Of a stretch of 64,000 bases of DNA, positions 1 through 64,000 are shown piece by piece. The notes under the pieces are model-generated. The model did no database searches and was not told the DNA's origin. It worked only from the letters and a program-made list of their open reading frames with translations. Made by a program: the position numbers and the translations under genes. The DNA is from Pseudacidovorax intermedius. Its GTDB lineage: Bacteria > Pseudomonadota > Gammaproteobacteria > Burkholderiales > Burkholderiaceae_C. The stretch covers positions 1 to 64,000 of the forward strand of contig NZ_QQAV01000002.1 in assembly GCF_003350475.1 (NCBI RefSeq), written 5' to 3'. Position 1 is the stretch's first letter, and every line of letters begins with the position of its first letter.

Positions 1-792
1 CTGGGCTCGAACGTCGTGCACGATGTCCTCTCCGGCGTGACGCAGCAGGTGGACTACGTGACCGACGGCGTGGCGAACATCACCGACAGTGCGCTGGGCG
101 GCGATCTGCTGGGCGGCGTGCTCAGCAGCGACGGCCTGCTGGGTGGGCTGACCGGTGGTGATCTGCTGGGTGGTGACCTGCTCGGCGGTGTGCTGGGCCA
201 GGACGGTCTGCTGGGTGGGCTCACCGGCGGTGACCTGCTCGGCGGCATCGCCGGCGACACCGGCATCGTGGGCGGCCTGCTCGACACCGTGGCCGGCGAT
301 GGCGGCCTGCTGGGCGGCGTGACCGGCGGCGAGCTCCTGGGGGGCGATCTGCTGGGGAATGTGCTGGGCGACGATGGCCTGCTGGGCGGCGTGCTGGGCG
401 CCGCCGACGGTGCCAGCGGTGCCGGCGACCTGTTGAACGCCGTGCTGGGCGACAACGGCGTGCTCGGCGGCGCGCTGGGCAGCGTCACGGGCAGCGACGG
501 CGCCGCCGGCGGCCTGCTGGACGGCGTCTCCGGCAGCAGCGGCGTGGTTGGCGGTCTGCTCGACACGGTGGCGGGCGACCACGGCGTGGTCAGCGGCGTG
601 CTCGACACCGTCGCCGGCAGCAATGGCCTGCTGGGCAATGTCCTGGGTGGCAGCGGCGGCAGTGGCGGCCTGGTGGGCGGTCTGCTCGGCGGCCTCGGCA
701 GCGTCACCGAGCCGGTCTCCAGCGGCACCGGTGGCAGCACCACCAGCCCGGCCAGCCCGGTCGGCGGCCTGCTGCACAACCTGCTGGGCTGA
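1..792 (+). CDS. Gly/Leu/Asp repeat protein (LLGG repeats), 5' partial
   Basis: The reading frame is open from base 1, so the true start lies upstream; the GTG at 16 is only the first possible start inside the window. The visible part is low-complexity: ten LLGG tetrads plus related VLGG and VVGG units, separated by Asp-Gly and Thr-Gly steps (for example GGLTGGDLLGGDLLGG). It has no lysine, arginine or cysteine, and is strongly acidic. The Gly/Asp/aliphatic composition recalls exported repeat proteins, including RTX-like beta-rolls and proteins annotated as collagen-like, but the exact RTX nonapeptide is not seen. It sits 77 bases before an OmpA lipoprotein and upstream of a type I secretion trio. 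Export by that trio is inference; no function is recognised. Confidence 0.7.
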   Translation: MGSNVVHDVLSGVTQQVDYVTDGVANITDSALGGDLLGGVLSSDGLLGGLTGGDLLGGDLLGGVLGQDGLLGGLTGGDLLGGIAGDTGIVGGLLDTVAGDGGLLGGVTGGELLGGDLLGNVLGDDGLLGGVLGAADGASGAGDLLNAVLGDNGVLGGALGSVTGSDGAAGGLLDGVSGSSGVVGGLLDTVAGDHGVVSGVLDTVAGSNGLLGNVLGGSGGSGGLVGGLLGGLGSVTEPVSSGTGGSTTSPASPVGGLLHNLLG

Positions 793-869
793 TGAGTCCG
801 GCGCCCTCGTCGTCCCCTGTCGAGTGGCCGGCCCGCCGTGCGGGCCGGTCGTTGACCAAAGGTCCCACC

Positions 870-1382
870 ATGATGAAGTCACTCCAACGCGTCAGCCTTG
901 CGCTGTCGGTCTCCGTGCTGCTGGCCGCCTGCGGCGCGGCGCCCAAGGACGGCAGCGAAGACACCACCTACTACTACGCCAATCCCAAGGGCCGCAGCGC
1001 CGTGGCCCCGGTGCAGGCGCCGCCCCCGCCACCGGCCCTGTCGGGGCCGGCGGGCGTGGCCCGCATCGTGTACTTCGACTTCGACAAGTACGACGTCAAG
1101 CCCGAGTACCGCTCCATCGTCGAGGCCCATGCGCGCTACATGCGCGAGCGCCCGCAGGCCCGCGTGGTGCTCGAAGGCCACACCGATGCGCGCGGCGGCC
1201 GTTCGTACAACGTGGCGCTGGGCCAGCGCCGCGCCGAGGCCGTGCGCCAGGCCATGCAGCTGGGTGGCGTGCCGGGCGAGCGCATGGAGGCCATCAGCTG
1301 GGGCATGGAAAAGCCCGCCTCGCTGGAGAAGACCGAGGCCGGCTACCAGCTGAACCGCCGCGTCGAGTTCGTCTACCGCTGA
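870..1382 (+). CDS. OmpA/Pal-like outer-membrane lipoprotein
   Basis: This 170-residue protein has a lipoprotein signal (LLAAC, lipidated Cys about residue 21), a short Pro-rich linker and a C-terminal OmpA domain from about residue 65. The domain shows VYFDFDKYDVKPEY, then LEGHTDARGGRSYNVALGQRRA and a terminal LNRRVEFVYR, the usual peptidoglycan-binding signature of Pal-type proteins. The frame is open back to 792, but the ATG pair at 870/873 immediately precedes the signal peptide, so 870 is chosen. It would tether the outer membrane to peptidoglycan. It is not the standard tol-pal copy, because no tol genes are adjacent; the context suggests a role with the secretion operon downstream. Confidence 0.88.
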   Translation: MMKSLQRVSLALSVSVLLAACGAAPKDGSEDTTYYYANPKGRSAVAPVQAPPPPPALSGPAGVARIVYFDFDKYDVKPEYRSIVEAHARYMRERPQARVVLEGHTDARGGRSYNVALGQRRAEAVRQAMQLGGVPGERMEAISWGMEKPASLEKTEAGYQLNRRVEFVYR

Positions 1383-1395
1383 CCGGCGCCGCACG

Positions 1396-4300
1396 ATGGA
1401 CCAGGACGTGAGCGCCCCCGCCCGGCCGGGCGCCGGGGGGGCGGTCTTGCCGCTCGCCGGCTCGCCCGGGCAGCCTGGCGAGCGCGGCTTTGCCGCCCAG
1501 CTGGCCGCCTGCCGCGAGAAGGTGGCGGTGATGTGCGCGGCCGTCCCGGCGCCGTACCCGGCGTTCACGCTCTTCTTTTCGGTCACCGACGGCCAGCGCC
1601 GTGCGCAGGTGCTGCATGCGACGGGCACCAGCTTCGACGAGGCCTGGCAGGCCGGCGCACGGCGCGCCAGCGCCTTCGTGCTGCGGCAGCAGTTGCAGTC
1701 GCCCTGGCTGCGGGTGGACTGGGTGCAGGGCGTGGGCGAACTGCCCGTCGGCGAGTTCGAGCAGCAGCTGCGCCAGGTCAAGCGCAACTACTTCCGCCTG
1801 GGGCTGGCCTTCGACGGCGCCTTCGCGATGGCCCTGACCGAGCAGGAGATCAATGCCAACGCGCTGCTCTACGGAGGCCCCGAGATCCCGCATGCGGTCA
1901 TCAACCGCCACAACCTGGGCCTCTACCTGCAGCAGCGCTACCGCGGCCAGCCGGCCCCGGCGCTGGAGGCGCAGGACAAGGTCTATCTGCTGGCCCTGGG
2001 CGGCGTGTTCTGCCAGGAGGACGGTGTGGTGCACCGCCTGGCCGGCCACGGGCTGGACACCGGCCGCCGGCAGGTGCCGCCGCTCGATGCCGCCGCGGCG
2101 CTGGAGCTGGTGCGCACCGGCTCGGCCCACCTGGCCCGCCAGGTGCAGGACAACGGCCGCTTCGTCTACGGCTACTTCCCCTGCTTCGACCGGCTGATCC
2201 CCAGCTACAACACGCTGCGCCATGCCAGCTCGCTCTATGCCATGGCCGAGGCCTGGGAGCTCACGCGCGACCCGGCGCTGCGCCAGGCCATCGACCGCGG
2301 CCTGCAGCACCTCACGCAGCAGCTGGTGCGCGACTACACGCTGGCCGACGGCCGCGCCGCGGCCTTCCTGGTCGACGTGGGCGACGAGATCAAGCTGGGG
2401 GGCAACGCCGTCGCGCTGCTGGCGTTGGTCAAGTACAGCGAAGTGCTGGGCACCGACGAATGGCGGCCGCTGATGGAGCGCCTGGCCACCGGCATCGCCG
2501 CCATGCAGGACGCCGCCACCGGCCGCTTCGTGCATGTGCTGCATGCGCAGGACCTGTCGGTGAAGGAGGTCTCGCGCATCATCTACTACGACGGCGAGGC
2601 GGCCTTCGGCCTGCTGCGGCTGTATGCGCTGACGCGCGACGAGCGCTGGCTGGCCGTGGTGGAGCGGGCCTTCGAGCACTTCATCGGCCAGCAGCACTGG
2701 CAGGCGCACGACCACTGGCTCAGCTACAGCGTCAACGAACTCACCCGTTGGCGGCCGCTGGAGAAGTACTTCCGTTTCGGCATCCAGAACGTGGCCGGCT
2801 ACCTGGACTTCGTGCTGGACCGCAAGACCACCTTCCCCACGTTGCTGGAGCTGATGATCGCGGCCCAGGCCATGATCCGCCGGCTCGAGGGCATCCCGGC
2901 CCTGATCCACCTGCTGGACGAGATCGACCTGGAGAAGTTCGAGCGCGCGCTGCACTACCGCGCCAACTACCTGCAGAACGGCTATTTCTGGCCCGAGATG
3001 GCGATGTACTTCCGGCGGCCCTCCGCCGTCGTCGGGTCCTTCTTCATCCGCCACCATTCCTTCCGCGTGCGCATCGACGACGTGGAGCACTACCTGTCGG
3101 GCATGGTGGCCTACCACCGGCTGATGGCCGAGCGCGAGGCCGCCGGACGCACCGCGCCCGAGTCGGCGGCCCGTGGCGTGCGCTGGTCGGCGGCCGAGCT
3201 GGCCCGCATCACCGGCGGCGACTGGGTGGTCGCGCCGCCCGAGGGCTGGCATGCCATCGGCATGGCGACCCGGCCCTTCGCGCAACCGCAGCGCCTGCTG
3301 TGCCTGCACGACGAGCGCGCCGGCCGCGCACCGGCGCCGCTGGAGCTGGACGGCCTGCGGCCCGCCGCGGCGGTGCTGTGCGCCCATCCGGCGCCGCACC
3401 TGCACCGCGGCCTGCCGGTGCTGCGGGTGGAGGACGTGCGCCAGGCCATGCTGGACCTGGGCGCCCAGGCGCGCGCGCAGTTTCCGGGCCGTGTGGTGGC
3501 CGTGGCCGGCAATGCCGCGCGCGACACGACCGCCGCCATGCTGGTCAAGACACTGGGCGCCTGGGGCGAGGTGGGGGAGCCCGAGACCCGCCAGCGCCTG
3601 CCGCTGGGCGTGGCCTGGGCCCTCAGCTGCCTGCCGCAGGAGGCCGCCACCTGGGTGCTGGAGCTGGGCCAGGCGCCCGCGCCGGCCATGGTGCAGGTCG
3701 CGCGGCCACAGGTGCTGGTGCTCGCCGTCGATCCTGTCGAGCCAGGCGGCGGCGACATGCAGCGCAAGATGGCGCAGCTCGTCGAGGCCATGCCCGAGGA
3801 CGCCTGCGTGGTGCTGTGCCGCGACATGCCGGGCTACGACGGCCTGGCCTTGCTGGCGGCGCGGCGGGGCCTGCGCGTGTTCGACCATGGCAGCCATCGC
3901 GATGCTCAGGTGCGCCTCACGGCGCTGGGGCATGGCGAACTGCGCGCCGAGGTCGTGGGCAGCCCGGTGCGCATGAAGCTGCAGGCCGTGGGCGCGCATG
4001 TGGGCCTGGGTGCGACCGCGGTGCTGGCCACCGTGCTGGCCCTGGAATGGCAGACCCAACTGGGCGCGGCGCTGGTGGCCCTGGGCGGCTTCGAGCGGCA
4101 TGAATGGCGCGGGCCCGTGCTGGAAGTGCCCATCGCCGGCGGCAGCTTCCACTTCGTGGACGAGACGCACGATGCCAATCCCACCTCCATGCGGGCCGCA
4201 CTCGCCCTGCTGGCCCAGGCGCCCTGCGCGCCGAGGCAGCGGGTGGCGGTGCTGGGCGAGATGCAGGGCCTGGGCGCGGAGTCGCAGCGCCACCACCTGG

Positions 4301-4536
4301 CGCTGCAGACCGAGGTGCTGGCTGCGCAGCCGGGCCGCGTGCTGCTGTGCGGGCCGCTCATGGGCCCTCTGGCCCAGCGGCTGAAGCCGCTGGTGCCGGT
4401 GCGGTGGTTCAACGACGCCGCCGAGCTCGTGGCCGCCTTCGGCGACATCGTGGCGCCGGGCGACTGGGTGCTGGCCAAGGGCGGCGCGCGCATCGGCCTG
4501 GCCCGCCTCGCCAAGGCCGTCAAGGCGATGGCCTGA
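1396..4536 (+). CDS. Alpha-toroid / MurF-like fusion protein with degenerate ATP loop
   Basis: This 1046-residue protein has two recognisable parts. Residues about 230-580 are rich in paired helices and aromatic motifs (FVYGYFPCFDRLIPSYNTLRH, IIYYDGEAAFGLLRLYALTRD), resembling an alpha/alpha toroid of the six-hairpin glycosidase type. Residues about 690-1046 resemble MurF: an LELG element, DETHDANPTSMRAAL at about 922-936 (MurF-type D-x-Y-N-A-N-P-x-S-M), VAVLGEMQGLG, and a terminal GDWVLAKGGARIGLARL. The nucleotide loop is GNAARDTT (705-712) where active Mur ligases have G-T-N-G-K-T-T, so the P-loop lysine is missing. It starts 13 bases after the OmpA gene and precedes the type I secretion genes. 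I cannot assign a reaction; ligase activity is doubtful unless another ATP site exists. Confidence 0.8.
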   Translation: MDQDVSAPARPGAGGAVLPLAGSPGQPGERGFAAQLAACREKVAVMCAAVPAPYPAFTLFFSVTDGQRRAQVLHATGTSFDEAWQAGARRASAFVLRQQLQSPWLRVDWVQGVGELPVGEFEQQLRQVKRNYFRLGLAFDGAFAMALTEQEINANALLYGGPEIPHAVINRHNLGLYLQQRYRGQPAPALEAQDKVYLLALGGVFCQEDGVVHRLAGHGLDTGRRQVPPLDAAAALELVRTGSAHLARQVQDNGRFVYGYFPCFDRLIPSYNTLRHASSLYAMAEAWELTRDPALRQAIDRGLQHLTQQLVRDYTLADGRAAAFLVDVGDEIKLGGNAVALLALVKYSEVLGTDEWRPLMERLATGIAAMQDAATGRFVHVLHAQDLSVKEVSRIIYYDGEAAFGLLRLYALTRDERWLAVVERAFEHFIGQQHWQAHDHWLSYSVNELTRWRPLEKYFRFGIQNVAGYLDFVLDRKTTFPTLLELMIAAQAMIRRLEGIPALIHLLDEIDLEKFERALHYRANYLQNGYFWPEMAMYFRRPSAVVGSFFIRHHSFRVRIDDVEHYLSGMVAYHRLMAEREAAGRTAPESAARGVRWSAAELARITGGDWVVAPPEGWHAIGMATRPFAQPQRLLCLHDERAGRAPAPLELDGLRPAAAVLCAHPAPHLHRGLPVLRVEDVRQAMLDLGAQARAQFPGRVVAVAGNAARDTTAAMLVKTLGAWGEVGEPETRQRLPLGVAWALSCLPQEAATWVLELGQAPAPAMVQVARPQVLVLAVDPVEPGGGDMQRKMAQLVEAMPEDACVVLCRDMPGYDGLALLAARRGLRVFDHGSHRDAQVRLTALGHGELRAEVVGSPVRMKLQAVGAHVGLGATAVLATVLALEWQTQLGAALVALGGFERHEWRGPVLEVPIAGGSFHFVDETHDANPTSMRAALALLAQAPCAPRQRVAVLGEMQGLGAESQRHHLALQTEVLAAQPGRVLLCGPLMGPLAQRLKPLVPVRWFNDAAELVAAFGDIVAPGDWVLAKGGARIGLARLAKAVKAMA

Positions 4537-4639
4537 TCGGGTCGCCTTGGCATTTACCCGGCTTTCTGTCTTCAACCTGACCTGCATCCGCCCCAGTGAG
4601 TAACAATCTGTTCATGGTTTTCAACATCGACGGCCGCCC

Positions 4640-6424
4640 ATGCTGAAGTACCTGCTTCCCAGCCAGCTGGTCGCCCCCTCGGTCACGGCCGAGGGCGATG
4701 AGGCGGCCAGCCCGCATGCCGACGCGCTCGGCCGGGCCTTCGGCGCGGCCTATCCGGCGGTGCGGCAGGCGGCTTGGTGGTCGGTGCCGATCAGCCTGTT
4801 CGGGCTGCTGCCGTCGATCTTCCTGCTGCAGGTGTACGACCGCGTCATCTACCGCAGCGGCACCTCCACGCTGTGGGCGCTGTTCAGCGGCATCCTGTTC
4901 TTCCTGGCCATCGAGTTCGTGCTGCGCAGCCGCCGCTCGCGCCTGCTGCGCGATGCGGGCGCCACCATCGACCACGGCATCTCGGGCGCGCTGCTGCAGT
5001 CCATGCTCAACCGGCCGCTGCGGGCGCTGGAGGAGCGGCCCGCCGCCGCGTGGTTCCTGTTGTTCCGCGACGTGGGCGCGGTCCGCATGACGCTCAGCAG
5101 CGGCCTCGCGCAATCGATCTTCGACCTGCCGATGGCGCTGTTCGCGCTGGTGGTCATCGGCATCGTGGCGCTGCCGGTGCTGCCGGTGGTGGTGGTCTTC
5201 CTGGGCGTGATGTCCTTCCTGGCCTGGTGGTGGGCCGACGAGGTGCGCGCCGGCCGCGTCGAGGAAACCGAGCGCAGCCGCAACCTGGAGCGCATGACGG
5301 CCGAGATCTGCGCCGCGCGCGAAACGCTCAAGACCCAGGCCAACGACGGCCCCACCATCGAAGGTTGGCGCCAGACCTACGACCACTGGCTGGGCGAGAG
5401 CTTCCGCAAGAACGGCGAGATCGAGACCGCCCGCGACGGCACGACGGTGCTGCTGACCATCTTCTCGACGGTGGTCATCACCGTGGGCGCGCTGTCGGTC
5501 ATGGAGCAGTGGATGACCGTCGGTGGCCTGGTGGCGGCCAACATGCTGGCCATGCGGGCGCTGCAGCCGGTCGCCGGGCTGGTCTCCAACTGGCGCGCGC
5601 TGGCCACGGCGGGCGAGGCGGCCAGCCGACTCGAAAAGGTGCTGTCCGAGCCGGTGGAGCGCGAGCCCAGCGGCCTGAACCTGCCGCAGCCCCCCGGGCT
5701 GGTGCAACTGCGCGATGTGGACTTCCGCTTCCAGCCGCAGGGCCGCCCGGTGTTCGAGAAGCTCGACCTGGCCATCGGCCCGGCCGGCCTGCATGCGGTG
5801 GTGGGCCGCAATGGCGCCGGCAAGTCCACGCTGGTGCGGCTGATCTGCGGCCTGTACGCGCCCAGCGCCGGCACCGTCAGCCTGGGCGAATACGACCTGG
5901 CCCAGTTCGGCCGCGACGACCGCGCCAGGTGGATCAGCTACCTCTCGCAGGAGGTCTACTGGTTCGCCGGCGAGATCATCGAGACCCTGCGCCGCTGCGC
6001 CCCCGGCCACAGCGACGAGCAGATCGTGGCGGCCTGCAAGCTGGCGGGCGCACACGACTTCGTCTCGCGCCTGCCCGCCGGCTACCGCACCCGCATCGGC
6101 GAGGGCGGCACTGGCCTGTCGGTGGGCGAGCGGCGCAAGCTGGGCCTGGCGCTGGCCTTCCTGCGCAAGCCCTCGGTGCTGGTGCTGGACGAGCCCAGCA
6201 ACGACCTCGACTTCCACAGCGAGCGCCAGCTCATCAACACCCTGGTGGCCATCGCCCGCACGCGCACGGTGATCGTGGTGACGCATTCGCTGCGCATGGT
6301 GGCCGCCGCCAACAACGTCTACCATGTCACTGGCGACGGCAGCGTGGAGCAGGGCGCGCCGGCGGTGATGGTGCCCCGCCTCTTCGGCAGCCAGCGCGCC
6401 GACCTTCAGCAGGTGGCCGCATGA
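4640..6424 (+). CDS. Type I secretion ABC transporter ATPase/permease
   Basis: This 594-residue inner-membrane exporter has an N-terminal transmembrane domain (about 40-320, with hydrophobic stretches such as SGILFFLAIEFVL and ALFALVVIGIVALPVLPVVVVFL) followed by a nucleotide-binding domain. Walker A is GRNGAGKST (389-397), the signature is LSVGERRKLGL, Walker B is VLVLDEPSNDLD and the H-loop is VIVVTHS. There is no N-terminal C39 peptidase, so it belongs to the PrtD/LipB-like class rather than the peptide exporters. A 103-base gap separates it from the preceding gene, and it overlaps the HlyD gene by ATGA. It would power export of an unfolded protein, plausibly the repeat protein encoded at the start of the operon. 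Confidence 0.93.
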   Translation: MLKYLLPSQLVAPSVTAEGDEAASPHADALGRAFGAAYPAVRQAAWWSVPISLFGLLPSIFLLQVYDRVIYRSGTSTLWALFSGILFFLAIEFVLRSRRSRLLRDAGATIDHGISGALLQSMLNRPLRALEERPAAAWFLLFRDVGAVRMTLSSGLAQSIFDLPMALFALVVIGIVALPVLPVVVVFLGVMSFLAWWWADEVRAGRVEETERSRNLERMTAEICAARETLKTQANDGPTIEGWRQTYDHWLGESFRKNGEIETARDGTTVLLTIFSTVVITVGALSVMEQWMTVGGLVAANMLAMRALQPVAGLVSNWRALATAGEAASRLEKVLSEPVEREPSGLNLPQPPGLVQLRDVDFRFQPQGRPVFEKLDLAIGPAGLHAVVGRNGAGKSTLVRLICGLYAPSAGTVSLGEYDLAQFGRDDRARWISYLSQEVYWFAGEIIETLRRCAPGHSDEQIVAACKLAGAHDFVSRLPAGYRTRIGEGGTGLSVGERRKLGLALAFLRKPSVLVLDEPSNDLDFHSERQLINTLVAIARTRTVIVVTHSLRMVAAANNVYHVTGDGSVEQGAPAVMVPRLFGSQRADLQQVAA

Positions 6425-7734
6425 AGAACGACCTGCCCCAGGTCCTGCTGCGTGCCGAGGACCGCGCGCCGATGCCGGACGGTCCGGGCCGTCGCCGACG
6501 CTGGCTCATCGGCGGCGCCATCGGCGTGCTGGCCGTGGTGGCGCTGGCCTTTCCCATGGAGACCGTGGTGGTCGCCAACGGCAAGGTGATCCCGTCCGAC
6601 CGCGTGAAGTCGATCCAGCATCTGGAAGGCGGCATCGTGCGCGCCGTGCTCGTGCGCGAGGGCGAGCGCGTCAAGGCCGGCCAGCCGCTGGTGGAGATCG
6701 ACCTGGGCGGCAGCGGCCTCAACCTGGAAGAGCTGACCGCCCGCCAGGCCGCCACCCAGGCCGCGCGCCTGCGCCTAACGGCCGAGAGCCGCGGCGAGCC
6801 ATTGCGGCGCGAGAGCTTCCCGCCCGCCATGGATGCCGACGTGGTGCGCGGCGAGCTGGGCGCGTACCAGGCCCGCTCGCTGGAGCAGCGCGGCATCGCC
6901 GCCGGCGCCCAGGCGGCGCTGGAGGCCGCGCGCAGCAAGCAGATGGAGCAGCAGGCCAAGGTGGCCGGGCTCACGCAGCGCGTGGCGCTGGCGCGCAAGG
7001 AGCTGGAGATCTCGGAGCAGCTGGCGGCCGAGAAGTTGATCGGCCAGCTGGAGGTGCTGGACAAGCGCCGCGAAGCCGAGGTGGCCGGCGCCGAACTGGC
7101 CGTGGCCCGGCAGGGCGTGGTCTCGGCCGCTGCCGCCATCGGCGAGGCGCAGGCCAAGCTGGCCGAGGCCGAGGGCAGCTTCCGCCGCCGCGCGTCGGAT
7201 GAACTTTCCACCGTCGAACGCCAGCTCGCCAGCCTCAACGAGGACCTGCAGCGCGCCCGCAACCAGCGCTCGCGCACGGTGGTCACGGCGCCGGGCGAGG
7301 GCATCGTCAAGGGCCTGCGCAGCGGCAGCCCCGGCTGGGTCATCAAGCCCGGCGAGCCCATCCTGGACGTGGTGCCCGACGACGCGCAGGTGATGGTCGA
7401 GGCGCGGCTGAGCCCCAACGACCGCGGCTTCGTGCATGCCGGCCAGAAGGCCCGCGTGAAGATCACCGCCTACGACTTCCTGCGCTACGGCACGGTCGAC
7501 GGCCGCGTCGATCTGGTGGCCGCCGACGCCGACCGCGACGCCACGCTGCCCACCGCGCCGCCCTACTACCGGCTGCAGGTGAGCACCAGCGCCTCCCACG
7601 TGGGCCGGCCCGAGAACCGCATCACGCCCGGCATGGAGGCGGAGGTCGACCTGATCGTGGGCACCGACCCGTTCATCTGGTACATCCTGCGGCCGGTGCT
7701 GAAGCTGCAGCGGGAGGCCTTCCGAGAACCATGA
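6421..7734 (+). CDS. HlyD-family periplasmic adaptor of type I secretion
   Basis: This 437-residue membrane fusion protein has a short cytoplasmic N-terminus with an Arg-rich patch, one transmembrane segment at about residues 28-48 and a split lipoyl-like domain (GKVIPSDRVKSIQHLEGGIV). A long Ala/Glu/Gln-rich coiled-coil hairpin spans about 95-275, followed by a beta-barrel region (ARLSPNDRGFVHAGQKARVK) and the C-terminal ITPGMEAEVDLIVG motif. It would bridge the ABC exporter to TolC. It starts inside the stop codon of the ATPase gene, and its own stop overlaps an ATG at 7731 that is probably not the TolC start. Confidence 0.94.
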   Translation: MKNDLPQVLLRAEDRAPMPDGPGRRRRWLIGGAIGVLAVVALAFPMETVVVANGKVIPSDRVKSIQHLEGGIVRAVLVREGERVKAGQPLVEIDLGGSGLNLEELTARQAATQAARLRLTAESRGEPLRRESFPPAMDADVVRGELGAYQARSLEQRGIAAGAQAALEAARSKQMEQQAKVAGLTQRVALARKELEISEQLAAEKLIGQLEVLDKRREAEVAGAELAVARQGVVSAAAAIGEAQAKLAEAEGSFRRRASDELSTVERQLASLNEDLQRARNQRSRTVVTAPGEGIVKGLRSGSPGWVIKPGEPILDVVPDDAQVMVEARLSPNDRGFVHAGQKARVKITAYDFLRYGTVDGRVDLVAADADRDATLPTAPPYYRLQVSTSASHVGRPENRITPGMEAEVDLIVGTDPFIWYILRPVLKLQREAFREP

Positions 7735-7850
7735 AGCACCCCCAGGCTCCGCGCTTCGCGCTCCGCCACCCCCCTCCAGGGGGCACGTCCAGCGGCCCGG
7801 CAAAGCCGGTTCCGCGGACATCCACGAATGGCCTGCTCCGCGGCCTTCTG
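7735..7850 (+). repeat. Dispersed intergenic repeat, copy A
   Basis: The bases between the HlyD gene and the TolC signal peptide match, in inverted orientation, the stretch at 16825-16925 between tadC and the TPR gene. Shared cores include GGCAAAGCC followed by G/A and GTTCC, and TGGCCTGCTCCGCGGCC, in the same order and at similar spacing, plus a run of C/G around 7770. It also contains short inverted elements. The frame is open through it, so an upstream TolC start at 7731 is possible on paper, but the encoded Pro/Arg-rich peptide looks like translated repeat. Confidence 0.6.
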
Positions 7851-7883
7851 AAAGACGGCCGTTCAGCCCCATATGGCGTGCAA

Positions 7884-9725
7884 ATGCGTGTGCGCACCGC
7901 CATCGCCCTGGCCTGCGTGCTCGCGTGCCTGCCCGCCGCCGCCCAGGTGCAGATCCGTCGCCAGGGCGTGCCGGTGGCCGTGTACGACGAGAACGGAATG
8001 CGGCTGCTGACGGCGACGCGGCTGTCGATGCCGGAGGCGCCCGCGCCGACGCCGGTCGGTGAACGCATCGCGGCGGTGGCGCCGGCGTCGCTGCGTGGCG
8101 CGTCGGCACCCATGCTCTCCGCAGCGCCCGCTGCACCGGCGCCCGCGCCCGGCTCACTGCCCGTGACGCCCGCCTCCACGCCATCGGCTGCGCCTGCAAC
8201 CGCACCCGCGGCATCCGCGCCCGCCGGCGCGCCCGGCCTCGTCATCACCGGCCAGACCCAGCGCTTCAAGCAGTCGCTGCGCACCCTGGCGCTGGAGCAT
8301 CCCGAAGTGCTGGCCGCCGATGCCGCCGCCGCCAGCAGTGGCTTCGAGGTCGAGGCGGCCAGGAAGGCGCGCTATCCGCGCTTCAAGGTCGGCACCGCCA
8401 GCGGCACCTACAACAGCGGCCGCGAGGGCGCCTCCAGCGAGACCTACACCCTGCTCACCGCCGAGGCCCGCATGAGCCTGATCGACGGCGGCGCCATGAG
8501 CGCGCGCGAGCGGGCCGCCGAGGCCGGCAGCCGGGCCCAGAGCGAGGCGGTCAAGACCACCTCGCAGAAGGTCGTGCTCGACGCCCTGACCGCCTACATG
8601 CAGGTGCAGCGCTTCGACCTCAAGCGCGAGGTCGCCCGCCGCTCCACCCGCATCGTGCAGGACCTGGCCAAAAGCGAGGAGCGCCGCGTCGCCCTGGGGG
8701 GCGCCGGCCAGAACGACCTGCGCATGGCCAGCGCCCGCCGCGCCGGCATCGCCGCGCGCGAGGCGGACTTCGACGCCCAGCTGGCCGAGGCCATCGCCAA
8801 GTTCGACAGCTACTTCCGCTTCGTGCCCGATCCGGCGCGCCTGCCGCTGCTGCGCACGCCGCCGGCCTGGCAGATCGCCTCGCAGCAGGAGGCCATCGCC
8901 CGCGCCGAATCGCGCAGCACGGAGCTGACCGAAGCCCAGGAGCGCGTGGCACGCGCGCGGGAGCTGGTCGAGCAGCAGGAGGCCAGCGTCTGGCCCACGG
9001 TGGATGCCGTGGTGGTCAAGACCAAGGACCCGCGCGGCGTGACCACCTCCGAGCCCACGCGCGCCGCGCTGGAGCTCAACTGGAACTTCGGCAGCGGCTT
9101 CGACCGCCAACTGCGCGTCAAGTCGGCGCTGGCCGAGGTGCAGACGCAGGAGGCCAAGCTCGACGGCGTGCGCCGCAACCTGCTGGAGCTCACGGCCTCG
9201 GCCTGGGGCCGCACCGCCAGCGGCCGCGAGCGCGAGCAGCAGCTGCGCGAAGCCGTGTCCGAGTCGGGCGAGGCCTTCCGGGGCCGCAGCCGGCTGCTGG
9301 AGTTCGGCCGCGAGACGCTGCCCAACGTGCTCGATGCGCAGCTCGACCACAACAACCTGCTGCTGGACTACATCGATGCCGTGTTCGACCTGCGCGTCAC
9401 CGAGTTCCGGCTGGCCCGGGCCACCGGCGAGCTGCGCGTGGAGCCCGACGGCGTCAGTCCCTGGATCGACGAGATCGTGGGCGGGCCCGCGCGTTCGCTG
9501 CTGGGCCCGGACGGCCTGGGCATGACGCAACAAGGCACACCTGCCGTGCCCGCCGGCCCGCGGGCGCGGGCCGTGGTGCAGCAGCCGATGGCGCCGCCGG
9601 CACCTTCCGCGGCGCCGTTGCGGGGCCCAGACCTGAAGGCCGCGCAGCGCGCGGGCGGCGTGGCGGTACCGGCGCAGAGCCTGCCCCAGCGCATGGCCCT
9701 GCGCACTGCTTCGCGTCTACAGTGA
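7884..9725 (+). CDS. TolC-family outer-membrane efflux/secretion protein
   Basis: From the ATG at 7884 the 613-residue product begins with a clear signal peptide (MRVRTAIALACVLACLPAAAQ). The frame stays open to an ATG at 7731, but those 51 codons fall in a dispersed repeat, so 7884 is preferred. After an Ala/Pro-rich linker (about residues 50-120), two repeats of long helices typical of TolC follow, including EARMSLIDGGAMSARERAAEAG and the second-repeat LELNWNFGSGFDRQLRVKSAL. A C-terminal Ala/Pro-rich tail is unusual for TolC itself but common in type I secretion outer-membrane partners. It completes the secretion trio with the two preceding genes. Confidence 0.9.
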   Translation: MRVRTAIALACVLACLPAAAQVQIRRQGVPVAVYDENGMRLLTATRLSMPEAPAPTPVGERIAAVAPASLRGASAPMLSAAPAAPAPAPGSLPVTPASTPSAAPATAPAASAPAGAPGLVITGQTQRFKQSLRTLALEHPEVLAADAAAASSGFEVEAARKARYPRFKVGTASGTYNSGREGASSETYTLLTAEARMSLIDGGAMSARERAAEAGSRAQSEAVKTTSQKVVLDALTAYMQVQRFDLKREVARRSTRIVQDLAKSEERRVALGGAGQNDLRMASARRAGIAAREADFDAQLAEAIAKFDSYFRFVPDPARLPLLRTPPAWQIASQQEAIARAESRSTELTEAQERVARARELVEQQEASVWPTVDAVVVKTKDPRGVTTSEPTRAALELNWNFGSGFDRQLRVKSALAEVQTQEAKLDGVRRNLLELTASAWGRTASGREREQQLREAVSESGEAFRGRSRLLEFGRETLPNVLDAQLDHNNLLLDYIDAVFDLRVTEFRLARATGELRVEPDGVSPWIDEIVGGPARSLLGPDGLGMTQQGTPAVPAGPRARAVVQQPMAPPAPSAAPLRGPDLKAAQRAGGVAVPAQSLPQRMALRTASRLQ

Positions 9726-9753
9726 GGGGCGTACCTTCCCTCGTGCCTTCTCC

Positions 9754-10923
9754 TTGAACGACGCCGATCCGATCCTGCGACGCCGCCGCGTCGAGGCGCT
9801 CTACGACACCGTGCCCGTCTCCGGCTTCATGGGCCTGGCGGGCGCCGCCATGCTCGCCAGCGTCTTCTGGCGGCCCGACCGGCATGCGCTGGTCATGGGC
9901 TGGCTGGTGGCCTCCTGCCTGCCCATCTTCGCCCGCATGGGACTGCGCCTGGCGTACCGGCGCAGCCGCCAACGGGACGATGTCGGCCTGCGTTGGGTGT
10001 GGGCCTCGCTGGTGCTCATGGCCCTGACCGGCCTGGCCTGGGGCATCGGCCTGGGCTGGATGCTGGTCCACGGTGAGGCGGACGAGGTGCCGGTCGTGAT
10101 CGGCACGGCATTGGGCGCGGTGGCCATGACCATGACCAACATGGCGTACTGGCAGACCCATGCGGCCTTCCAGGTGCCCATCCTCGGCTCGCTGGCGGTG
10201 GCGGTGCTGATCGCGCGGCCTGGCTTCGCGCATGTGCTCTCGGTGGCGTCGGTGGTGCTCTGCCTTGCCCAGCTTGCCGTGGCGCGGCGCATGGGCCGCA
10301 TCTATGTCGACGCGCTGCGCGTTTCGCTGGACAACGAACGCCTGGCGCAGGACCTGGCCACGCGCAGCCATGCGCTCGAGCAGGCCAACTTCGAACTCGA
10401 ACTGCTCAGCCGGGCCGATCCGCTCACAGGCCTGGCCAACCGACGCAGCTACATGGAATGGCTGGAGACCGTGTGGGCGCGCGCGCTGCGCGAGGACACC
10501 CCTCTGGCCCTGCTGTCCGTCGACGTCGACCGCTTCAAGCTCTACAACGACGCCCACGGCCACGGTGCAGGCGACCGCTGCCTGCAGGCGGTGGCCTCGG
10601 CGCTGGCCCATGCCTGCCGCAGCGAGCAGGACCTGGCGGCGCGGCCGGGCGGCGAGGAGTTCGCCATCGTGCTGCCGGCCACCCCGTTGCGCGACGCGAT
10701 GCAGGTGGCCGAGCGGGTGCGCCAGGGCGTGATCGATGCCTCGCGCGATGCCGGCTGGGCACTGCCTGCGGGCGTGACGGTCAGCGTGGGCGTCGCATGC
10801 CGCCATCCCCGCGACGGCGGCGGCATCGAGGACCTGCTTCGCGAAGCCGACCAGGCGCTCTACCAGGCCAAGGACCGCGGACGCAACCGCGTCGAGGCTG
10901 CATCGGTCGCCGTCTCGGTCTAA
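9754..10923 (+). CDS. Membrane diguanylate cyclase (GGDEF)
   Basis: This 389-residue protein has about five to six hydrophobic segments in the first 190 residues, a short helical linker (DNERLAQDLATRSHALEQANFE) and a GGDEF domain starting at RADPLTGLANRRSY. The active-site loop is GGEEF (299-303), so cyclic di-GMP synthesis is expected. The inhibitory site Arg-x-x-Asp, five residues before the motif, reads Ser290-Glu-Gln-Asp293, so feedback inhibition at that site is probably lost. No PAS, GAF or EAL domain is seen. The start is a TTG at 9754 with no strong ribosome site; an internal ATG near 9829 would remove part of the first segment. It ends 9 bases from the convergent regulator. Confidence 0.9.
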   Translation: MNDADPILRRRRVEALYDTVPVSGFMGLAGAAMLASVFWRPDRHALVMGWLVASCLPIFARMGLRLAYRRSRQRDDVGLRWVWASLVLMALTGLAWGIGLGWMLVHGEADEVPVVIGTALGAVAMTMTNMAYWQTHAAFQVPILGSLAVAVLIARPGFAHVLSVASVVLCLAQLAVARRMGRIYVDALRVSLDNERLAQDLATRSHALEQANFELELLSRADPLTGLANRRSYMEWLETVWARALREDTPLALLSVDVDRFKLYNDAHGHGAGDRCLQAVASALAHACRSEQDLAARPGGEEFAIVLPATPLRDAMQVAERVRQGVIDASRDAGWALPAGVTVSVGVACRHPRDGGGIEDLLREADQALYQAKDRGRNRVEAASVAVSV

Positions 10924-10932
10924 TTCCCCGGC

Positions 10933-12321
10933 TCAGGACGATTCCGGCGCCTCCGGCACGCCCGGCTCGCCATCCATGATCTGGTACTTGCGCATCTTTT
11001 CCCACAGCACCTTGCGGCTGATGCCCAGGTGCTGGGCGGCGTCCTGGCGGCGCCAGTCGTTCACTTCCAGCGCCGCGATGATGCGGTTGCGCTCCGTCGC
11101 GTTCCAGCCGCGGCGCTCCGGCGGGGCGGCGGATGGCACCTCCACCGGCCGCGCCAGCGCCAGGGCGCGCTGGATCAGCGTGGGCTCCCAGCTCTTGGTC
11201 TGCCGCGCGATCACGCCCACCCGCTCGGCCAGGTTGCGCAGCTGGCGCACGTTGCCCGGGAAGGTGGCCGAGGCGATGGCGTCGGTCAGCCAGTGCGGCG
11301 CCTCGCCCAGCTCCTGCAGCAGCGGCTCGCCCAGCACGCCGGTCAGCACGGCCTTGAAGAGGGCGATCTTGTCGGCCTCGCCGCGCTCCTCCAGGCTGGG
11401 GATGCGCAACTCGATCACCGCCAGGCGGTAGAACAGGTCGGCGCGGAATTCGCCTGCGGCCACCATCTCGCGCAGGTTGCGGTTGGTGGCCGCCACCAGG
11501 CGGAAGTCCACCCGCAGCGGCGTGGCCGAGCCCAGGCGGGTGACCGCGCCGTCCTCCAGCACCCGCAGCAGCTTGACCTGCTGGTAGCGCGGCAGGTCGC
11601 CGATCTCGTCCAGGAACAGCGTGCCGCCCGTGGCCTGCTCGAAGTAGCCGCGGTGTGCATGCACGGCGCCGGTGAAGGAGCCCTTGGCATGGCCGAAGAA
11701 CAGCGACTCGAACAGCCCGTCCGGAATCGCGCCGCAGTTGACCGCCACGAAGGCACCCTTGCCGTAGGTGGGATGGCCATGGTGCAGCAGCTGCGCCACG
11801 CGCTCCTTGCCCACGCCGGTCTCGCCCTGCACCAGCACCGAATGGTCGCTGCCCGCGAAGGTGTTCACCTCGGCCAGCAGCGCTTTCATGGGTTCGGACA
11901 GGGCCACCAGCTCGCCGGGCGCCGGCGCCTCGGCCGCGCGGGCGCGCAGCTGGCGCACCAGCTTGGCGACCATGGTGCGCAGCTCGGCGCAGGTGAAGTC
12001 GTAGGGCAGGACGTGCAGGTACTCGGGCGGGTAGTTGCGCGGATCGCGCTCGCGAGTGCTCGCGCCCACCCAGATCACCGGCATGCCCTGCAGCAGTTCG
12101 GTGGCATGCGGCAGGCCGCCGCCGTCGATGGCCGTCACGCTCATCACGGCCAGCGACGGACGCAGCGGCTGCTCGCGCTCGGGCAGGCTCATGAAGCGGT
12201 CATCGGCGCGGATCACCTCCACGTCGAAGCTGGACATGCAGCGCGCCACCCGGTCCAGGATGTCGGCCTTGCCCTCCCACACATAGAGGTCGAGTTCGTC
12301 GAAGGCGGGGGAGACGCTCAT
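10933..12321 (-). CDS. Sigma-54-dependent transcriptional activator (Fis type)
   Basis: This 462-residue protein has an N-terminal domain of about 125 residues with receiver-like patterning, but no acidic pair near its start and no clear phospho-acceptor Asp. A central AAA+ domain follows, with Walker A GETGVGKE (166-173), a sigma-54 contact loop GSFTGA (214-219, Ser instead of the usual Ala) and Walker B GGTLFLDE (232-239), plus a Fis-type helix-turn-helix near the end ([20 protein letters not shown]). It is the last co-oriented gene after the Tad pilus cluster, 34 bases beyond the TadG-like gene, so it may control pilus or surface genes. The input signal is unknown; the domain looks like a degenerate receiver. 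Confidence 0.9.
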
Positions 12322-12355
12322 GAGTGCGCGACGTATTTGGCCAGTCGTTCAGGAA

Positions 12356-14518
12356 TCAATACACAAGCTTGGTTGTGTGGCAGCTCACGGAATGGAGCTT
12401 GACGTCCGTCCGACCCAACTCAATGCCCAGCACGTCGCCAAGCAGGTTTGACAGTGCTGCCCCCACCGCATCAAGCGCAGGGCTCAGCAACTGCAGCAAT
12501 GGCCCCAGGATCGTCGATAGAAGCGGTGTGCCTGTGCCTTTGGGATCAAGGCTCAATAGGTTGGACACTAGATTCAGAACACTTCCCAGGAGCCCGCCCA
12601 CCAATCCGTCTTGAGCCGGCGTCTGCAAGGACTGGATGAGCTTGGTGCGAATGCATGTGGCACGAGATGACCCAAGGCATGTGTTGGTGCTTGATGTCCA
12701 CTCCGACACCATGTCGCTCGAAAGCAAGCCCAGTACGGCGGGACGCTTCCAGTTAACGCCATCTGCAGTCAGCAGGTTTGCTACTCCAGATACATTCGTT
12801 GCACCTGCTCTTCGCAGGTAGTCATCGGCCATGCTTGTCGCAATCTCCACCGTGCTCGCTCGCTGCGCGGGTTGGCTGCCGTCATCACCTGTTGCGCTTA
12901 AGCCGAGCGCCAGCAGTTGATTGAAAAGGCTCACGACGGTGCTTCCAATGGGCAGAGCGTTGCGTTGGGTTGTTTGCGAACTGTCCTGCGAAGGTGGAGG
13001 CGACAACGTAAGGGACTCTGTGCGATCAAGTGCGGGCACTTGGACTTTTCCGTATAAAAGGTCGATGCCCATCGCACGCACGAAGGTCATCTGACCCAGC
13101 GTCGCATCGGTGCACACATCGGTCTTGGACCAGAGCACTGAACTGGGGATTTGGCCGATACAGGCGTTGAGCACTGCCGATTCGACGGTAATGGTTGCCT
13201 GCGGGGGGGCGGCAGCGCAATCCAATGCGGTCAGTTCTCCTTTCGCGTTGATCACGTCGATCACGATAGGAAGGTCGATGCTCGTGCGCAGTATCCCGAG
13301 CAAGCCGCTTAAAGCACTGGCAGACGATTTGATGGATGCGACGATCCTCACCTGGGCGTTGTAAGCCATGGTGCCGACATCACCGATGCCGATGGATGGC
13401 GGCTCAATCACTCGTGCTTCCAGGCTGATGCCGAGCGTTGGCGCACTTACGGGCAGGGAAAGCGCGTTCTTGGACGTCGCAACGCCGACTGAGGTTGTGA
13501 GCAGTTCCAGCGCATTGAGCTGCACTCCCAGGGCGGCCGCAGCCGTCGCAGTGCTGATGTTTCCAAAGAGTCCTCTGAGCCCTGTCCCTGATGCAGCATC
13601 GGTGCCCAGTTGAATGAGAAGTTGGCTCACGTCCAAGGTCGCGCCCAGCGCGTTCAAGAGGCTCGCATTCGCGGAGAGAAGCAGATTGCCATCTGTACCT
13701 TGGTTGGAGGCCAAAGTGGCAATCGCGCTCAGCAGGTCACCCAACTGAACTTTGTTCGCCGCCAACAAAGCGTTGAGGTCGCCCACAGTCATGTCTGCGC
13801 TGACGGGGATCCCCAGTTCTTGAAGCAATCCGGACGGGGTGAGGGATACGTTGGCGAGGCCGGAGTAGCAGCCAACGCACAAGCCATTTACGTTGATGCC
13901 CGCCAACTTCAGCGTCGATATGAGCGGCGCGTCCGGGTTGCTTGTGATCAGCTTCGAGCCAACGGAAAAGGCCGCAGAGGGGGAATCCAGCGCAGCGATC
14001 GCTTCGACGGTAATTTCCGTGGACCGATTGCCCGGAAGAACTGGAAGCATGAGTGCCGGTGTCCTTCGAATACCTACGCGCACGGCATTGAAGGGTGGCA
14101 GGGCCTGGAAATGACGATCCTTGGCGTCACCGCGGGTGGGGTCCCAGTTGCCGCATTCCACGTCGCCGGCCGCCAGGCTGAACTCGTGCGGCAGGTTCCG
14201 GTTGGCATCCTGCGTGCCGCTGCCATTGGCATTGGAGAGCGCCGCCTGCTGGGCCGCGGTGCAGCTGGTGGGCTGCACCTGCTGCGCGCCGGCCAGCGCG
14301 GCCAGGTCGGCGGCCTTCTGCAGGTCGCGCTTGGTCAGCAGCATGTAGCCGAGCTCAGTCCCGAGCAGCCCGATGATCAGCACGGCCAGGGCCAGGGTCG
14401 CGTTGATCACGACAGCGCCGCGCTGGCCAGCGCGACCAGGGCATTGCTGCAGCAGGCGGCGGGCCATGAAGACGCCTGCGCCATGGCACCGGCGGATGGA
14501 GGCTGGGCGGCGCGTCAT
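12356..14518 (-). CDS. TadG-like Flp pilus assembly protein, compositionally mosaic
   Basis: This 720-residue protein has an N-terminal TadE/G-like segment (RGAVVINATLALAVLIIGLLGTELGYMLLTKRDLQKAADLAALAGAQQ), a membrane anchor followed by the motif typical of Tad proteins. The rest is a long extracytoplasmic region with several Leu/Ser/Thr/Gly-rich stretches that I do not recognise. The start used is the ATG at 14518; an ATG at 14467 (MARRLLQQ) is equally plausible. The first 140 codons match the very GC-rich surroundings, while the region from about 14100 down to 12356 has clearly lower GC and different codon use. This suggests that the surface-exposed part was exchanged or evolved separately. 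It lies one base after the TadE-like gene in the pilus operon. Confidence 0.82.
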   Translation of the reverse strand: MTRRPASIRRCHGAGVFMARRLLQQCPGRAGQRGAVVINATLALAVLIIGLLGTELGYMLLTKRDLQKAADLAALAGAQQVQPTSCTAAQQAALSNANGSGTQDANRNLPHEFSLAAGDVECGNWDPTRGDAKDRHFQALPPFNAVRVGIRRTPALMLPVLPGNRSTEITVEAIAALDSPSAAFSVGSKLITSNPDAPLISTLKLAGINVNGLCVGCYSGLANVSLTPSGLLQELGIPVSADMTVGDLNALLAANKVQLGDLLSAIATLASNQGTDGNLLLSANASLLNALGATLDVSQLLIQLGTDAASGTGLRGLFGNISTATAAAALGVQLNALELLTTSVGVATSKNALSLPVSAPTLGISLEARVIEPPSIGIGDVGTMAYNAQVRIVASIKSSASALSGLLGILRTSIDLPIVIDVINAKGELTALDCAAAPPQATITVESAVLNACIGQIPSSVLWSKTDVCTDATLGQMTFVRAMGIDLLYGKVQVPALDRTESLTLSPPPSQDSSQTTQRNALPIGSTVVSLFNQLLALGLSATGDDGSQPAQRASTVEIATSMADDYLRRAGATNVSGVANLLTADGVNWKRPAVLGLLSSDMVSEWTSSTNTCLGSSRATCIRTKLIQSLQTPAQDGLVGGLLGSVLNLVSNLLSLDPKGTGTPLLSTILGPLLQLLSPALDAVGAALSNLLGDVLGIELGRTDVKLHSVSCHTTKLVY

Positions 14519-14519
14519 G

Positions 14520-14918
14520 TCACGAGGGCCTCGCTGCGCTGGCGCGCGCCTGCAGCATGTCCGGGATGAAGCGGTCGGCCAGCGGCAGCAGCGGCAGGAT
14601 CGCGTTGCTGCGGTAGGGTAGGCGCACAGTCACCACCACCGGGTCGGCAGCGGCCGTGGCGCTGATCTCCAGGCCATTCGCGGTGGACAGCGGCACCGCC
14701 AGCGAACTGCGCACCACGGCTTGGATCTGCGCCTCGGTGGGCGCGTTGTACATGGCTACGGCACGCGCACCGTCCTCGGCGGCGCGGGTGATCTGGTGCC
14801 GCGTGTAGAACACCGAGCCGAAGGTAGCCAAGCCGTAGAGCACGGTGAACAGGGCGATGAACACAATGCTGAACTCGATCGCGGCCACACCCCGCTGGCG
14901 CCCACGCGTCGTGCACAT
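14520..14918 (-). CDS. tadE: TadE-like pilus pseudopilin
   Basis: This 132-residue protein has the TadE signature near the N-terminus (GVAAIEFSIVFIALFTVLYGLATFG followed by a Tyr-Thr-Arg and AAEDGARA), a pseudopilin-type membrane segment with the conserved Glu. The start is the ATG at 14918; upstream the frame has no other convincing start. The C-terminal part is a small beta-rich periplasmic region. It is the second of two adjacent TadE-type genes, followed at once by the TadG-like gene, and would be processed by the prepilin peptidase encoded in the same locus. Confidence 0.88.
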   Translation of the reverse strand: MCTTRGRQRGVAAIEFSIVFIALFTVLYGLATFGSVFYTRHQITRAAEDGARAVAMYNAPTEAQIQAVVRSSLAVPLSTANGLEISATAAADPVVVTVRLPYRSNAILPLLPLADRFIPDMLQARASAARPS

Positions 14919-14944
14919 GGGGCGTAACGTGGCCGGGCGCCCCC

Positions 14945-15421
14945 TCACAGCGACCTCCCATCGAGCAGCACGCGGGCCTGCGCGGCGACCACGTCCGGCA
15001 GCGCAAAACCGGGGAAAGGCGGCAGCACTGCCTGCAGGCCGGGTGCGCTGACCGTGACCTCGATGCTGCAGCGATTGGCCAGTTGGGCGTCGCAACTGCT
15101 GCCGTTCTCGTACACGACGCGCGAGGCCACCGTGGGCGCGACCGGCAGCCAGCCCGTGGCCTTGCGCGTGGCTTCGGTGCTGGCCGCCGCCTGGCGGGCT
15201 GCCAACGTGGGCTGGTAGCGCAGCGCGGCCCGCGCCCCATCCTCCGCCGCGTTCTGCAGCCCGAAGCGGAAGGTGAACACGATCGCGGAGCACACGATGG
15301 TGTAGATGAGCGCAAAGAACAGCAGGAACACCATCGCGTACTCCAGCGAGTACACGCCGCGCTGCACCCGTGCGGCGCGCGGCCGCGGGGCGTGTACGCG
15401 AGGGCGGGCCGTGCGTGGCAT
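14945..15421 (-). CDS. TadE/TadF-like pilus pseudopilin
   Basis: This 158-residue protein has a basic N-terminus, then GVYSLEYAMVFLLFFALIYTIVCSAIVFTF and LQNAAEDGARAALRY, the TadE/F pattern with the Glu at +5 of the mature form. Two later Cys residues (SSCDAQLANRCSIE) could form a disulfide in the periplasmic part. It is a paralogue of the downstream TadE-like gene, from which it is separated by 26 bases. Whether it corresponds to TadF or to a second TadE cannot be settled by eye. Confidence 0.85.
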   Translation of the reverse strand: MPRTARPRVHAPRPRAARVQRGVYSLEYAMVFLLFFALIYTIVCSAIVFTFRFGLQNAAEDGARAALRYQPTLAARQAAASTEATRKATGWLPVAPTVASRVVYENGSSCDAQLANRCSIEVTVSAPGLQAVLPPFPGFALPDVVAAQARVLLDGRSL

Positions 15422-15433
15422 GTCGTTCGTCGT

Positions 15434-15886
15434 TCAGCGGGCCACGCCGGTGGAGGTGCCCGTGCCGGTGCCACCCTGGCGCACCGACACCGAGGAGCCG
15501 TACCGATCGGGAATCGGGTGGTTGAAGCTGTTCAGGTAGCGCTCGTAGCTGCGGTGCGCCACCTCGCCGGGAATGGGGCGTGGCGTGGCCGAGGCCATCG
15601 TGCCGCCGCGCTGCAGGGCCAGCAGACGCTGCGTGGCCGCGCCGACGGGCAGCGCCGGCTGGTCGGTGGCGGCGGCCGTTTCGTCCAGGGGCGCGCCGCC
15701 GCCCGCCGGCGAGGCCGGGGGGCTTGGCACCGGCGCGGCAGACATCGGCATCGGTGCGACCTGCACCGGCGTCACCTGCCGGCTGTCAGCCGATGGCGAT
15801 GCGGCCTTCGCCGAGGTCTGGGCCTGGGCCGGCGCAGCAGCGAGCGTGCCCAGGAGCAGCAGGGAAAGCAGGGTCGTCTTCGTCAT
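15434..15886 (-). CDS. DUF3613-type secreted protein of Tad locus
   Basis: This 150-residue protein has a signal peptide (MTKTTLLSLLLLGTLAAAPAQA), an Ala/Pro/Ser-rich linker and a conserved C-terminal block (VGAATQRLLALQRGG, HRSYERYLNSFNHPIPDRYG). The block fits the small DUF3613 proteins found in Tad pilus loci of beta- and gammaproteobacteria. The ATG at 15886 overlaps the stop of the TPR gene (ATGA), indicating translational coupling. Its role in pilus assembly is unknown. Confidence 0.75.
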   Translation of the reverse strand: MTKTTLLSLLLLGTLAAAPAQAQTSAKAASPSADSRQVTPVQVAPMPMSAAPVPSPPASPAGGGAPLDETAAATDQPALPVGAATQRLLALQRGGTMASATPRPIPGEVAHRSYERYLNSFNHPIPDRYGSSVSVRQGGTGTGTSTGVAR

Positions 15887-16770
15887 GGCGTCCTTCCGGT
15901 GTCGGGGGCGTTGGGCGCGCGCTCGGCGCTCGCGGTGGTGGCGGCGCCGGCCGGTGCGGCCATCCGCGGCAGGCTGGCCCGGGTGGCGGTACGCAGGGCC
16001 AGGCCGCCCGGCGCAAAGCCGGCCGGCAGGTCGGTGGTGGCCACGGGGGCACCCCCACCGGCCAGGTCGCGCGCCGCCTGGCGGATGGCCTCGCGGCTGG
16101 CCGGGGGCATGCGCTGGGCGTCCATCAGCGCGCTGGCCTGATCGGTGCGGCCGCTGGCTTCCAGGTAGAGGGCGAGGTTGGCCTGCACCTGCGCTTGGTC
16201 GGGGCGCAGCTGGGCCGCCTGCATCAGCGGAACGCGGGCCGCGTCGATGCGGCCGGCGCGCAGCAGGGCATAGCCCAGGTCGCTCAGCAGCAGGCCGTCG
16301 GTGGGTGTGCTGCGGCGGGCCTGCTCCATCAGGCGTGCGGCTTCGGCGAAGTCGCCATTGCCGCCGGCGAGCAGGCCCAGGCCGTGGTAACCGGCCGCTT
16401 CGAGCGGCGTGCCCACGAGGCGCCGGTAGGCGGCCGCGCTGGCGGCGTCCTGCCCGGTCTGGCGCAACGCATCGGCACGCAGTCGCGTCGACGCGGGCAT
16501 CACGCCGTGGCGTGCCTCCAGCGCGTCCACATGCGCCAGCGAGGCGAACCACAGGCCGTCCTGCTGCATGCGCTCGACCAGGCGCAGGTAGGTGCCCGCG
16601 CTGTCGATGGCGGATGCGCCTTCGCCGGCCGGCACGGCATCGGCGGCAGCCTGTGCGTTCTGCCGCTCGCGCGCCGCGCCGGCGCCTGGGTAGTCCGACC
16701 GCGGCGTGCTGCCGCAGGCCGCGAGGCCCAGGCAGAGAAGGCTGAGGGCGATCACGGAAATCCTGTGCAT
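15883..16770 (-). CDS. tadD: Tad-locus TPR lipoprotein (TadD-like)
   Basis: This 295-residue protein has a lipoprotein signal (LCLGLAAC, lipid Cys about residue 19). Helical repeats between about 60 and 230 have TPR spacing (AAAYRRLVGTPLEAAGYHGLGLL, DGLLLSDLGYALLRAGRIDAA, AQVQANLALYLEASGRTDQA), as in TadD. A good ribosome site (AAAGGAG) lies 7 bases before the ATG at 16770. The position between tadC and the tadE genes agrees with TadD, an outer-membrane-associated assembly factor that helps localise the secretin. The gap before it (toward tadC) carries a repeat and a strong hairpin, so expression may be uncoupled from the upstream genes. Confidence 0.82.
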   Translation of the reverse strand: MHRISVIALSLLCLGLAACGSTPRSDYPGAGAARERQNAQAAADAVPAGEGASAIDSAGTYLRLVERMQQDGLWFASLAHVDALEARHGVMPASTRLRADALRQTGQDAASAAAYRRLVGTPLEAAGYHGLGLLAGGNGDFAEAARLMEQARRSTPTDGLLLSDLGYALLRAGRIDAARVPLMQAAQLRPDQAQVQANLALYLEASGRTDQASALMDAQRMPPASREAIRQAARDLAGGGAPVATTDLPAGFAPGGLALRTATRASLPRMAAPAGAATTASAERAPNAPDTGRTP

Positions 16771-16824
16771 GGGCGACTCCTTTCTCGTGGGGCGACAACA
16801 AGCGCCAGCATTGGCACCTGTCGA

Positions 16825-16925
16825 AGGGCCGCGGAGCAGGCCACGCCAGTGCACCCCAGGAACTGGCTTTGCCAGCCCTGCGGGTGCGCCCCCCTCCAAG
16901 CCGAAGGCGTCTGAGAGGGGCTGAG
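16825..16925 (-). repeat. Dispersed intergenic repeat, copy B
   Basis: This is the inverted counterpart of the sequence at 7735-7850. Read on the - strand it contains GGCAAAGCCAGTTCC and TGGCCTGCTCCGCGGCC in the same order and spacing as copy A, after a C/G-rich run. It lies in the 263-base gap between tadC and the TPR gene and interrupts an otherwise nearly gap-free operon. I found only these two copies in the window. Confidence 0.6.
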
Positions 16926-16934
16926 GGCCGCGGC

Positions 16935-16960
16935 TCCAAGCCTGCCTGCGCAGGCTTGGA
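16935..16960 (-). other. Strong hairpin between tadC and tadD
   Basis: A perfect 11-base inverted repeat (TCCAAGCCTGC, four-base loop, GCAGGCTTGGA) lies directly beside the dispersed repeat. No T-run follows on the - strand, so it is not a classical intrinsic terminator. It could attenuate or stabilise the transcript between tadC and the downstream TPR gene. Confidence 0.5.
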
Positions 16961-17033
16961 CGTGCCCGAAGAGCAGCCGCCTTTGGCGGCCGCCAGGAGC
17001 ATTGAAGCGGCATGGGGGGTGTCATCTGGGATG

Positions 17034-17990
17034 TCATCTCATGCTCCCGACCGAACGGACGATCGCCAGGAAACCAGGGCCCGCGGTGACCACCAGCAGC
17101 GCCGGCAGCAGCGTGGTGACCATGATCACGGTCATCTTCACGGTGATGCGGCCGATGCGCTCCTTCATCTCCATGCGGCGGCGCTCGCGCAGCCGCTCGC
17201 TGAAGATGCGCAGCGGCTCCTGCACGGCGCCGCCGTGGCGGTCCACCTGCACCAGCAGCATCACCAGGCTGGCCAGATCCTCGTTGCCGTGCAGCGTGGC
17301 CAGGCGCTGCAGCGAATGCTCGCGGGTGCGGCCCTGGGCGTACTGCCGATTGGCGATGCCCAGCTCGAAGCCCAGCACGCGCAGCACATGGTGGAAGTCG
17401 GTGGCCATGATCTGCAGGCTCTGGTCCAGGCTCAGGCCCACGCCCTGCAGCAGGCGCAGCAGGTCGACGAAGAGCGGCAGCTCCTGCGCCACCTGTTCGC
17501 GGCGGTCGGCCGCGCGCCGCGCCAGCAGCCACTTGGGGCCCATGAAGCCGAGCGTGAAGCCGAAGGCCAGTCCGGCAATGGCCCTGGCCGGGGTCTGGCT
17601 GCCTGCCCACGCCATGTAGACCAGCACCGGCAGCAGCAGCGCCAGGCCCAGACGCAGCAGCAGGAAGATGAGCTGTGCCCGCACGGCCGGGAAGCCGCAC
17701 TGCTCGATCAGGCGCCGGTCCTCGTCGGCGACCAGCGCGCGGCCCAGGCGCGTGTCCAGCCAGTGCACCGGCAGGTCGCTGGCGCTGGGGGCGGCCAGGG
17801 GCGCATGCAGGCTGGGGTCGCCGGCCTGGCTCAGGCTGGCGCCATGGGCCAGGGCGCGGTCCAACGCGCGCTCGTGGCGCAGCCGGCGCAGCTCGGCACT
17901 GATGAGGGCGGCACCCAGCACCAGCAGGCCCAGGGCGAGCACCGCCACGCTGAGGGCGGCGAGCAGGGTGGGGCTGAGTTGCTGGGGCAT
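17034..17990 (-). CDS. tadC: TadC, Flp pilus inner-membrane platform protein
   Basis: This 318-residue T2SF-domain protein has an N-terminal transmembrane segment (LLAALSVAVLALGLLVLGAAL), a hydrophobic pair near residues 115-160 and a C-terminal one (VIMVTTLLPALLVVTAGPGF). The cytoplasmic T2SF helical domain (LPLFVDLLRLLQGVGLSLDQSL, DLASLVMLLVQVDRHGGAVQEPL) lies between. The ATG at 17990 overlaps the tadB stop (ATGA). With TadB it forms the inner-membrane platform on which the TadA ATPase acts. Confidence 0.92.
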   Translation of the reverse strand: MPQQLSPTLLAALSVAVLALGLLVLGAALISAELRRLRHERALDRALAHGASLSQAGDPSLHAPLAAPSASDLPVHWLDTRLGRALVADEDRRLIEQCGFPAVRAQLIFLLLRLGLALLLPVLVYMAWAGSQTPARAIAGLAFGFTLGFMGPKWLLARRAADRREQVAQELPLFVDLLRLLQGVGLSLDQSLQIMATDFHHVLRVLGFELGIANRQYAQGRTREHSLQRLATLHGNEDLASLVMLLVQVDRHGGAVQEPLRIFSERLRERRRMEMKERIGRITVKMTVIMVTTLLPALLVVTAGPGFLAIVRSVGSMR

Positions 17991-19021
17991 CACAGCCTCG
18001 CCACCCGGTACAGCAGCACCGCGCCCAGCAGCTGCAGGCCCGCGCCGCCGAAGACCATCATGCGGCCCGTGCCGTCGTGCCACATGCGCAGGAAGTAGTC
18101 GGGGTTGTTGGTGACGATCAGCCCGCCCACGATGAGCGGCAGCAGGCCGAGGATCCAGGCCGACAGCCGGGTCTCGGCCGACAGTGCCTGCAGCTCCTGG
18201 TCGGCCTGCTCGCGGTCGCGGATGAAGTGCGCCAGCCGCTCCAGCAACAGGTCTGCCCGGCCGCCGTAGCGCACGCCCAGGCCCAGCACGGCAGCCATCA
18301 GGTGCAGCTCCTGCACGCGCACGCTCTCGGCCGTCTGTGCCAGCGCACGGTCCAGGTCCACGCCTGCACGCACCAGGCCGGCGGTGCGCTCCAGGTAGGC
18401 CCGCAGCGGCTCGCGCGCACTCGGAATGGCGAGCTGGAAGGCCGCCTGCGTCGAGTTGCCCACCGTGATGAGCCGCACCATCGCATCGATGAAGCCCGGC
18501 AACTGGCCCACCAGCCGGCGGCGGAATTTCTGCACCCGCCACCAGAGGAAGAAGGCCGACAGCGGCAGCAGCACGGCCAGTGCCGCGACCACACCGGGCG
18601 CCGAGGCCAGCAGGCCTGCCAGCGACACCAGGATCCCCAGAGCCAGCGCGCCCAGGCCGAGCTGGGGCGCCGATACCGCGCCCTGCAGCCAGGGCGGCAG
18701 CAGTTCGTCGAGGCGGCCGCGGCCGGACGTGCTGGCCGCGGTGGCCGCCTCGGTCGTCGCGGCCCAGGGGTCGACCAGCGTGCCATCGGCGGGTGCGGCC
18801 GCCAGCGGCTGTGCACTGGCGGGCGTCGACAGCGGCGCCGGCCGGGCGCGGGGCACGGCGTCGTTGTCGGCCAGCCCGGCGAGCTGTTCGCCCAGGTGGC
18901 GCGCAGCAGCGGCCCGGCCCTGGCGTGAGGCCGCCCACTGCCACAGCAGCAGGCCGGCGGCGGCCAGCATCAGGGCCACGGCCGCCAGCAGCAGCAGGCC
19001 GATGCGCGGCGACTCAGCCAC
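17990..19021 (-). CDS. tadB: TadB, Flp pilus inner-membrane platform protein
   Basis: This 343-residue protein has an N-terminal transmembrane segment, an Ala/Pro/Thr-rich stretch (about 55-100), a hydrophobic pair (LGALALGILVSLAGLLASAPGVVAALAVLLPL) and a T2SF domain (LPGFIDAMVRLITVGNSTQAAF, LHLMAAVLGLGVRYGGRADLLLERLA). C-terminal membrane segments follow. The GTG at 19021 is chosen because it overlaps the tadA stop by 8 bases and directly precedes the membrane segment; an upstream start would add an Arg-rich tail that lies inside tadA. Partner of TadC in the pilus platform. Confidence 0.9.
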   Translation of the reverse strand: MAESPRIGLLLLAAVALMLAAAGLLLWQWAASRQGRAAAARHLGEQLAGLADNDAVPRARPAPLSTPASAQPLAAAPADGTLVDPWAATTEAATAASTSGRGRLDELLPPWLQGAVSAPQLGLGALALGILVSLAGLLASAPGVVAALAVLLPLSAFFLWWRVQKFRRRLVGQLPGFIDAMVRLITVGNSTQAAFQLAIPSAREPLRAYLERTAGLVRAGVDLDRALAQTAESVRVQELHLMAAVLGLGVRYGGRADLLLERLAHFIRDREQADQELQALSAETRLSAWILGLLPLIVGGLIVTNNPDYFLRMWHDGTGRMMVFGGAGLQLLGAVLLYRVARL

Positions 19022-20339
19022 GGCGGCCCTCCGCGGTGCCCTGCGTGCTGCGGGCCAGGGTCTGGCGCAGCCGCGCGATCTTGGGCGAATGCGGCGCAAT
19101 GCCCAGCGACACCCAGCGGTCGCGCTCCTCGCCGTCGGGCCCGACCTGCGGCTCGTAGCGGTAGAGCTCCTGCATGGCGACCACGTTGTCGTTCACGCCC
19201 GTCACTTCCGACAGCGACAGGATGCGCCGCTGCCCGCCCGAGAGCCGGCCGATCTGCACGATGAAGTCGATGGCGCTGGCAATCTGGCGGCGCAGGCTCA
19301 CTTCGCTGCCCTGGTAGCCCGCGAAGCCCGCCAGCATCTCCAGCCGGTAGATGCATTCGCGCGGCGAGCTCGCATGGATGGTGCCCATCGAGCCGTCGTG
19401 GCCCGTGTTCATGGCCTGCAGCATCTCGATCACCTCGGCGCCGCGCACCTCGCCCACGATGATGCGGTCGGGCCGCATGCGCAGGCTGTTGCGCAGCAGG
19501 TCGCGGATGGAGACCAGCCCCGCGCCATCGAAGCCGCCCTGACGGCTTTCGAGCCGCACCACGTGGGCGTTGGCCAGCGACAGCTCGGCCGTGTCCTCGA
19601 TGGTGATGACGCGCTCGGTCTCGGGGATGAAGGTGGTCAGCGCATTGAGCAGCGAGGTCTTGCCCGAGCTGGTGCCGCCCGAGACGAGGATGTTGCAGCG
19701 CGCCCGCACCGCCATCTCCAACACCTGCGCCATGCCGGCATCGAAGGTGCCCAGCTTGACCAGTTCGGCCGGCGTGAGCGGGTCCTTGCGGAACTTGCGG
19801 ATCGACACCGACATGCCGTCCAGCGCCAATGGCTCGATGACGGCGTTGATGCGGCCGCCATCGGGCAGGCGCGCATCGACCATCGGGTTGGATTCGTCCA
19901 GCCGCCTGCCCAGCGGCGCCAGGATGCGGCGCACGATGCGCAGCACATGATCGTCGTCGGAGAAGCGGATCTGCTCGCGCGTGAGGATGCCGCGCCGTGA
20001 GACATACACGTTCTTGTGGCCGTTGATCAGCACGTCCTCGACGGCCGGGTCGTTCAGCAGGTCTTCGAGCGGCCCGAGCCCCGCCAGCTCCTTGGTGAGC
20101 GCATCGGCCACCAGCTGGATCTCGCGCTCGTTGATGGGCACGCGCTGCAGTCGCACGAAGCTGTCGAGCTCCAGCTCCACGAACTGCTGGATCGAGGCGC
20201 GCGACCAGCGGCCGAACTCGGCGCCCAGTTCCTCGATGCGGGTGAGCAGGTGCTCGTGCGTCCAGTTCTTGATGTCCTGGAACTGCTGGGAGCCGACGAA
20301 GGCCTGGTCGTCGTCGGCGAACTGGATGTCGGGGGACAT
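19014..20339 (-). CDS. tadA: TadA/CpaF pilus assembly ATPase
   Basis: This 441-residue secretion ATPase of the TadA family has an N-terminal helical domain, then [16 protein letters not shown], Walker [10 protein letters not shown] (221-229), the Asp box ITIEDTAEL, Walker [15 protein letters not shown] and the His box MGTIHASS. The family forms a hexamer that drives Flp pilus polymerisation on TadB/TadC. The ATG at 20339 lies 5 bases after the tadZ stop. No key residue is missing. Confidence 0.95.
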
Positions 20340-20344
20340 GGCGC

Positions 20345-21643
20345 TCAACCCTCTTTCTTCCACAGGCTGCCGATCTGCTTGCCCAATGCACGCCAGCGGG
20401 CCGGCGACGCGGCGGCGCTGCGCGGTGCGTTGGCGCCCGGGCCACCGCCGGGCAGCGATTCGCGCAGGCCACGCGCCATCGCGGCCACCGCCTGGGTGTA
20501 GGCATCGCTGCGCGCGGTGCGCACCAGCATCTCGCCGCGGCTGGCGGCGGCATTGAGGGCGGCGGCCCGCGCCGGCACCACATGGGCCAGCGGCAGTTCG
20601 AGCCGCGCGGCGATCTCGCGCGCCGAGAGCTCCACATGGCTGTCGAACTTGTTGACCACCAGCGCGAAGTCCTTCAGGTCCACGCCCTTGGCCTTCAGGT
20701 CCTTGAGCAGCGCGGCGGTGGAAACGATGGCGCCGATGCTCTGGTCGCACACCACCCACACGCGGTCCGCCTCGCGGGCCGTCTGCGCGATGAAGTCCAC
20801 CGACGAGAAGCCGCCCAGGTCCGCCACCTGCAGGTCGAAGAAGTCGGCCAGGCGGCGGATCAGCTGGGCCGAGTCGGCATGGGAGATCTCGCGCACCTGC
20901 GCCAGGCTGGCGGGCAGCGGCAGCAGGGCCACGCCGCTGTCGTGGTGGGCCAGCGCGGTCTGCAGCAGCGTGGGGTCGATGCGGCGCAGGTTGCGCACGC
21001 CGTCCACGAAGCTGAACTCGCTGGGCGTGTCCAGGTAAAGCAGGGCATCGCGCGCGGGCAGGCCCAGGTCGAGCAGGGCGACGCCGCGGCGCTGCGTGGC
21101 CGTGACGCTGCGCTGTGCGGCGCCCGGGCCGCCCAGCTGTTCCTGCAGCAGCAGGGCCAGGCTGGTGGCCAGCGTGGTGGTGCCCACGCCGGCGCGCGCG
21201 CCCAGCAGTGCGAGCGTGCCGCCGCGCACGCTGCGCTGCGTGGCGGCACGCCGCTGCATCAGTGCCCGCAGCGTGACCTGGGCATCCTCCGGCGCACCGG
21301 CCAGGTCGATGAAGTCGTCCACGCCGGCACGCAGGGCGCCCAGCGTGGCGGCGGGGTCGGTGGCCAGGCCGGCGGCGGCCACCGGCAGCGCGGGCCAGTC
21401 CTGCCGCAGCTGCTGCAGCAGGGCGGCCGCGTCGTCGGCGCCGCCACCGCCGAAGTCGATCAGCACCGCCTGTGGCGACAGCATGCCGATGCGCTCCGCG
21501 ATGCCTGCGCCCGCGCGCAGGGGCACCACCACGCCCTGGCCCGCCAGCGCGTCGGTCATCCAGGCCACGCGGGCCGGGTCGGCGCACACGAACACGTAGG
21601 TGGCGGTGCCGGCGTCGGGAAAGCGGTCGCGCGGTGCGTTCAT
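20345..21643 (-). CDS. tadZ: TadZ/CpaE pilus localisation ATPase-like protein
   Basis: This 432-residue protein has a receiver-like N-terminal domain (VLIDFGGGG, LRAGVDDFIDL) and a ParA/MinD-like C-terminal domain with the modified loop ARAGVGTTTLATSLA, which resembles the G-V-G-A-T-T loop usual for CpaE. Further on are ALLDLGLPARDALLYLD and VADLGGFSSVDFIAQTAREADRVWVVCDQS. The ATG at 21643 is used; a GTG at 21661 (adding six residues) is possible. The family positions the Tad machine at the cell pole or on the envelope. Confidence 0.9.
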   Translation of the reverse strand: MNAPRDRFPDAGTATYVFVCADPARVAWMTDALAGQGVVVPLRAGAGIAERIGMLSPQAVLIDFGGGGADDAAALLQQLRQDWPALPVAAAGLATDPAATLGALRAGVDDFIDLAGAPEDAQVTLRALMQRRAATQRSVRGGTLALLGARAGVGTTTLATSLALLLQEQLGGPGAAQRSVTATQRRGVALLDLGLPARDALLYLDTPSEFSFVDGVRNLRRIDPTLLQTALAHHDSGVALLPLPASLAQVREISHADSAQLIRRLADFFDLQVADLGGFSSVDFIAQTAREADRVWVVCDQSIGAIVSTAALLKDLKAKGVDLKDFALVVNKFDSHVELSAREIAARLELPLAHVVPARAAALNAAASRGEMLVRTARSDAYTQAVAAMARGLRESLPGGGPGANAPRSAAASPARWRALGKQIGSLWKKEG

Positions 21644-21668
21644 GGCGCTGTCTTCGTTCACGAAGGGC

Positions 21669-23039
21669 TCATCGCGAGAAGCCGGGCAGGCTCGTGCTGC
21701 CGGGCACGTTGCCAGTGAAGATCGAGCGCCACACCGGGCCGTCGCGCTGCTCGTTGGCGCCGGGCAGGTAGGGCGACAGGTCGGTGCCGCGGGCGATGGG
21801 CCGCACCAGATGCGGCGTGACCACGATCACCAGCTCCTTCTCGCTCATCTGGTAGCGGTTCTGCTTGAAGAAGGTGCCGAGCACGGGCAGGTCGCCCAGC
21901 AGCGGCACCTTGTCGGCGTTGGAGCTGGTGCTGCGGCTGACCAGCCCGCCGATGATGAAGCTCTCGCCGTCGCCCAGCTCCACCGTGGTGTCGGCGCGGC
22001 GAGTGGTGATGGCGGGCACGGGCACGCCGTTGAGGCTCAGGGCGTTGGCGTAATCGAGGTCGCTGGCCTCGGGCGCCACCTTGAGCGCGATGCGGTCGTC
22101 GCCCAGCACCGTGGGCGTGAGCGTCAGGCCGATGCCGAAGGGCTTGTATTCGATGGAGGTGGTGCCCAGGCCCTGCGGGACCGGGATGGGCAGCTCCCCG
22201 CCCGACAGGAAGCTGGCGCTCTGCCCCGAAAGGGCCACCAGCGTGGGCTCGGCGAGCACCCGGGCCAGGCCGTTGCCTTCGAGGAAGCCCACGTTCAGGC
22301 CGATGCCGGCGCGGCCGAAGTTGAACAGCAGATTGAAGGCCTGCGACAGCGGGTTGTTGGCGTCGGTGGTGAGCGAGCCGTCGGTGTTGTAGGTGGTGCT
22401 CTTGAGCGAGGTGGGCGTGAACACGCCGAAGCTGAAGCCGTGCGAGTTGGCCCGCGTGCTGAAGATGTTGAGCCCGGCCTGCTTGAGCACGCTGCGGTTG
22501 AACTCCACCACCTTCACGTCGACCTGCACCGTGTGGCTCTTCACCTGCACGCTGGAGCGGTCGGTCAGCGTGGCCTTGTCGGGGAAGGCCGCCAGCGCGG
22601 TCTCGCGCGCCTGGCGGTGCTCCGGCAGGCTTTCGCTGCTGCCTTCGAGCACGGCGGTGCGGCGCTGCACCTCGATGGCGTAGGTGCGGCCGGCAGCTTT
22701 GCCCTTCTCCCACACGATCAGCGAGGTGCCTCCTGAGGCCTTGCCGGTGATGACCAGCCGCGCTGCCGGCGAGCCCGGCGTGCGGCGGGCGATGGTGACG
22801 CCGGCCACCGACTCGTCGGCAATGGCGATGCGCTCCACCGCGCCGTCGAAGACCAGTTCCTTCTGGGTGCCCATGGTCAGCACCAGCCGGGCCGGGTCGG
22901 CGGCCGGCGTGAGCGCCAGGGCCGTGGGCGCGGCCGCGGGTGCGAGCAAGGCGACGGCCAGCACGGTGGGGATCGGAAGGCGGCGGGGACGCAGGCGCAT
23001 GGTCGTGGTCGGTGAGGGGCGGGCGGTGGGCGGGGCCAT
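21669..23039 (-). CDS. rcpA: RcpA/CpaC Flp pilus secretin
   Basis: This 456-residue protein has a signal peptide and an N-terminal BON/secretin_N2-like domain (ERIAIADESVAGVTIARR, GTSLIVWEKGKAAGRTYAIEVQ). The secretin domain carries LAEPTLVALSGQSASFLSGGELPIPVPQG and the terminal LLGDLPVLGTFFKQNRYQMSEKELVIVVTPHLVRP. The start at 23039 gives a 13-residue extension before the more typical signal peptide beginning at 23000 (MRLRPRRLPIPTVLAVALLA); either may be used. It forms the outer-membrane channel of the Flp pilus. Confidence 0.93.
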   Translation of the reverse strand: MAPPTARPSPTTTMRLRPRRLPIPTVLAVALLAPAAAPTALALTPAADPARLVLTMGTQKELVFDGAVERIAIADESVAGVTIARRTPGSPAARLVITGKASGGTSLIVWEKGKAAGRTYAIEVQRRTAVLEGSSESLPEHRQARETALAAFPDKATLTDRSSVQVKSHTVQVDVKVVEFNRSVLKQAGLNIFSTRANSHGFSFGVFTPTSLKSTTYNTDGSLTTDANNPLSQAFNLLFNFGRAGIGLNVGFLEGNGLARVLAEPTLVALSGQSASFLSGGELPIPVPQGLGTTSIEYKPFGIGLTLTPTVLGDDRIALKVAPEASDLDYANALSLNGVPVPAITTRRADTTVELGDGESFIIGGLVSRSTSSNADKVPLLGDLPVLGTFFKQNRYQMSEKELVIVVTPHLVRPIARGTDLSPYLPGANEQRDGPVWRSIFTGNVPGSTSLPGFSR

Positions 23040-23046
23040 GGTGCGG

Positions 23047-24051
23047 TCAGTAGCGCACCGTCTCGCGGCGGTCGCCGCGGATCACTTCCACCTCCAGGCC
23101 GGCCGGGGCGGGGCGTGTGCCGGAAGAGGCAGGAGCGGCGGCCACGGTCCGGCGCACGGCCCGGTTGCCGCCGTTGGCCAGGTCTTCCACGGCCAGGCCG
23201 GCCTGGGCGCGGTCGATGCCGTCCAGAGGCGCGCGGGCCTTGTCGCCGCGCGCGGCGGGCAGCGGCTGCAGCGCAGGCGGCAAGTCGGCGAACAGGCGCG
23301 GGTCGGGCTCGGCGGTGTCGGCCGGATTGCGCAGCGCCAGCAGCAGGCGGCCGCTGTTCTCGACCAGCACCAGCCGGTTCACGTCGGCCACGGGCACGGC
23401 CAGCACGGCGGTGCGGGCGGCTTCCACGCGCTGGCCGCCGGTGGATGCGCTGGTCGCGCTGTTGACGCGGCCGTTGCCGCCTTCCGCACGGCTGGCGTTG
23501 CCGTCGAGGGAGGCCTGCCCGAAGGCCAGCACGCGCAGGCGCGCGAGCAGCAGCCGCGCCTGGCTGCGCTCGATGTCGCGGCCATCGGCCTTGAGGGTGA
23601 AGAAGACATCCACGTAGTCGCCGGGCGTCACGCGGTTGCCGACGCCGATGACCTCGTCCACCTTGACGGCCACGGCGCGCTCGCCCTCGGCCAGCTTGAG
23701 GGCGAGGCCCGTGCTCAGCTGCGCTTCGAGCACCGGCGTGCCGGCGCCCAGGTCCAGCACCGGCACGCGGCCGGCCACGTCCGCCGTGTTGCGGAAGGCG
23801 CCGGCAGGGTCGATGGGCAACTGGGCCAGTTGCAGCGCGTCGGCGGGGATCGGCTGGCCGGCCGGCACGGCCTTGCTCGTCACCACCACCGCATAGGTGG
23901 CGGCGGGCGCGGCGGTAGGCGGGGCGCTGGCGGCGGGTGCCGCCGCCGTGCGGACGGGCGCCGGGTTGCGGCTCAGCAGCCACGCATACACCGCCAGCGC
24001 CACGGCCAGCAGCACGAGGAGAACGGCCAGGATCTTGGAGAAGCGGAGCAT
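23047..24051 (-). CDS. rcpC: RcpC/CpaB Flp pilus assembly protein
   Basis: This 334-residue protein has one N-terminal membrane segment (ILAVLLVLLAVALAVYAWLL) and an SAF domain (YAVVVTSKAVPAGQPIPADALQL). The conserved CpaB/RcpC block follows (RAVAVKVDEVIGVGNRVTPGDYVDVFFTL). A long linker of unclear fold leads to the C-terminal end. The family acts in the periplasm beside the secretin. It sits 7 bases before rcpA and 51 bases after the prepilin peptidase gene. Confidence 0.92.
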   Translation of the reverse strand: MLRFSKILAVLLVLLAVALAVYAWLLSRNPAPVRTAAAPAASAPPTAAPAATYAVVVTSKAVPAGQPIPADALQLAQLPIDPAGAFRNTADVAGRVPVLDLGAGTPVLEAQLSTGLALKLAEGERAVAVKVDEVIGVGNRVTPGDYVDVFFTLKADGRDIERSQARLLLARLRVLAFGQASLDGNASRAEGGNGRVNSATSASTGGQRVEAARTAVLAVPVADVNRLVLVENSGRLLLALRNPADTAEPDPRLFADLPPALQPLPAARGDKARAPLDGIDRAQAGLAVEDLANGGNRAVRRTVAAAPASSGTRPAPAGLEVEVIRGDRRETVRY

Positions 24052-24102
24052 GGCGGGCGGTTCAGTTCGGGTCGAGGGGGACGCGGCCGGCGTACGCCCG
24101 GC

Positions 24103-24594
24103 TCATTGCGGCACCCGCCATGCCAGCCACCCGAGGGTGGCCAGCGCCAGGTAGGCGGCGTAGGGAATCGGCCGGCGGGCCGAAGGCGACGCCGCGCCGT
24201 CCGCATCGCGGCCGGAGAGCGCCAGCATCAGCCGGGGAAAGAGGGGCCAGCGCCGAAGCACGAGCACGGCCATCGCATGGGCGAAGGCGAGCAGGCTGCC
24301 GACGATGGCGATCGGCGCCAGCGGCGCCAGGCCCACCCACAGGCCGAGCGCGGCGGCGAACTTGACGTCGCCGGCGCCCATGAGGCCCAGGGCGTAGAAG
24401 GGAAGCAGGACGGCGAAGGCCGCGCCCGAGCCCACGAGTGCCGCAGGCCAGTCCAGGCCCGGCAACGCGACGCCGAACGCCAGCGAGAGCAAGGCGCCCA
24501 CCACGCCGGCCAGGACCAGCAGGTTGGGCACCTTGCGCCAGCGGAGGTCGCAGAAGACCGCACCGGCGAGCCACAGCAGGAGGAGGGGCTGCAT
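24103..24594 (-). CDS. tadV: TadV/CpaA prepilin peptidase
   Basis: This 163-residue, very hydrophobic A24-type aspartic peptidase has both catalytic-site regions visible: CDLRWRKVPNLL (first Asp) and MGAGDVKFAAALGLW (the GxGD motif). The ATG at 24594 starts at the first membrane helix. A GTG at 24642 overlaps the flp stop (GTGA) and would add 16 residues, so coupling to flp is possible. It would cleave the leader peptides of Flp and the TadE-like proteins in this locus. Confidence 0.9.
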   Translation of the reverse strand: MQPLLLLWLAGAVFCDLRWRKVPNLLVLAGVVGALLSLAFGVALPGLDWPAALVGSGAAFAVLLPFYALGLMGAGDVKFAAALGLWVGLAPLAPIAIVGSLLAFAHAMAVLVLRRWPLFPRLMLALSGRDADGAASPSARRPIPYAAYLALATLGWLAWRVPQ

Positions 24595-24638
24595 GGGCGA
24601 GGCGACGCGTTCTTGAGCAGCGGACCCTTCCAGAAGGC

Positions 24639-24821
24639 TCACGCGCCCGTTGTGGCGACAGTCTTGACCTTGGTAAAGATGGCTTCCAGCGTGGTCTGGA
24701 CGGCGCCGTCGGTGCCGAAGATGGCGACCAGCATCAGGGCCATCAGCCCCGCGATGATCCCGTACTCGATGGCGGTGGCGCCTTCTTCATCACGCAGAAA
24801 ACGAACGATTGCAGCTTTCAT
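24639..24821 (-). CDS. flp: Flp-type pilin
   Basis: This 60-residue prepilin has a basic leader (MKAAIVRFLRDEEG), a processing site after Gly14 and the Flp motif ATAIEYGIIAGLMALMLVAIFG, with the conserved Glu-Tyr. It is the major subunit of the pilus built by the rest of the cluster. A good ribosome site (GCGAGG) lies 6-7 bases before the ATG. It is the first gene of the Tad operon and is preceded by a 508-base AT-rich gap. Confidence 0.95.
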   Translation of the reverse strand: MKAAIVRFLRDEEGATAIEYGIIAGLMALMLVAIFGTDGAVQTTLEAIFTKVKTVATTGA

Positions 24822-25329
24822 GGTTGACCTCGCAAAGTGGTAGCAGAACGACAGGGGCCCGAAGGCGAGTTCATGCTAGGTTCCGGTAACTTCCTGTATC
24901 AATAAGATGGAAGTATTCACATTTGCGAGGATGTCCGAAGCCGTCACTGCGGGGGCCTCAGCCATCCGCCATCGGCTGCATCAGCCAAACGGATGAGGGC
25001 TGATTTTCAAGTTGTTGAAATCAAAAGAAAAATTTTTCCTGAATTGCAGCTGAATAAGATGCACCGAAAAGGTGCATTCTGGAAATCGCCCAGTTACGGC
25101 CGTGTCACGCGAGGCGTTACGTAACGCGCTTTTTGACATTCAGGCCACAAAGCAAGGGAAAACGTTGAATAGTTCACGCCCACGCCGTAGGGGTATTGGG
25201 CGTGGTCAGCTGCTGCTGGAAGGGGTGGACACAGTCGGTCGATGCAGACGGAACGCCGTGCGCCGAGCGCGGCGGGCGCATCGCGCCGCGGTGGGAGCGC
25301 CTGTGACCCGCCCTCGCGGGCCGCGGCGG
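24822..25329. other. 508-base AT-rich intergenic region before flp
   Basis: This gap is far lower in GC than its surroundings, especially 24880-25160. It holds the candidate flp promoter and several short dyads: GATTTTCAA/TTGAAATC around 25002-25023, GAAAAATTTTTC at 25027-25038, a hairpin ATGCACC-GAAAA-GGTGCAT at 25059-25077, and a perfect 14-base palindrome GCGTTACGTAACGC at 25114-25127. No gene is supported. The composition would suit binding by H-NS-type silencers (inference), with the palindromes as possible operator sites. Confidence 0.5.
24873..24902 (-). promoter_or_regulatory. Candidate sigma-70 promoter of flp
   Basis: On the - strand a -35 box TTGATA (24902-24897) and a -10 box TAGCAT (24878-24873) are separated by 18 bases, about 50 bases upstream of the flp start. 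Matches to consensus are 5/6 and 4/6. No convincing sigma-54 site was found here although the cluster ends with a sigma-54 activator. Confidence 0.35.
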
Positions 25330-26868
25330 TCAGCCCAGGATGTCTTCGTGGAAGAGCTTCCAGCTGTCCGGAGTGCGCACCCAGTACTGGCGGCGGGTGC
25401 GGCCGGTGCGTTCGCCGGCGACCACTTCGCCGAAGGTGGCGACCACCGTGTCGCGCTTGTCGTGCCACATCAGCACCGACGTGTCCTTGAGCTGGATGCT
25501 GCGGCCCTGGGCGGTGGCCAGCTCCTGGCGCAGCACGTTGTCGATGGGCACGGTGACCGGCCCTCGGCGGCTGGCGCGCTGGTATTCGGTGGCGTAGAAG
25601 CTGCGCAGCCGCTCCTCGTTGCCGCCGCTGCGGGCCTGCAGCCAGGCGCTCAGCGCCGTCTCGAAGGGCTCGGCCAGCGTGCGCACCTTGGGCGGCGCCA
25701 CCCAGTCCAGGCTGCGGGCGATCACGACCGGCGTGGCACCCACCTGCACCTTGCGCAGGATCTGCTTGAGGTCAGGGTTGGACAGCACCACGCAGCCGTC
25801 GCTGGCCTGGGGGGGCCGCGAGAACTGCTCGGGCGGCGTGCCGTGCAGCCAGATGCCGCTGCCCGTGCGCCCCAGCATGTTGTCGTAGGGGTTCGGGTAG
25901 TTGATGGGCAGGGCGCCGGCGCCGTAGAAGTCCTTCAGCGTGCGCGGATCCAGGTTGCTGGTGACGTAGTACACGCCCAGCGGCGTGCGGGCGTCGCCTT
26001 CGACCAGCTTGTCGGTGCCGGCCTTGCCCACCGAGATGTAGTAGTCGGCAGCCAGCTGCAGACCGTTGGCCGTGTTCTCCAGCAGGTACAGCCGCGAGCG
26101 GGAGGCGTCCACGGCAATGGCATAGCGGCTGCGTTGCGACAGCGCCAGGAACTGCGAGGGGACGGTGCCCGGCGGTGGCCGGTCGCGCAGGGCCTGCAGG
26201 CGGCGCCGCGATTCCTCGTGCAGCTCGGTCAGGGTGGGGTTGCCGCGCAGCCGGGCCAGGCTGGCCGCGTCCGCCAGGGCGGTGTTGGGCGGAATGCGGG
26301 TGGCCAGCAGGTCGCCGTACACCAGTTGCGCGAGCTGGAAGTTGGGGTAGGTCTTGACCAGCGCGCGGGCCTTTTCCAGCGCCTGCTGCGTCTCGCCGCG
26401 GCCGAAGAGTTGGTAGACCTCGATGAGCTGGGCCTCTGCGGCACCCCCCGCCTGCAGGATGGGACCGGCGTCGTTGGGCGCGCTCGGTACCGCGGACGCG
26501 TTGGCGGGCTGCACCGCGCCCATGGCGGGCGGATGGGCCACCACGCGGCTCGTGGCGGCGGCAGTGGCCACCGTGGCCGCAGCGGCCGGAACGGCGGCGC
26601 GGGCTGCCGCTCGCACGGGCGTGCGCTCCGTGCGGCGAAGCGCCGTACGCCCTGCCGGTGCGGCTGCCGCAGCGCGTGAAGGCGCGGCGCGCGCAGCTTC
26701 CTTCTTGGAACGGGCGGCGGGCGCCGCGACGGACTTGGCGGGTGCCTTGCCCCGGGCGTGGCGCTCCGCGGGAGCGGCCTGTGCCGCCATCGGCAGGGAT
26801 GCTGCGAGCAGGCCCGCGGCCCACAGCCAAGCCGTGGAGGGCTTCAGGGAACTGGAGCGGTCCGCCAA
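25330..26868 (-). CDS. L,D-transpeptidase (YkuD) with NTF2-like C-terminal domain
   Basis: This 512-residue exported protein has a signal peptide, an Ala/Arg/Lys-rich disordered region to about residue 130 and a helical TPR-like stretch. Its YkuD catalytic domain runs from about 250 (RYAIAVDASRSRLYLLENTANG, TPLGVYYVTSNLD), with the active site in GIWLHGTPP and ASDGCVVLSNPDL. The C-terminal 110 residues look like an NTF2/SnoaL-type domain. The start is a TTG at 26868 with no better ATG upstream of the signal peptide. The family makes 3-3 peptidoglycan cross-links or attaches lipoproteins. It follows a TPR gene with a related C-terminal domain, 28 bases away, so the two probably work together in the envelope. 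Confidence 0.9.
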   Translation of the reverse strand: MADRSSSLKPSTAWLWAAGLLAASLPMAAQAAPAERHARGKAPAKSVAAPAARSKKEAARAAPSRAAAAAPAGRTALRRTERTPVRAAARAAVPAAAATVATAAATSRVVAHPPAMGAVQPANASAVPSAPNDAGPILQAGGAAEAQLIEVYQLFGRGETQQALEKARALVKTYPNFQLAQLVYGDLLATRIPPNTALADAASLARLRGNPTLTELHEESRRRLQALRDRPPPGTVPSQFLALSQRSRYAIAVDASRSRLYLLENTANGLQLAADYYISVGKAGTDKLVEGDARTPLGVYYVTSNLDPRTLKDFYGAGALPINYPNPYDNMLGRTGSGIWLHGTPPEQFSRPPQASDGCVVLSNPDLKQILRKVQVGATPVVIARSLDWVAPPKVRTLAEPFETALSAWLQARSGGNEERLRSFYATEYQRASRRGPVTVPIDNVLRQELATAQGRSIQLKDTSVLMWHDKRDTVVATFGEVVAGERTGRTRRQYWVRTPDSWKLFHEDILG

Positions 26869-26896
26869 GATCGGGCGCCGTTGCGTGTCGCCGGCC

Positions 26897-28126
26897 TCAG
26901 CCGCCGACGGTTTCCTTCACGATGCGCCACTTGCCGTGCACACGCTGCATCTCCAGCGTCTTGCGGCTGCTGACGTTCAGGCGGTCGGCGCGATAGCGCT
27001 GGCGGAACTTGGCGGTGGCCTTGTCGCCCTGCACCTCCACGTTCAGGCCTTCGACCTGGACGGTGATGCTGCTCTTGCCCACGATGCGGGCGCGGCGCTC
27101 CTTCTCCCAGGCGGCGCGGCTGGCGCCGTCGGCTGGATCGAAGTTGGGGGCATAGGCGGCCAGGTAGCCGTCCATGTCCTGCTTGGACCAGGCGCTGGCC
27201 CAGGCGCTGACGGCCGAGGCCACCTCGGTCTGGGCGGCGCTGCTGGCATCCGGCTTGGGGGCGGGCGCGGGTTCCGCGGGCTTGGGCGCCGGGGCGGCAG
27301 CGGGCACAGGCGCCGGTGCCGGCGCAGGCACTGCCGCAGGAGCCGGTGCGGGCGTCGGTGCCGCAACCGGCGGCTTGGCGGGTGCGGGTGCCGGAGGCGG
27401 CGGTGCGGGGGCCGGCTCCGGGGCCTTGGCGATCACCGTGGGAGCCGGCGCGGGCGGCGGGGGCGGTGCCTTCGCGACGACCGCCGGCGCGGGGGCCGGC
27501 GTCGGAGCGGCCGCGGGCGCTGCGGCCGGTGCCTTGGCCACCGTCGTCGGTGCGCCCTTGCCGGCCAGAAGGGCCGCGCTCGGCGTGGTGAACAGCGTGC
27601 GGATCACGGCCAGCTTGGGCTGCACGGCGGCGTTGCTCTTGTCGAGCTGCAGCGCTTTGCCATAGGCCTCGCTGGCGAGGCGGGCGTACACATCGCCCAG
27701 GTTCTCGTAGGCCGTGGCGTAGCTGGAGTTGGTGCGGATGGCCCGCTCGAGCACGCCGCGGGCCTTGTCGAAGTCGCCCTGGCCGGCGTAGATCACGGCC
27801 AGGTTGTTGTAGGGCTCGGGCAGATTGGGCGCGTCGCGGGTGAGCTGCTCGAAGATGGCGATGGCCTCGGGGCGGCGCCCGGCCTCGAGATTGGCCACGC
27901 CCTTGAGAAAGCGCATCTGCAGGTCCTGGGGCTTCTCGCGCAGGAACTTGTCGGCCTGGGCGAGGCCTTCGTCGAACTTGCGCTGCTGGATGAGCTGTTC
28001 GACGTTGTCGTACTCGTCCGCCCAGGCGGCCGCGAAGGGCAGGGCGCAGGCCAGCGCAACGGCCAGCAGACGCGACGGGATGCGGGAAGCGGATCGAGGC
28101 GGCTGGGCGGCTGCGGTCTTGGACAT
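26897..28126 (-). CDS. Periplasmic TPR protein with Ala/Pro linker and NTF2-like domain
   Basis: This 409-residue protein has a signal peptide ending near residue 34 (CALPFAAAWA). TPR repeats from about 35 to 180 include DNVEQLIQQRKFDEGLAQADKFL, NLPEPYNNLAVIYAGQGDFDKARGVLERAI and SYATAYENLGDVYARLASEAYGKAL. A long Ala/Pro/Lys linker of about 110 residues leads to an NTF2-like C-terminal domain (VSAWASAWSKQDMDGYLAAY, VHGKWRIVKETVGG). The ATG at 28126 is preferred over upstream in-frame codons because the signal peptide starts there. It is cotranscribed with the L,D-transpeptidase gene that follows. Partner role is inferred. Confidence 0.82.
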   Translation of the reverse strand: MSKTAAAQPPRSASRIPSRLLAVALACALPFAAAWADEYDNVEQLIQQRKFDEGLAQADKFLREKPQDLQMRFLKGVANLEAGRRPEAIAIFEQLTRDAPNLPEPYNNLAVIYAGQGDFDKARGVLERAIRTNSSYATAYENLGDVYARLASEAYGKALQLDKSNAAVQPKLAVIRTLFTTPSAALLAGKGAPTTVAKAPAAAPAAAPTPAPAPAVVAKAPPPPPAPAPTVIAKAPEPAPAPPPPAPAPAKPPVAAPTPAPAPAAVPAPAPAPVPAAAPAPKPAEPAPAPKPDASSAAQTEVASAVSAWASAWSKQDMDGYLAAYAPNFDPADGASRAAWEKERRARIVGKSSITVQVEGLNVEVQGDKATAKFRQRYRADRLNVSSRKTLEMQRVHGKWRIVKETVGG

Positions 28127-28203
28127 GCGGGCAGGGGCTCTATCGGAACCGGCGGATTGTAGTGTCGCCCTTCCACGCATTGTTTACTTTTATCCACACA
28201 TGA

Positions 28204-28244
28204 ACGCCCCTTTCCTGTTGCCATCCGCAACGGAAAAGGGGCGT
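28204..28244 (-). terminator. Long hairpin downstream of the small secreted protein gene
   Basis: ACGCCCCTTTCC and GGAAAAGGGGCGT pair with one unpaired base, and the loop itself contains a GTTGC/GCAAC stem. The structure follows the - strand gene ending at 28265. No T-run follows on either strand, so it is a likely transcript end or stabiliser rather than a textbook terminator. Confidence 0.5.
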
Positions 28245-28264
28245 CGTGAGGAAGGCGGGCCCGA

Positions 28265-28657
28265 TCAGCGGGGCATGCGGGTCGGCGGCAGGGTGGTCAC
28301 GGTTTCGCGGATGAGTCCGCCACCGAGCACGCTGCCGTCGATGGTGGTGTCGCCTTGACCGGTGACGCGTGCCTCGCAGGCCGCGCGGTCCACGCTGGTC
28401 TGGTGAAGCTGGCAGCGGGCCAGGGCGTTGCGGCGGTAGGTGTCGGCGTTGGCGCTGCTCAGGTTGCCCTGGCGGGCGGCCTGTGCGGCGGCGCCCGCCT
28501 CGCGGATGCAGGCGGCGCGGTCCTGCTGGATGTGGCCGCACATCGCGCGCTCCTGGCTGTACGTGCCGCTGTCGGCGGCTTGGGCGAAGGGGCTTGCGAA
28601 AAGGGCCCCGGTGGCGAGGGCCAGTGCGAAGCCGGCGTGACGAAGGGTCTTCTTCAT
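28265..28657 (-). CDS. Small secreted four-Cys protein, paralogue A
   Basis: This 130-residue protein has a signal peptide (MKKTLRHAGFALALATGALFASPFAQA). Its mature part has four Cys residues in two pairs (CGHIQQDRAAC and CQLHQTSVDRAAC), a REAGAAAQAARQGNLS helix and the C-terminal block GSVLGGGLIRETVT. It is clearly related to the next gene upstream on this strand. I do not recognise a function; two disulfides in the periplasm are likely. Confidence 0.75.
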   Translation of the reverse strand: MKKTLRHAGFALALATGALFASPFAQAADSGTYSQERAMCGHIQQDRAACIREAGAAAQAARQGNLSSANADTYRRNALARCQLHQTSVDRAACEARVTGQGDTTIDGSVLGGGLIRETVTTLPPTRMPR

Positions 28658-28729
28658 GGCGTTGCTCCTGGTGAGTGTGGACAGGAAAAGAATGGACTCA
28701 GCGTGCTGCGGACGACGCCTTGACGGGAA

Positions 28730-29116
28730 TCAGGGTCGGGGCGTAGCCGGCGCCGCGGGGATCGGCGTGACGGTCTCGCGGATGATCCCGCCGCCCATCA
28801 CGCTGCCTTCGGTGGTGGTCGTTCCCGCACCGCTGCCGCGCACCCGCGCTTCGCAATCCGCGCGGTCGGCCGCGGGTTGAAGCTGGCAGCGCGCCATGGC
28901 GTTGGCGCCGGCGTTGCCTTCCGCGGGAGTGGTCAGCCCGCCGCGGCGGGCTTCCTCGCGCGCCGCACCGGCCTCGCGGCGGCAGGCGGCGGGATCCTGG
29001 CGACTGTCGCAGGCGGGAGCAGGCTGGGCCCAGGCCGTCCAGGCCGAGGCGGCCAGGGCGATGGCGAGGCCGCCGCGGAGCGCGGATTGGCGCCAGGCAC
29101 GGGTGGAAAAGGTCAT
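28730..29116 (-). CDS. Small secreted four-Cys protein, paralogue B
   Basis: This 128-residue protein has a signal peptide (ALRGGLAIALAASAWTAWAQ). Its mature part has the same layout as paralogue A: CDSRQDPAAC, REAGAAREEARRGGL, CQLQPAADRADC and GSVMGGGIIRETVT. The ATG at 29116 is chosen because it opens the signal peptide; the frame continues upstream into non-coding DNA. The two genes are 72 bases apart, a tandem duplication. Function unknown. Confidence 0.75.
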   Translation of the reverse strand: MTFSTRAWRQSALRGGLAIALAASAWTAWAQPAPACDSRQDPAACRREAGAAREEARRGGLTTPAEGNAGANAMARCQLQPAADRADCEARVRGSGAGTTTTEGSVMGGGIIRETVTPIPAAPATPRP

Positions 29117-29291
29117 GGGCACATCCAGTCGCCCTGCGAGGGGCGTCGTTGTTCGATGCCCTGGACTATCGACAGTCCTCCGTCGTCCCGCTGTGGGACG
29201 CGGCTGCGAGCCGATTCGCGCCGACGGCGACCGCCGGCGTCGGACAGGTCGCACGCCGCCCCCGACCGTCTGCGCGGCCGAGGGTGGCCCT

Positions 29292-31871
29292 TCAGTCGGC
29301 TTCGGCGATGCGCTGCGCCAGATGCGCCAGCGCCTCTTCGACCTGGTCGACGAGGATGAGGGACAGGTCGCCCGGCGCCAGCCGCTCCAGCGCCGCGTCG
29401 ATGGCCAGGAATTCGCCGCGGATCTCTTCCACATGGGCTGTGCGGCGGGCCCCCTGCAGGCCCTGCCGCAATAGGGCGATCACCTCGCCGTCGGCCCGGC
29501 CACGCTGGGCGGCGTCCTGGTAGAGGATGACGTCGTCGAAGGCCTCGCCCAGGATGGCGGTCTGGTCGCGGATGTCTTCGTCGCGGCGGTCGCCGGCGCC
29601 GCTGATGACCACCGAGCGGCGCTTGGCCGGCAGCGTCTCGATGGCCGCCACCAGCGCCTTCATGGCGTCGGTGTTGTGGCCATAGTCGGCGATCACCGTC
29701 GCGCCCTTGTAGTCCATCACGTTGAAGCGGCCAGGCACGCCGGCAGCGTCGTTCTTGAAGCTGGCCAGGCCACGGCGGATGGTGTCCCAGTCCAGGCCCA
29801 CGGCCCAGGCTGCGGCCACGGCGGCCATCACGTTCTCGACCTGGAAGGGGAGGGTGCCGCCGCGCGTGATCGGCACGTCGCGCAGCGCCACGCGCTCGCG
29901 CCAAGCGCCTTCGGCGGCGATCAGCGTGTCGCGGTCGACGTAGACCGTGCGCTTGCCCTGGGCCCGGTGCGTGGCCATGACGGGGTGCTGGCGGTCGGCC
30001 GCGAAGTAGATGACATGGCCCGGGCACGCGCCGGCCATGGCGGCCACCTGCGGGTCGGCCGCATTGAGCACGCCCCAGCCGGTGGGCGCCACGTTGCGCA
30101 CGATCACCCGCTTGACGGCGGCCAGGTCCTCCACCGTGTGGATGTAGTTCATGCCGAGGTGGTCGCCACTGCCCACGTTGGTCACCACGGCCACGGTGCA
30201 GCGGTCGAAGCCCAGGCCCTCGCGCAGCACGCCGCCGCGGGCCACCTCGAACACCGCCGCCTCCACCTCCGGATGCAGCAGCACGTTGCGGGCGCTCTTG
30301 GGGCCGCTGCAGTCGCCACTGTCGGTCTGGCGGCCGTTGACGTAGACGCCATCGGTGTTGGTCATGCCCGTGACCATGCCGCTGGCGGCCAGCAGGTGGT
30401 TGATCAGGCGCGTGGTGGTGGTCTTGCCGTTGGTGCCGGTGACGGCGATAACCGGCACGCGGCCATCGTCGCCGTCGGCGTAGAGCTGGTCCACGATGGC
30501 CTCGCCCACCGGCCGGCCACGGCCGAAGGAGGGGCTGATGTGCATGCGCAGGCCGGGCGCGGCATTGACCTCGACGATGCCGCCGTGCTGCTCCTCCAGC
30601 GGACGGATCACGTTCTCGCAGACCATGTCCACGCCGCAGATGTGCAGTCCCACCATCTGGGCCGCGTCGACCGCGCGCGCGGCGATCTCGGGGTGCACGG
30701 TGTCGGTCACATCGGTGGCGGTGCCGCCGGTGGAGAGGTTGGCGTTGTTGCGCAGCACCACGCGCTGGCCCAGCGCGGGCACGCTCTCGGGCGTCAGGCC
30801 CTGCGCCTCCAGCCGGCCCAGGGCGATGTCGTCGAGCCGGATCTTCGTGAGCGAGGTGGCATGGCCTTCGCCGCGCCGCGGGTCCTGGTTGACCACGTCG
30901 ACCAGCTGGCGCACGGTGCTGTGGCCGTCGCCGATCACCTGGGGCGGATCGCGGCGGGCGGCCGCGATCAGCCGGTCACCCACCACCAGCAGGCGGTAGT
31001 CGAAGCCGGGCAGGAATTTCTCGACCATCACCTCGCCGTAGTGCGCGGCCGAGGCGTAGGCGGCTTCGAATTGCTCGCGGGTGGCGATGTTGACCGTCAC
31101 GCCCTTGCCCTGATTGCCGTCCTGCGGCTTGGCGACCACAGGCAGGCCGATCTCCAGCGCCGCAGCCCAGCCGTCGTCCACGCTGCTCACCGGCCGCCCG
31201 AGCGGCACCGGCACGCCGGCCGAATGCAGCAGCTGCTTGGTGAGCTCCTTGTCCTGCGCGATGGATTCGGCGATGCCCGAGGTGGCGTCCACCTCGGCGG
31301 CCTGGATTCGTCGCTGGCGCACGCCCCATCCGAACTGCACCAGGCTGCCGGTGGTCAGGCGCCGGTACGGGATGCCGCGTGCCACGGCCGCATCGACGAT
31401 GGAGCCGGTGCTGGGGCCCAGGCGCTCGTCCTCGTCCAGCTCGCGCAGCTCGGCGATGGCGGCGGCGGAATCGAAGCTGCCGCTGCCCCGCGGATCGAGG
31501 GCGGCAGCGAGCAGCTGCGTCGCCATCTCGACCGCGCGGCGGCCGACGGCCTCCTCGGTGTACTGCACGGCCACCAGGAAGATGCCTTCCTCACGGGCTC
31601 GCGTGGTGCGGCCGAAGATCACCTCGCAGCCGGCCTGGGCCTGCAGCGCCACGGCGGCGTTCTCCAGCACGTGGGCAGCGGCCAGCGGCTGGCCCAGCAC
31701 CACGGGATGCAGCTCGCCGATGGTGGGGAAGAGGGCGCGCAGCCGCGGCTCGAAGCCGGGGATCTGCTCGACGGCCTGCTCGGCGGCGCTGCACGAGACG
31801 ACCAGCTCGATGCAGGTGTGGCGGCTCCACAGGTTGGGGCCGCGCAGGGCGCGGGTACGGATGATGTCCAT
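29292..31871 (-). CDS. cphA: Cyanophycin synthetase
   Basis: This 859-residue enzyme has an N-terminal domain (MDIIRTRALRGPNLWSRHTC), an ATP-grasp domain (about 210-470: LPVVAKPQDGNQGKGVTVNI, GFDYRLLVVGDRLIAAARR, VDMVCENVIRPLEEQ, IVEVNAAPGLRMH) and a Mur-ligase domain. The intact loop VTGTNGKTTTTRL has GTNGKT at 479-484, and later come VFEVARGGVLREGLGFDRC and IADYGHNTDAMKAL. It polymerises Asp and Arg into cyanophycin, with ATP-grasp adding Asp to the backbone and the Mur part adding Arg to side chains. The length is normal for CphA. It starts 14 bases after the cphA' gene on the same transcript. Confidence 0.96.
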   Translation of the reverse strand: MDIIRTRALRGPNLWSRHTCIELVVSCSAAEQAVEQIPGFEPRLRALFPTIGELHPVVLGQPLAAAHVLENAAVALQAQAGCEVIFGRTTRAREEGIFLVAVQYTEEAVGRRAVEMATQLLAAALDPRGSGSFDSAAAIAELRELDEDERLGPSTGSIVDAAVARGIPYRRLTTGSLVQFGWGVRQRRIQAAEVDATSGIAESIAQDKELTKQLLHSAGVPVPLGRPVSSVDDGWAAALEIGLPVVAKPQDGNQGKGVTVNIATREQFEAAYASAAHYGEVMVEKFLPGFDYRLLVVGDRLIAAARRDPPQVIGDGHSTVRQLVDVVNQDPRRGEGHATSLTKIRLDDIALGRLEAQGLTPESVPALGQRVVLRNNANLSTGGTATDVTDTVHPEIAARAVDAAQMVGLHICGVDMVCENVIRPLEEQHGGIVEVNAAPGLRMHISPSFGRGRPVGEAIVDQLYADGDDGRVPVIAVTGTNGKTTTTRLINHLLAASGMVTGMTNTDGVYVNGRQTDSGDCSGPKSARNVLLHPEVEAAVFEVARGGVLREGLGFDRCTVAVVTNVGSGDHLGMNYIHTVEDLAAVKRVIVRNVAPTGWGVLNAADPQVAAMAGACPGHVIYFAADRQHPVMATHRAQGKRTVYVDRDTLIAAEGAWRERVALRDVPITRGGTLPFQVENVMAAVAAAWAVGLDWDTIRRGLASFKNDAAGVPGRFNVMDYKGATVIADYGHNTDAMKALVAAIETLPAKRRSVVISGAGDRRDEDIRDQTAILGEAFDDVILYQDAAQRGRADGEVIALLRQGLQGARRTAHVEEIRGEFLAIDAALERLAPGDLSLILVDQVEEALAHLAQRIAEAD

Positions 31872-31885
31872 GGGGCGGCCTCGTC

Positions 31886-34135
31886 TCAGGCGAGTTGCAG
31901 CGATTGGGCGGGCTGGCTCTGGTCCAGCTGCAGCGAGGCGGTGGCCAGCTGCAGGTCGGCCTCGAAGGCCTCGATACCGGCACCGATCAGGTTCAGCGGA
32001 ATGGCCATGGCCCAGGCGGCGGCCACGGCGGCCAGCACGCTCTCGATGCCGATGCCGGCATGGTGGGCGCTCCACACGGTCAGCCGTCCCAGCCCGGGCA
32101 GGAAGGACTCGCTGGTGCCATGGGCCAGCACGATGCGGTCCTGCCGCACCGTGACCACCTTGCCGCCGGCCGCCATGTGGGCGGCCAGGGGCGCGGCCTG
32201 CGGATCGGCGGCGTACAGGATCACGTCGCCGTCGCACAGCGGTGCCATGCCGGCCACGCGGGCATCCGCGGCATGGAGCACGGCGGTGCCATAGTCCAGC
32301 ACCACGTCGACCTGGGTGCGCAGCACCTTCACCATCTGGTCGCTCTCGGCAATGTCTTCGTGGGCGAGCTGATCGGCGCCTTCCAGGTCGGTCACGATGC
32401 CGACCTGGCAACGGTCGTAGGGCAGGCCGTCGGCCAGGATGGTGGCGGCGCCGTTCTCGATCACCACCGCCTCGACCTGCCGGTTGACCAGCAGCCGGCG
32501 TCCGGCGGCCCAGTGGGCGCTGTCGCGGGTGTCGACGCGGCGACGGTCCAGGAACAGGCCGTCGCGGCAGGCCAGGCCCACATGGCGGCCCGACAGGCCC
32601 ACCAGCCAGGCCACCAGGCGGGCCAGCACGGCGTTCTCGCGCGAGCCGGCCACGCCCACAACGGGAATGCGGCCGGGCCGTTCGTCGTCGGATTCGGGGA
32701 AGAGGTGGTCGCAGATGGCGCGGCCCACCGGGCGCGGCGAGCCCACGGCGGGCTTCAGGTGCATCAGCAGCCCGGGGCCGGCGTTGACCTCGACGATGGC
32801 GCCGCCCTGCGCCTGCAGCGGCCGGCCCACGTCCTCGCAGACCAGGTCGATGCCGGCGATGTCCAGACCCACGGCGCGCGCGGCCAGGGTGGCGGCGTAC
32901 GCGACCTCGGGATGGACCTGGTCGGTGCAGTCCACACCCAGGTTGCCGTTGCGCTGGATGATGACCTCGCGGCCCGACTCGGGCACGGAATCGCCCGTGA
33001 GCGCCTGCCGCTGCAGCTCCAGCTGCAGCTTGGCGTCGGTCGCCAGCACGATGAGGTCGAGCGGGAATTCCTCTTCCGCGCCGCGGCGAGGGTCGCTGTT
33101 GAGCTGGCTCTCGATCAACTCGGCCACGGTGGCGCGGCCATCGCCGGTCACGGTGATGATCTCGCCCCGCGCCGCGGCGACGACCTCGCCGCCGACGACG
33201 AGCAGCCGGTGCTCCTGCCCGCGCACGAAGCGCTCCACCATCACGCCGCTGCCCTCGGGCTCGGCCACGGCGAAGGCGGCCAGCACCTCGTCGCGGGTAC
33301 GCAGGTCCAGCGAGACGCCGCGGCCATGGTTGGCATCCACGGGCTTGACGGCCACGGGCAGGCCGATGTCCTCGGCGGCCTCCCAGGCCTCTTCGGCCGA
33401 GCCGACTTCCTGGCCTTCGGGCACCGGCACGCCGCAGCTGGCCAGCAGCGACTTGGTCAGCTGCTTGTCGCTGGCGATGGATTCGCCGATGGCGCTGGTG
33501 TGGTCGGTCTCGGCGGTCCAGATGCGCTGCTGGCGCGCGCCGTGGCCCAACTGCACCAGGTTGCCGTCGTTGAGCCGCAGCGAGGGGATGCCGCGGTCGG
33601 TGGCGGCGGCCACGATGGCTGCCGTGCTGGGCCCCAGGTAGCACTCGTCCACCTTGGCCTTGACGGTGGCCACGGCCTTCTGCACCTCGGCGGCGTCGTA
33701 GGCATCGCCGTTGATGGCCGCCATCAGCAGCCGGTGGCCTTCATGCAGCGCGGTGCGGGCGACCTGCTCCTCGCGGGCGCGGAACACCATGCGGTAGACG
33801 CCGTGCTTCGACGTGCTGCGCGTCTGGCCGAAGCCGGTGGGCATGCCGGCGAGGTTGAGCAGCTCGATCACCACATGCTCCAGCACATGGCCGGCCCAGG
33901 TGCCTTCGGTGAGTCGCTGCAGGAAGCCGCCGCGCTCGCCGACGCCGCAGTGGTGTTCGATCAGCGCCGGCAGCAGGGCCGTCAGCCGCTCGGGAAAACC
34001 CTCGATCTTGTTGGAGGGAAAGTCTTCCAGCGGGCCGAGGTCCAGCCAGGTCTCCAGCACGGGGCGGTAGGTCCAGACGTTGGGGCCGCGCAGGTAGCGG
34101 ATGCGCAGCAGGCGGATGTCGTCGAAACGGGGCAT
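31886..34135 (-). CDS. CphA'-type cyanophycin synthetase with inactive, truncated Mur domain
   Basis: This 749-residue CphA homologue has a good N-terminal domain (RIRYLRGPNVWTYRPVLETWLDLG) and a complete-looking ATP-grasp domain (LPVAVKPVDANHGRGVSLDL, GQEHRLLVVGGEVVAAARG, IVEVNAGPGLLMHLKP). The Mur part has lost its ATP loop: AGSREN (496-501) stands where CphA has GTNGKT. The chain stops near the start of the Mur C-terminal domain, about 110 residues short of CphA. Loss of Mur function parallels cyanobacterial CphA2, which polymerises beta-Asp-Arg dipeptides; a similar re-synthesis or helper role is inference. It is the first gene of the - strand unit, divergent from the ABC transporter gene. 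Confidence 0.9.
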   Translation of the reverse strand: MPRFDDIRLLRIRYLRGPNVWTYRPVLETWLDLGPLEDFPSNKIEGFPERLTALLPALIEHHCGVGERGGFLQRLTEGTWAGHVLEHVVIELLNLAGMPTGFGQTRSTSKHGVYRMVFRAREEQVARTALHEGHRLLMAAINGDAYDAAEVQKAVATVKAKVDECYLGPSTAAIVAAATDRGIPSLRLNDGNLVQLGHGARQQRIWTAETDHTSAIGESIASDKQLTKSLLASCGVPVPEGQEVGSAEEAWEAAEDIGLPVAVKPVDANHGRGVSLDLRTRDEVLAAFAVAEPEGSGVMVERFVRGQEHRLLVVGGEVVAAARGEIITVTGDGRATVAELIESQLNSDPRRGAEEEFPLDLIVLATDAKLQLELQRQALTGDSVPESGREVIIQRNGNLGVDCTDQVHPEVAYAATLAARAVGLDIAGIDLVCEDVGRPLQAQGGAIVEVNAGPGLLMHLKPAVGSPRPVGRAICDHLFPESDDERPGRIPVVGVAGSRENAVLARLVAWLVGLSGRHVGLACRDGLFLDRRRVDTRDSAHWAAGRRLLVNRQVEAVVIENGAATILADGLPYDRCQVGIVTDLEGADQLAHEDIAESDQMVKVLRTQVDVVLDYGTAVLHAADARVAGMAPLCDGDVILYAADPQAAPLAAHMAAGGKVVTVRQDRIVLAHGTSESFLPGLGRLTVWSAHHAGIGIESVLAAVAAAWAMAIPLNLIGAGIEAFEADLQLATASLQLDQSQPAQSLQLA

Positions 34136-34231
34136 GGATGCGTTGATAGGCGTTCGATGGAAGCGGGCAGGGACGCCGTCCGGCGTGCCCGGGTCAGTGG
34201 AGAGAATCGGCGCCCGACCGGCGCGCGGGTG

Positions 34232-34248
34232 GGACCTGCCACAGGTCC
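34232..34248. promoter_or_regulatory. Perfect dyad in the cphA'/ABC divergent promoter region
   Basis: GGACCTGCCACAGGTCC is a perfect inverted repeat (7-base arms, 3-base spacer) in the 133-base gap between the divergent cphA' and ABC transporter genes, 20 bases before the latter's ATG. It could be an operator or a 5' UTR hairpin. No clear -10/-35 pair was identified. Confidence 0.4.
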
Positions 34249-34268
34249 TCGACCATCCAACACAACGA

Positions 34269-36551
34269 ATGACAAATCACGATTCAGTCGGTGCCCCAGG
34301 GGGCGAATCGGCCTCGGCGGCACGCGTCCCTGCTGTCGGAGAAAGCCGCGTGCCGGTGTCGGACAACGTTCTGGTCACCCTTTTGGTTGACCTGGACGAG
34401 GCGCTGCACTTCGTTCAGGAAACCCAGCTGCACCTGACCCCGACCCAGTTGCGCGAGGTTTCGCCCGACGGCCGCGCGCGGGTCTGGCCCCTGGCGGCGC
34501 CGGGCCTGCAGCTGCGTCTGGCCGAGCATGCCGGCGTCGCGACGCTGGATCTTGTGGGCCTGCAGGGCCTGCTCGCGCGCTGGCGCTTCACCCTCGTGGG
34601 CCAGGCGGCCGCCGTGCGGCTGGTGCGGCTGTTCGAGCAACTGCGAGAGGGCGGCTTGCAGTCGGAGGCGGCCGAGGTCGAGGAGGCGGTCGACACCGAG
34701 CTGCAATCCGCCCCCTCGACCTGGGTGCTGCTGCGGCTGTGGCGCTTTGCCCAACCCTATCGCCTGCAGCTGTTCTGGGGGTTTGCCCTGACGTTGCTGG
34801 CCACCGGCGCCACGCTGGTGCCGCCTTACCTGACCATCCCGCTGATGGATGACATCCTGATCCCCTACCAGAACGGCAAGCCCATCGCCCCCGGCGAAGT
34901 GGCGCTGTACCTGGGCGGGCTGCTGGCGGCAGCGCTGGTGGGCTGGGGCCTGGGATGGGCGCGGACCTACCTGCTGGCGCTGGTCAGCGAGCGCATCGGC
35001 GCCGACCTGCGCACCACCACCTACGAACACCTGCTCACGCTGCCGCTGGACTACTTCGGCGGCAAGCGCACCGGCGACCTGATGGCGCGCATCGGCTCCG
35101 AGACCGATCGCATCAACGTCTTCCTGTCGCTGCATGCGCTCGACTTCCTCACCGACCTGATCATGATCGGCATGACGGCGGTGATCCTGGTGTCGATCAA
35201 CCCGCTGCTGGCGGTGGTCACGCTGGTGCCGCTGCCCATCATTGCCTGGATGATCCACGTGGTGCGCGACAAGCTGCGCACCGGCTTCGAGAAGATCGAC
35301 CGGGTCTGGAGCGAGGTCACCAACGTGCTGGCCGACACCATCCCGGGCATCCGCGTGGTCAAGGCCTTTGCGCAGGAGCGGCGCGAGGCCGAGCGCTTCC
35401 GCGCCGCCAACACCCACAACCTGCAAGCCAACGACCGGCTCAACCGCACCTGGAGCCTGTTCACGCCCACCGTCACGCTGATGACCGAGATCGGCCTGCT
35501 GGTGGTGTGGGCCTTTGGCGTCTGGCAGGTGGCGCGCGACCACATCACGGTGGGCGTGCTCACGGCCTTCATCGCCTACATCGGCCGCTTCTACACGCGG
35601 CTCGATTCGATGAGCCGCATCGTCTCGGTGACGCAGAAGGCGGCGGCCGGTGCCAAGCGCATCTTCGACATCCTGGACCACGTGAGCACCGTGCCCGACC
35701 CGGTGCAGCCGGTGCGCCTGCCGCAGGTGCAGGGCGCCATCGAGCTGCGCGGCGTGGGCTTCCGCTATGGCGCGCGCTCGGTCATCCGCGACCTCCACCT
35801 GCAGATCCGCCCGGGCGAGATGATCGGCCTGGCCGGCCACAGCGGCTCTGGCAAGAGCACGCTGGTCAACCTGATCTGCCGCTTCCACGACGTGAGCGAG
35901 GGCGCCATCCTGGTCGACGGCCAGGACGTGCGCCGCTTTGCCGTGGCCGACTACCGGCGGCACGTGGGCCTGGTGCTGCAGGAGCCCTTCCTCTTCTTCG
36001 GCACCATCGCGCAGAACATCGCCTATGGCCGGCCGGACGCCAGCCGCGACGAGATCGTGGCCGCCGCCCGCGCCGCCCATGCGCACGACTTCATCCTGCG
36101 CCTGCCGCAGGGCTACGACTCGCTGGTGGGCGAGCGCGGCCAGGGCCTGTCGGGCGGCGAGCGCCAGCGCATCAGCATCGCCCGTGCGCTGTTGATCGAC
36201 CCGCGCATCCTGATCCTGGACGAGGCCACGTCGGCGGTGGACACCGAGACCGAGAAGGAGATCCAGAAGGCGCTGGACAACCTGGTCAAGGGCCGAACCA
36301 CCATCGCCATCGCCCACCGTCTGTCGACGCTGCGCAAGGCTGACCGGCTGGTGGTGATGGACCGCGGCGAGATCGTCGAGGTCGGCCCGCACGACGAGCT
36401 CATGGCCCGCCAGGGCGCCTACTGGCGGCTCTACCAGGCGCAGCAGCGCCAGGCCGATGACGAGGAGAAGGCCGAGGCCGACGTGGCCGAGATCGCCTCG
36501 GTGGCCGTGGCGCTCGACACCCATGCTGCCCATCCTGCCGGAGATGCCTGA
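34269..36551 (+). CDS. Cyanophycin-associated ABC transporter
   Basis: This 760-residue fused ABC exporter half-transporter has an unusual N-terminal extension of about 150 soluble residues before the first membrane segment (LFWGFALTLLATGATLVPPYLTIPLM). The transmembrane domain runs to about 490. The nucleotide-binding domain follows, with Walker A GHSGSGKST, signature LSGGERQRISIARA, Walker B ILILDEATSAVD and H-loop IAIAHRLS. The ATG at 34269 is preferred; upstream in-frame codons overlap the promoter region. Together with the DUF1854 gene that follows, this pair is conserved beside cphA/cphA' in Burkholderiales. The transported substrate is not known. Confidence 0.9.
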   Translation: MTNHDSVGAPGGESASAARVPAVGESRVPVSDNVLVTLLVDLDEALHFVQETQLHLTPTQLREVSPDGRARVWPLAAPGLQLRLAEHAGVATLDLVGLQGLLARWRFTLVGQAAAVRLVRLFEQLREGGLQSEAAEVEEAVDTELQSAPSTWVLLRLWRFAQPYRLQLFWGFALTLLATGATLVPPYLTIPLMDDILIPYQNGKPIAPGEVALYLGGLLAAALVGWGLGWARTYLLALVSERIGADLRTTTYEHLLTLPLDYFGGKRTGDLMARIGSETDRINVFLSLHALDFLTDLIMIGMTAVILVSINPLLAVVTLVPLPIIAWMIHVVRDKLRTGFEKIDRVWSEVTNVLADTIPGIRVVKAFAQERREAERFRAANTHNLQANDRLNRTWSLFTPTVTLMTEIGLLVVWAFGVWQVARDHITVGVLTAFIAYIGRFYTRLDSMSRIVSVTQKAAAGAKRIFDILDHVSTVPDPVQPVRLPQVQGAIELRGVGFRYGARSVIRDLHLQIRPGEMIGLAGHSGSGKSTLVNLICRFHDVSEGAILVDGQDVRRFAVADYRRHVGLVLQEPFLFFGTIAQNIAYGRPDASRDEIVAAARAAHAHDFILRLPQGYDSLVGERGQGLSGGERQRISIARALLIDPRILILDEATSAVDTETEKEIQKALDNLVKGRTTIAIAHRLSTLRKADRLVVMDRGEIVEVGPHDELMARQGAYWRLYQAQQRQADDEEKAEADVAEIASVAVALDTHAAHPAGDA

Positions 36552-37033
36552 TGTCCGTTGATGCCCTGAACGACGCCACGCTGCAGTTGCAGCGCGATGC
36601 CCTCGGCACCTTGCTGTGGACTGGCCTCGCCGGCCGTGCCGAGCCTGTCGTGCCGGTGCGGGCCTTTCCCCTGAGCGCGCCCGGCGAAGGCGTGTCGCTG
36701 GTGGGCGCCGACGGCCGCGAGCGCTGCTGGATCGCCCGCACCGACGCGCTCCCGCCTGCCACGCGCGCGCTGGTCGACGAGGCGCTGGCGCCACGCGACT
36801 TCGCGCCCGAACTGCAGCAGCTGATGGACGTCTCCACCTTCGCCGTGCCCAGCACGTGGACCGTGCGCACCGACCGCGGCGACACCCGCTTCGTGCTGCG
36901 CGCCGAAGAGGACATCCGCCGGCTCGAAGACGGCGGCCTGCTCATCACCAGCGCCCACGGCGTGCACTTCCGCATTTCCCGCCCGATGGCGCTGGATCGC
37001 GCCTCTCGCAAGCTGCTGGAGCGCTTTCTCTGA
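36551..37033 (+). CDS. Cyanophycin-associated DUF1854 protein
   Basis: This 160-residue cytoplasmic protein has no signal peptide. Recognisable blocks are VPVRAFPLSAPGEGVSLVGADGRE, STFAVPSTWTVRTDRGDTRFVLRAEEDIRRLE and ITSAHGVHFRISRPMALDRASRKLLERF, fitting DUF1854. The ATG shares one base with the stop of the ABC transporter gene, so the two are translationally coupled. The family is linked to cyanophycin metabolism by gene neighbourhood only; its molecular role is unknown. Confidence 0.85.
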   Translation: MSVDALNDATLQLQRDALGTLLWTGLAGRAEPVVPVRAFPLSAPGEGVSLVGADGRERCWIARTDALPPATRALVDEALAPRDFAPELQQLMDVSTFAVPSTWTVRTDRGDTRFVLRAEEDIRRLEDGGLLITSAHGVHFRISRPMALDRASRKLLERFL

Positions 37034-37767
37034 CCTCGTCGGGGCACGGCGGAACGGCCGCTGGTCCCGCCCTTGCTTGACTTTGCCATGCACACCACCG
37101 CCCTCGTCCTTTTCTCCGGCGGGCAGGATTCCACGACCTGCCTGGCCCATGCGCTGAACCGCTACGAGCGGGTGGAGACGCTGGGCTTCGACTATGGCCA
37201 GCGCCACCGCATCGAGCTGGAGGCCCGCAATCACGTCCTGACCCGCTTGCGCCGGCGATTTCCCGGCTGGTCGCGACGCCTGGGCGAGGACCATCTGCTC
37301 AAGCTCGACGTGCTCGGCCAGATCGGCGGCTCCTCGCTCACCGAGGACATCGCCTTCGCCATGCAGGCCACTGGCCTGCCCAACACCTTCGTGCCCGGGC
37401 GCAACCTGCTCTTCCTGACGCTGGCGGGCGCGCTCGCCTACCGCCGCGGGCTGCAGGTGATCGTCACCGGCGTGTGCGAGACCGACTATTCCGGCTACCC
37501 CGACTGCCGCGACGACACCATGAAGGCCATGCAGCTGGCGCTGTCACTGGGGCTGGACCAGCGCCTGCTGATCGAGACGCCGCTGATGTGGATCGACAAG
37601 GCCCAGACCTGGCAGCTAGCCGAATCGCTCGGCGGCCAGGGCCTGGTGGACCTGATCGTGGAAGACACCCACACCTGCTACGAAGGCGACCGCACCCAGC
37701 GCCACGACTGGGGCTGGGGCTGCGGCCACTGCCCGGCCTGCCAGCTGCGGGCGCAGGGCTGGGCGGG

Positions 37768-39558
<1,791 letters not shown>

Positions 39559-39759
39559 CGTGGAGGGGGCGAAGCAGGGATCGGGCCGCCGGCGCTGTGA
39601 AGGCGCGCAGGCGTGCCCGATCCTAGCGAGGCGCTGCGTGGCCTGCCTTAAACCGGACTGAAAGCGGCATCACGCCCGTCTGGCGCGCTGCCCGCGCTGC
39701 CGGGCGGGGCATGGCCAGCCCGCTTGGCCGTCGCCGGGCAGCGACCTAGGATGGTTTGC

Positions 39760-39891
39760 ATGAAGTCCTTCCTCCTCCTCCTGGCCGGTCTGACCTTCCT
39801 GCTCGCCGGCTGCAACGAGAAGCCGAAGCCGGGCGGTCCGGTGCCCAAGGCCGAAGCGCCCGCGTCGTCTGCGGCCGCCGGTTCGGCCTGA
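39760..39891 (+). CDS. 43-residue lipoprotein
   Basis: A short frame gives a classical lipoprotein: MKSFLLLLAGLTFLLAGC, lipid Cys at residue 18, then a 25-residue Lys/Pro/Ala-rich tail (NEKPKPGGPVPKAEAP). It lies 4 bases upstream of the DUF1810 gene and the two are probably cotranscribed. The product is too small to have a domain; its role is unknown. The lipobox quality and gene spacing support it as real. Confidence 0.65.
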   Translation: MKSFLLLLAGLTFLLAGCNEKPKPGGPVPKAEAPASSAAAGSA

Positions 39892-39895
39892 GCCC

Positions 39896-40324
39896 ATGCC
39901 GCCGGACGCCTTCGACCTGGCGCGCTTCGTCGACGCGCAGGTGCCGGTGTATGCGCAGGTGCAGGCCGAACTGGCCACCGGCCGCAAGCGCTCGCACTGG
40001 ATGTGGTTCGTTTTTCCGCAGCTGGCGGGCCTGGGCCGCAGTGCGATGGCGCAGCGCTATGCCATCGGCTCGCGCGAGGAAGCCGTCGCCTACCTCGCCC
40101 ATCCGCTTTTGTGCGCGCGCCTGCGCGAGTGCAGCGCGCTGGTGCTGTCGGCGCCGGGGCCGGCCATCGACGACATCCTCGGGCCCCCCGACGACCTCAA
40201 GTTCCGGTCCTGCATGACCTTGTTCGACGCCGTGGCGCCAGCGGGCGAGACGCTGTTTGCGCAGTGCCTGAAGCGCTTCTTCGGCGGCGAGCGAGATCCG
40301 GCGACGCTGGCGCGGCTGGGTTGA
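39896..40324 (+). CDS. DUF1810 family protein
   Basis: This 142-residue soluble protein has the DUF1810 core: DLARFVDAQVPVYAQVQAEL, KRSHWMWFVFPQLAGLGRSAMAQRYAI, EEAVAYLAHPLLCARLRECS, GPPDDLKFRSCMTLFDAV. It is full length for the family. No enzymatic function is established for it. It immediately follows the tiny lipoprotein gene. Confidence 0.9.
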   Translation: MPPDAFDLARFVDAQVPVYAQVQAELATGRKRSHWMWFVFPQLAGLGRSAMAQRYAIGSREEAVAYLAHPLLCARLRECSALVLSAPGPAIDDILGPPDDLKFRSCMTLFDAVAPAGETLFAQCLKRFFGGERDPATLARLG

Positions 40325-40340
40325 CGCGCCGCAGTTGTGC

Positions 40341-41258
40341 TCAGCCCTGGGGTTCAGCGCGCGGCAGGTTGCTGATCCCGCTAGCCACATGCCCAGCCGG
40401 CACATGCCGCGCAGCCGAGCGCACATGGCCCGTCTGGTCGTCGAAGAAGAAGTCCGGCTCGAACTCGCGCAGGAAGCCGCCCTTGTCCAGGCCGGCCAGG
40501 AACATCGCTTCGTCCACGCGGATGTTCCAGCTCATCAGGGTCTGGATGGCGCGGCGGTGGGCCGGCGCGCCGCGCGCGGTGACCAGCGCCGTGCGGATGC
40601 GCATGCCGGTGCTGGCGGCCTGCTGCAGCCGGTGCAGCGCCACGAGAAAGGGCGCCAGCGGCCCGGCGCCCAGGGGCACCGCGGCTTTGTCCTTCTCATG
40701 CGCCTGGAAGGCCGCCAGGCCCTGCTGCTGGTAGACGCGCTCGGCCTCGTCGGAGAACAGCACGGCGTCGCCGTCGAAGGCGATGCGCACCTCGTCCGGA
40801 TGCTGGTTGCCGGCCAGCGCCGATTCCACGCTGACATGCGCCGCCGCGAAGCCCGCGCCCAGCGCCTCGCGCACGTCGTCGGCGTTGGCCGAGAGGAAGA
40901 GGTCGGCGCGCAACGGTGTGAGGTAGCGGAAGGGCGGCCGCCCCTGGGTGAACACGCCGCGCTCGATGGCGAGTTCCGCCGCCGCGCCCGAGTTGAAGAT
41001 ACGCATGCCCGAGACCGGATCGTTGCGCGACAGGATCACCACCTCCACCCGCTGCACGCCGTCGGCGTTGAAGCGCAGCAGCTTACGCACCAGCGAATAG
41101 GCAATGCCGGGCTGGGCCGGCACCTCCAGCCGCTCCAGCTGCAGCCGCATGTAGGCGCCCGGGTCGCCGGCGTCGAACAGGCGGTTCTCTTCCTCCAGGT
41201 TGAACAGGGCACGCGAGGAGATCGCGACCACGAGCTTGTCGTCCAGGGTGACCGGCAT
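40341..41258 (-). CDS. 5'-nucleotidase (cytosolic type I family)
   Basis: This 305-residue protein matches the 5-nucleotidase family related to NT5C1: LVVAISSRALFNLEEENRLFD, GIAYSLVRKLLRFNADG, VEVVILSRNDPVSGMRIFNS, IAFDGDAVLFSDEAERVYQQQGL (a HAD-like Asp motif), MRIRTALVTARGAPAHRRAI and the C-terminal DEAMFLAGLDKGGFLREFEPDFFFDDQ. It would remove phosphate from nucleoside monophosphates. The ATG at 41258 is chosen; upstream codons give no sensible extension. Divergent from the hot-dog gene. Confidence 0.88.
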   Translation of the reverse strand: MPVTLDDKLVVAISSRALFNLEEENRLFDAGDPGAYMRLQLERLEVPAQPGIAYSLVRKLLRFNADGVQRVEVVILSRNDPVSGMRIFNSGAAAELAIERGVFTQGRPPFRYLTPLRADLFLSANADDVREALGAGFAAAHVSVESALAGNQHPDEVRIAFDGDAVLFSDEAERVYQQQGLAAFQAHEKDKAAVPLGAGPLAPFLVALHRLQQAASTGMRIRTALVTARGAPAHRRAIQTLMSWNIRVDEAMFLAGLDKGGFLREFEPDFFFDDQTGHVRSAARHVPAGHVASGISNLPRAEPQG

Positions 41259-41373
41259 GGGATGGGAGCGGGGGGGCGGGGCGGCGGAGCGGGCATTGTG
41301 CGGCAGCGCCGCCGGCCGCCCACAGTGACACAGGCGACAGCCCCCGGCCGCGCCTTGCGCCACCATCGAGGCC

Positions 41374-42333
41374 ATGAGCCTGCCCATCGCCGACACCCCC
41401 TTTGCCACACCGCTGGCCCTGTCCGGCCCGCTGCGTCAGCCGCGCCAGATGCTGTCCGACCAGACCTATGACGGCCACAAGTCCATCCACGACGACGCCA
41501 CGGCCGGCAACCTGGGCCTGCGTGCCGGGCCCATCGAAGGGCCCACGCATTTCAGCCAGTTCGACCCACTGCTGGCGCGCCTCTTCGGCCGCCAGTGGTT
41601 CGAGACTGGCTGCATCAGCGCGCATTACCAGACCATGGTGGTGGAGGGCGAATCGGTACGCGCCTTCGTCGACCTGCCTGAATCCGGCGCCCACTTCGTG
41701 CGCATCCGCGCCGAGAAGGCCGACGGCACGCCGGTGCTCACCGGCACCGCCTCGGTCGGCGAGCCGGGCCAGCCGCACGAGCTGGAACAACGCATGGCGA
41801 AGCTGCGGCCGGCCACGGGCCTCGTCATCAACCGCGACCTCCAGGTCGGCCAGCGCGGCGCCGTGCCCGAGACGATCCGCATGGGCTTCGACCAGCACAT
41901 GGGCGACCACTATCCCTTCACGCTGCGCGACAAGCTGGCCGCCATCACCGAGCCCTGCGACTGGTACACGCCCGAAGGCGGCACCCGCTCGCCGTGGCGG
42001 CGGCCCATCCTTCCGATGGAGATGATCAGCGTGCTGCTGGGCAGCACCATCGCCGAGGCGCAGCTGGGTGGCCGCAAGCCGGCCGTGGGCCTCTTCGCGG
42101 GCCAGCAGATCCGCCTGATCCGCGGGCCGCTCTTCGTCGACCAGGACTATGCGCTGGAGCGCGAGATCGTCGCGCTGAGCGAAAGCGCGCGCACCGAGTC
42201 CACCTGGGTGCGCACCCGCGTGTTCGAGCTGCTCAGCCGCACGCTGGTGGCCGAGATGATCCTCAACGGGGCGGTGATGAAGGCCTCGTACCCGCACTAC
42301 GAACGCGAGGCGCGCGAACTCGGCCTCGCCTGA
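41374..42333 (+). CDS. Hot-dog/MaoC-like acyl dehydratase-type protein
   Basis: This 319-residue soluble protein contains a dehydratase-like segment (LGLRAGPIEGPTHFSQFDPLLARLFGRQWFETG) and a second half with PMEMISVLLGSTIAEA, GLFAGQQIRLIRGPLFVDQDYALEREIVALSES and LVAEMILNGAVMKASYPHYERE, suggesting two hot-dog units. I cannot name the substrate. It lies 52 bases upstream of a crotonase gene, which supports acyl-CoA metabolism. Family placement is by eye and moderate. Confidence 0.55.
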   Translation: MSLPIADTPFATPLALSGPLRQPRQMLSDQTYDGHKSIHDDATAGNLGLRAGPIEGPTHFSQFDPLLARLFGRQWFETGCISAHYQTMVVEGESVRAFVDLPESGAHFVRIRAEKADGTPVLTGTASVGEPGQPHELEQRMAKLRPATGLVINRDLQVGQRGAVPETIRMGFDQHMGDHYPFTLRDKLAAITEPCDWYTPEGGTRSPWRRPILPMEMISVLLGSTIAEAQLGGRKPAVGLFAGQQIRLIRGPLFVDQDYALEREIVALSESARTESTWVRTRVFELLSRTLVAEMILNGAVMKASYPHYEREARELGLA

Positions 42334-42385
42334 GAGCCCGGCGTTGGCCGCGACCTTCCATTCCACGACAACAACGGAGACTCCC

Positions 42386-43213
42386 ATGACCGCATCCATG
42401 ATCGACACCGGCACGCCGGACCTGCTGGCGCAGCTCGACGCCGGCGTGCTGACCCTCACCTTGAACCGTCCGCAGGCGCGCAATGCCATGACGCGGGCCA
42501 TGAACGAGGCCCTGGCTCGCGAGTTGGCGCGCGCCGAGCTGGACCCCGAGGTCCGCTGCGTGGTGCTGACCGGCGCGGGCGGTGCCTTCTGCGCCGGGGG
42601 CGACGTGAAGAACATGGCGGCCTCGGGCGATGGCACCGTCGGCGCGCTCACCATCGACCAGGCCATCCATCGTCAGCGGGTCAACCAGCGCGAGACGGCG
42701 GGCCGCCTGTTCAAGATGCCCAAGCCCACGCTGGCCGTGCTGCCCGGCCCTGCGGCAGGTGCCGGCCTGGCGCTGGCCCTGGCCTGCGACCTGCGGCTGA
42801 TGGCGAGCACGGCCATCATGACGACCGCCTTCGCGCGCGTCGGTTTCTCCGGCGACTATGGCGGCAGCTACTTCATGACCCAGCTCGTCGGCGCAGCCAA
42901 GGCGCGCGAGCTGTACCTGCTCTCCGACCGCGTGCCGGCCGAGGAGGCGCTCCGTTTGGGACTGGCCAACTGGGTCAGCGCACCCGAGCAATTGGCTGCG
43001 CGCGCCCTGGAGATCGCCACCCGGCTGGCGAACGGCCCCGCCGTGGCCTACCGCTACATGAAGGAGAACCTCAACCGCGCGATGGCCGGTGAAGTGGATG
43101 AATGTCTGGACCTGGAGGCCACGCACCACATCCACTGCGGCCAGACCGAAGACCACCGAGAGGCCGCCAAGGCCTTCGTGGAAAAGCGCGAGCCGGTATT
43201 CAAGGGGCGCTGA
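42386..43213 (+). CDS. Enoyl-CoA hydratase/isomerase (crotonase) family protein
   Basis: This 275-residue crotonase has LNRPQARNAMTRAMNEAL, the oxyanion-hole loop GGAFCAGGDVKNM and PTLAVLPGPAAGAGLALALACDLRLM. The two catalytic Glu positions of true hydratases are not Glu here: the first aligns with Ala in LALALACD, and the second falls in AFARVGFSGDYGG. An Asp in GFSGDYGGS could serve as base, as in some isomerases. The ATG at 42386 has a good ribosome site (CGGAGA). The exact reaction is unknown; automatic labelling as a hydratase would be unsafe. Confidence 0.88.
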   Translation: MTASMIDTGTPDLLAQLDAGVLTLTLNRPQARNAMTRAMNEALARELARAELDPEVRCVVLTGAGGAFCAGGDVKNMAASGDGTVGALTIDQAIHRQRVNQRETAGRLFKMPKPTLAVLPGPAAGAGLALALACDLRLMASTAIMTTAFARVGFSGDYGGSYFMTQLVGAAKARELYLLSDRVPAEEALRLGLANWVSAPEQLAARALEIATRLANGPAVAYRYMKENLNRAMAGEVDECLDLEATHHIHCGQTEDHREAAKAFVEKREPVFKGR

Positions 43214-43221
43214 GGTCCGCC

Positions 43222-44454
43222 CTACTTCACGAACTGGTTGAGCTGGATGATCGGTAGCAGCACCGCCAGCACGATCAGCATGACCACGCCGCCCATGCCC
43301 ACGATGAGCAGCGGCTCCAGGATGGTGGCCAGGTGCATGGCCCGGCGCTGCACCTCGGCCGACAGCTGCTTGGCGGCGCGCTGCAGCATCACGGGCAGCT
43401 CGCCGGTCTGCTCGCCCAGGCGGGCGAACATGGGCACGATGCCCGGAAAGCGCTTCTTCTGCGCCAGGGCCGAGGCCAGCGGCGCGCCCTCGCGCACCAG
43501 CGTGAGCGCGTCCAGCGCATCGGCGCGCATGGCGCGGTTGTTGAGCGTCTCGGCCGCGGCCTGCAGCGCCCGCAGGATGGGCACCCCCGCCGCCGCGAGC
43601 ATGGCCAGCGTGCCGGCGAAGCGCGCGGCGTTGTAGCCGCGGGCCAGCTTGCCCACCAGCGGCAGGCGCAGCCAGAAGGCGTCGAAGCGCTCGCGCAGCG
43701 CATCGCGCGCCAGCGCCGCCTTGCAGCCGACGACGGCCACCGCCACGACGCCCAGCATCAGCCAGCCCCAGCCGCGCACGAAGGCCGACAGGCCCAGCAT
43801 GGCTTGGGTCAGCAGCGGCAGCGCACGCTTGGTGCCGGCGAACACGCTGGCCACCTGCGGCACCACGTAGCTCACCAGGAAGATCACGATCACCACCGCG
43901 ATGACGGTGACGATGGCGGGGTAGAGGGTGGCGCCGATCAGCTTCTGCCGCAGCGCCTGCTGCTCTTCGAGGTCGTCGGCCAGCCGCTCCAGCACCAGGC
44001 CGAGCTGGCCGCTGTGCTCGCCGGCGCCGATGACGGCGATGTAGATGGACGAGAACTCGCGCGGGTGCTGCGCCAGTGCCCGCGCGAAGCTGCTGCCGCC
44101 GTTGACCTCGGAGCGCAGCGAGGCCACCAGCTGGCGCTGCGGCTCGCTCTCGGCCTCGTCGGTCAGGGCGGTGAGGGCGCGTTCCAGCGGCAGGCCGGAG
44201 GCCACGAGGCCAGCCAACTGGCGAGTCCAGACCCCCAGCGCCGTGGAATTGAACACGCGCCCGCCGATGCGTCGGCGCCAGAGTGGCGTGGCTGCGCCGC
44301 CCGCGTCCATGCCGCCGGCCACACCTTCGACGGACAGCGGGATGAGCGCCTGCGCCCGCAGCATGCTGCGCGCGGCGCGGGCGGTGTCGGCTTCCAGCAC
44401 GCCCTTGCGGGGGCGTCCGTCGGCATCGATGGCTTCGAAGGCGTAGGCAGGCAT
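43222..44454 (-). CDS. gspF: Type II secretion inner-membrane protein GspF
   Basis: This 410-residue protein has two T2SF domains. It begins MPAYAFEAIDADGRPRKGVLEADTA, with WTRQLAGLVASGLPLERALTAL and MLAAAGVPILRALQAAAETLNN at equivalent positions. Three membrane segments are visible near 170-195, 225-245 and 380-405. It is the platform protein of the type II secretion system. Here it is the last gene of the cluster, separated from gspE by an extra small gene, and ends 8 bases from the convergent crotonase gene. Confidence 0.94.
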   Translation of the reverse strand: MPAYAFEAIDADGRPRKGVLEADTARAARSMLRAQALIPLSVEGVAGGMDAGGAATPLWRRRIGGRVFNSTALGVWTRQLAGLVASGLPLERALTALTDEAESEPQRQLVASLRSEVNGGSSFARALAQHPREFSSIYIAVIGAGEHSGQLGLVLERLADDLEEQQALRQKLIGATLYPAIVTVIAVVIVIFLVSYVVPQVASVFAGTKRALPLLTQAMLGLSAFVRGWGWLMLGVVAVAVVGCKAALARDALRERFDAFWLRLPLVGKLARGYNAARFAGTLAMLAAAGVPILRALQAAAETLNNRAMRADALDALTLVREGAPLASALAQKKRFPGIVPMFARLGEQTGELPVMLQRAAKQLSAEVQRRAMHLATILEPLLIVGMGGVVMLIVLAVLLPIIQLNQFVK

Positions 44455-44476
44455 GCGGAGTTCGGAAAGAAGGCAG

Positions 44477-44953
44477 TCAGCGCTGCAGGATGCCGGAGAT
44501 CTCGTTGCCGCCGGCCTTCACCGCAGCCGTGGCACTGCGCAGCCGCAGCGAGGCATGACCATGCGCTTCGCTGGTCAGCAGCCGGCCTTCGTAGCGGCCG
44601 TTGACGCGCGGGTCGGTGCAGCGGTCCACCTGTACGGCCAATTGCGCATGGGCGTTGCTGCGATAGGGCAGCGCGTTGCCCTGGATGCCGCAGCTTGCGC
44701 GCGGCATCTGGCCGGAGACCTGGCCGTCGGCACCGATGCGCAGCCACATGTCCGACGCCAGCCGGCGGCCGACCTGGAAGCCATCGGCACCCAGTTCGAA
44801 AACCATCACGCTGCCGCGCCACTCGCCATGGAAGTCGGCGTAGCCCTGTGCGGCCGCCAGGCCGGGCGCCAGCAGCGCGCCCATGCCCAGCACCGCGCAA
44901 AGGCCCGGCAGGGCGGTGCGGCAGGCGGGGACGGGACGGGAGCGCAGGGGCAT
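44477..44953 (-). CDS. Secreted protein of unknown function inserted between gspE and gspF
   Basis: This 158-residue protein has a signal peptide ending near residue 36 (LLAPGLAAAQ). The mature part has two Cys residues (ASCGIQG and VDRCTDP) and beta-rich segments (DFHGEWRGSVMVFELGADGF, NGRYEGRLLTSEAHGHASLRL). It is not a recognised Gsp component. The gap to gspE is 12 bases and to gspF 22 bases, so it is cotranscribed. It may be a secretion accessory factor or an unrelated periplasmic protein. Confidence 0.7.
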   Translation of the reverse strand: MPLRSRPVPACRTALPGLCAVLGMGALLAPGLAAAQGYADFHGEWRGSVMVFELGADGFQVGRRLASDMWLRIGADGQVSGQMPRASCGIQGNALPYRSNAHAQLAVQVDRCTDPRVNGRYEGRLLTSEAHGHASLRLRSATAAVKAGGNEISGILQR

Positions 44954-44965
44954 GGAGAAGGGCGC

Positions 44966-46393
44966 TCAGTCCCGCGTCACGCGCAGCAGTTCGGCGCGCG
45001 AGGTGATGCCGGCCGCCACCAGCCGCTCGCCGTCGGCGCGCATGGAGCGCAGGCCGCCGCGCGCGCCCGCAGCCAGCAGCTCGCTCTCGGGCGCACGGTT
45101 GTGCACCAGCGCACGCACGGCATCATCGGCCACCAGCAGCTCGAAGATGCCGGTTCGGCCCTGGTAGCCCGTGTGCCCGCAGGCCTCGCAGCCCACGGGC
45201 TGCATCTGGCCATCGGGGCCGGGCGCGGCGCAATGCGGGCACAGCTTGCGCACCAGCCGCTGGGCCAGCACGCCCAGCAGCGAGCTCGACAGCAGGAAGG
45301 GCTCCACGCCCATGTCGGTCAGGCGGGTAACGGCGCTCACGGCGTCGTTGGTGTGCAGCGTGGCCAGCACCAGGTGGCCCGTCAGCGAGGCCTGGATGGC
45401 GATCTGCGCGGTCTCGAAGTCGCGGATCTCGCCGATCATGATCACGTCCGGGTCCTGACGCAGGATGGCGCGCAGGGCCTTGGCGAAGGTGAGTTCGATG
45501 CGGGCATTGACCTGCGTCTGGCCGACGCCGGGCAGCTCGTACTCGATCGGGTCTTCCACCGTCATGATGTTGCTGCTGCCGGCATCGAGCCGCGACAGCG
45601 CCGCATAGAGCGTGGTGGTCTTGCCCGAGCCCGTGGGACCGGTCACCAGGATGATGCCGTGCGGCTGCTGGATCAGCGTCTCGAAGCGCTGCAGCGTGTC
45701 GCCCAGCATGCCTACCGATTCGAGGCTGAGCTTGCTCTCGCTCTTGTCCAGAAGGCGCAGCACGGCGCGCTCGCCATGGGCCGAGGGCAGGGTGGACACC
45801 CGCACGTCCACCGCCCGCGTGCCGATGCGCAGCGAGATGCGGCCGTCCTGCGGCAGCCGCTTTTCGGCGATGTCGAGGTCGGCCATGATCTTCAGGCGCG
45901 AGATCAGCGCCGCATGCAGCGCGCGGTTGGGCTGCACTACCTCGCGCAAGGTGCCGTCGATGCGGAAGCGCACCGCCGAGGTCCGCTCGTAGGGCTCGAT
46001 GTGGATGTCGCTGGCGCCGTCGCGCGCGGCCTGCGTGAGCAGGGCGTTGAGCATGCGGATGATGGGCGCGTCGCCAGCGGATTCCAGCAGGTCTTCCACC
46101 GCTGGCAGCTCCTGCATCATGCGCGAGAGGTCGGCGTCGGTCTCGACCTCGCTCACGATGGCAGCGGCATTCGATTCGCCTTGCGCATAGGCGGCGCTGA
46201 TGCGCTGCGCCAGCTGGTCCGCGGGCAGCAGGTCGACCTGCGCGGCCGGGTACTTCCGCAACACCTCGCCCACCGCACTGGCGGGGGCGCCCACCGGCAT
46301 CCACAGCGTCAGCCGGCCGGCGTCGTCCTCTTCCAGCAGCAGCTGCTGGCTGCGCGCGAAGCCATAGGGCAGGGGATGGCGCAGGGCCGGCAT
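44966..46393 (-). CDS. gspE: Type II secretion ATPase GspE
   Basis: This 475-residue ATPase has an N-terminal GspE_N-like domain (VDLLPADQLAQRISAAYAQGES), then APIIRMLNALLTQAARDGASDIHIEPYE, Walker A GPTGSGKTTT, the Asp box MTVEDPIEYELPGVGQTQV, Walker B DPDVIMIGEIRDFETAQIA and the His box ATLHTND. The zinc-binding tetra-Cys is CPHC and CEAC. The ATG at 46393 overlaps the gspD stop (ATGA). It powers pseudopilus assembly. Confidence 0.96.
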   Translation of the reverse strand: MPALRHPLPYGFARSQQLLLEEDDAGRLTLWMPVGAPASAVGEVLRKYPAAQVDLLPADQLAQRISAAYAQGESNAAAIVSEVETDADLSRMMQELPAVEDLLESAGDAPIIRMLNALLTQAARDGASDIHIEPYERTSAVRFRIDGTLREVVQPNRALHAALISRLKIMADLDIAEKRLPQDGRISLRIGTRAVDVRVSTLPSAHGERAVLRLLDKSESKLSLESVGMLGDTLQRFETLIQQPHGIILVTGPTGSGKTTTLYAALSRLDAGSSNIMTVEDPIEYELPGVGQTQVNARIELTFAKALRAILRQDPDVIMIGEIRDFETAQIAIQASLTGHLVLATLHTNDAVSAVTRLTDMGVEPFLLSSSLLGVLAQRLVRKLCPHCAAPGPDGQMQPVGCEACGHTGYQGRTGIFELLVADDAVRALVHNRAPESELLAAGARGGLRSMRADGERLVAAGITSRAELLRVTRD

Positions 46394-48726
46394 CAGGGCA
46401 TCTCGCGGCGCGAGGCCGGGTCGTCGGTGGGCGGCAGGGCGCCCTTGAGCGGGGCACGGCTGAGCGCATCCGGCGACAGCGGGCCGGGCACGGCGGGTGG
46501 CAGCGGCGGCGGGATCAGGCGCGTGCCGTCGATGCGGCGGCTGTCGTCGCCCACGCCCTGAACGGCCGGCAGCGGCGGCAGCACGAAGGAATCGCGCACG
46601 TTGTTGAGCATGGGGTTGTCGGTGGGGGGCTGGCTGGCCTGCTGCAGGGCGCGCAGCGTGTCGTAGCGGTCGGCCGTGATGGCGTCGCTGGAGAGCTGGT
46701 CGCGCACGATGGTCGGGCGCAGGAAGACCATCAGGTTGGTCTTGTTGCGGCGGCGTGTCTCGCTCTTGAACAGGTTGCCCATGATGGGCACGTCGCCCAG
46801 GCCGGGCACCTTCTCCTGCGAGGCGGAATACTCGTCCGACAGCAGGCCGCCCAGCAGCACGATGCCACCCTGGTCCACCAGCACGCTGGACTCGATCGCG
46901 CGCTTGCTGGTGGTCGGGCCATTGACGTTGTTAACCGACGAGGCCACCACCGCCGAGACCTCCTGGAAGATCGTCATCTTGACGGTGCCGGTCTCGCTGA
47001 TCTGCGGCCGCACCCGCAGCGTCAGGCCCACGTCCTTGCGCTCGATGGTCTGGAAGGGGTTGACCTGCGTGGTGGCACTGCCGGTGTTGGTGTACTGGCC
47101 GGTGACGAAGGGCACGTTCTGGCCGACGACGATCTTGGCTTCCTCGTTGTCCAGCGTCAGCAGGTTGGGCGTGGACAGCACGTTGCCCTCGCCGTTGGAG
47201 GCCAGGAAGCGCGCCAGGAAACCCAGCACGTAGTTGTCGCCGTACTTGTGGCCGATGCCGAAGTTGAAACCCGTCGACGGCAAGGTGGTGGCGCTCTTGG
47301 TGGCCAGGCCCACGGCGAGGTTGATGATGTTGGCGCCTGCCAGGCTGGAGTTGGTGCCGATCACGCCGACGTTGCTGCTGCCGTTGCTGCCCAGCGCGCT
47401 TTGCCACTGCACGCCGAATTCGGCGGCCTTGTCGGCATTGACCTCGACGATCAGCGTCTCGATCAGCACCTGGGCGCGGCGGCTGTCCAGCTTTTCGATC
47501 ACCGCACGCAGCTGGCGGTACTGCGGCTCGGGCGCCGTGATGATGAGCGAGTTGGTGGACGGGTCGGCCTGGATCTGCCCGCCGGTGGAGGGCTGGTTGG
47601 CGTTGTTGACCGGCGTGCTGGCGGCGCTGCTGGTCAGGCTTGATAGCCCAGCCTGCAGCGTGTTGGCCGCCGACTGTGGCGAAGCGGCCGTGCTGGTGAC
47701 GCTCTGCGCCCCGGCGCCGGCGGCGCCATTGGCCGCGTTGGCCAGTCCGGCCGCCATGGCGGCGCGCAGCGTGGCCGCCAGGCGCACCGCGTCGGCGTTC
47801 TTGAGATAGACGACGTAGATGTTGCCGGCCGCGCCGTTGCCCGTGTCCGCGGCCGGGCGGTCGAGCTTGTCGACCAGCGAGCGAATCAGCTGCAGCCGCG
47901 CCGGCGTGGCGGCGCGCACGATCAGCGCGTTGCTGCGCGGATCGGCCAGCAGCGCGGTGCGGAAGCCTGTTTCGGCGCCGCCCGTCGGGGTGCCTCCCGC
48001 CGCCACGCCCGCGATTCCACCACCGCCGCCGCCGCCGTCGATCAGGCGCTGCACCAGCGGCACCATGTCCGAGGCGATGGAGTAGCGCAGCGGAATCACC
48101 TCGATGTCCGAGGCGCTGGGCACGTCCAGCGCCGCGATGATGCGGGCCAGCCGGCGCATGTTGTCCGCGTAGTCGGTGATGACCAGCGAGTTGTTGCCCG
48201 GGTTGGCGTTGATCGTGTTGTTGGGCGGGATCAGCGGCCGCAGCACCGGCAGCAGGTTGTTGGCCGACTCGTGGTTGAGCCGGAACACCTGCGTGATCAT
48301 CTGGCTGCCGCTCACGCCACCCGCACCGCCCACCGAGGTGGTGACCGTGCCGCTCTGCAACTTGGCATCGGCCTCGGGCAGCACCTTGAACAGGCCATCC
48401 GACTGCACGATCGAGAAGCCCTGCAGCCGCAACGCGGCGGCGAACTGGTCGAAGGCCGCTGCGGGCGGCAGCGGGCGGTCGGTCTGCAGCGTGATCGTGC
48501 CCTTGACGCGTGGATCGACCACCACGTCCCGGCCCGTGATCACGCCCATGGTGCGGGCCACGGCCTCGATGTCGGCATTGGCGAAGTTGAGCGTGATGGG
48601 CTCGCCGCGGCGCACGGCCGGGCTGGCGGCATCCTGGGCCATCGCGGCCGGAGCGATCGCCTGCAGCGCGAGCACGGCAAGCAGGGCACGGGCGGCGCGG
48701 GCGCCCAGGGTGAGGGAAGGCTTCAT
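46393..48726 (-). CDS. gspD: Type II secretion secretin GspD
   Basis: This 777-residue outer-membrane channel protein has a signal peptide (MKPSLTLGARAARALLAVLALQAIAPAAMA), an N0 domain (ITLNFANADIEAVARTMGVITG), and N1-N3 domains with a Gly-rich insertion near 210 and an Ala/Ser/Asn-rich loop near 330-380. The secretin domain has TPNLLTLDNEEAKIVVGQNVPF and VPGLGDVPIMGNLFKSETRRRNKTNLMVFLRP. The ATG at 48726 is used; a TTG two codons upstream overlaps the gspN stop. It is full length for the family. Confidence 0.96.
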   Translation of the reverse strand: MKPSLTLGARAARALLAVLALQAIAPAAMAQDAASPAVRRGEPITLNFANADIEAVARTMGVITGRDVVVDPRVKGTITLQTDRPLPPAAAFDQFAAALRLQGFSIVQSDGLFKVLPEADAKLQSGTVTTSVGGAGGVSGSQMITQVFRLNHESANNLLPVLRPLIPPNNTINANPGNNSLVITDYADNMRRLARIIAALDVPSASDIEVIPLRYSIASDMVPLVQRLIDGGGGGGGIAGVAAGGTPTGGAETGFRTALLADPRSNALIVRAATPARLQLIRSLVDKLDRPAADTGNGAAGNIYVVYLKNADAVRLAATLRAAMAAGLANAANGAAGAGAQSVTSTAASPQSAANTLQAGLSSLTSSAASTPVNNANQPSTGGQIQADPSTNSLIITAPEPQYRQLRAVIEKLDSRRAQVLIETLIVEVNADKAAEFGVQWQSALGSNGSSNVGVIGTNSSLAGANIINLAVGLATKSATTLPSTGFNFGIGHKYGDNYVLGFLARFLASNGEGNVLSTPNLLTLDNEEAKIVVGQNVPFVTGQYTNTGSATTQVNPFQTIERKDVGLTLRVRPQISETGTVKMTIFQEVSAVVASSVNNVNGPTTSKRAIESSVLVDQGGIVLLGGLLSDEYSASQEKVPGLGDVPIMGNLFKSETRRRNKTNLMVFLRPTIVRDQLSSDAITADRYDTLRALQQASQPPTDNPMLNNVRDSFVLPPLPAVQGVGDDSRRIDGTRLIPPPLPPAVPGPLSPDALSRAPLKGALPPTDDPASRREMP

Positions 48727-48728
48727 GG

Positions 48729-49535
48729 TCAACCGAGATTGATGATGGAGCGCGCGCCTTCGCGCCGCCCCATGATGTTCAGGAGATTGGCGAGGGCGTC
48801 CTCGCTGCCGGGCGCGGCGCTGGCCTCGCCCCCGAAACGCATGGTGTTGCCGTTCCAGCGGCCGCTACCCGACAGGCGCAGCGCGCCCTGGGTGGTGGTC
48901 AGCAGCAGGCTGGGCGCGGGACCGCCGTCGAGCACCAGGCGGTAGCTGCCCATCGGGCGCAGCGTGCTGAGGCTGGAGCTGAGGTCGGTCGCGTCGAGCA
49001 CGGCGCGGCCGTCCAGGGCCAGGCGGCCCTGCGACCAGCGCAGCGCGAAGGCTTCGGTGCGCAGGTCGAGCGCGCCGTCGAGCCGCAAGGTGTTCCAGGG
49101 CGCGCCCAGGCCGGCCAGCATGGCTGCGGGCCAGCGGCTGCGGCCGTCGTCCCAGGCCAGGCGGAAGCCGGCGCTGCCAGCAGAGCCGGCCGCAAAGCCC
49201 AGCGGGCCCTGCGTGCAGCAGCCGAGTTCGAGCTGGCCGCGCACGCCCAGCCAGGCGGGGCGCAGCTGCCATTGCATGCGGCCCGGCAGCGCGATCCGGT
49301 CGACGCCGCCCGCGCTGCTGGCCAGCACGACGGCGGCACTGCCTTGCCAGACGGTGCCGCGCGCATTGCGCAGCTGCAACTGGCCGCCGGTGGCCGAGTC
49401 CAGCCCCTGCGCCAGCCAGCGGGCCGGCGCCCACAGCACGGCTGCCACCAGCGCACCGAACAGGGCGCCGGCCACGGCCCAGCGCCAGGGCGCGCGCGGC
49501 TCCCGTCGGACGGCGGCGGCAGTGCGCAGAGCCAT
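48729..49535 (-). CDS. gspN: Type II secretion protein GspN
   Basis: This 268-residue bitopic protein has one N-terminal membrane segment (WAVAGALFGALVAAVLWAPARW) and a periplasmic domain with repeated beta-strand text (GGQLQLRNARGTVWQGSAAVVLAS, RIALPGRMQWQLRPAWLGVRGQLEL). This is typical of GspN from Burkholderiales gsp clusters. It lies between gspM and gspD with almost no spacing (1 and 2 bases). It is an accessory component. Confidence 0.9.
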   Translation of the reverse strand: MALRTAAAVRREPRAPWRWAVAGALFGALVAAVLWAPARWLAQGLDSATGGQLQLRNARGTVWQGSAAVVLASSAGGVDRIALPGRMQWQLRPAWLGVRGQLELGCCTQGPLGFAAGSAGSAGFRLAWDDGRSRWPAAMLAGLGAPWNTLRLDGALDLRTEAFALRWSQGRLALDGRAVLDATDLSSSLSTLRPMGSYRLVLDGGPAPSLLLTTTQGALRLSGSGRWNGNTMRFGGEASAAPGSEDALANLLNIMGRREGARSIINLG

Positions 49536-49536
49536 G

Positions 49537-50094
49537 TCAGCGGGAGGCGGGCAGGCCCATGACCAGCGTGCCCTGCCAGGACGGCTGCACCACGCCCGGC
49601 GCGGCCGTCGCATTGGCGGCACCGGGGCCGCTCGGGGCTGAGGCCTGCGCGCGGGTGAGGTGCGCCTCGCGCGGCACGGCGCGGGCGTTGGCGCGGGCCT
49701 GGGAAAGCCACTCCGCCAACTGGGCCGCCGGCACGCTGCGCAGGCCGACGGCCACGGCATCGCCCCCTGCGGCGCGTACCTGCGCTTCCGGCCCGAGACC
49801 CTGGTGTGCGGCGCTCTCGATGCCGCGCAGGGCGTCTTCCCGGCTGGGCCGGGGCTGGCCCTGCAGGGCCCGGGCCTGGGCCTGCAAGGACGCCATCTGC
49901 TGCAGCTGGGCGTCCAGCGCGGCATGGGCGGCCGGTGCCGCCGACAGGGTGCGCAGGGCGGGTGCCAGCGCCACCCACCACAGGAGCGCCACACCCACAA
50001 GTGCGGCGGCGATGGCGGCCAGGCGCCGCTCGCGCGGGGCCAGCGTGGCCCACCAGGTCTGCAGGCGGGCCTTGGAGGCAGGGCGGCGGTTCAC
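49537..50094 (-). CDS. gspM: Type II secretion protein GspM
   Basis: This 185-residue protein has one membrane segment (LAAIAAALVGVALLWWVALAPAL) followed by a coiled-coil-like stretch (LDAQLQQMASLQAQARAL) and a ferredoxin-like periplasmic domain (AVAVGLRSVPAAQLAEWLSQARANA). The start is a GTG at 50094. A 109-base gap to gspL contains no other gene that I trust. It is an inner-membrane partner of GspL. Confidence 0.88.
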   Translation of the reverse strand: MNRRPASKARLQTWWATLAPRERRLAAIAAALVGVALLWWVALAPALRTLSAAPAAHAALDAQLQQMASLQAQARALQGQPRPSREDALRGIESAAHQGLGPEAQVRAAGGDAVAVGLRSVPAAQLAEWLSQARANARAVPREAHLTRAQASAPSGPGAANATAAPGVVQPSWQGTLVMGLPASR

Positions 50095-50203
50095 GGAAGA
50101 GCCTTCTCGGTCGGGATTGCCGGGGCGGCGGCCGATGCCGTCCGAGCCATGCGGGAATGGTGGACGGTACGCATGCCGCACGCCCGCACGGGAGTCGGGG
50201 CGC

Positions 50204-51412
50204 TCATCGCGCGGTCTCCGCCTGCACCAGCAGCAGGTCGCCCTCGCCCCGTGCGTTGTAGCCACGGCTGCGCAGACCGGCCTGCACGGACTCCATCTCT
50301 GCCGGCGACAGCGTCACACCGCGCAGGCGCAACTGGCTGCCGCTGTAGTCGATGGCCGTGGGGACGCGGCCGGCCGGCAGGCTGCCTGACAGGGCAGCGA
50401 GCATCGGCTCGAAATCGGCTGGGGTGAGTCCGCCCGTGGCTGCCTGCAGTGCCGCCACCTCGCGGGACATCTGCAGCGGCGCATCGAGCACAACCGACAC
50501 ATGCGGAAAGGTCTGAGTGAGCACCTGCCGCACCTGCTGGCGCTTGGCCTCCAGCGCGCGCCGCTCTTTGAAGGCCCAGGCATTGAGGCCGACGAGCTGC
50601 AGCACGACGAGCAGGGCCGCACCCCAGCGTGCGGCCCGCCAGCGTGGCGCGCGCCACACCGCCGCCATCAGTGCGCCAGCCTGCTTGCGGGCGCGTGCAC
50701 TACCGGTGGTGGCGAACTCGAACTGGGCCAGATCCCAACCCGACTGGCTGGCCTGCAGCCAGCGCTCGGCGGCCGGCAGAAGGGGCAGGGCGCGGCCGAG
50801 CAGCTGCTCGGCCACGGCCGCGACCGCCGGCTCGGCCATCGCCTCGCCGGCTTCCGACTGGGCCACTGCGAGCGCGGCGGTGCTGGCCGACAGCGGCAGC
50901 CGCAGCACGCCTTGCGCATCGCAGAGGGTCAGCCAGGGCGCGTCGGCATCGCCGGTGACGAAGACGTTGGGACGCTGGCCCTCGGGCTGGGGCGCGAATT
51001 CGGGCACCAGCCGGCTGACGCGTCGCCCCGTGGCCTCGATGGCCTGGAGCGTGGTCTGCAGCCAGTCGCGGCGGCAGGTGGCCACCCAGGCGGGCGCACC
51101 GGCCTGCGCGCCGGGAGCGAGGGCAAAGTGCAACTGTTCCGGATCGTCGAGCAGCCGGTCTTCCAGAAGGCCCGACAGCACGCTGCGCAGCCGCGCCGCG
51201 TTCTGCAGGCTGCCCGGCGGCAGCGAGACGGAATGCCACGACAGCGCGGAGGCAGGCACGATCAGCACCAGCTCGTGCTGGCCCGGCAGCAGGGAGATGG
51301 GCGATTCACCCTGACCCACCAGCTGGCGGCCGTCGGAAGACCAATGCGCCCAGGCCACGGAGCCCAGGCCAGGCGCGGACGGAGGCGGCGGCTGGACGAG
51401 GATCAGGGCCAT
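50204..51412 (-). CDS. gspL: Type II secretion protein GspL
   Basis: This 402-residue protein has a cytoplasmic actin-like N-terminal domain (HELVLIVPASALSWHSVSLPPGS, RSVLSGLLEDRLLDDPEQLHFAL), a membrane segment near 265-285 and a periplasmic C-terminal domain (TAIDYSGSQLRLRGVTLSPAEMESVQAGL). It connects GspE to the membrane platform. A 169-base gap with a strong hairpin separates it from gspK, so a second promoter for gspL and the genes after it is possible. Confidence 0.92.
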   Translation of the reverse strand: MALILVQPPPPSAPGLGSVAWAHWSSDGRQLVGQGESPISLLPGQHELVLIVPASALSWHSVSLPPGSLQNAARLRSVLSGLLEDRLLDDPEQLHFALAPGAQAGAPAWVATCRRDWLQTTLQAIEATGRRVSRLVPEFAPQPEGQRPNVFVTGDADAPWLTLCDAQGVLRLPLSASTAALAVAQSEAGEAMAEPAVAAVAEQLLGRALPLLPAAERWLQASQSGWDLAQFEFATTGSARARKQAGALMAAVWRAPRWRAARWGAALLVVLQLVGLNAWAFKERRALEAKRQQVRQVLTQTFPHVSVVLDAPLQMSREVAALQAATGGLTPADFEPMLAALSGSLPAGRVPTAIDYSGSQLRLRGVTLSPAEMESVQAGLRSRGYNARGEGDLLLVQAETAR

Positions 51413-51463
51413 GGCGCGTGTCGCGGAAAGTTTTTCATTCTAGGCAGCAGGGTCGTGCACCCG

Positions 51464-51485
51464 GCCTCCGCTGAACAGCGGAGGC
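51464..51485 (-). other. Perfect hairpin between gspK and gspL
   Basis: GCCTCCGCTG and CAGCGGAGGC form a perfect 10-base inverted repeat around two bases, in the 169-base gap between gspK and gspL. No T-run follows on the - strand. A TAGAAT box lies just downstream on that strand, about 25-30 bases before gspL, but a matching -35 is poor. The structure may attenuate transcription or mark an internal unit boundary. Confidence 0.5.
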
Positions 51486-51581
51486 GGCATTGTGGAGGGG
51501 GCGCAAGACAGATCCATGACGGCGTTTTGTGGGGGCTCGGCGGCGGGGCTGGGCACAGGGGGCGGAAAGATTTTCCGATGT

Positions 51582-52664
51582 TCAGCCCGATCCGCCAGTC
51601 GGTTGAACCCCGGCATTGCGCTGGCGCCAGATGATGCTGACCGTGGTGCCCGTGCGGTGCAGCAGCGAGGCCTCCTCGACCCAGTAGCGGTCCATGCGCA
51701 GCCGGCCGCGCACTTCGAAATAGCTGGTCGAGATGCCAACCTGGCCGGGCGTGAGCTGCACGTCCGTGGCCGAACTCAGCTGCTGCGATGCCTCGGCCAG
51801 GTCGGAGAAGAACTTGCGTCGGCGCACTTCGACCAGCTTGCGGGCGCCCGCCATGTCGATCTGATCGACGGCGGCGAAGATCACCTCGGCGCTCGCCGTG
51901 TTGAGGTTGACCGGCGTGTTCGCCGGCAACAGCGTCACGTAGGGCGCGATGGCCGCCACGGTGTCGGCCGGCAGGCCCAGCCACCCGAGCTGCTCCACCC
52001 GCTGGGGCATGAGCGGTGCGCCCTCGGAGGGGCTGGCGTCGTCGGCAGAGGCGGAGGCTGCCGAGGCCGTTGTCCCGCTGGCCGTGGCTGTGGCTGTGCC
52101 GTCCGTGCCGGTGGCGGAGGATGGGGTCTGGGTCACGCCGCCGGCGAGCAGGGCCCGGCGCATCTGTTGGACCAGCGTGTCCACCTGGCCCGGCGGCAGG
52201 TCCAGCAGATCGAAGAGCTTGCGCGTGGCGGCCACGGCGCGCAGCACCGGCCGGCCGCTGGCATCGACGAGGTTGCGCAGGTTCAGCCGCGACTGCGCGT
52301 CGGTGATCGAGCCCGACAGGAAGGCATCGGGCAGGCCTTCCAGCGCGTCGCTGGCCACGTTCTTGTCGGCGGCCAGGAAGCTGGTGAGCTTGGCCTCGGC
52401 CAGCGGCACCGCCCAGGGCTCGGCGAGGTGGTCGGCGCCGCCGGTGCGCCCGTCCTCGGCCAGGATGAGCCGCGACCAGTCCAGCGCGCCGGCGAGCACC
52501 AGCGAGGCCTGGAGGCGGGAGCGTTCGGCGGCTTCCACCTCGGTGGCGCGCCACTGGCGCCACAACGCCGCCGCCGCCAGCGTCGCCACCAGGGTGACGG
52601 TGATCAGCGCCGTGAGCAGGGCGGCGCCTCGCTGCCGCCGAAGGGGGACGGGTGGGACGGTCAT
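51582..52664 (-). CDS. gspK: Type II secretion minor pseudopilin GspK
   Basis: This 360-residue pseudopilin begins RQRGAALLTALITVTLVATLAAAALWRQW and lacks the usual Glu at +5, as GspK does. It contains ILAEDGRTGGADHLAEPWAVPL, FLSGSITDAQSRLNLRNLV and VNLNTASAEVIFAAVDQIDMAGARKL (helix-hairpin-helix-like). A Thr/Ala/Ser-rich insertion lies near 200-230. It starts within the gspJ junction (ATGA overlap) and caps the pseudopilus tip. Confidence 0.93.
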   Translation of the reverse strand: MTVPPVPLRRQRGAALLTALITVTLVATLAAAALWRQWRATEVEAAERSRLQASLVLAGALDWSRLILAEDGRTGGADHLAEPWAVPLAEAKLTSFLAADKNVASDALEGLPDAFLSGSITDAQSRLNLRNLVDASGRPVLRAVAATRKLFDLLDLPPGQVDTLVQQMRRALLAGGVTQTPSSATGTDGTATATASGTTASAASASADDASPSEGAPLMPQRVEQLGWLGLPADTVAAIAPYVTLLPANTPVNLNTASAEVIFAAVDQIDMAGARKLVEVRRRKFFSDLAEASQQLSSATDVQLTPGQVGISTSYFEVRGRLRMDRYWVEEASLLHRTGTTVSIIWRQRNAGVQPTGGSG

Positions 52665-53341
52665 GAGGTCTTGGCGCCGGCCCAGGTGGGGCGCAGCCAG
52701 TCGCGCGTGATCAGTCCCGACAGTCCGGGCCCGGGTGGCAACTGCAGTTGCAGCCGGACGCCGTCGGGCAGCGTGGCCGTGCCCAGGGCCTGTGCCTGGA
52801 CCGCCACGCTCCAGGCGCCATTGCGGAAGTAGCCCACGTTCCAGCTGGCCGCGGGCAGGACGCGCGTGGCGGCCGCGTCGGCGCCGGGCAGGGCGGACTC
52901 GGCCCACGCCGCGGCCGTGCCCCAGGCCTGGGTCCAGTCGGCACGGCTGGCCAGCGGCGGCGACTGCCAGCGCAGCCAGCTGCTGCTGCCGTCGGCGGTG
53001 GCGCCGACCGTCCAGGCGATCACCCGCGCGGCGGGGCTGCCCTGGGCGTCGACGGCCTGTCGGGTGATGCGCAGCACGCGGCCGTTCCAGTCCAGCGCGG
53101 GCGTGTTGCCGAAATTCGTGGCGCCGTCCAGGTCGGCGCCCCACTGGGCGAGCGCCGTCTGCAGCACCAGCACGGCTTCGTCGCGCGCGCTGTGCTGCGA
53201 CTGGGCGCGGGCCATGCTGTCCAGCCCTCGCCAGCTGATCAGTGCCAGCAGGGCCATCGCCGCCAGCGCGACCAGCAGTTCGACCAGCGTGAAGCCGCGC
53301 AGGCGGACGGCGGCCCCGGGGGCCCTGCGGTGCCTCCTCAT
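52661..53341 (-). CDS. gspJ: Type II secretion minor pseudopilin GspJ
   Basis: This 226-residue pseudopilin has the prepilin motif RLRGFTLVELLVALAAMALLALISWRGLDSM. Downstream text fits GspJ (AVLVLQTALAQWGADLDGA, RVIAWTVGATADGSSSWLRW). The ATG at 53341 overlaps the gspI stop (ATGA), and its own stop overlaps the gspK start. It is part of the GspI-J-K tip complex. Confidence 0.92.
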   Translation of the reverse strand: MRRHRRAPGAAVRLRGFTLVELLVALAAMALLALISWRGLDSMARAQSQHSARDEAVLVLQTALAQWGADLDGATNFGNTPALDWNGRVLRITRQAVDAQGSPAARVIAWTVGATADGSSSWLRWQSPPLASRADWTQAWGTAAAWAESALPGADAAATRVLPAASWNVGYFRNGAWSVAVQAQALGTATLPDGVRLQLQLPPGPGLSGLITRDWLRPTWAGAKTS

Positions 53342-53775
53342 CAGTAGCGACCGATCACGGTGGACAGACGCAGCAGCGGCCAGCGCTGCGCATCGCGCAC
53401 CTGCACGTCGATGCGGTTGAAGTTGGGGTTGAGGGTGGGGGTGGTGGACACCCCCACATCCAGCTGCACGCCGGCCTGCTCGCAGCCCTGGCTGCTCTCG
53501 CCCACCGGCGGCATCTGCGGCGACAGGCGCAGCTGGATCAGCTGGTTCTCGGCACACAGCTGGGCCAGCACCATGTCGGACTGGCGCTGTGCATTGCGGG
53601 TGAGCGCGTTGGTGGCCTGCGCCCCGGCCGCCAGGGCGATGGCGACGATCGCCAGGGCGACCAGCACCTCGACCAGCGTGAAGCCGTGGTGACGGGGCAG
53701 GGCCGGCCTCCTGGCCGCAGCGTCCGCTCCACCGGAGCGGCAAGAGCGCATCGGAGCGGTCCTGCCTGCCTTCAT
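53341..53775 (-). CDS. gspI: Type II secretion minor pseudopilin GspI
   Basis: This 144-residue pseudopilin has the prepilin motif HHGFTLVEVLVALAIVAIALAAGAQATNAL followed by MVLAQLCAENQLIQLRLS, the usual GspI pattern. The ATG at 53775 overlaps the gspH stop (ATGA) and gives a leader of about 30 residues, longer than normal; an ATG near 53752 would shorten it. Confidence 0.9.
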   Translation of the reverse strand: MKAGRTAPMRSCRSGGADAAARRPALPRHHGFTLVEVLVALAIVAIALAAGAQATNALTRNAQRQSDMVLAQLCAENQLIQLRLSPQMPPVGESSQGCEQAGVQLDVGVSTTPTLNPNFNRIDVQVRDAQRWPLLRLSTVIGRY

Positions 53776-54254
53776 GGCGACCCCGGATCGACCACGGAGA
53801 AGGGACGAAGTCCGTCGGTGGCCAATCGCAGCACCTGCACAGGCGGGCCTTCGCCGCGGATCAGCACCTGCTGCGCACCGATGATGGGCTCCGGTCCCAG
53901 CAGCAGCGACGCCACCGGGCGGCCGGCCGCATCGAGGGGCTGGGCGCTCACGCCCGCCATCTGCCAATCCTGGGGAAGGGCGCCGGGCGGTACACCGTCG
54001 AAAACGAAGCCTTGCTGCGTGACACGCCAGCGCACCGATGCCCCGCTGGCGCGGGCCTGGGCGCGGCCGGCTTCGAGCAGGGCGACGAGCCGCTCGGCCT
54101 CGCGGTCCAGGCTGGCGCGCGCCGTGTCGCGCAAGGCGAAGCCGACGCCCGCGGTCGCGAAGGCGATGATCGCGACCACCACCAGCAGCTCGATCAGCGT
54201 GAAGCCGGCGGCGTGGCGGCGCAGGTGGCTACTGCCAGCTGCCGATGTCGGCAT
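53772..54254 (-). CDS. gspH: Type II secretion minor pseudopilin GspH
   Basis: This 160-residue pseudopilin has the motif RRHAAGFTLIELLVVVAIIAFATAGVGFALRD and the GspH region LVALLEAGRAQARASGASVRWRV. The ATG at 54254 lies inside the end of gspG (26-base overlap) and gives a short leader; the frame is open further upstream but only within gspG. Confidence 0.9.
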   Translation of the reverse strand: MPTSAAGSSHLRRHAAGFTLIELLVVVAIIAFATAGVGFALRDTARASLDREAERLVALLEAGRAQARASGASVRWRVTQQGFVFDGVPPGALPQDWQMAGVSAQPLDAAGRPVASLLLGPEPIIGAQQVLIRGEGPPVQVLRLATDGLRPFSVVDPGSP

Positions 54255-54672
54255 CGTTGCCCTCGCCCCCGGGCTGGCCGTCGGCGCCGAGCGAAAGCAC
54301 ATCCACCTCGCCCTTGATGCCCGGATTCACGTACTGGTAGGGCCGGCCCCAGGGATCGTTGGGCAGCTTGTCGACGTATGGCTTCCAGTTGGGCGCGGCG
54401 GGGCCGGTGGTCGGCCGCGTGACCAGGGCCTGCAGGCCTTGTTCGCTCGTCGGGTAGCGCTGGTTGTCCAGACGGTACATCTTGAGCGCGTTCATCAGGT
54501 TGTTGACGTCCGTGCGGGCGGCGGTCACCCGCGCGTCGTCCGCGCGGCCGATCACATTGGGCACGATCAGGGCGGCGAGCACGCCGATGATCACCAGCAC
54601 GACCATCAGTTCGATGAGCGTGAAGCCGCGCTGGAGATGGCTCTGCCGGTTGCGTTTGTAGGAAGCTGTCAT
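54229..54672 (-). CDS. gspG: Type II secretion major pseudopilin GspG
   Basis: This 147-residue pseudopilin has the motif QRGFTLIELMVVLVIIGVLAALIVPNVIGRADDARV, then ALKMYRLDNQRYPTSEQGLQALV and the calcium-site region DPWGRPYQYVNPG and LGADGQPGGEGNDADIGSW. It is the first gene of the - strand gsp unit. The ATG at 54672 leaves only 25 bases to the divergent gspC start. Confidence 0.96.
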   Translation of the reverse strand: MTASYKRNRQSHLQRGFTLIELMVVLVIIGVLAALIVPNVIGRADDARVTAARTDVNNLMNALKMYRLDNQRYPTSEQGLQALVTRPTTGPAAPNWKPYVDKLPNDPWGRPYQYVNPGIKGEVDVLSLGADGQPGGEGNDADIGSWQ

Positions 54673-54697
54673 GGGCGGCGCATGATAATGCCCGCAT

Positions 54698-55180
54698 ATG
54701 ACGAGTGCGTTGCCCGTACCTTCCCGATGGCCCGTGGCCTTGATCACTGCCGTGCTCTGGGCGGCCGCCGCTGCGAGCGCTGTCTATTGGGGGTTGCGGC
54801 TCGCCTCGCCCGCCGGGTCCATGCTGCCGCCGCCGGTGGCTGCGCCGGTGTTGAGCGTGCAGACCGCGGAGGTGGCTCGCGCCTTCGGTGCATTGAAGGT
54901 GGCGGCCAGCGCGCCGGTCGCGCCGGACGTGGCCAGCCGATTCAGGCTGCTGGGGGTGGCGGCCGACCGCGAAGGCGGTGGCGCCGCGCTCATCGCGGTC
55001 GATGGCAAGCCGCCGCGTTCCTATCGCACCGGTGCGGCCTTCGACGGTCAGTTGGTGCTGCAGTCCATCGATACCGCGGGGGTGCACATCGGACCGGCGA
55101 CCGGTGGCACCGGCTTTCGTTTGATGGTGCCGTCGCGCCCGCTGGCCGTGAATGGGCCGCCGCGGGCGGCCGAGCCTTGA
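54698..55180 (+). CDS. gspC: Type II secretion protein GspC (HR domain)
   Basis: This 160-residue bitopic protein has one membrane segment (VALITAVLWAAAAASAVYWGL) and a homology region FRLLGVAADREGGGAALIAVDGKPPRSYRTGAAFDGQLVLQSID, as in GspC, which links the inner-membrane platform to the secretin. There is no PDZ or coiled-coil C-terminus, as usual for short Burkholderiales versions. It is transcribed divergently from gspG, with a 25-base space in between; the promoters must overlap the opposite genes. Confidence 0.85.
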   Translation: MTSALPVPSRWPVALITAVLWAAAAASAVYWGLRLASPAGSMLPPPVAAPVLSVQTAEVARAFGALKVAASAPVAPDVASRFRLLGVAADREGGGAALIAVDGKPPRSYRTGAAFDGQLVLQSIDTAGVHIGPATGGTGFRLMVPSRPLAVNGPPRAAEP

Positions 55181-55197
55181 TCTGAACCTGCGGTTGT

Positions 55198-56754
55198 TCA
55201 GGCCTGGAGGAAGAGGCGATAGGCGGGGTTGGCGGTCTCTTCGATGAAGGGATAGCCCAGTTCGTCCAGGAAGGCCTGGAACACACCGTCTTCCGCCGCC
55301 GGCACCTGCAGGCCGACGAGGATGCGCCCATAGTCCGCGCCCTGGTTGCGGTAGTGGAACAGGCTGATGTTCCAGTTCGGCTTCATCAGGCTCAGGAACT
55401 TCAGCAACGCGCCGGGCCGCTCCGGAAAGATGAAGCGCAGCAGCCGCTCGTCGCTCGCCAGACCGCTGCGCCCGCCCACCATGTAGCGCACGTGCTCCTT
55501 GGCCAACTCGTCGTGGGTGAGGTCGAGTGCGCCGAACCCGTGGCTTTGGAACAGATGGGCAATGCTGGGGGATTCGCCGCGCTGCTGCGTCGTCAGGCCG
55601 ACGAACACATGGGCCTGCTGCGCGTCGCTGATGCGGTAGTTGAACTCCGTCACGTTGCGCGGGCCGCCTGGCAACTGGCCCACCAGTTCGCAAAAGCGCC
55701 GGAAGCTGCCACGCTCCTCGGGGATGGTGATGGCGAACAGCGCTTCGCGCTCCTCGCCCACCTCTGCGCGTTCGGCCACGAAGCGCAGCCGATCGAAGTT
55801 CATGTTGGCGCCGCACAAAATGGCGGCATAGGTCTCGCCCCGATTTCCGTGCGTTTGCACGTACTGCTTGATCGCGGCGACGGCCAGTGCGCCCGCGGGC
55901 TCGACGATGCTGCGCGTGTCGATGAAGACGTCCTTGATGCCGGCGCAGACGGCGTCGGTGTCCACCGTGATGAACTCGTCGACGAGGTCACTGGCGATGC
56001 GGAAGGTCTCTTCGCCCACCAGCTTGACGGCCGTGCCGTCGGAGAACAGGCCGACATCCGGCAGCGTGACGCGATGCTTGGCGGCCACGGATTGCATCAT
56101 GGCGTCCGAGTCGTTCATCTGGACGCCGATCACGCGGATGTCCGGCCTGACCGCCTTGATGTAATTGGCGACGCCTGAAATCAACCCGCCGCCGCCGATG
56201 GCGACGAAGACGGCGTCCAGCCGGCCCTGGTGCTGGCGAAGGATCTCCATCGCGATCGTGCCTTGGCCGGCAATGACCTCCGGATCGTCGAAAGGATGCA
56301 CGAAGGTGAGGCCTTCTCGTTCCTGCAGCGTCAACGCGTATTGATAGGCATCGGAATAGCTGTCGCCGTGCAAGTGGACCTCGCCGCCCAGCCCGCGTAC
56401 CGCGTCGATCTTGAGCTGAGGCGTCGTGACCGGCATGACGATGACCGCCCGGGTGTCCAGCTTGCGCGCACCCAGGGCGACCCCTTGCGCATGGTTGCCT
56501 GCGGATGCGCAGATGACGCCGCGCGCCAGTTGCTCCGCCGACAGATGGGCCATCTTGTTGTAGGCGCCACGCAGCTTGAAGCTGAAGACAGGTTGCTGGT
56601 CTTCACGCTTGAGCAACACCGTATTGCCAACTCTTTCACTCAATGCGCGCGCAGGTTCCAGCGCCGATTCGATGGCCACGTCATACACGCGAGCGGTCAG
56701 AATTTTTTTGAGATAGTCGGCGGGCGTCAGCGCCGGTCCCTGGCTGGTTGGCAT
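55198..56754 (-). CDS. ilvA: Threonine ammonia-lyase, biosynthetic
   Basis: This 518-residue PLP enzyme of isoleucine synthesis converts threonine to 2-oxobutanoate. It shows FSFKLRGAYNKM (Schiff-base Lys60), SAGNHAQGVALGA, GGGGLISGV and two C-terminal ACT-like regulatory domains (ALFAITIPEERGSFRRFCELVG and RLLRFIFPERPGALLKFLSLM), which bind isoleucine or valine. The length fits the long, feedback-regulated form. The ATG at 56754 is used; the open frame upstream overlaps the recombinase gene and is unlikely. It is convergent with gspC, 17 bases away. Confidence 0.96.
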   Translation of the reverse strand: MPTSQGPALTPADYLKKILTARVYDVAIESALEPARALSERVGNTVLLKREDQQPVFSFKLRGAYNKMAHLSAEQLARGVICASAGNHAQGVALGARKLDTRAVIVMPVTTPQLKIDAVRGLGGEVHLHGDSYSDAYQYALTLQEREGLTFVHPFDDPEVIAGQGTIAMEILRQHQGRLDAVFVAIGGGGLISGVANYIKAVRPDIRVIGVQMNDSDAMMQSVAAKHRVTLPDVGLFSDGTAVKLVGEETFRIASDLVDEFITVDTDAVCAGIKDVFIDTRSIVEPAGALAVAAIKQYVQTHGNRGETYAAILCGANMNFDRLRFVAERAEVGEEREALFAITIPEERGSFRRFCELVGQLPGGPRNVTEFNYRISDAQQAHVFVGLTTQQRGESPSIAHLFQSHGFGALDLTHDELAKEHVRYMVGGRSGLASDERLLRFIFPERPGALLKFLSLMKPNWNISLFHYRNQGADYGRILVGLQVPAAEDGVFQAFLDELGYPFIEETANPAYRLFLQA

Positions 56755-56824
56755 GGCGAAGGGGAGGACCAATGAGAACAGCGTTTGATGATACGCGGCA
56801 CTCGTTTTGCACCCAGGAAGCGGT

Positions 56825-57955
56825 ATGGACACGAATGTCATCTTCCGCTTAACAGCAGTGCAAGCGGCCAACGATTCCGCTTTTTCGGGGCGAGTACATC
56901 CCGGGGACCCCGTGCCCCCCAAGCTCTTAACAATTAAGAAAGAGTCGTCAGACGTTTTTGTCAGAGACCTCGCGATGGGCTTGCTGCAGGCGGAGCGTGC
57001 TCGCGTGCAGCGCAAGGAGATTGCGTGGGGGAGCTGGCAGATCATGAGCAACCGCATGGATGCCCACCTGCTGCCCTTGCTGGGTGACCGGCTGGCGCGC
57101 GACGTGGATGGGGTGGCCGCGCAGGAGTTGATCGATCGCCTGGGGGAGCAGGACTTCACCAGCACGACGATCGCGCAGTACATGGTCCTGCTGCGCAAGA
57201 CCTTGATGCATGGCGTGCTGATTGGCGTGCTCGATGAGATGCCGCGGCTGCCCAAGGTCAAGATCCGCAGCCAGCCGCGTGGCAGCTTCAGCGTGGCGGA
57301 GTACCGGCGCCTGGTTGCCACCGCGAGGCGGTTGGTAGGTCAACCCCATCCCGTCCTCGAGACGCTGCAGCCCGGCGAGCGCTTCTGGATTGCGCGCGAG
57401 TTGCTCTACATGCCCCGGGAGTTGCCGTGGCTGATCCGGTGGATGGTGAACACCTTCGTGCGCCCCAGTGACATCAAGAGCGTGAGGCATCGCCACATCG
57501 ACGTCGTGCGTGGCAAGCATGTGTACCTGCGCATGCGGTTGCCCGAGACCAAGCGGCACAGCCAGCCGATGGTGAGTCTTCGGCCTGCCGTTCAGGTCTA
57601 TGAGGTGCTCCGCAGCTACCGTCGCGCGAGAGGCGAGGTGGCGCCCGATGACTACCTCTTCTTCCCTGAATTGAAGAATCGAGAGCACGCGCTCGCGGTC
57701 CTCAACTTCTTCTTCAAATGGGTGCTCCAGGAGGCCGGCCTCGAGACCGGCCCGCTTGGGCAGAAGCGAACGCTGTATTGCCTTCGCCACACGGCGATCA
57801 CCCTGCGTCTGCTCTACGGTCAGGGGATTGACATGCTCACGTTGGCCCGCAACGCGCGGACCAGCGTCAACATGATCGAGCGCTTCTATGCGTCGATCCT
57901 GAGTGGGGAAATGAATGTGGGGCTGCTGCAGAGCCGGCGTGGCCGCGGGGATTAG
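56825..57955 (+). CDS. Solitary tyrosine recombinase/integrase-like protein
   Basis: This 376-residue protein has a SAM-like N-terminal half and a tyrosine-recombinase catalytic half: Arg I in NTFVRPSDIKSVRHRHID, Arg II in YCLRHTAITLRLLYGQGIDML (about 321) and the nucleophile Tyr in MIERFYAS. The first residue of the usual H-x-L-R box is Tyr, and the G-H box before the nucleophile reads ARNARTS, so the active site is atypical. A good ribosome site (AGGAAG) fixes the ATG at 56825. No excisionase, att repeats or cargo genes are nearby. It is divergent from ilvA, 70 bases apart, and of lower GC than the flanks. Confidence 0.85.
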   Translation: MDTNVIFRLTAVQAANDSAFSGRVHPGDPVPPKLLTIKKESSDVFVRDLAMGLLQAERARVQRKEIAWGSWQIMSNRMDAHLLPLLGDRLARDVDGVAAQELIDRLGEQDFTSTTIAQYMVLLRKTLMHGVLIGVLDEMPRLPKVKIRSQPRGSFSVAEYRRLVATARRLVGQPHPVLETLQPGERFWIARELLYMPRELPWLIRWMVNTFVRPSDIKSVRHRHIDVVRGKHVYLRMRLPETKRHSQPMVSLRPAVQVYEVLRSYRRARGEVAPDDYLFFPELKNREHALAVLNFFFKWVLQEAGLETGPLGQKRTLYCLRHTAITLRLLYGQGIDMLTLARNARTSVNMIERFYASILSGEMNVGLLQSRRGRGD

Positions 57956-57981
57956 GGAGCGCAGCAGCGCAACTAGCGCGA

Positions 57982-58011
57982 AAAGCCACCCGGCTCTGGC
58001 TGGGTGGCTTT
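57982..58011. terminator. Bidirectional terminator between recombinase and porin 1
   Basis: AAAGCCACCC and GGGTGGCTTT form a 10-base stem around a 10-base loop, between the convergent recombinase and porin genes. A partial A/T flank is present on both sides. The stem is homologous to the terminator behind porin 2 (62307-62336), so it was probably duplicated with the porin. Confidence 0.75.
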
Positions 58012-58047
58012 CAAGAGTCTTCGACAACTGGCTCACGCCAGCTTGCA

Positions 58048-59313
58048 TCAGAAGGAGTGACGAATACCCAGGTCGTAGCCGACCGAGGTCTTCGGCGTAT
58101 AGCCTCCGACGGCGGTGCCATTCGTGATCGACACCACGGTCGGAGCCGTGATGCTGTTTGAGCCTGCACTGAAGTTGGCGCCGTTCTTGTTCTTGATGTA
58201 AGCCACGGTGGCGTACAGGGCGGTGCGCTTGCTCAGGTTGTGAACGTAACCGACAGCCAGTTGATCAGCCTTGGGGGGGCTGTAGCTGAAGGTGGAGAGC
58301 GGGTTTTGGTCCGTCTTGATCTTCACGTTGCCATAGGAGGCTTTGATCACGCCTGCGCCGACCGGAACGGTCACGCCCAGCAGATAGCCATCCAACTTGG
58401 TCGCAGGATTGAACAGGGGCGCGTTCTCGGAGTAGTCGATCACGCTCTTGGTGTTCTGGTACTGGGCAAACAGCTTGGCGGCGCCGAAGTCGTAGCTGCC
58501 AGCCAAGCTGAAGTTCTTGACCAATGCGTCGGCTCCTAGGGCGTACGACGATTTGGCGTTCTGTTCACCGTAGGATAGGGCGACATCCACGGGGCCGTTG
58601 GCATAGCCGAAGCGGCCGCCCCAGTACCGGCCGCCCCGGCTGTTGTCGTTCAGGCTGCTTTGGATGGCACTGTCGTACTTGCCTTGCTCATGGAATGCGT
58701 ACTGCAGTTGACCGTAGAAGCCTCCCAGATTGCCGGGCAGGAAGTAGCCGATCGAGTTGTTGCTGCGCACGTTGTTGGCTTCGAAGGCGCCGGCGGCGCG
58801 CTGCACCAGTGCCGAGCCCGCGCCGTTCGTGCCGAACGGATCGAACACGGTCAGATTCCAGAACGTGGGCTTGTAGTCACGGCCCAGGCGCACTTCACCG
58901 AAGGGGCCCGACAGGCTCACGGTTGAGCGACGCTGGAAACTGAGGCCGCTGGCGGTACCGTCGTCGTTCGACAGCGCACCTTCCAGCCAGAAGCTGGCTG
59001 CAAGTCCGCCCCCCAGATCTTCCTTGCCGCGGAAGCCCAGGCGGCTGGAACTGTTGGCCGAGTTGTTTAGGCCGGTCTTGCTGGCCTTTGCCGTGCTGGG
59101 CAGCAATGCGTAAGCCAGAGGGTTGGCCAGCACCGTCAGCGGGTCTTGAGCCAGTTCACTTTTGTTGGAAACACTGCTGATCGAGGCATCCACGATGCCG
59201 AACAGCTCAACCGACGATTGGGCCGAGGCCACACCGGCGACAGCCAGGGCAGCCAGAGCAGCTAGGGTTGCCCACGATCTTCTAGAGTGGCCGCTGCTCG
59301 CACGAACCCACAA
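58048..59313 (-). CDS. Omp32-type porin 1, without a canonical start codon
   Basis: This 16-strand-type general porin of the betaproteobacterial family is very similar to porin 2 over its whole mature length (QSSVELFGIVDASIS, NSSSRLGFRGKEDLGGGL, FGEVRLGRDYKPTFWNLTVFDPFG, terminal DLGIRHSF with C-terminal Phe). No ATG lies anywhere in the region where the start should be, and no ribosome site is seen. The only in-frame candidate is a TTG at 59313, giving an odd leader MWVRASSGHSRRSWATLAALAALAVAGVASA. Homology to porin 2 begins only at the CTAG near the middle of the signal peptide. The gene directly follows an intrinsic terminator. It may be silent or expressed poorly; the body is intact. Confidence 0.75.
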   Translation of the reverse strand: MWVRASSGHSRRSWATLAALAALAVAGVASAQSSVELFGIVDASISSVSNKSELAQDPLTVLANPLAYALLPSTAKASKTGLNNSANSSSRLGFRGKEDLGGGLAASFWLEGALSNDDGTASGLSFQRRSTVSLSGPFGEVRLGRDYKPTFWNLTVFDPFGTNGAGSALVQRAAGAFEANNVRSNNSIGYFLPGNLGGFYGQLQYAFHEQGKYDSAIQSSLNDNSRGGRYWGGRFGYANGPVDVALSYGEQNAKSSYALGADALVKNFSLAGSYDFGAAKLFAQYQNTKSVIDYSENAPLFNPATKLDGYLLGVTVPVGAGVIKASYGNVKIKTDQNPLSTFSYSPPKADQLAVGYVHNLSKRTALYATVAYIKNKNGANFSAGSNSITAPTVVSITNGTAVGGYTPKTSVGYDLGIRHSF

Positions 59314-59318
59314 GCCAA

Positions 59319-59410
59319 AGAAAAAAGCCCCGAGTCTTGCGACTCGGGGCCAAATCCACCAATTGGGAGGGTGGAGGAGACAACTGGGGCATACCCTGAG
59401 GTATGCGTTG
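59319..59410 (-). ncRNA. Candidate small RNA with anti-Shine-Dalgarno motifs
   Basis: On the - strand a promoter-like pair is followed by a perfect hairpin (GCATACC-TCAG-GGTATGC, 59406-59389) and a single-stranded stretch with TCTCCTCCACCCTCCC (complementary to ribosome-binding sites). It ends with a perfect 10-base GC-rich stem (59350-59327, loop GCAA) and six T. The length is about 90 bases. This layout resembles the anti-Shine-Dalgarno toxic small RNAs described in betaproteobacteria (Kimelman and colleagues; Rfam betaproteobacterial toxic sRNA family). Family membership is by structure and memory, not by search. It has no good coding content. Confidence 0.6.
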
Positions 59411-59416
59411 GGCTAA

Positions 59417-59444
59417 AGTATAGCAAAGCAATGCTGCATCGCAA
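59417..59444 (-). promoter_or_regulatory. Promoter of the candidate small RNA
   Basis: On the - strand TTGCGA (59444-59439) and TATACT (59422-59417) are separated by 16 bases, placing the start of transcription about 59410, just before the first hairpin. Matches to consensus are 4/6 and 5/6. Confidence 0.5.
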
Positions 59445-59532
59445 CAAGTGGGTGATGCGGAAGCGCAACATTTCTACAGATGCCCGTCATGCGGTGAAGC
59501 AGTTCACGGAGGCGGGTCAGGAAGTCTTACAG

Positions 59533-60000
59533 ATGGAATGCACAGTCAGTTGGACCGGCCACGCCGGGACGCGCTCATCCATGGGCTTTGTTGCTGAGAC
59601 GGGCAGCGGTCACATCTTGACCATGGACGGCGCGCCGGACGCTGCACGGCCTGAGAACGGGGGGCAGAACCTCGCCCCGCGGCCGATGGAGACCGTCCTG
59701 GCGGGAACTGGGGGATGCACCGCCTACGACGTCGTCATGATCCTTCGCCGCGGACGTCATCAGGTGGAAGGCTGCAGCGTGCGCCTCACCAGCGAACGCG
59801 CGGAAAAGGATCCCAAGGTCTTCACCAGGATCCATATGCACTTCACGGTGACCGGCCGTGCGATTCCGGAGGCGGCCGTCGAGCGGGCGATCTCGCTGAG
59901 TCACGAAACTTACTGTTCAGCCAGCATCATGCTGGCCAAGACAGCGCAGATCACCACGAGCTATGAACTCGTGGACAGCGCTCGAGCCGCCTCGGCCTGA
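59533..60000 (+). CDS. OsmC/Ohr family protein (YhfA-like)
   Basis: This 155-residue OsmC-fold protein has MECTVSWTGHAGTRSSMGF, NLAPRPMETVLAGTGGCTAYDVVMILRRGRHQVEGCSV and VERAISLSHETYCSASIMLAKTAQI, with the two redox Cys positions present (GGCTAYD and TYCSASI). The family reduces organic peroxides or acts as a thiol-dependent detoxifying protein. A good ribosome site (AGGAAG, 8 bases) supports the ATG at 59533, although the frame is open upstream into the small RNA region. Confidence 0.88.
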   Translation: MECTVSWTGHAGTRSSMGFVAETGSGHILTMDGAPDAARPENGGQNLAPRPMETVLAGTGGCTAYDVVMILRRGRHQVEGCSVRLTSERAEKDPKVFTRIHMHFTVTGRAIPEAAVERAISLSHETYCSASIMLAKTAQITTSYELVDSARAASA

Positions 60001-60057
60001 GATATCGCGTTCACTGGGCGCCCGCCGCGCTACCGGTCGGTGAGGCGCATGGCGTGA

Positions 60058-60693
60058 TCAGATTCGATGGGCGACGGTGGTCATGACACGCGCGGCCGCG
60101 CGCATGAGCGCCTTTGCCGGGGCGGGCAGTGGCAGCCCGCCCGCCTCTTCTGCCCAGGCGGCGTGAGCGGCTTCGTCCGCCTTCATGCGGGCGACTACCG
60201 CGCGGGAGGCGACATCGCCGGCGGGCAGACGACTGAGATGGCCGTCCAGATGCGCCTCGACCTGCCTTTCCGTCTCCTGGACGAAGCCCAGACTCCATCT
60301 GTCACCCAAACGACCAGCAATCAGCCCCAGTGCGAAGGCGCCGCTGTACCAGAGTGGATTCAGCAGTGAAGGTCGAGCACCGAGCTTGTCGAGGCGCTCG
60401 CGCGTCCAGCTGAGGTGATCCGTTTCCTCCTGTGCCGCGCGCAGCAACTCCTGTTTCAGTAACGGGTCGGCGGTAGTCACCGCCTGCGCACTGTAGAGCG
60501 CCTGTGCGCATACCTCGCCCACGTGATTGACGCGCATCAGCGCGCCAGCCTCTGTGCGTTCGGCGGCGGACAACCGTGCTTCGGAACCCGCTACGGCTCG
60601 GGCGGGTGATGGCATGCTGGCGCGTGGGCTACCCCAAATCGTGCGCAGCGCGCTATCCAGAGCGCTGATACAAGCATCGACAGATGAACTCAT
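60058..60693 (-). CDS. coq7: Coq7-type demethoxyubiquinone hydroxylase
   Basis: This 211-residue di-iron monooxygenase of ubiquinone synthesis has [18 protein letters not shown] (first Glu-x-x-x motif), [20 protein letters not shown] (Glu-Glu-x-x-His), [37 protein letters not shown] and [17 protein letters not shown] (second Glu-x-x-His). It hydroxylates the quinone ring at the membrane surface. An in-frame ATG at 60711 would add six residues. It is convergent with the OsmC gene and divergent from porin 2. Confidence 0.93.
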
Positions 60694-61000
60694 GTCGCCA
60701 TTGGAACGCATCCCGCGGGCGCCTCGCTTGCAACAAGGTTTCGATGCTTTTCTCTATGTGAAACTTCTGTGGTCTATGCGCGAGCGGGAGTGCACCCTGA
60801 CCTTGTTGTACTGCTGCAACGAAACGCGGAGCGCTCTCCAGATTTGGCCCAATTTGCTTTGCCGTGGCGCCGAGCGTCTGGTGCAATAGCGACAACTTCC
60901 CAAAAGGAGGTTGGCCCGGGGCCCGGCGGGAGCACAGCATGTGCCAGCGCGGTGAACCCTTCGCACCGGCGCCCTATGTTTAACCTTGGAGAAACTTGCA
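60694..61000 (+). other. 307-base 5' region of porin 2
   Basis: No gene is supported here. A strong ribosome site (GGAG at 60988-60991, 9 bases before the ATG) is clear. I could not pick a convincing -10/-35 pair; the region is expected to hold the porin promoter and possibly small-RNA target sites in the leader. Confidence 0.4.
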
Positions 61001-62266
61001 ATGAAAAAATCTCTAGTTGCTCTGGCTGCCCTGGCTGTCGCCGGTGTGGCCTCGGCCCAATCGTCGGTGACCCTGTTCGGTATCGTTGACGCTTCCGTGA
61101 GCGGCGTGTCGAACAAGAGCGAACTGGTGACCAACCCCGCGGTTCTGCTGGCCAACCCGTTCGCCTACGCGTTCCTGCCCCAGTCGACCTCGGTGAGCAA
61201 GACCGGCCTGAACAACTCGGCCAACAGCTCCAGCCGTCTGGGCTTCCGCGGTGTGGAAGACCTGGGTGGCGGTCTGGCTGCCAGCTTCTGGCTGGAAGGC
61301 GCGCTGTCGAACGACGACGGCACCGCCAGCGGCTTCAACTTCCAGCGCCGTTCCACCGTGAGCCTGTCGGGCCCCTTCGGTGAAGTGCGTCTGGGTCGTG
61401 ACTACAAGCCGACGTTCTGGAACCTGACCGTGTTCGATCCGTTCGGCACGAACGGCGCCGGCACCGCCCTGGTGCAGCGCGCTATCAGCGGCAGCACCGC
61501 CCTGCCTGGCATCGAAACGTCGAACGTTCGCGCCAACAACAGCGTCGGCTACTTCCTGCCCCCGAACCTGGGTGGTTTCTATGGCCAGGCGATGTATAGC
61601 TTCAGCGAGCAGACGAAGTACGACAACTTCCTGCAAGCCAGCGCCAACAACAACAGCCGCGGTGGCCGTTACTGGGGTGGTCGCTTCGGCTACGCCAACG
61701 GTCCCCTGGACGTTGCTGTTGCCTACGGCGAGCAGATCAACACGTCGAACTTCGCAGTTGGCACCAACAACCTGTCGAAGAACTTCAACGTCGGCGGCAG
61801 CTACGACTTCGGCGTCGCCAAGCTGTTCGCTCAGTACGTGAACGTCAAGGGCACCGTTGACTACTCGGGCGGCAACCAGCCCCTGTTCAACCCCGACACG
61901 AAGCTCGACGGCTACCTGCTGGGCGTGACCGTGCCGGTCGGCGCTGGTCAGATCAAGGCTTCCTACGGCCACGTGAAGACCAAGGTCGACCAGAGCCCCC
62001 TGGTGTACCTGACGAACCCCTTCTTCACGTACAACGCTCCGAAGGCTGACCAGCTGGCTCTGGGCTATGTTCACAACCTGAGCAAGCGCACCGCCCTGTA
62101 CGCCACCGTGGCCTACATCAAGAACAAGAACGGCGCCGACTACAGCGCTGGTTCGGGCAACATCACGGCTCCGTACGTTGCCACCTTCACCAACGCCTTC
62201 GGCACGGGCACGTACCTGCCGAAGAACTCGGTGGGCTACGACTTCGGTATCCGCCACTCGTTCTAA
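61001..62266 (+). CDS. Omp32-type porin 2
   Basis: This 421-residue outer-membrane porin has the signal peptide MKKSLVALAALAVAGVASA, the first strand QSSVTLFGIVDASVSG, the conserved block NSSSRLGFRGVEDLGGGLAASFWLEGALSNDDG, the constriction-loop region FDPFGTNGAG and the terminal DFGIRHSF with C-terminal Phe. Codon use differs from the neighbouring genes (biased toward a few frequent codons), suggesting high expression. It is followed by an intrinsic terminator. Anion-selective diffusion is typical of this family in Comamonadaceae. Confidence 0.95.
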   Translation: MKKSLVALAALAVAGVASAQSSVTLFGIVDASVSGVSNKSELVTNPAVLLANPFAYAFLPQSTSVSKTGLNNSANSSSRLGFRGVEDLGGGLAASFWLEGALSNDDGTASGFNFQRRSTVSLSGPFGEVRLGRDYKPTFWNLTVFDPFGTNGAGTALVQRAISGSTALPGIETSNVRANNSVGYFLPPNLGGFYGQAMYSFSEQTKYDNFLQASANNNSRGGRYWGGRFGYANGPLDVAVAYGEQINTSNFAVGTNNLSKNFNVGGSYDFGVAKLFAQYVNVKGTVDYSGGNQPLFNPDTKLDGYLLGVTVPVGAGQIKASYGHVKTKVDQSPLVYLTNPFFTYNAPKADQLALGYVHNLSKRTALYATVAYIKNKNGADYSAGSGNITAPYVATFTNAFGTGTYLPKNSVGYDFGIRHSF

Positions 62267-62306
62267 TCCGATGCTGGCGAAAGCCAGCTGACGACCAAGT
62301 TCGACA

Positions 62307-62339
62307 AAGCCACCCGGTGCAAGCCGGGTGGCTTTTTTC
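62307..62339 (+). terminator. Intrinsic terminator of porin 2
   Basis: AAAGCCACCCGG and CCGGGTGGCTTT form a 12-base stem around a six-base loop, followed by further T residues, 41 bases after the porin stop. The stem is closely related to the one behind porin 1. Confidence 0.9.
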
Positions 62340-62564
62340 ATGGCCGCGGGCCTTCACTGTTTTGACTGGAGTGCCGATCTCAAGGGGTGTTGCGGCGCAC
62401 TGCCGACGCGCTGGTCGCCCCCGGTCGGCGCTGCGCGCCCTAGTGCTTTCCATGAACCAAAACAGGGCGCTGGGCGCGGTGTTTGGTCTTATGCTCCCTG
62501 CGGCCGGGATGCGGTCTGGGCATGTCCTTTGCTCTGCATCCTGCTTCGAGGAATTTCCCCACGC

Positions 62565-63545
62565 ATGCTCGCCTTCGTCCTGCGCCGCCTCATCCAGGCC
62601 GTCATCGTCATGGTGGCGGTGGCCTTCATCGCCTTCCTGCTCTTTCAGTATGTGGGCGATCCAGTGGTCTTCCTCCTGGGGCAGGATGCGACGCCCGATC
62701 AGATCCGCGAGTTGCGTTCGGCACTCGGCCTCGACCAGCCCTTCTTCGTGCAGTACTGGCACTTCCTGATCAACGCGGCCCAGGGCGAGTTCGGCCTTAG
62801 CCTGCGCCAGGGTGCCAAGGTGTCCGGCCTCATCGCCGAGCGCTTTCCTGCCACATTGGAACTGGCGCTGGTTGCAGCAGGACTCGCGTTGCTGCTGGGC
62901 ATTCCGATGGGCGTGTATGCGGCACTGCGCCGCGGCAGCTTCATGAGCCAGATGTTCATGACGCTGTCTCTGTTGGGCGTCTCGCTGCCCACCTTCCTGA
63001 TCGGCATCCTGCTCATCCTGGTGTTTGCGGTGCACCTGGGCTGGTTCCCCAGCTTCGGACGAGGCGACGTGGTGCAGATCGGCTGGTGGCGGACGGGCCT
63101 GCTCACGCTCGACGGCTGGCACCACCTGGTGCTGCCGGCCGTGACGCTGGCGATCTTCCAGCTGACGCTGATCATGCGGCTGGTGCGCGCCGAGATGCTC
63201 GAGGTGCTGCGCACCGACTACATCAAGTTCGCGCGGGCGCGGGGCCTTTCGAATCGCGCCATCCATTTCGGCCACGCGCTCAAGAACACGCTGGTGCCGG
63301 TGATGACCATCACCGGGCTGCAACTGGGCGGCCTGATCGCCTTCGCCATCATCACCGAGACCGTCTTCCAGTGGCCCGGCATGGGCCTGCTCTTCATCCA
63401 GGCCGTGACCTTCGCCGACATCCCGGTGATGGCGGCGTACCTGTGCCTTATCGCGTTGATCTTCGTCGTGATCAACCTGGTCGTGGACCTGCTGTACTTC
63501 GCCGTCGATCCGCGGCTGCGCGTGGGCAAGGCGGGCGGCCACTGA
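62565..63545 (+). CDS. Peptide/nickel-type ABC transporter permease (DppB-like)
   Basis: This 326-residue inner-membrane permease begins MLAFVLRRLIQAVIVMVAVAFIAFLLFQYVGDPV and contains LGLDQPFFVQYWHFL, SLPTFLIGILLILVFAV, MRLVRAEMLEVLRTDYIKFARARGLSNRAIHFGHALKNTLVP (the EAA loop) and GGLIAFAIITETVFQWPGMGLLF. Six membrane segments are expected. The ATG at 62565 is chosen; the frame is open upstream but without a plausible signal. It would import peptides or similar substrates with a DppC-like partner. No substrate-binding protein precedes it, and an amidohydrolase follows 43 bases later. Confidence 0.92.
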   Translation: MLAFVLRRLIQAVIVMVAVAFIAFLLFQYVGDPVVFLLGQDATPDQIRELRSALGLDQPFFVQYWHFLINAAQGEFGLSLRQGAKVSGLIAERFPATLELALVAAGLALLLGIPMGVYAALRRGSFMSQMFMTLSLLGVSLPTFLIGILLILVFAVHLGWFPSFGRGDVVQIGWWRTGLLTLDGWHHLVLPAVTLAIFQLTLIMRLVRAEMLEVLRTDYIKFARARGLSNRAIHFGHALKNTLVPVMTITGLQLGGLIAFAIITETVFQWPGMGLLFIQAVTFADIPVMAAYLCLIALIFVVINLVVDLLYFAVDPRLRVGKAGGH

Positions 63546-63588
63546 TGGGCCCGCGCGAACCCTTTTGCCGCGCCGCGATCCTTCAGCC

Positions 63589-64000
63589 ATGAACACACAA
63601 CGCCTGTACGCGAACGGCCGGGCCTTCGAGCACATCGCCCGCTTCCATCCCGAACTCACCGCCTTCCGGCGCGACCTGCATGCGAACCCCGAGCTTGGCT
63701 TCGAGGAGGTCTACACCTCGGGGCGGGTCAAGGCTGCACTGCAGGCCTGCGGCGTGGACGAGATCCACACCGGTATCGGCAAGACCGGCGTCGTCGGCAT
63801 CATCCGTGGCCGCTCCATCGCCAGCGGCCGCATGATCGGCCTGCGCGCCGACATGGACGCGCTGCCGATCAAGGAAGACAACGACCTGCCCTGGTGCTCG
63901 GCCAAGTCGGGCCTGATGCACGGTTGCGGCCATGACGGCCACACGGCCATGCTGGTGGGCGCAGCCCGCTACCTGGCCGAGACGCGCAACTTCGACGGCA
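63589..64000 (+). CDS. M20-family amidohydrolase/hippurate hydrolase, 3' partial
   Basis: The frame runs off the window after 137 codons. The visible part has FRRDLHANPELGFEEVYTS, GIGKTGVVGIIRG, MIGLRADMDALPIKEDN and SGLMHGCGHDGHTAMLVGAARYLAE, the metal-binding signature of M20D amidohydrolases (IAA-amino-acid/hippurate hydrolases). It probably cleaves N-acyl amino acids or peptides imported by the transporter encoded just upstream. The start is the ATG at 63589. Confidence 0.92.
   Translation, partial: MNTQRLYANGRAFEHIARFHPELTAFRRDLHANPELGFEEVYTSGRVKAALQACGVDEIHTGIGKTGVVGIIRGRSIASGRMIGLRADMDALPIKEDNDLPWCSAKSGLMHGCGHDGHTAMLVGAARYLAETRNFDG

Follow-up and report, generated by a model that had tools for sequence, protein, structure and literature searches.

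A toroid–MurF fusion in a probable adhesin export operon of Pseudacidovorax intermedius and its relatives beside Asp-dipeptide surface proteins

The operon and its conservation in Comamonadaceae

The window (the whole 64,000-nucleotide stretch analyzed here) runs from base 1 onward of contig C2 of the Pseudacidovorax intermedius assembly, which comprises 5.98 Mb in 29 contigs. Six co-oriented open reading frames (ORFs) lie at its start, all of which were verified and gave Pfam and NCBIfam matches as expected (Table 1). The six-gene arrangement described in the earlier note was therefore upheld, except that the contig end truncates the ORF of the repeat protein; the adhesin fragment that remains had no NCBIfam match. 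No tol gene was found among the nine ORFs typed at 1–14518 beside the Pal-like lipoprotein. A sigma-54 activator gene and a TadG-like gene (10933–14518, minus strand) were observed to be kept beside the operon in relatives (counts in Table 1).

Table 1. Coordinates of features typed at the start of the window
Feature	Position	Strand	Remarks
LLGG-repeat adhesin, C-terminal end	1..792	+	5' part missing at contig end; putative T1SS cargo
Pal/OmpA-like lipoprotein	870..1382	+	Lipobox LLAACG; TIGR02802 cut-off passed (127 vs. 125.35 bits); possible anchor
Toroid–MurF fusion, 1046 aa	1396..4536	+	
N-terminal alpha/beta domain of the fusion	1483..2070	+	AF2
(alpha/alpha)6 toroid, 2-epimerase/GH76 fold	2077..3144	+	
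MurF-like half	3163..4533	+	P-loop (about 3493–3547) without GKT
T1SS ABC permease/ATPase	4640..6424	+	Pfam/NCBIfam
HlyD-type adaptor	6421..7734	+	TIGR01843 above cut-off
TolC-type outer membrane protein	7731..9725	+	PF02321
GGDEF protein	9754..10923	+	PF00990; 3' of TolC in Pseudacidovorax relatives L013, L016, L063
Sigma-54 activator, conserved neighbor	10933..12321	-	PF00158; 38/45 loci
TadG-like protein, conserved neighbor	12356..14518	-	PF13400, PF09977; 35/45 loci

The repeat family also occurs at two further contig ends of the window genome, C1 and C17, and the assembly is seemingly broken at C1, C2, and C17 because of the adhesin repeats. The C1 end holds an N-terminal adhesin half with a 52-residue Asp-X tract, and the C17 end holds another C-terminal adhesin end. 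Next after this second copy (G000 C17:1-1197(+), locus L010) lies a gene for an RpoH-like sigma factor. A join of C1 to C2 is favored by the synteny seen in P. intermedius L015 (response regulator, adhesin start, pal), and a join of C1 to C17 by an exact 94-base end overlap, so the Asp-X tract of the window genome sits on a contig whose join has support each way. A toroid gene adjoining an Asp-X-tract surface protein was seen in relatives. The adhesin is encoded beside T1SS genes, as for BapA/LapF T1SS adhesins; NF045619 (BapA/LapF C-terminal domain) had no match in the C1 or C17 adhesin parts.

A scan of genome contigs yielded 63 loci, 45 of them from Comamonadaceae, with gene order taken from tblastn positions. 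The genes are conserved together in this family: pal lies upstream of the toroid gene on the same strand at all 45 loci, the adhesin N-terminus or start was present at 31/31 loci where the sequence reaches more than 6 kb beyond the toroid on the upstream side, and ABC, HlyD, and TolC genes were present at 40/40 loci with more than 7.5 kb downstream. The complete six-gene order was seen at 30/45 loci, and a Mur match was absent from 8/45. Variovorax paradoxus, which lives in soil, has this operon as well. The 31 adhesin reading frames encode 618–1,779 aa, except for L036 (369 aa, broken frame); the L054 frame is also broken. Apart from L036, each of these frames has no fewer than 17 LLG motifs as well as a dipeptide run. 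This conservation favors the repeat protein as the cargo of the exporter, as the earlier note had proposed, with secretion itself a prediction. The lack of joint conservation that the note had named as a first refutation was not observed.

Domains and fold of the toroid–MurF protein

In the predicted structure, the fusion contains an (alpha/alpha)6 toroid of the 2-epimerase/GH76 fold, in agreement with the toroid–MurF reading of the earlier note, and the 50 Foldseek matches listed with the whole model as query were of the Mur type only. The toroid is 14–15% identical to N-acylglucosamine and cellobiose 2-epimerases and GH76, and PF07221 (AGE 2-epimerase) had no match in the fusion at E 0.01. 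Catalysis in AGE 2-epimerases involves a histidine pair. Across 19 toroid sequences from both Gram types, the invariant residues include Glu, Arg, and Trp.

The other half matched the MurF C-terminal ligase domain (PF02875, 42.2 vs. 28.4 bits), and the fusion missed the MurF equivalog and subfamily cut-offs (NF010693, 149 vs. 544; TIGR01143, 117 vs. 288.6). Its P-loop reads AGNAARDTT where TGSAGKTT is expected. The MurF domain is degenerate, as had been supposed, and an active MurF-type ligase was ruled out for the window genome. Since the Mur half has no ATP loop, only the toroid function should remain there.

Other neighbors and fusions of the toroid were observed. An alpha/beta-hydrolase-like gene, possibly an editing enzyme, recurs beside toroid–Mur genes (L045:13089-13982(-), L049:8845-9891(-); weak Pfam matches), with tblastn matches in L095, L096, L097, and L099 and an alpha/beta hydrolase annotation in L185, L188, and L192. 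In P0170, P0173, and P0178, the toroid is fused to CapA (PF09587) and a Mur ligase or GT4. A Sulfitobacter toroid–Mur gene lies amid condensation-domain and polyketide synthase genes (L179:8869-25596).

Asp-X tracts and toroid partners

Pseudomonas and Agrobacterium carry toroid–Mur genes beside a different T1SS, the proteins of which are 24–32% identical to those of the window, and a BapA/LapF-type adhesin. In an environmental Pseudomonas toroid–Mur protein, the P-loop is intact. The common feature found between these adhesins and those of Comamonadaceae is the (DA)n tract, which was not in view at one of six Pseudomonas loci (L044, adhesin cut by contig end). Two other links were rejected: LLGG repeats turned up in no adhesins other than those of Comamonadaceae, and the T1SS type both diverges as above and occurs in tract-less BapA regions that have no toroid. 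The Gly/Asp beta-roll-like repeats, which the earlier note had taken as key, thus give way to the Asp-X tract as the common part.

The toroid is rare, occurring in 3/300 genomes of the order and 14/398 of the phylum (window genome counted in both). Sixteen of the 17 toroid matches outside the window were taken as a new sample; the one left out (G649 C16:291895) is apparently the same as L036. Tracts of 110–1036 residues were found in 6/16 toroid neighborhoods, and in 20/20 control stretches drawn from six of these genomes, the tract was at most 4 residues long (p 0.004). In one of the six tract-positive neighborhoods, a toroid-only gene has as its immediate upstream neighbor a gene (L109:5784-8954(+)) for an autotransporter-like protein whose (Asp-Gly)n tract spans 178 residues. 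Any BapA-type match occurred in 139 genomes, 14 of them above the cut-off, and 14 regions were taken. No toroid was present in 13 of these, where the tract was at most 8 residues; in six of the 13, the adhesin is visible together with the complete set of three T1SS genes, L168 has the adhesin, TolC, and ABC in view, and the genome of region L167 has a toroid elsewhere (L106). The region with a toroid (G460, also L102) has a tract of 1904 residues and, like seven of the toroid-less 13, falls in family f57.

Toroids were also detected by tblastn in 54 plasmid records (Agrobacterium 18, Staphylococcus 15, Enterococcus 6, Acinetobacter 4, others). The first five plasmid neighborhoods all contained a tract (264–754 residues), and among 17 plasmid neighborhoods, a tract of at least 30 residues was present in 15, L184 and L186 being those without.

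Over 97 loci, a tract of 30 residues was missing in 34. At twelve of these, all from Comamonadaceae, the sequence before the toroid is shorter than 5 kb, a further eight (L064, L069, L070, L099, L103, L105, L106, L108) have less than 5.1 kb on at least one side, and 14 have no such tract despite at least 5 kb in view on both sides (L044, L061, L062, L065, L066, L067, L075, L096, L097, L100, L101, L104, L184, L186). The 14 include most ATP-grasp loci and several giant fusions, so the tract link is unproven for the ATP-grasp branch; no tract was found within the stretches examined at Selenomonad ATP-grasp loci and Neorhizobium L061. The Selenomonad toroids (L062, L064–L067, L070, L075) are fused to or beside a YheC/D-type ATP-grasp, with no Asp-X tract in view; at L075, an RTX protein is encoded before the toroid and two GT92-type genes follow it. 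At Acinetobacter L184, a frame lying among adhesin-like frames some 17 kb before the toroid has a 16-residue tract, and the locus was still scored negative; A. baumannii BAP is described as having a 38-aa insertion made mostly of DA repeats (PMC4647330).

The enzyme partner of the toroid was compared with the tract, counting tracts no shorter than 30 residues at the 97 loci plus five added by hand; many of the loci come from close relatives and are not independent. Tracts were Ser-major in 6/6 loci with a GT partner, Ala-major in 43/46 with a Mur partner (exceptions L036, L181, and the Comamonas locus L058, with an intact P-loop and Ser 0.98), and Ala in the single case with an ATP-grasp partner (1/1). 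At the 15 loci where no partner was found, 13 tracts were Ala-major, one Gly-major, and one Ser-major (L171, which is the L102 locus cut before the GT). In staphylococci with intact Mur genes, Ser made up 16–39% of the tract. Compared by genus, the counts were 4:0 vs. 1:8 (p 0.007, hand counts). Mur and ATP-grasp enzymes join carboxylates to amines, and Ala has no reactive group; the simplest prediction for (DA)n tracts is therefore amidation of Asp. We know of no modification of a DA tract.

Proposed role and comparison with known systems

We consider it probable that the operon serves to produce, modify, and export a large surface adhesin and that its 1046-aa protein belongs to a toroid family dedicated to Asp-X tracts. 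The adhesin would comprise an N-terminal module, an acidic (Asp-X)n spacer, and LLGG repeats, and would exit through the ABC–HlyD–TolC exporter; the Pal-like lipoprotein may tie the adhesin or the exporter to the wall. The toroid would be cytoplasmic and would bind or act on the tract before export, with the chemistry supplied by a fused or adjacent partner. Where X is Ser, this would be a GT4 glycosyltransferase acting on Ser; where X is Ala, it would be a Mur or ATP-grasp carboxylate–amine ligase, the Asp carboxylate being the only reactive group.

More tentatively, and with rather less than even confidence, we propose that a cross-phylum system chemically decorates the Asp-X tracts of surface proteins by means of a shared toroid and a swappable partner set by X, with GT4 adding sugar to Ser and Mur/ATP-grasp amidating Asp in (Asp-Ala)n. 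Such a product would be a ribosomally templated analogue of cyanophycin, and in the Pseudacidovorax variant, the ligase would have decayed to leave the toroid alone.

It seems unlikely that the toroid instead acts without catalysis, as a chaperone or pilot by which the long charged tract is kept in solution and ready for export, with the partner enzymes as accessories. Toroid-only loci do retain DA or DG tracts (13 Ala-major and 1 Gly-major of the 15 without a partner), and Comamonadaceae keep the toroid where the ligase has decayed or is absent, but the fold is of an enzyme type with Glu/Arg/Trp invariant in both Gram types, the toroid was repeatedly fused to enzymes, and one pilot would have to serve three export routes. 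That the fusion makes or processes a separate polymer (a polysaccharide or peptide capsule) and is merely co-inherited with adhesins is less likely still: the sugar-epimerase/GH76 fold, the CapA+Mur and CapA+GT4 fusions, and the 14 loci with no tract in view would fit it, but the tract association spans phyla and export routes, partner follows tract, and the GtfC data concern the surface protein Pls (PMC5230774). The earlier note had offered processing of a surface polymer or of the cargo; because the toroid follows the Asp-dipeptide tract across unrelated export routes, tract modification on the cargo is the better guess, and a new surface polymer is disfavored.

A wholly undescribed system, as had been suggested, is not supported, since adhesin export by T1SS is ordinary and the staphylococcal relative GtfC has been studied. 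The new element is the association of a toroid family found across phyla with Asp-dipeptide tracts, together with a testable partner rule; our searches of open-license PMC articles turned up no account of the toroids as a family, of their association with Asp-Ala tracts, or of an adhesin as the substrate of a Mur ligase. Relatives of the toroid occur from staphylococci to pseudomonads and often lie beside surface proteins in which Asp alternates with one other residue over long stretches, which points to a mostly unrecognized form of modification of these proteins. Staphylococci, Listeria, rhizobacteria, and others have surface proteins with long acidic dipeptide tracts, and these are commonly regarded as spacers. 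Given a toroid family that tracks them across phyla and export routes, and a partner type from which the chemistry can be predicted, it becomes directly testable whether and how they are modified. These results also suggest that many genes annotated 'poly(glycerol-phosphate) alpha-glucosyltransferase' or 'Mur ligase family protein' form one unrecognized family.

Among known enzymes, AGE 2-epimerases and GH76 have the (alpha/alpha)6 fold in common with the toroid, whereas the toroid is 14–15% identical in sequence, adds an N-terminal domain, and has no PF07221 match. MurF and cyanophycin synthetase share the Mur ligase architecture of the window fusion, and the use of an Asp side-chain carboxylate as acceptor is a proposed likeness to cyanophycin, by analogy only; in contrast, the fusion has no P-loop, and the tract is ribosomally made rather than a synthesized polymer. 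BapA of Paracoccus denitrificans, as a BapA/LapF-type system, likewise has T1SS genes beside an acidic Asp-Ala-rich adhesin, with 891 DA repeats and no toroid reported (PMC5588039), whereas the adhesin parts of the window genome lack an NF045619 match and have LLGG repeats.

Among Gram-positive systems, SdgA and SdgB modify SD repeats (PMC5588039), sesJ is described as always having two GT genes alongside (PMC7029136), and Lmo1799 has 226 Ala-Asp repeats (PMC8687577); our locus L177 is presumably that of Lmo1799. The closest comparison is with S. aureus, where Ser residues in the SD repeats of Pls are glycosylated by gtfC and gtfD, located downstream of pls (PMC5230774). Both were required with the genes of strain 1061; with those of COL, gtfD alone gave weak glycosylation, and GtfC was not strictly required. 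GtfC has 538 aa, is encoded directly downstream of pls, is regarded there as a glycosyltransferase, is not classed as a GT by CAZy, and is given 69% identity to S. epidermidis homologues (PMC5230774). The S. haemolyticus toroid is likewise 538 aa, directly downstream of pls, and 69% identical to S. epidermidis homologues, and the toroid beside pls at L176 is 35% identical to that of the window. Length, position, and these identities suggest that GtfC is a toroid-type protein. The toroid encoded in a record named Staphylococcus carnosus (P0254) and the one from S. haemolyticus share 64% identity; a gtfC/gtfD homologue was reported absent from S. carnosus TM300 (PMC5230774). Like the toroid family, the GtfC/GtfD–Pls system would have a toroid-type protein next to a surface protein whose tract is built of Asp dipeptides. 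It differs in its GT partner and Ser-containing tract, whereas the window fusion has no GT4 partner and carries a decayed MurF-like half in its place, with an Ala tract and T1SS export.
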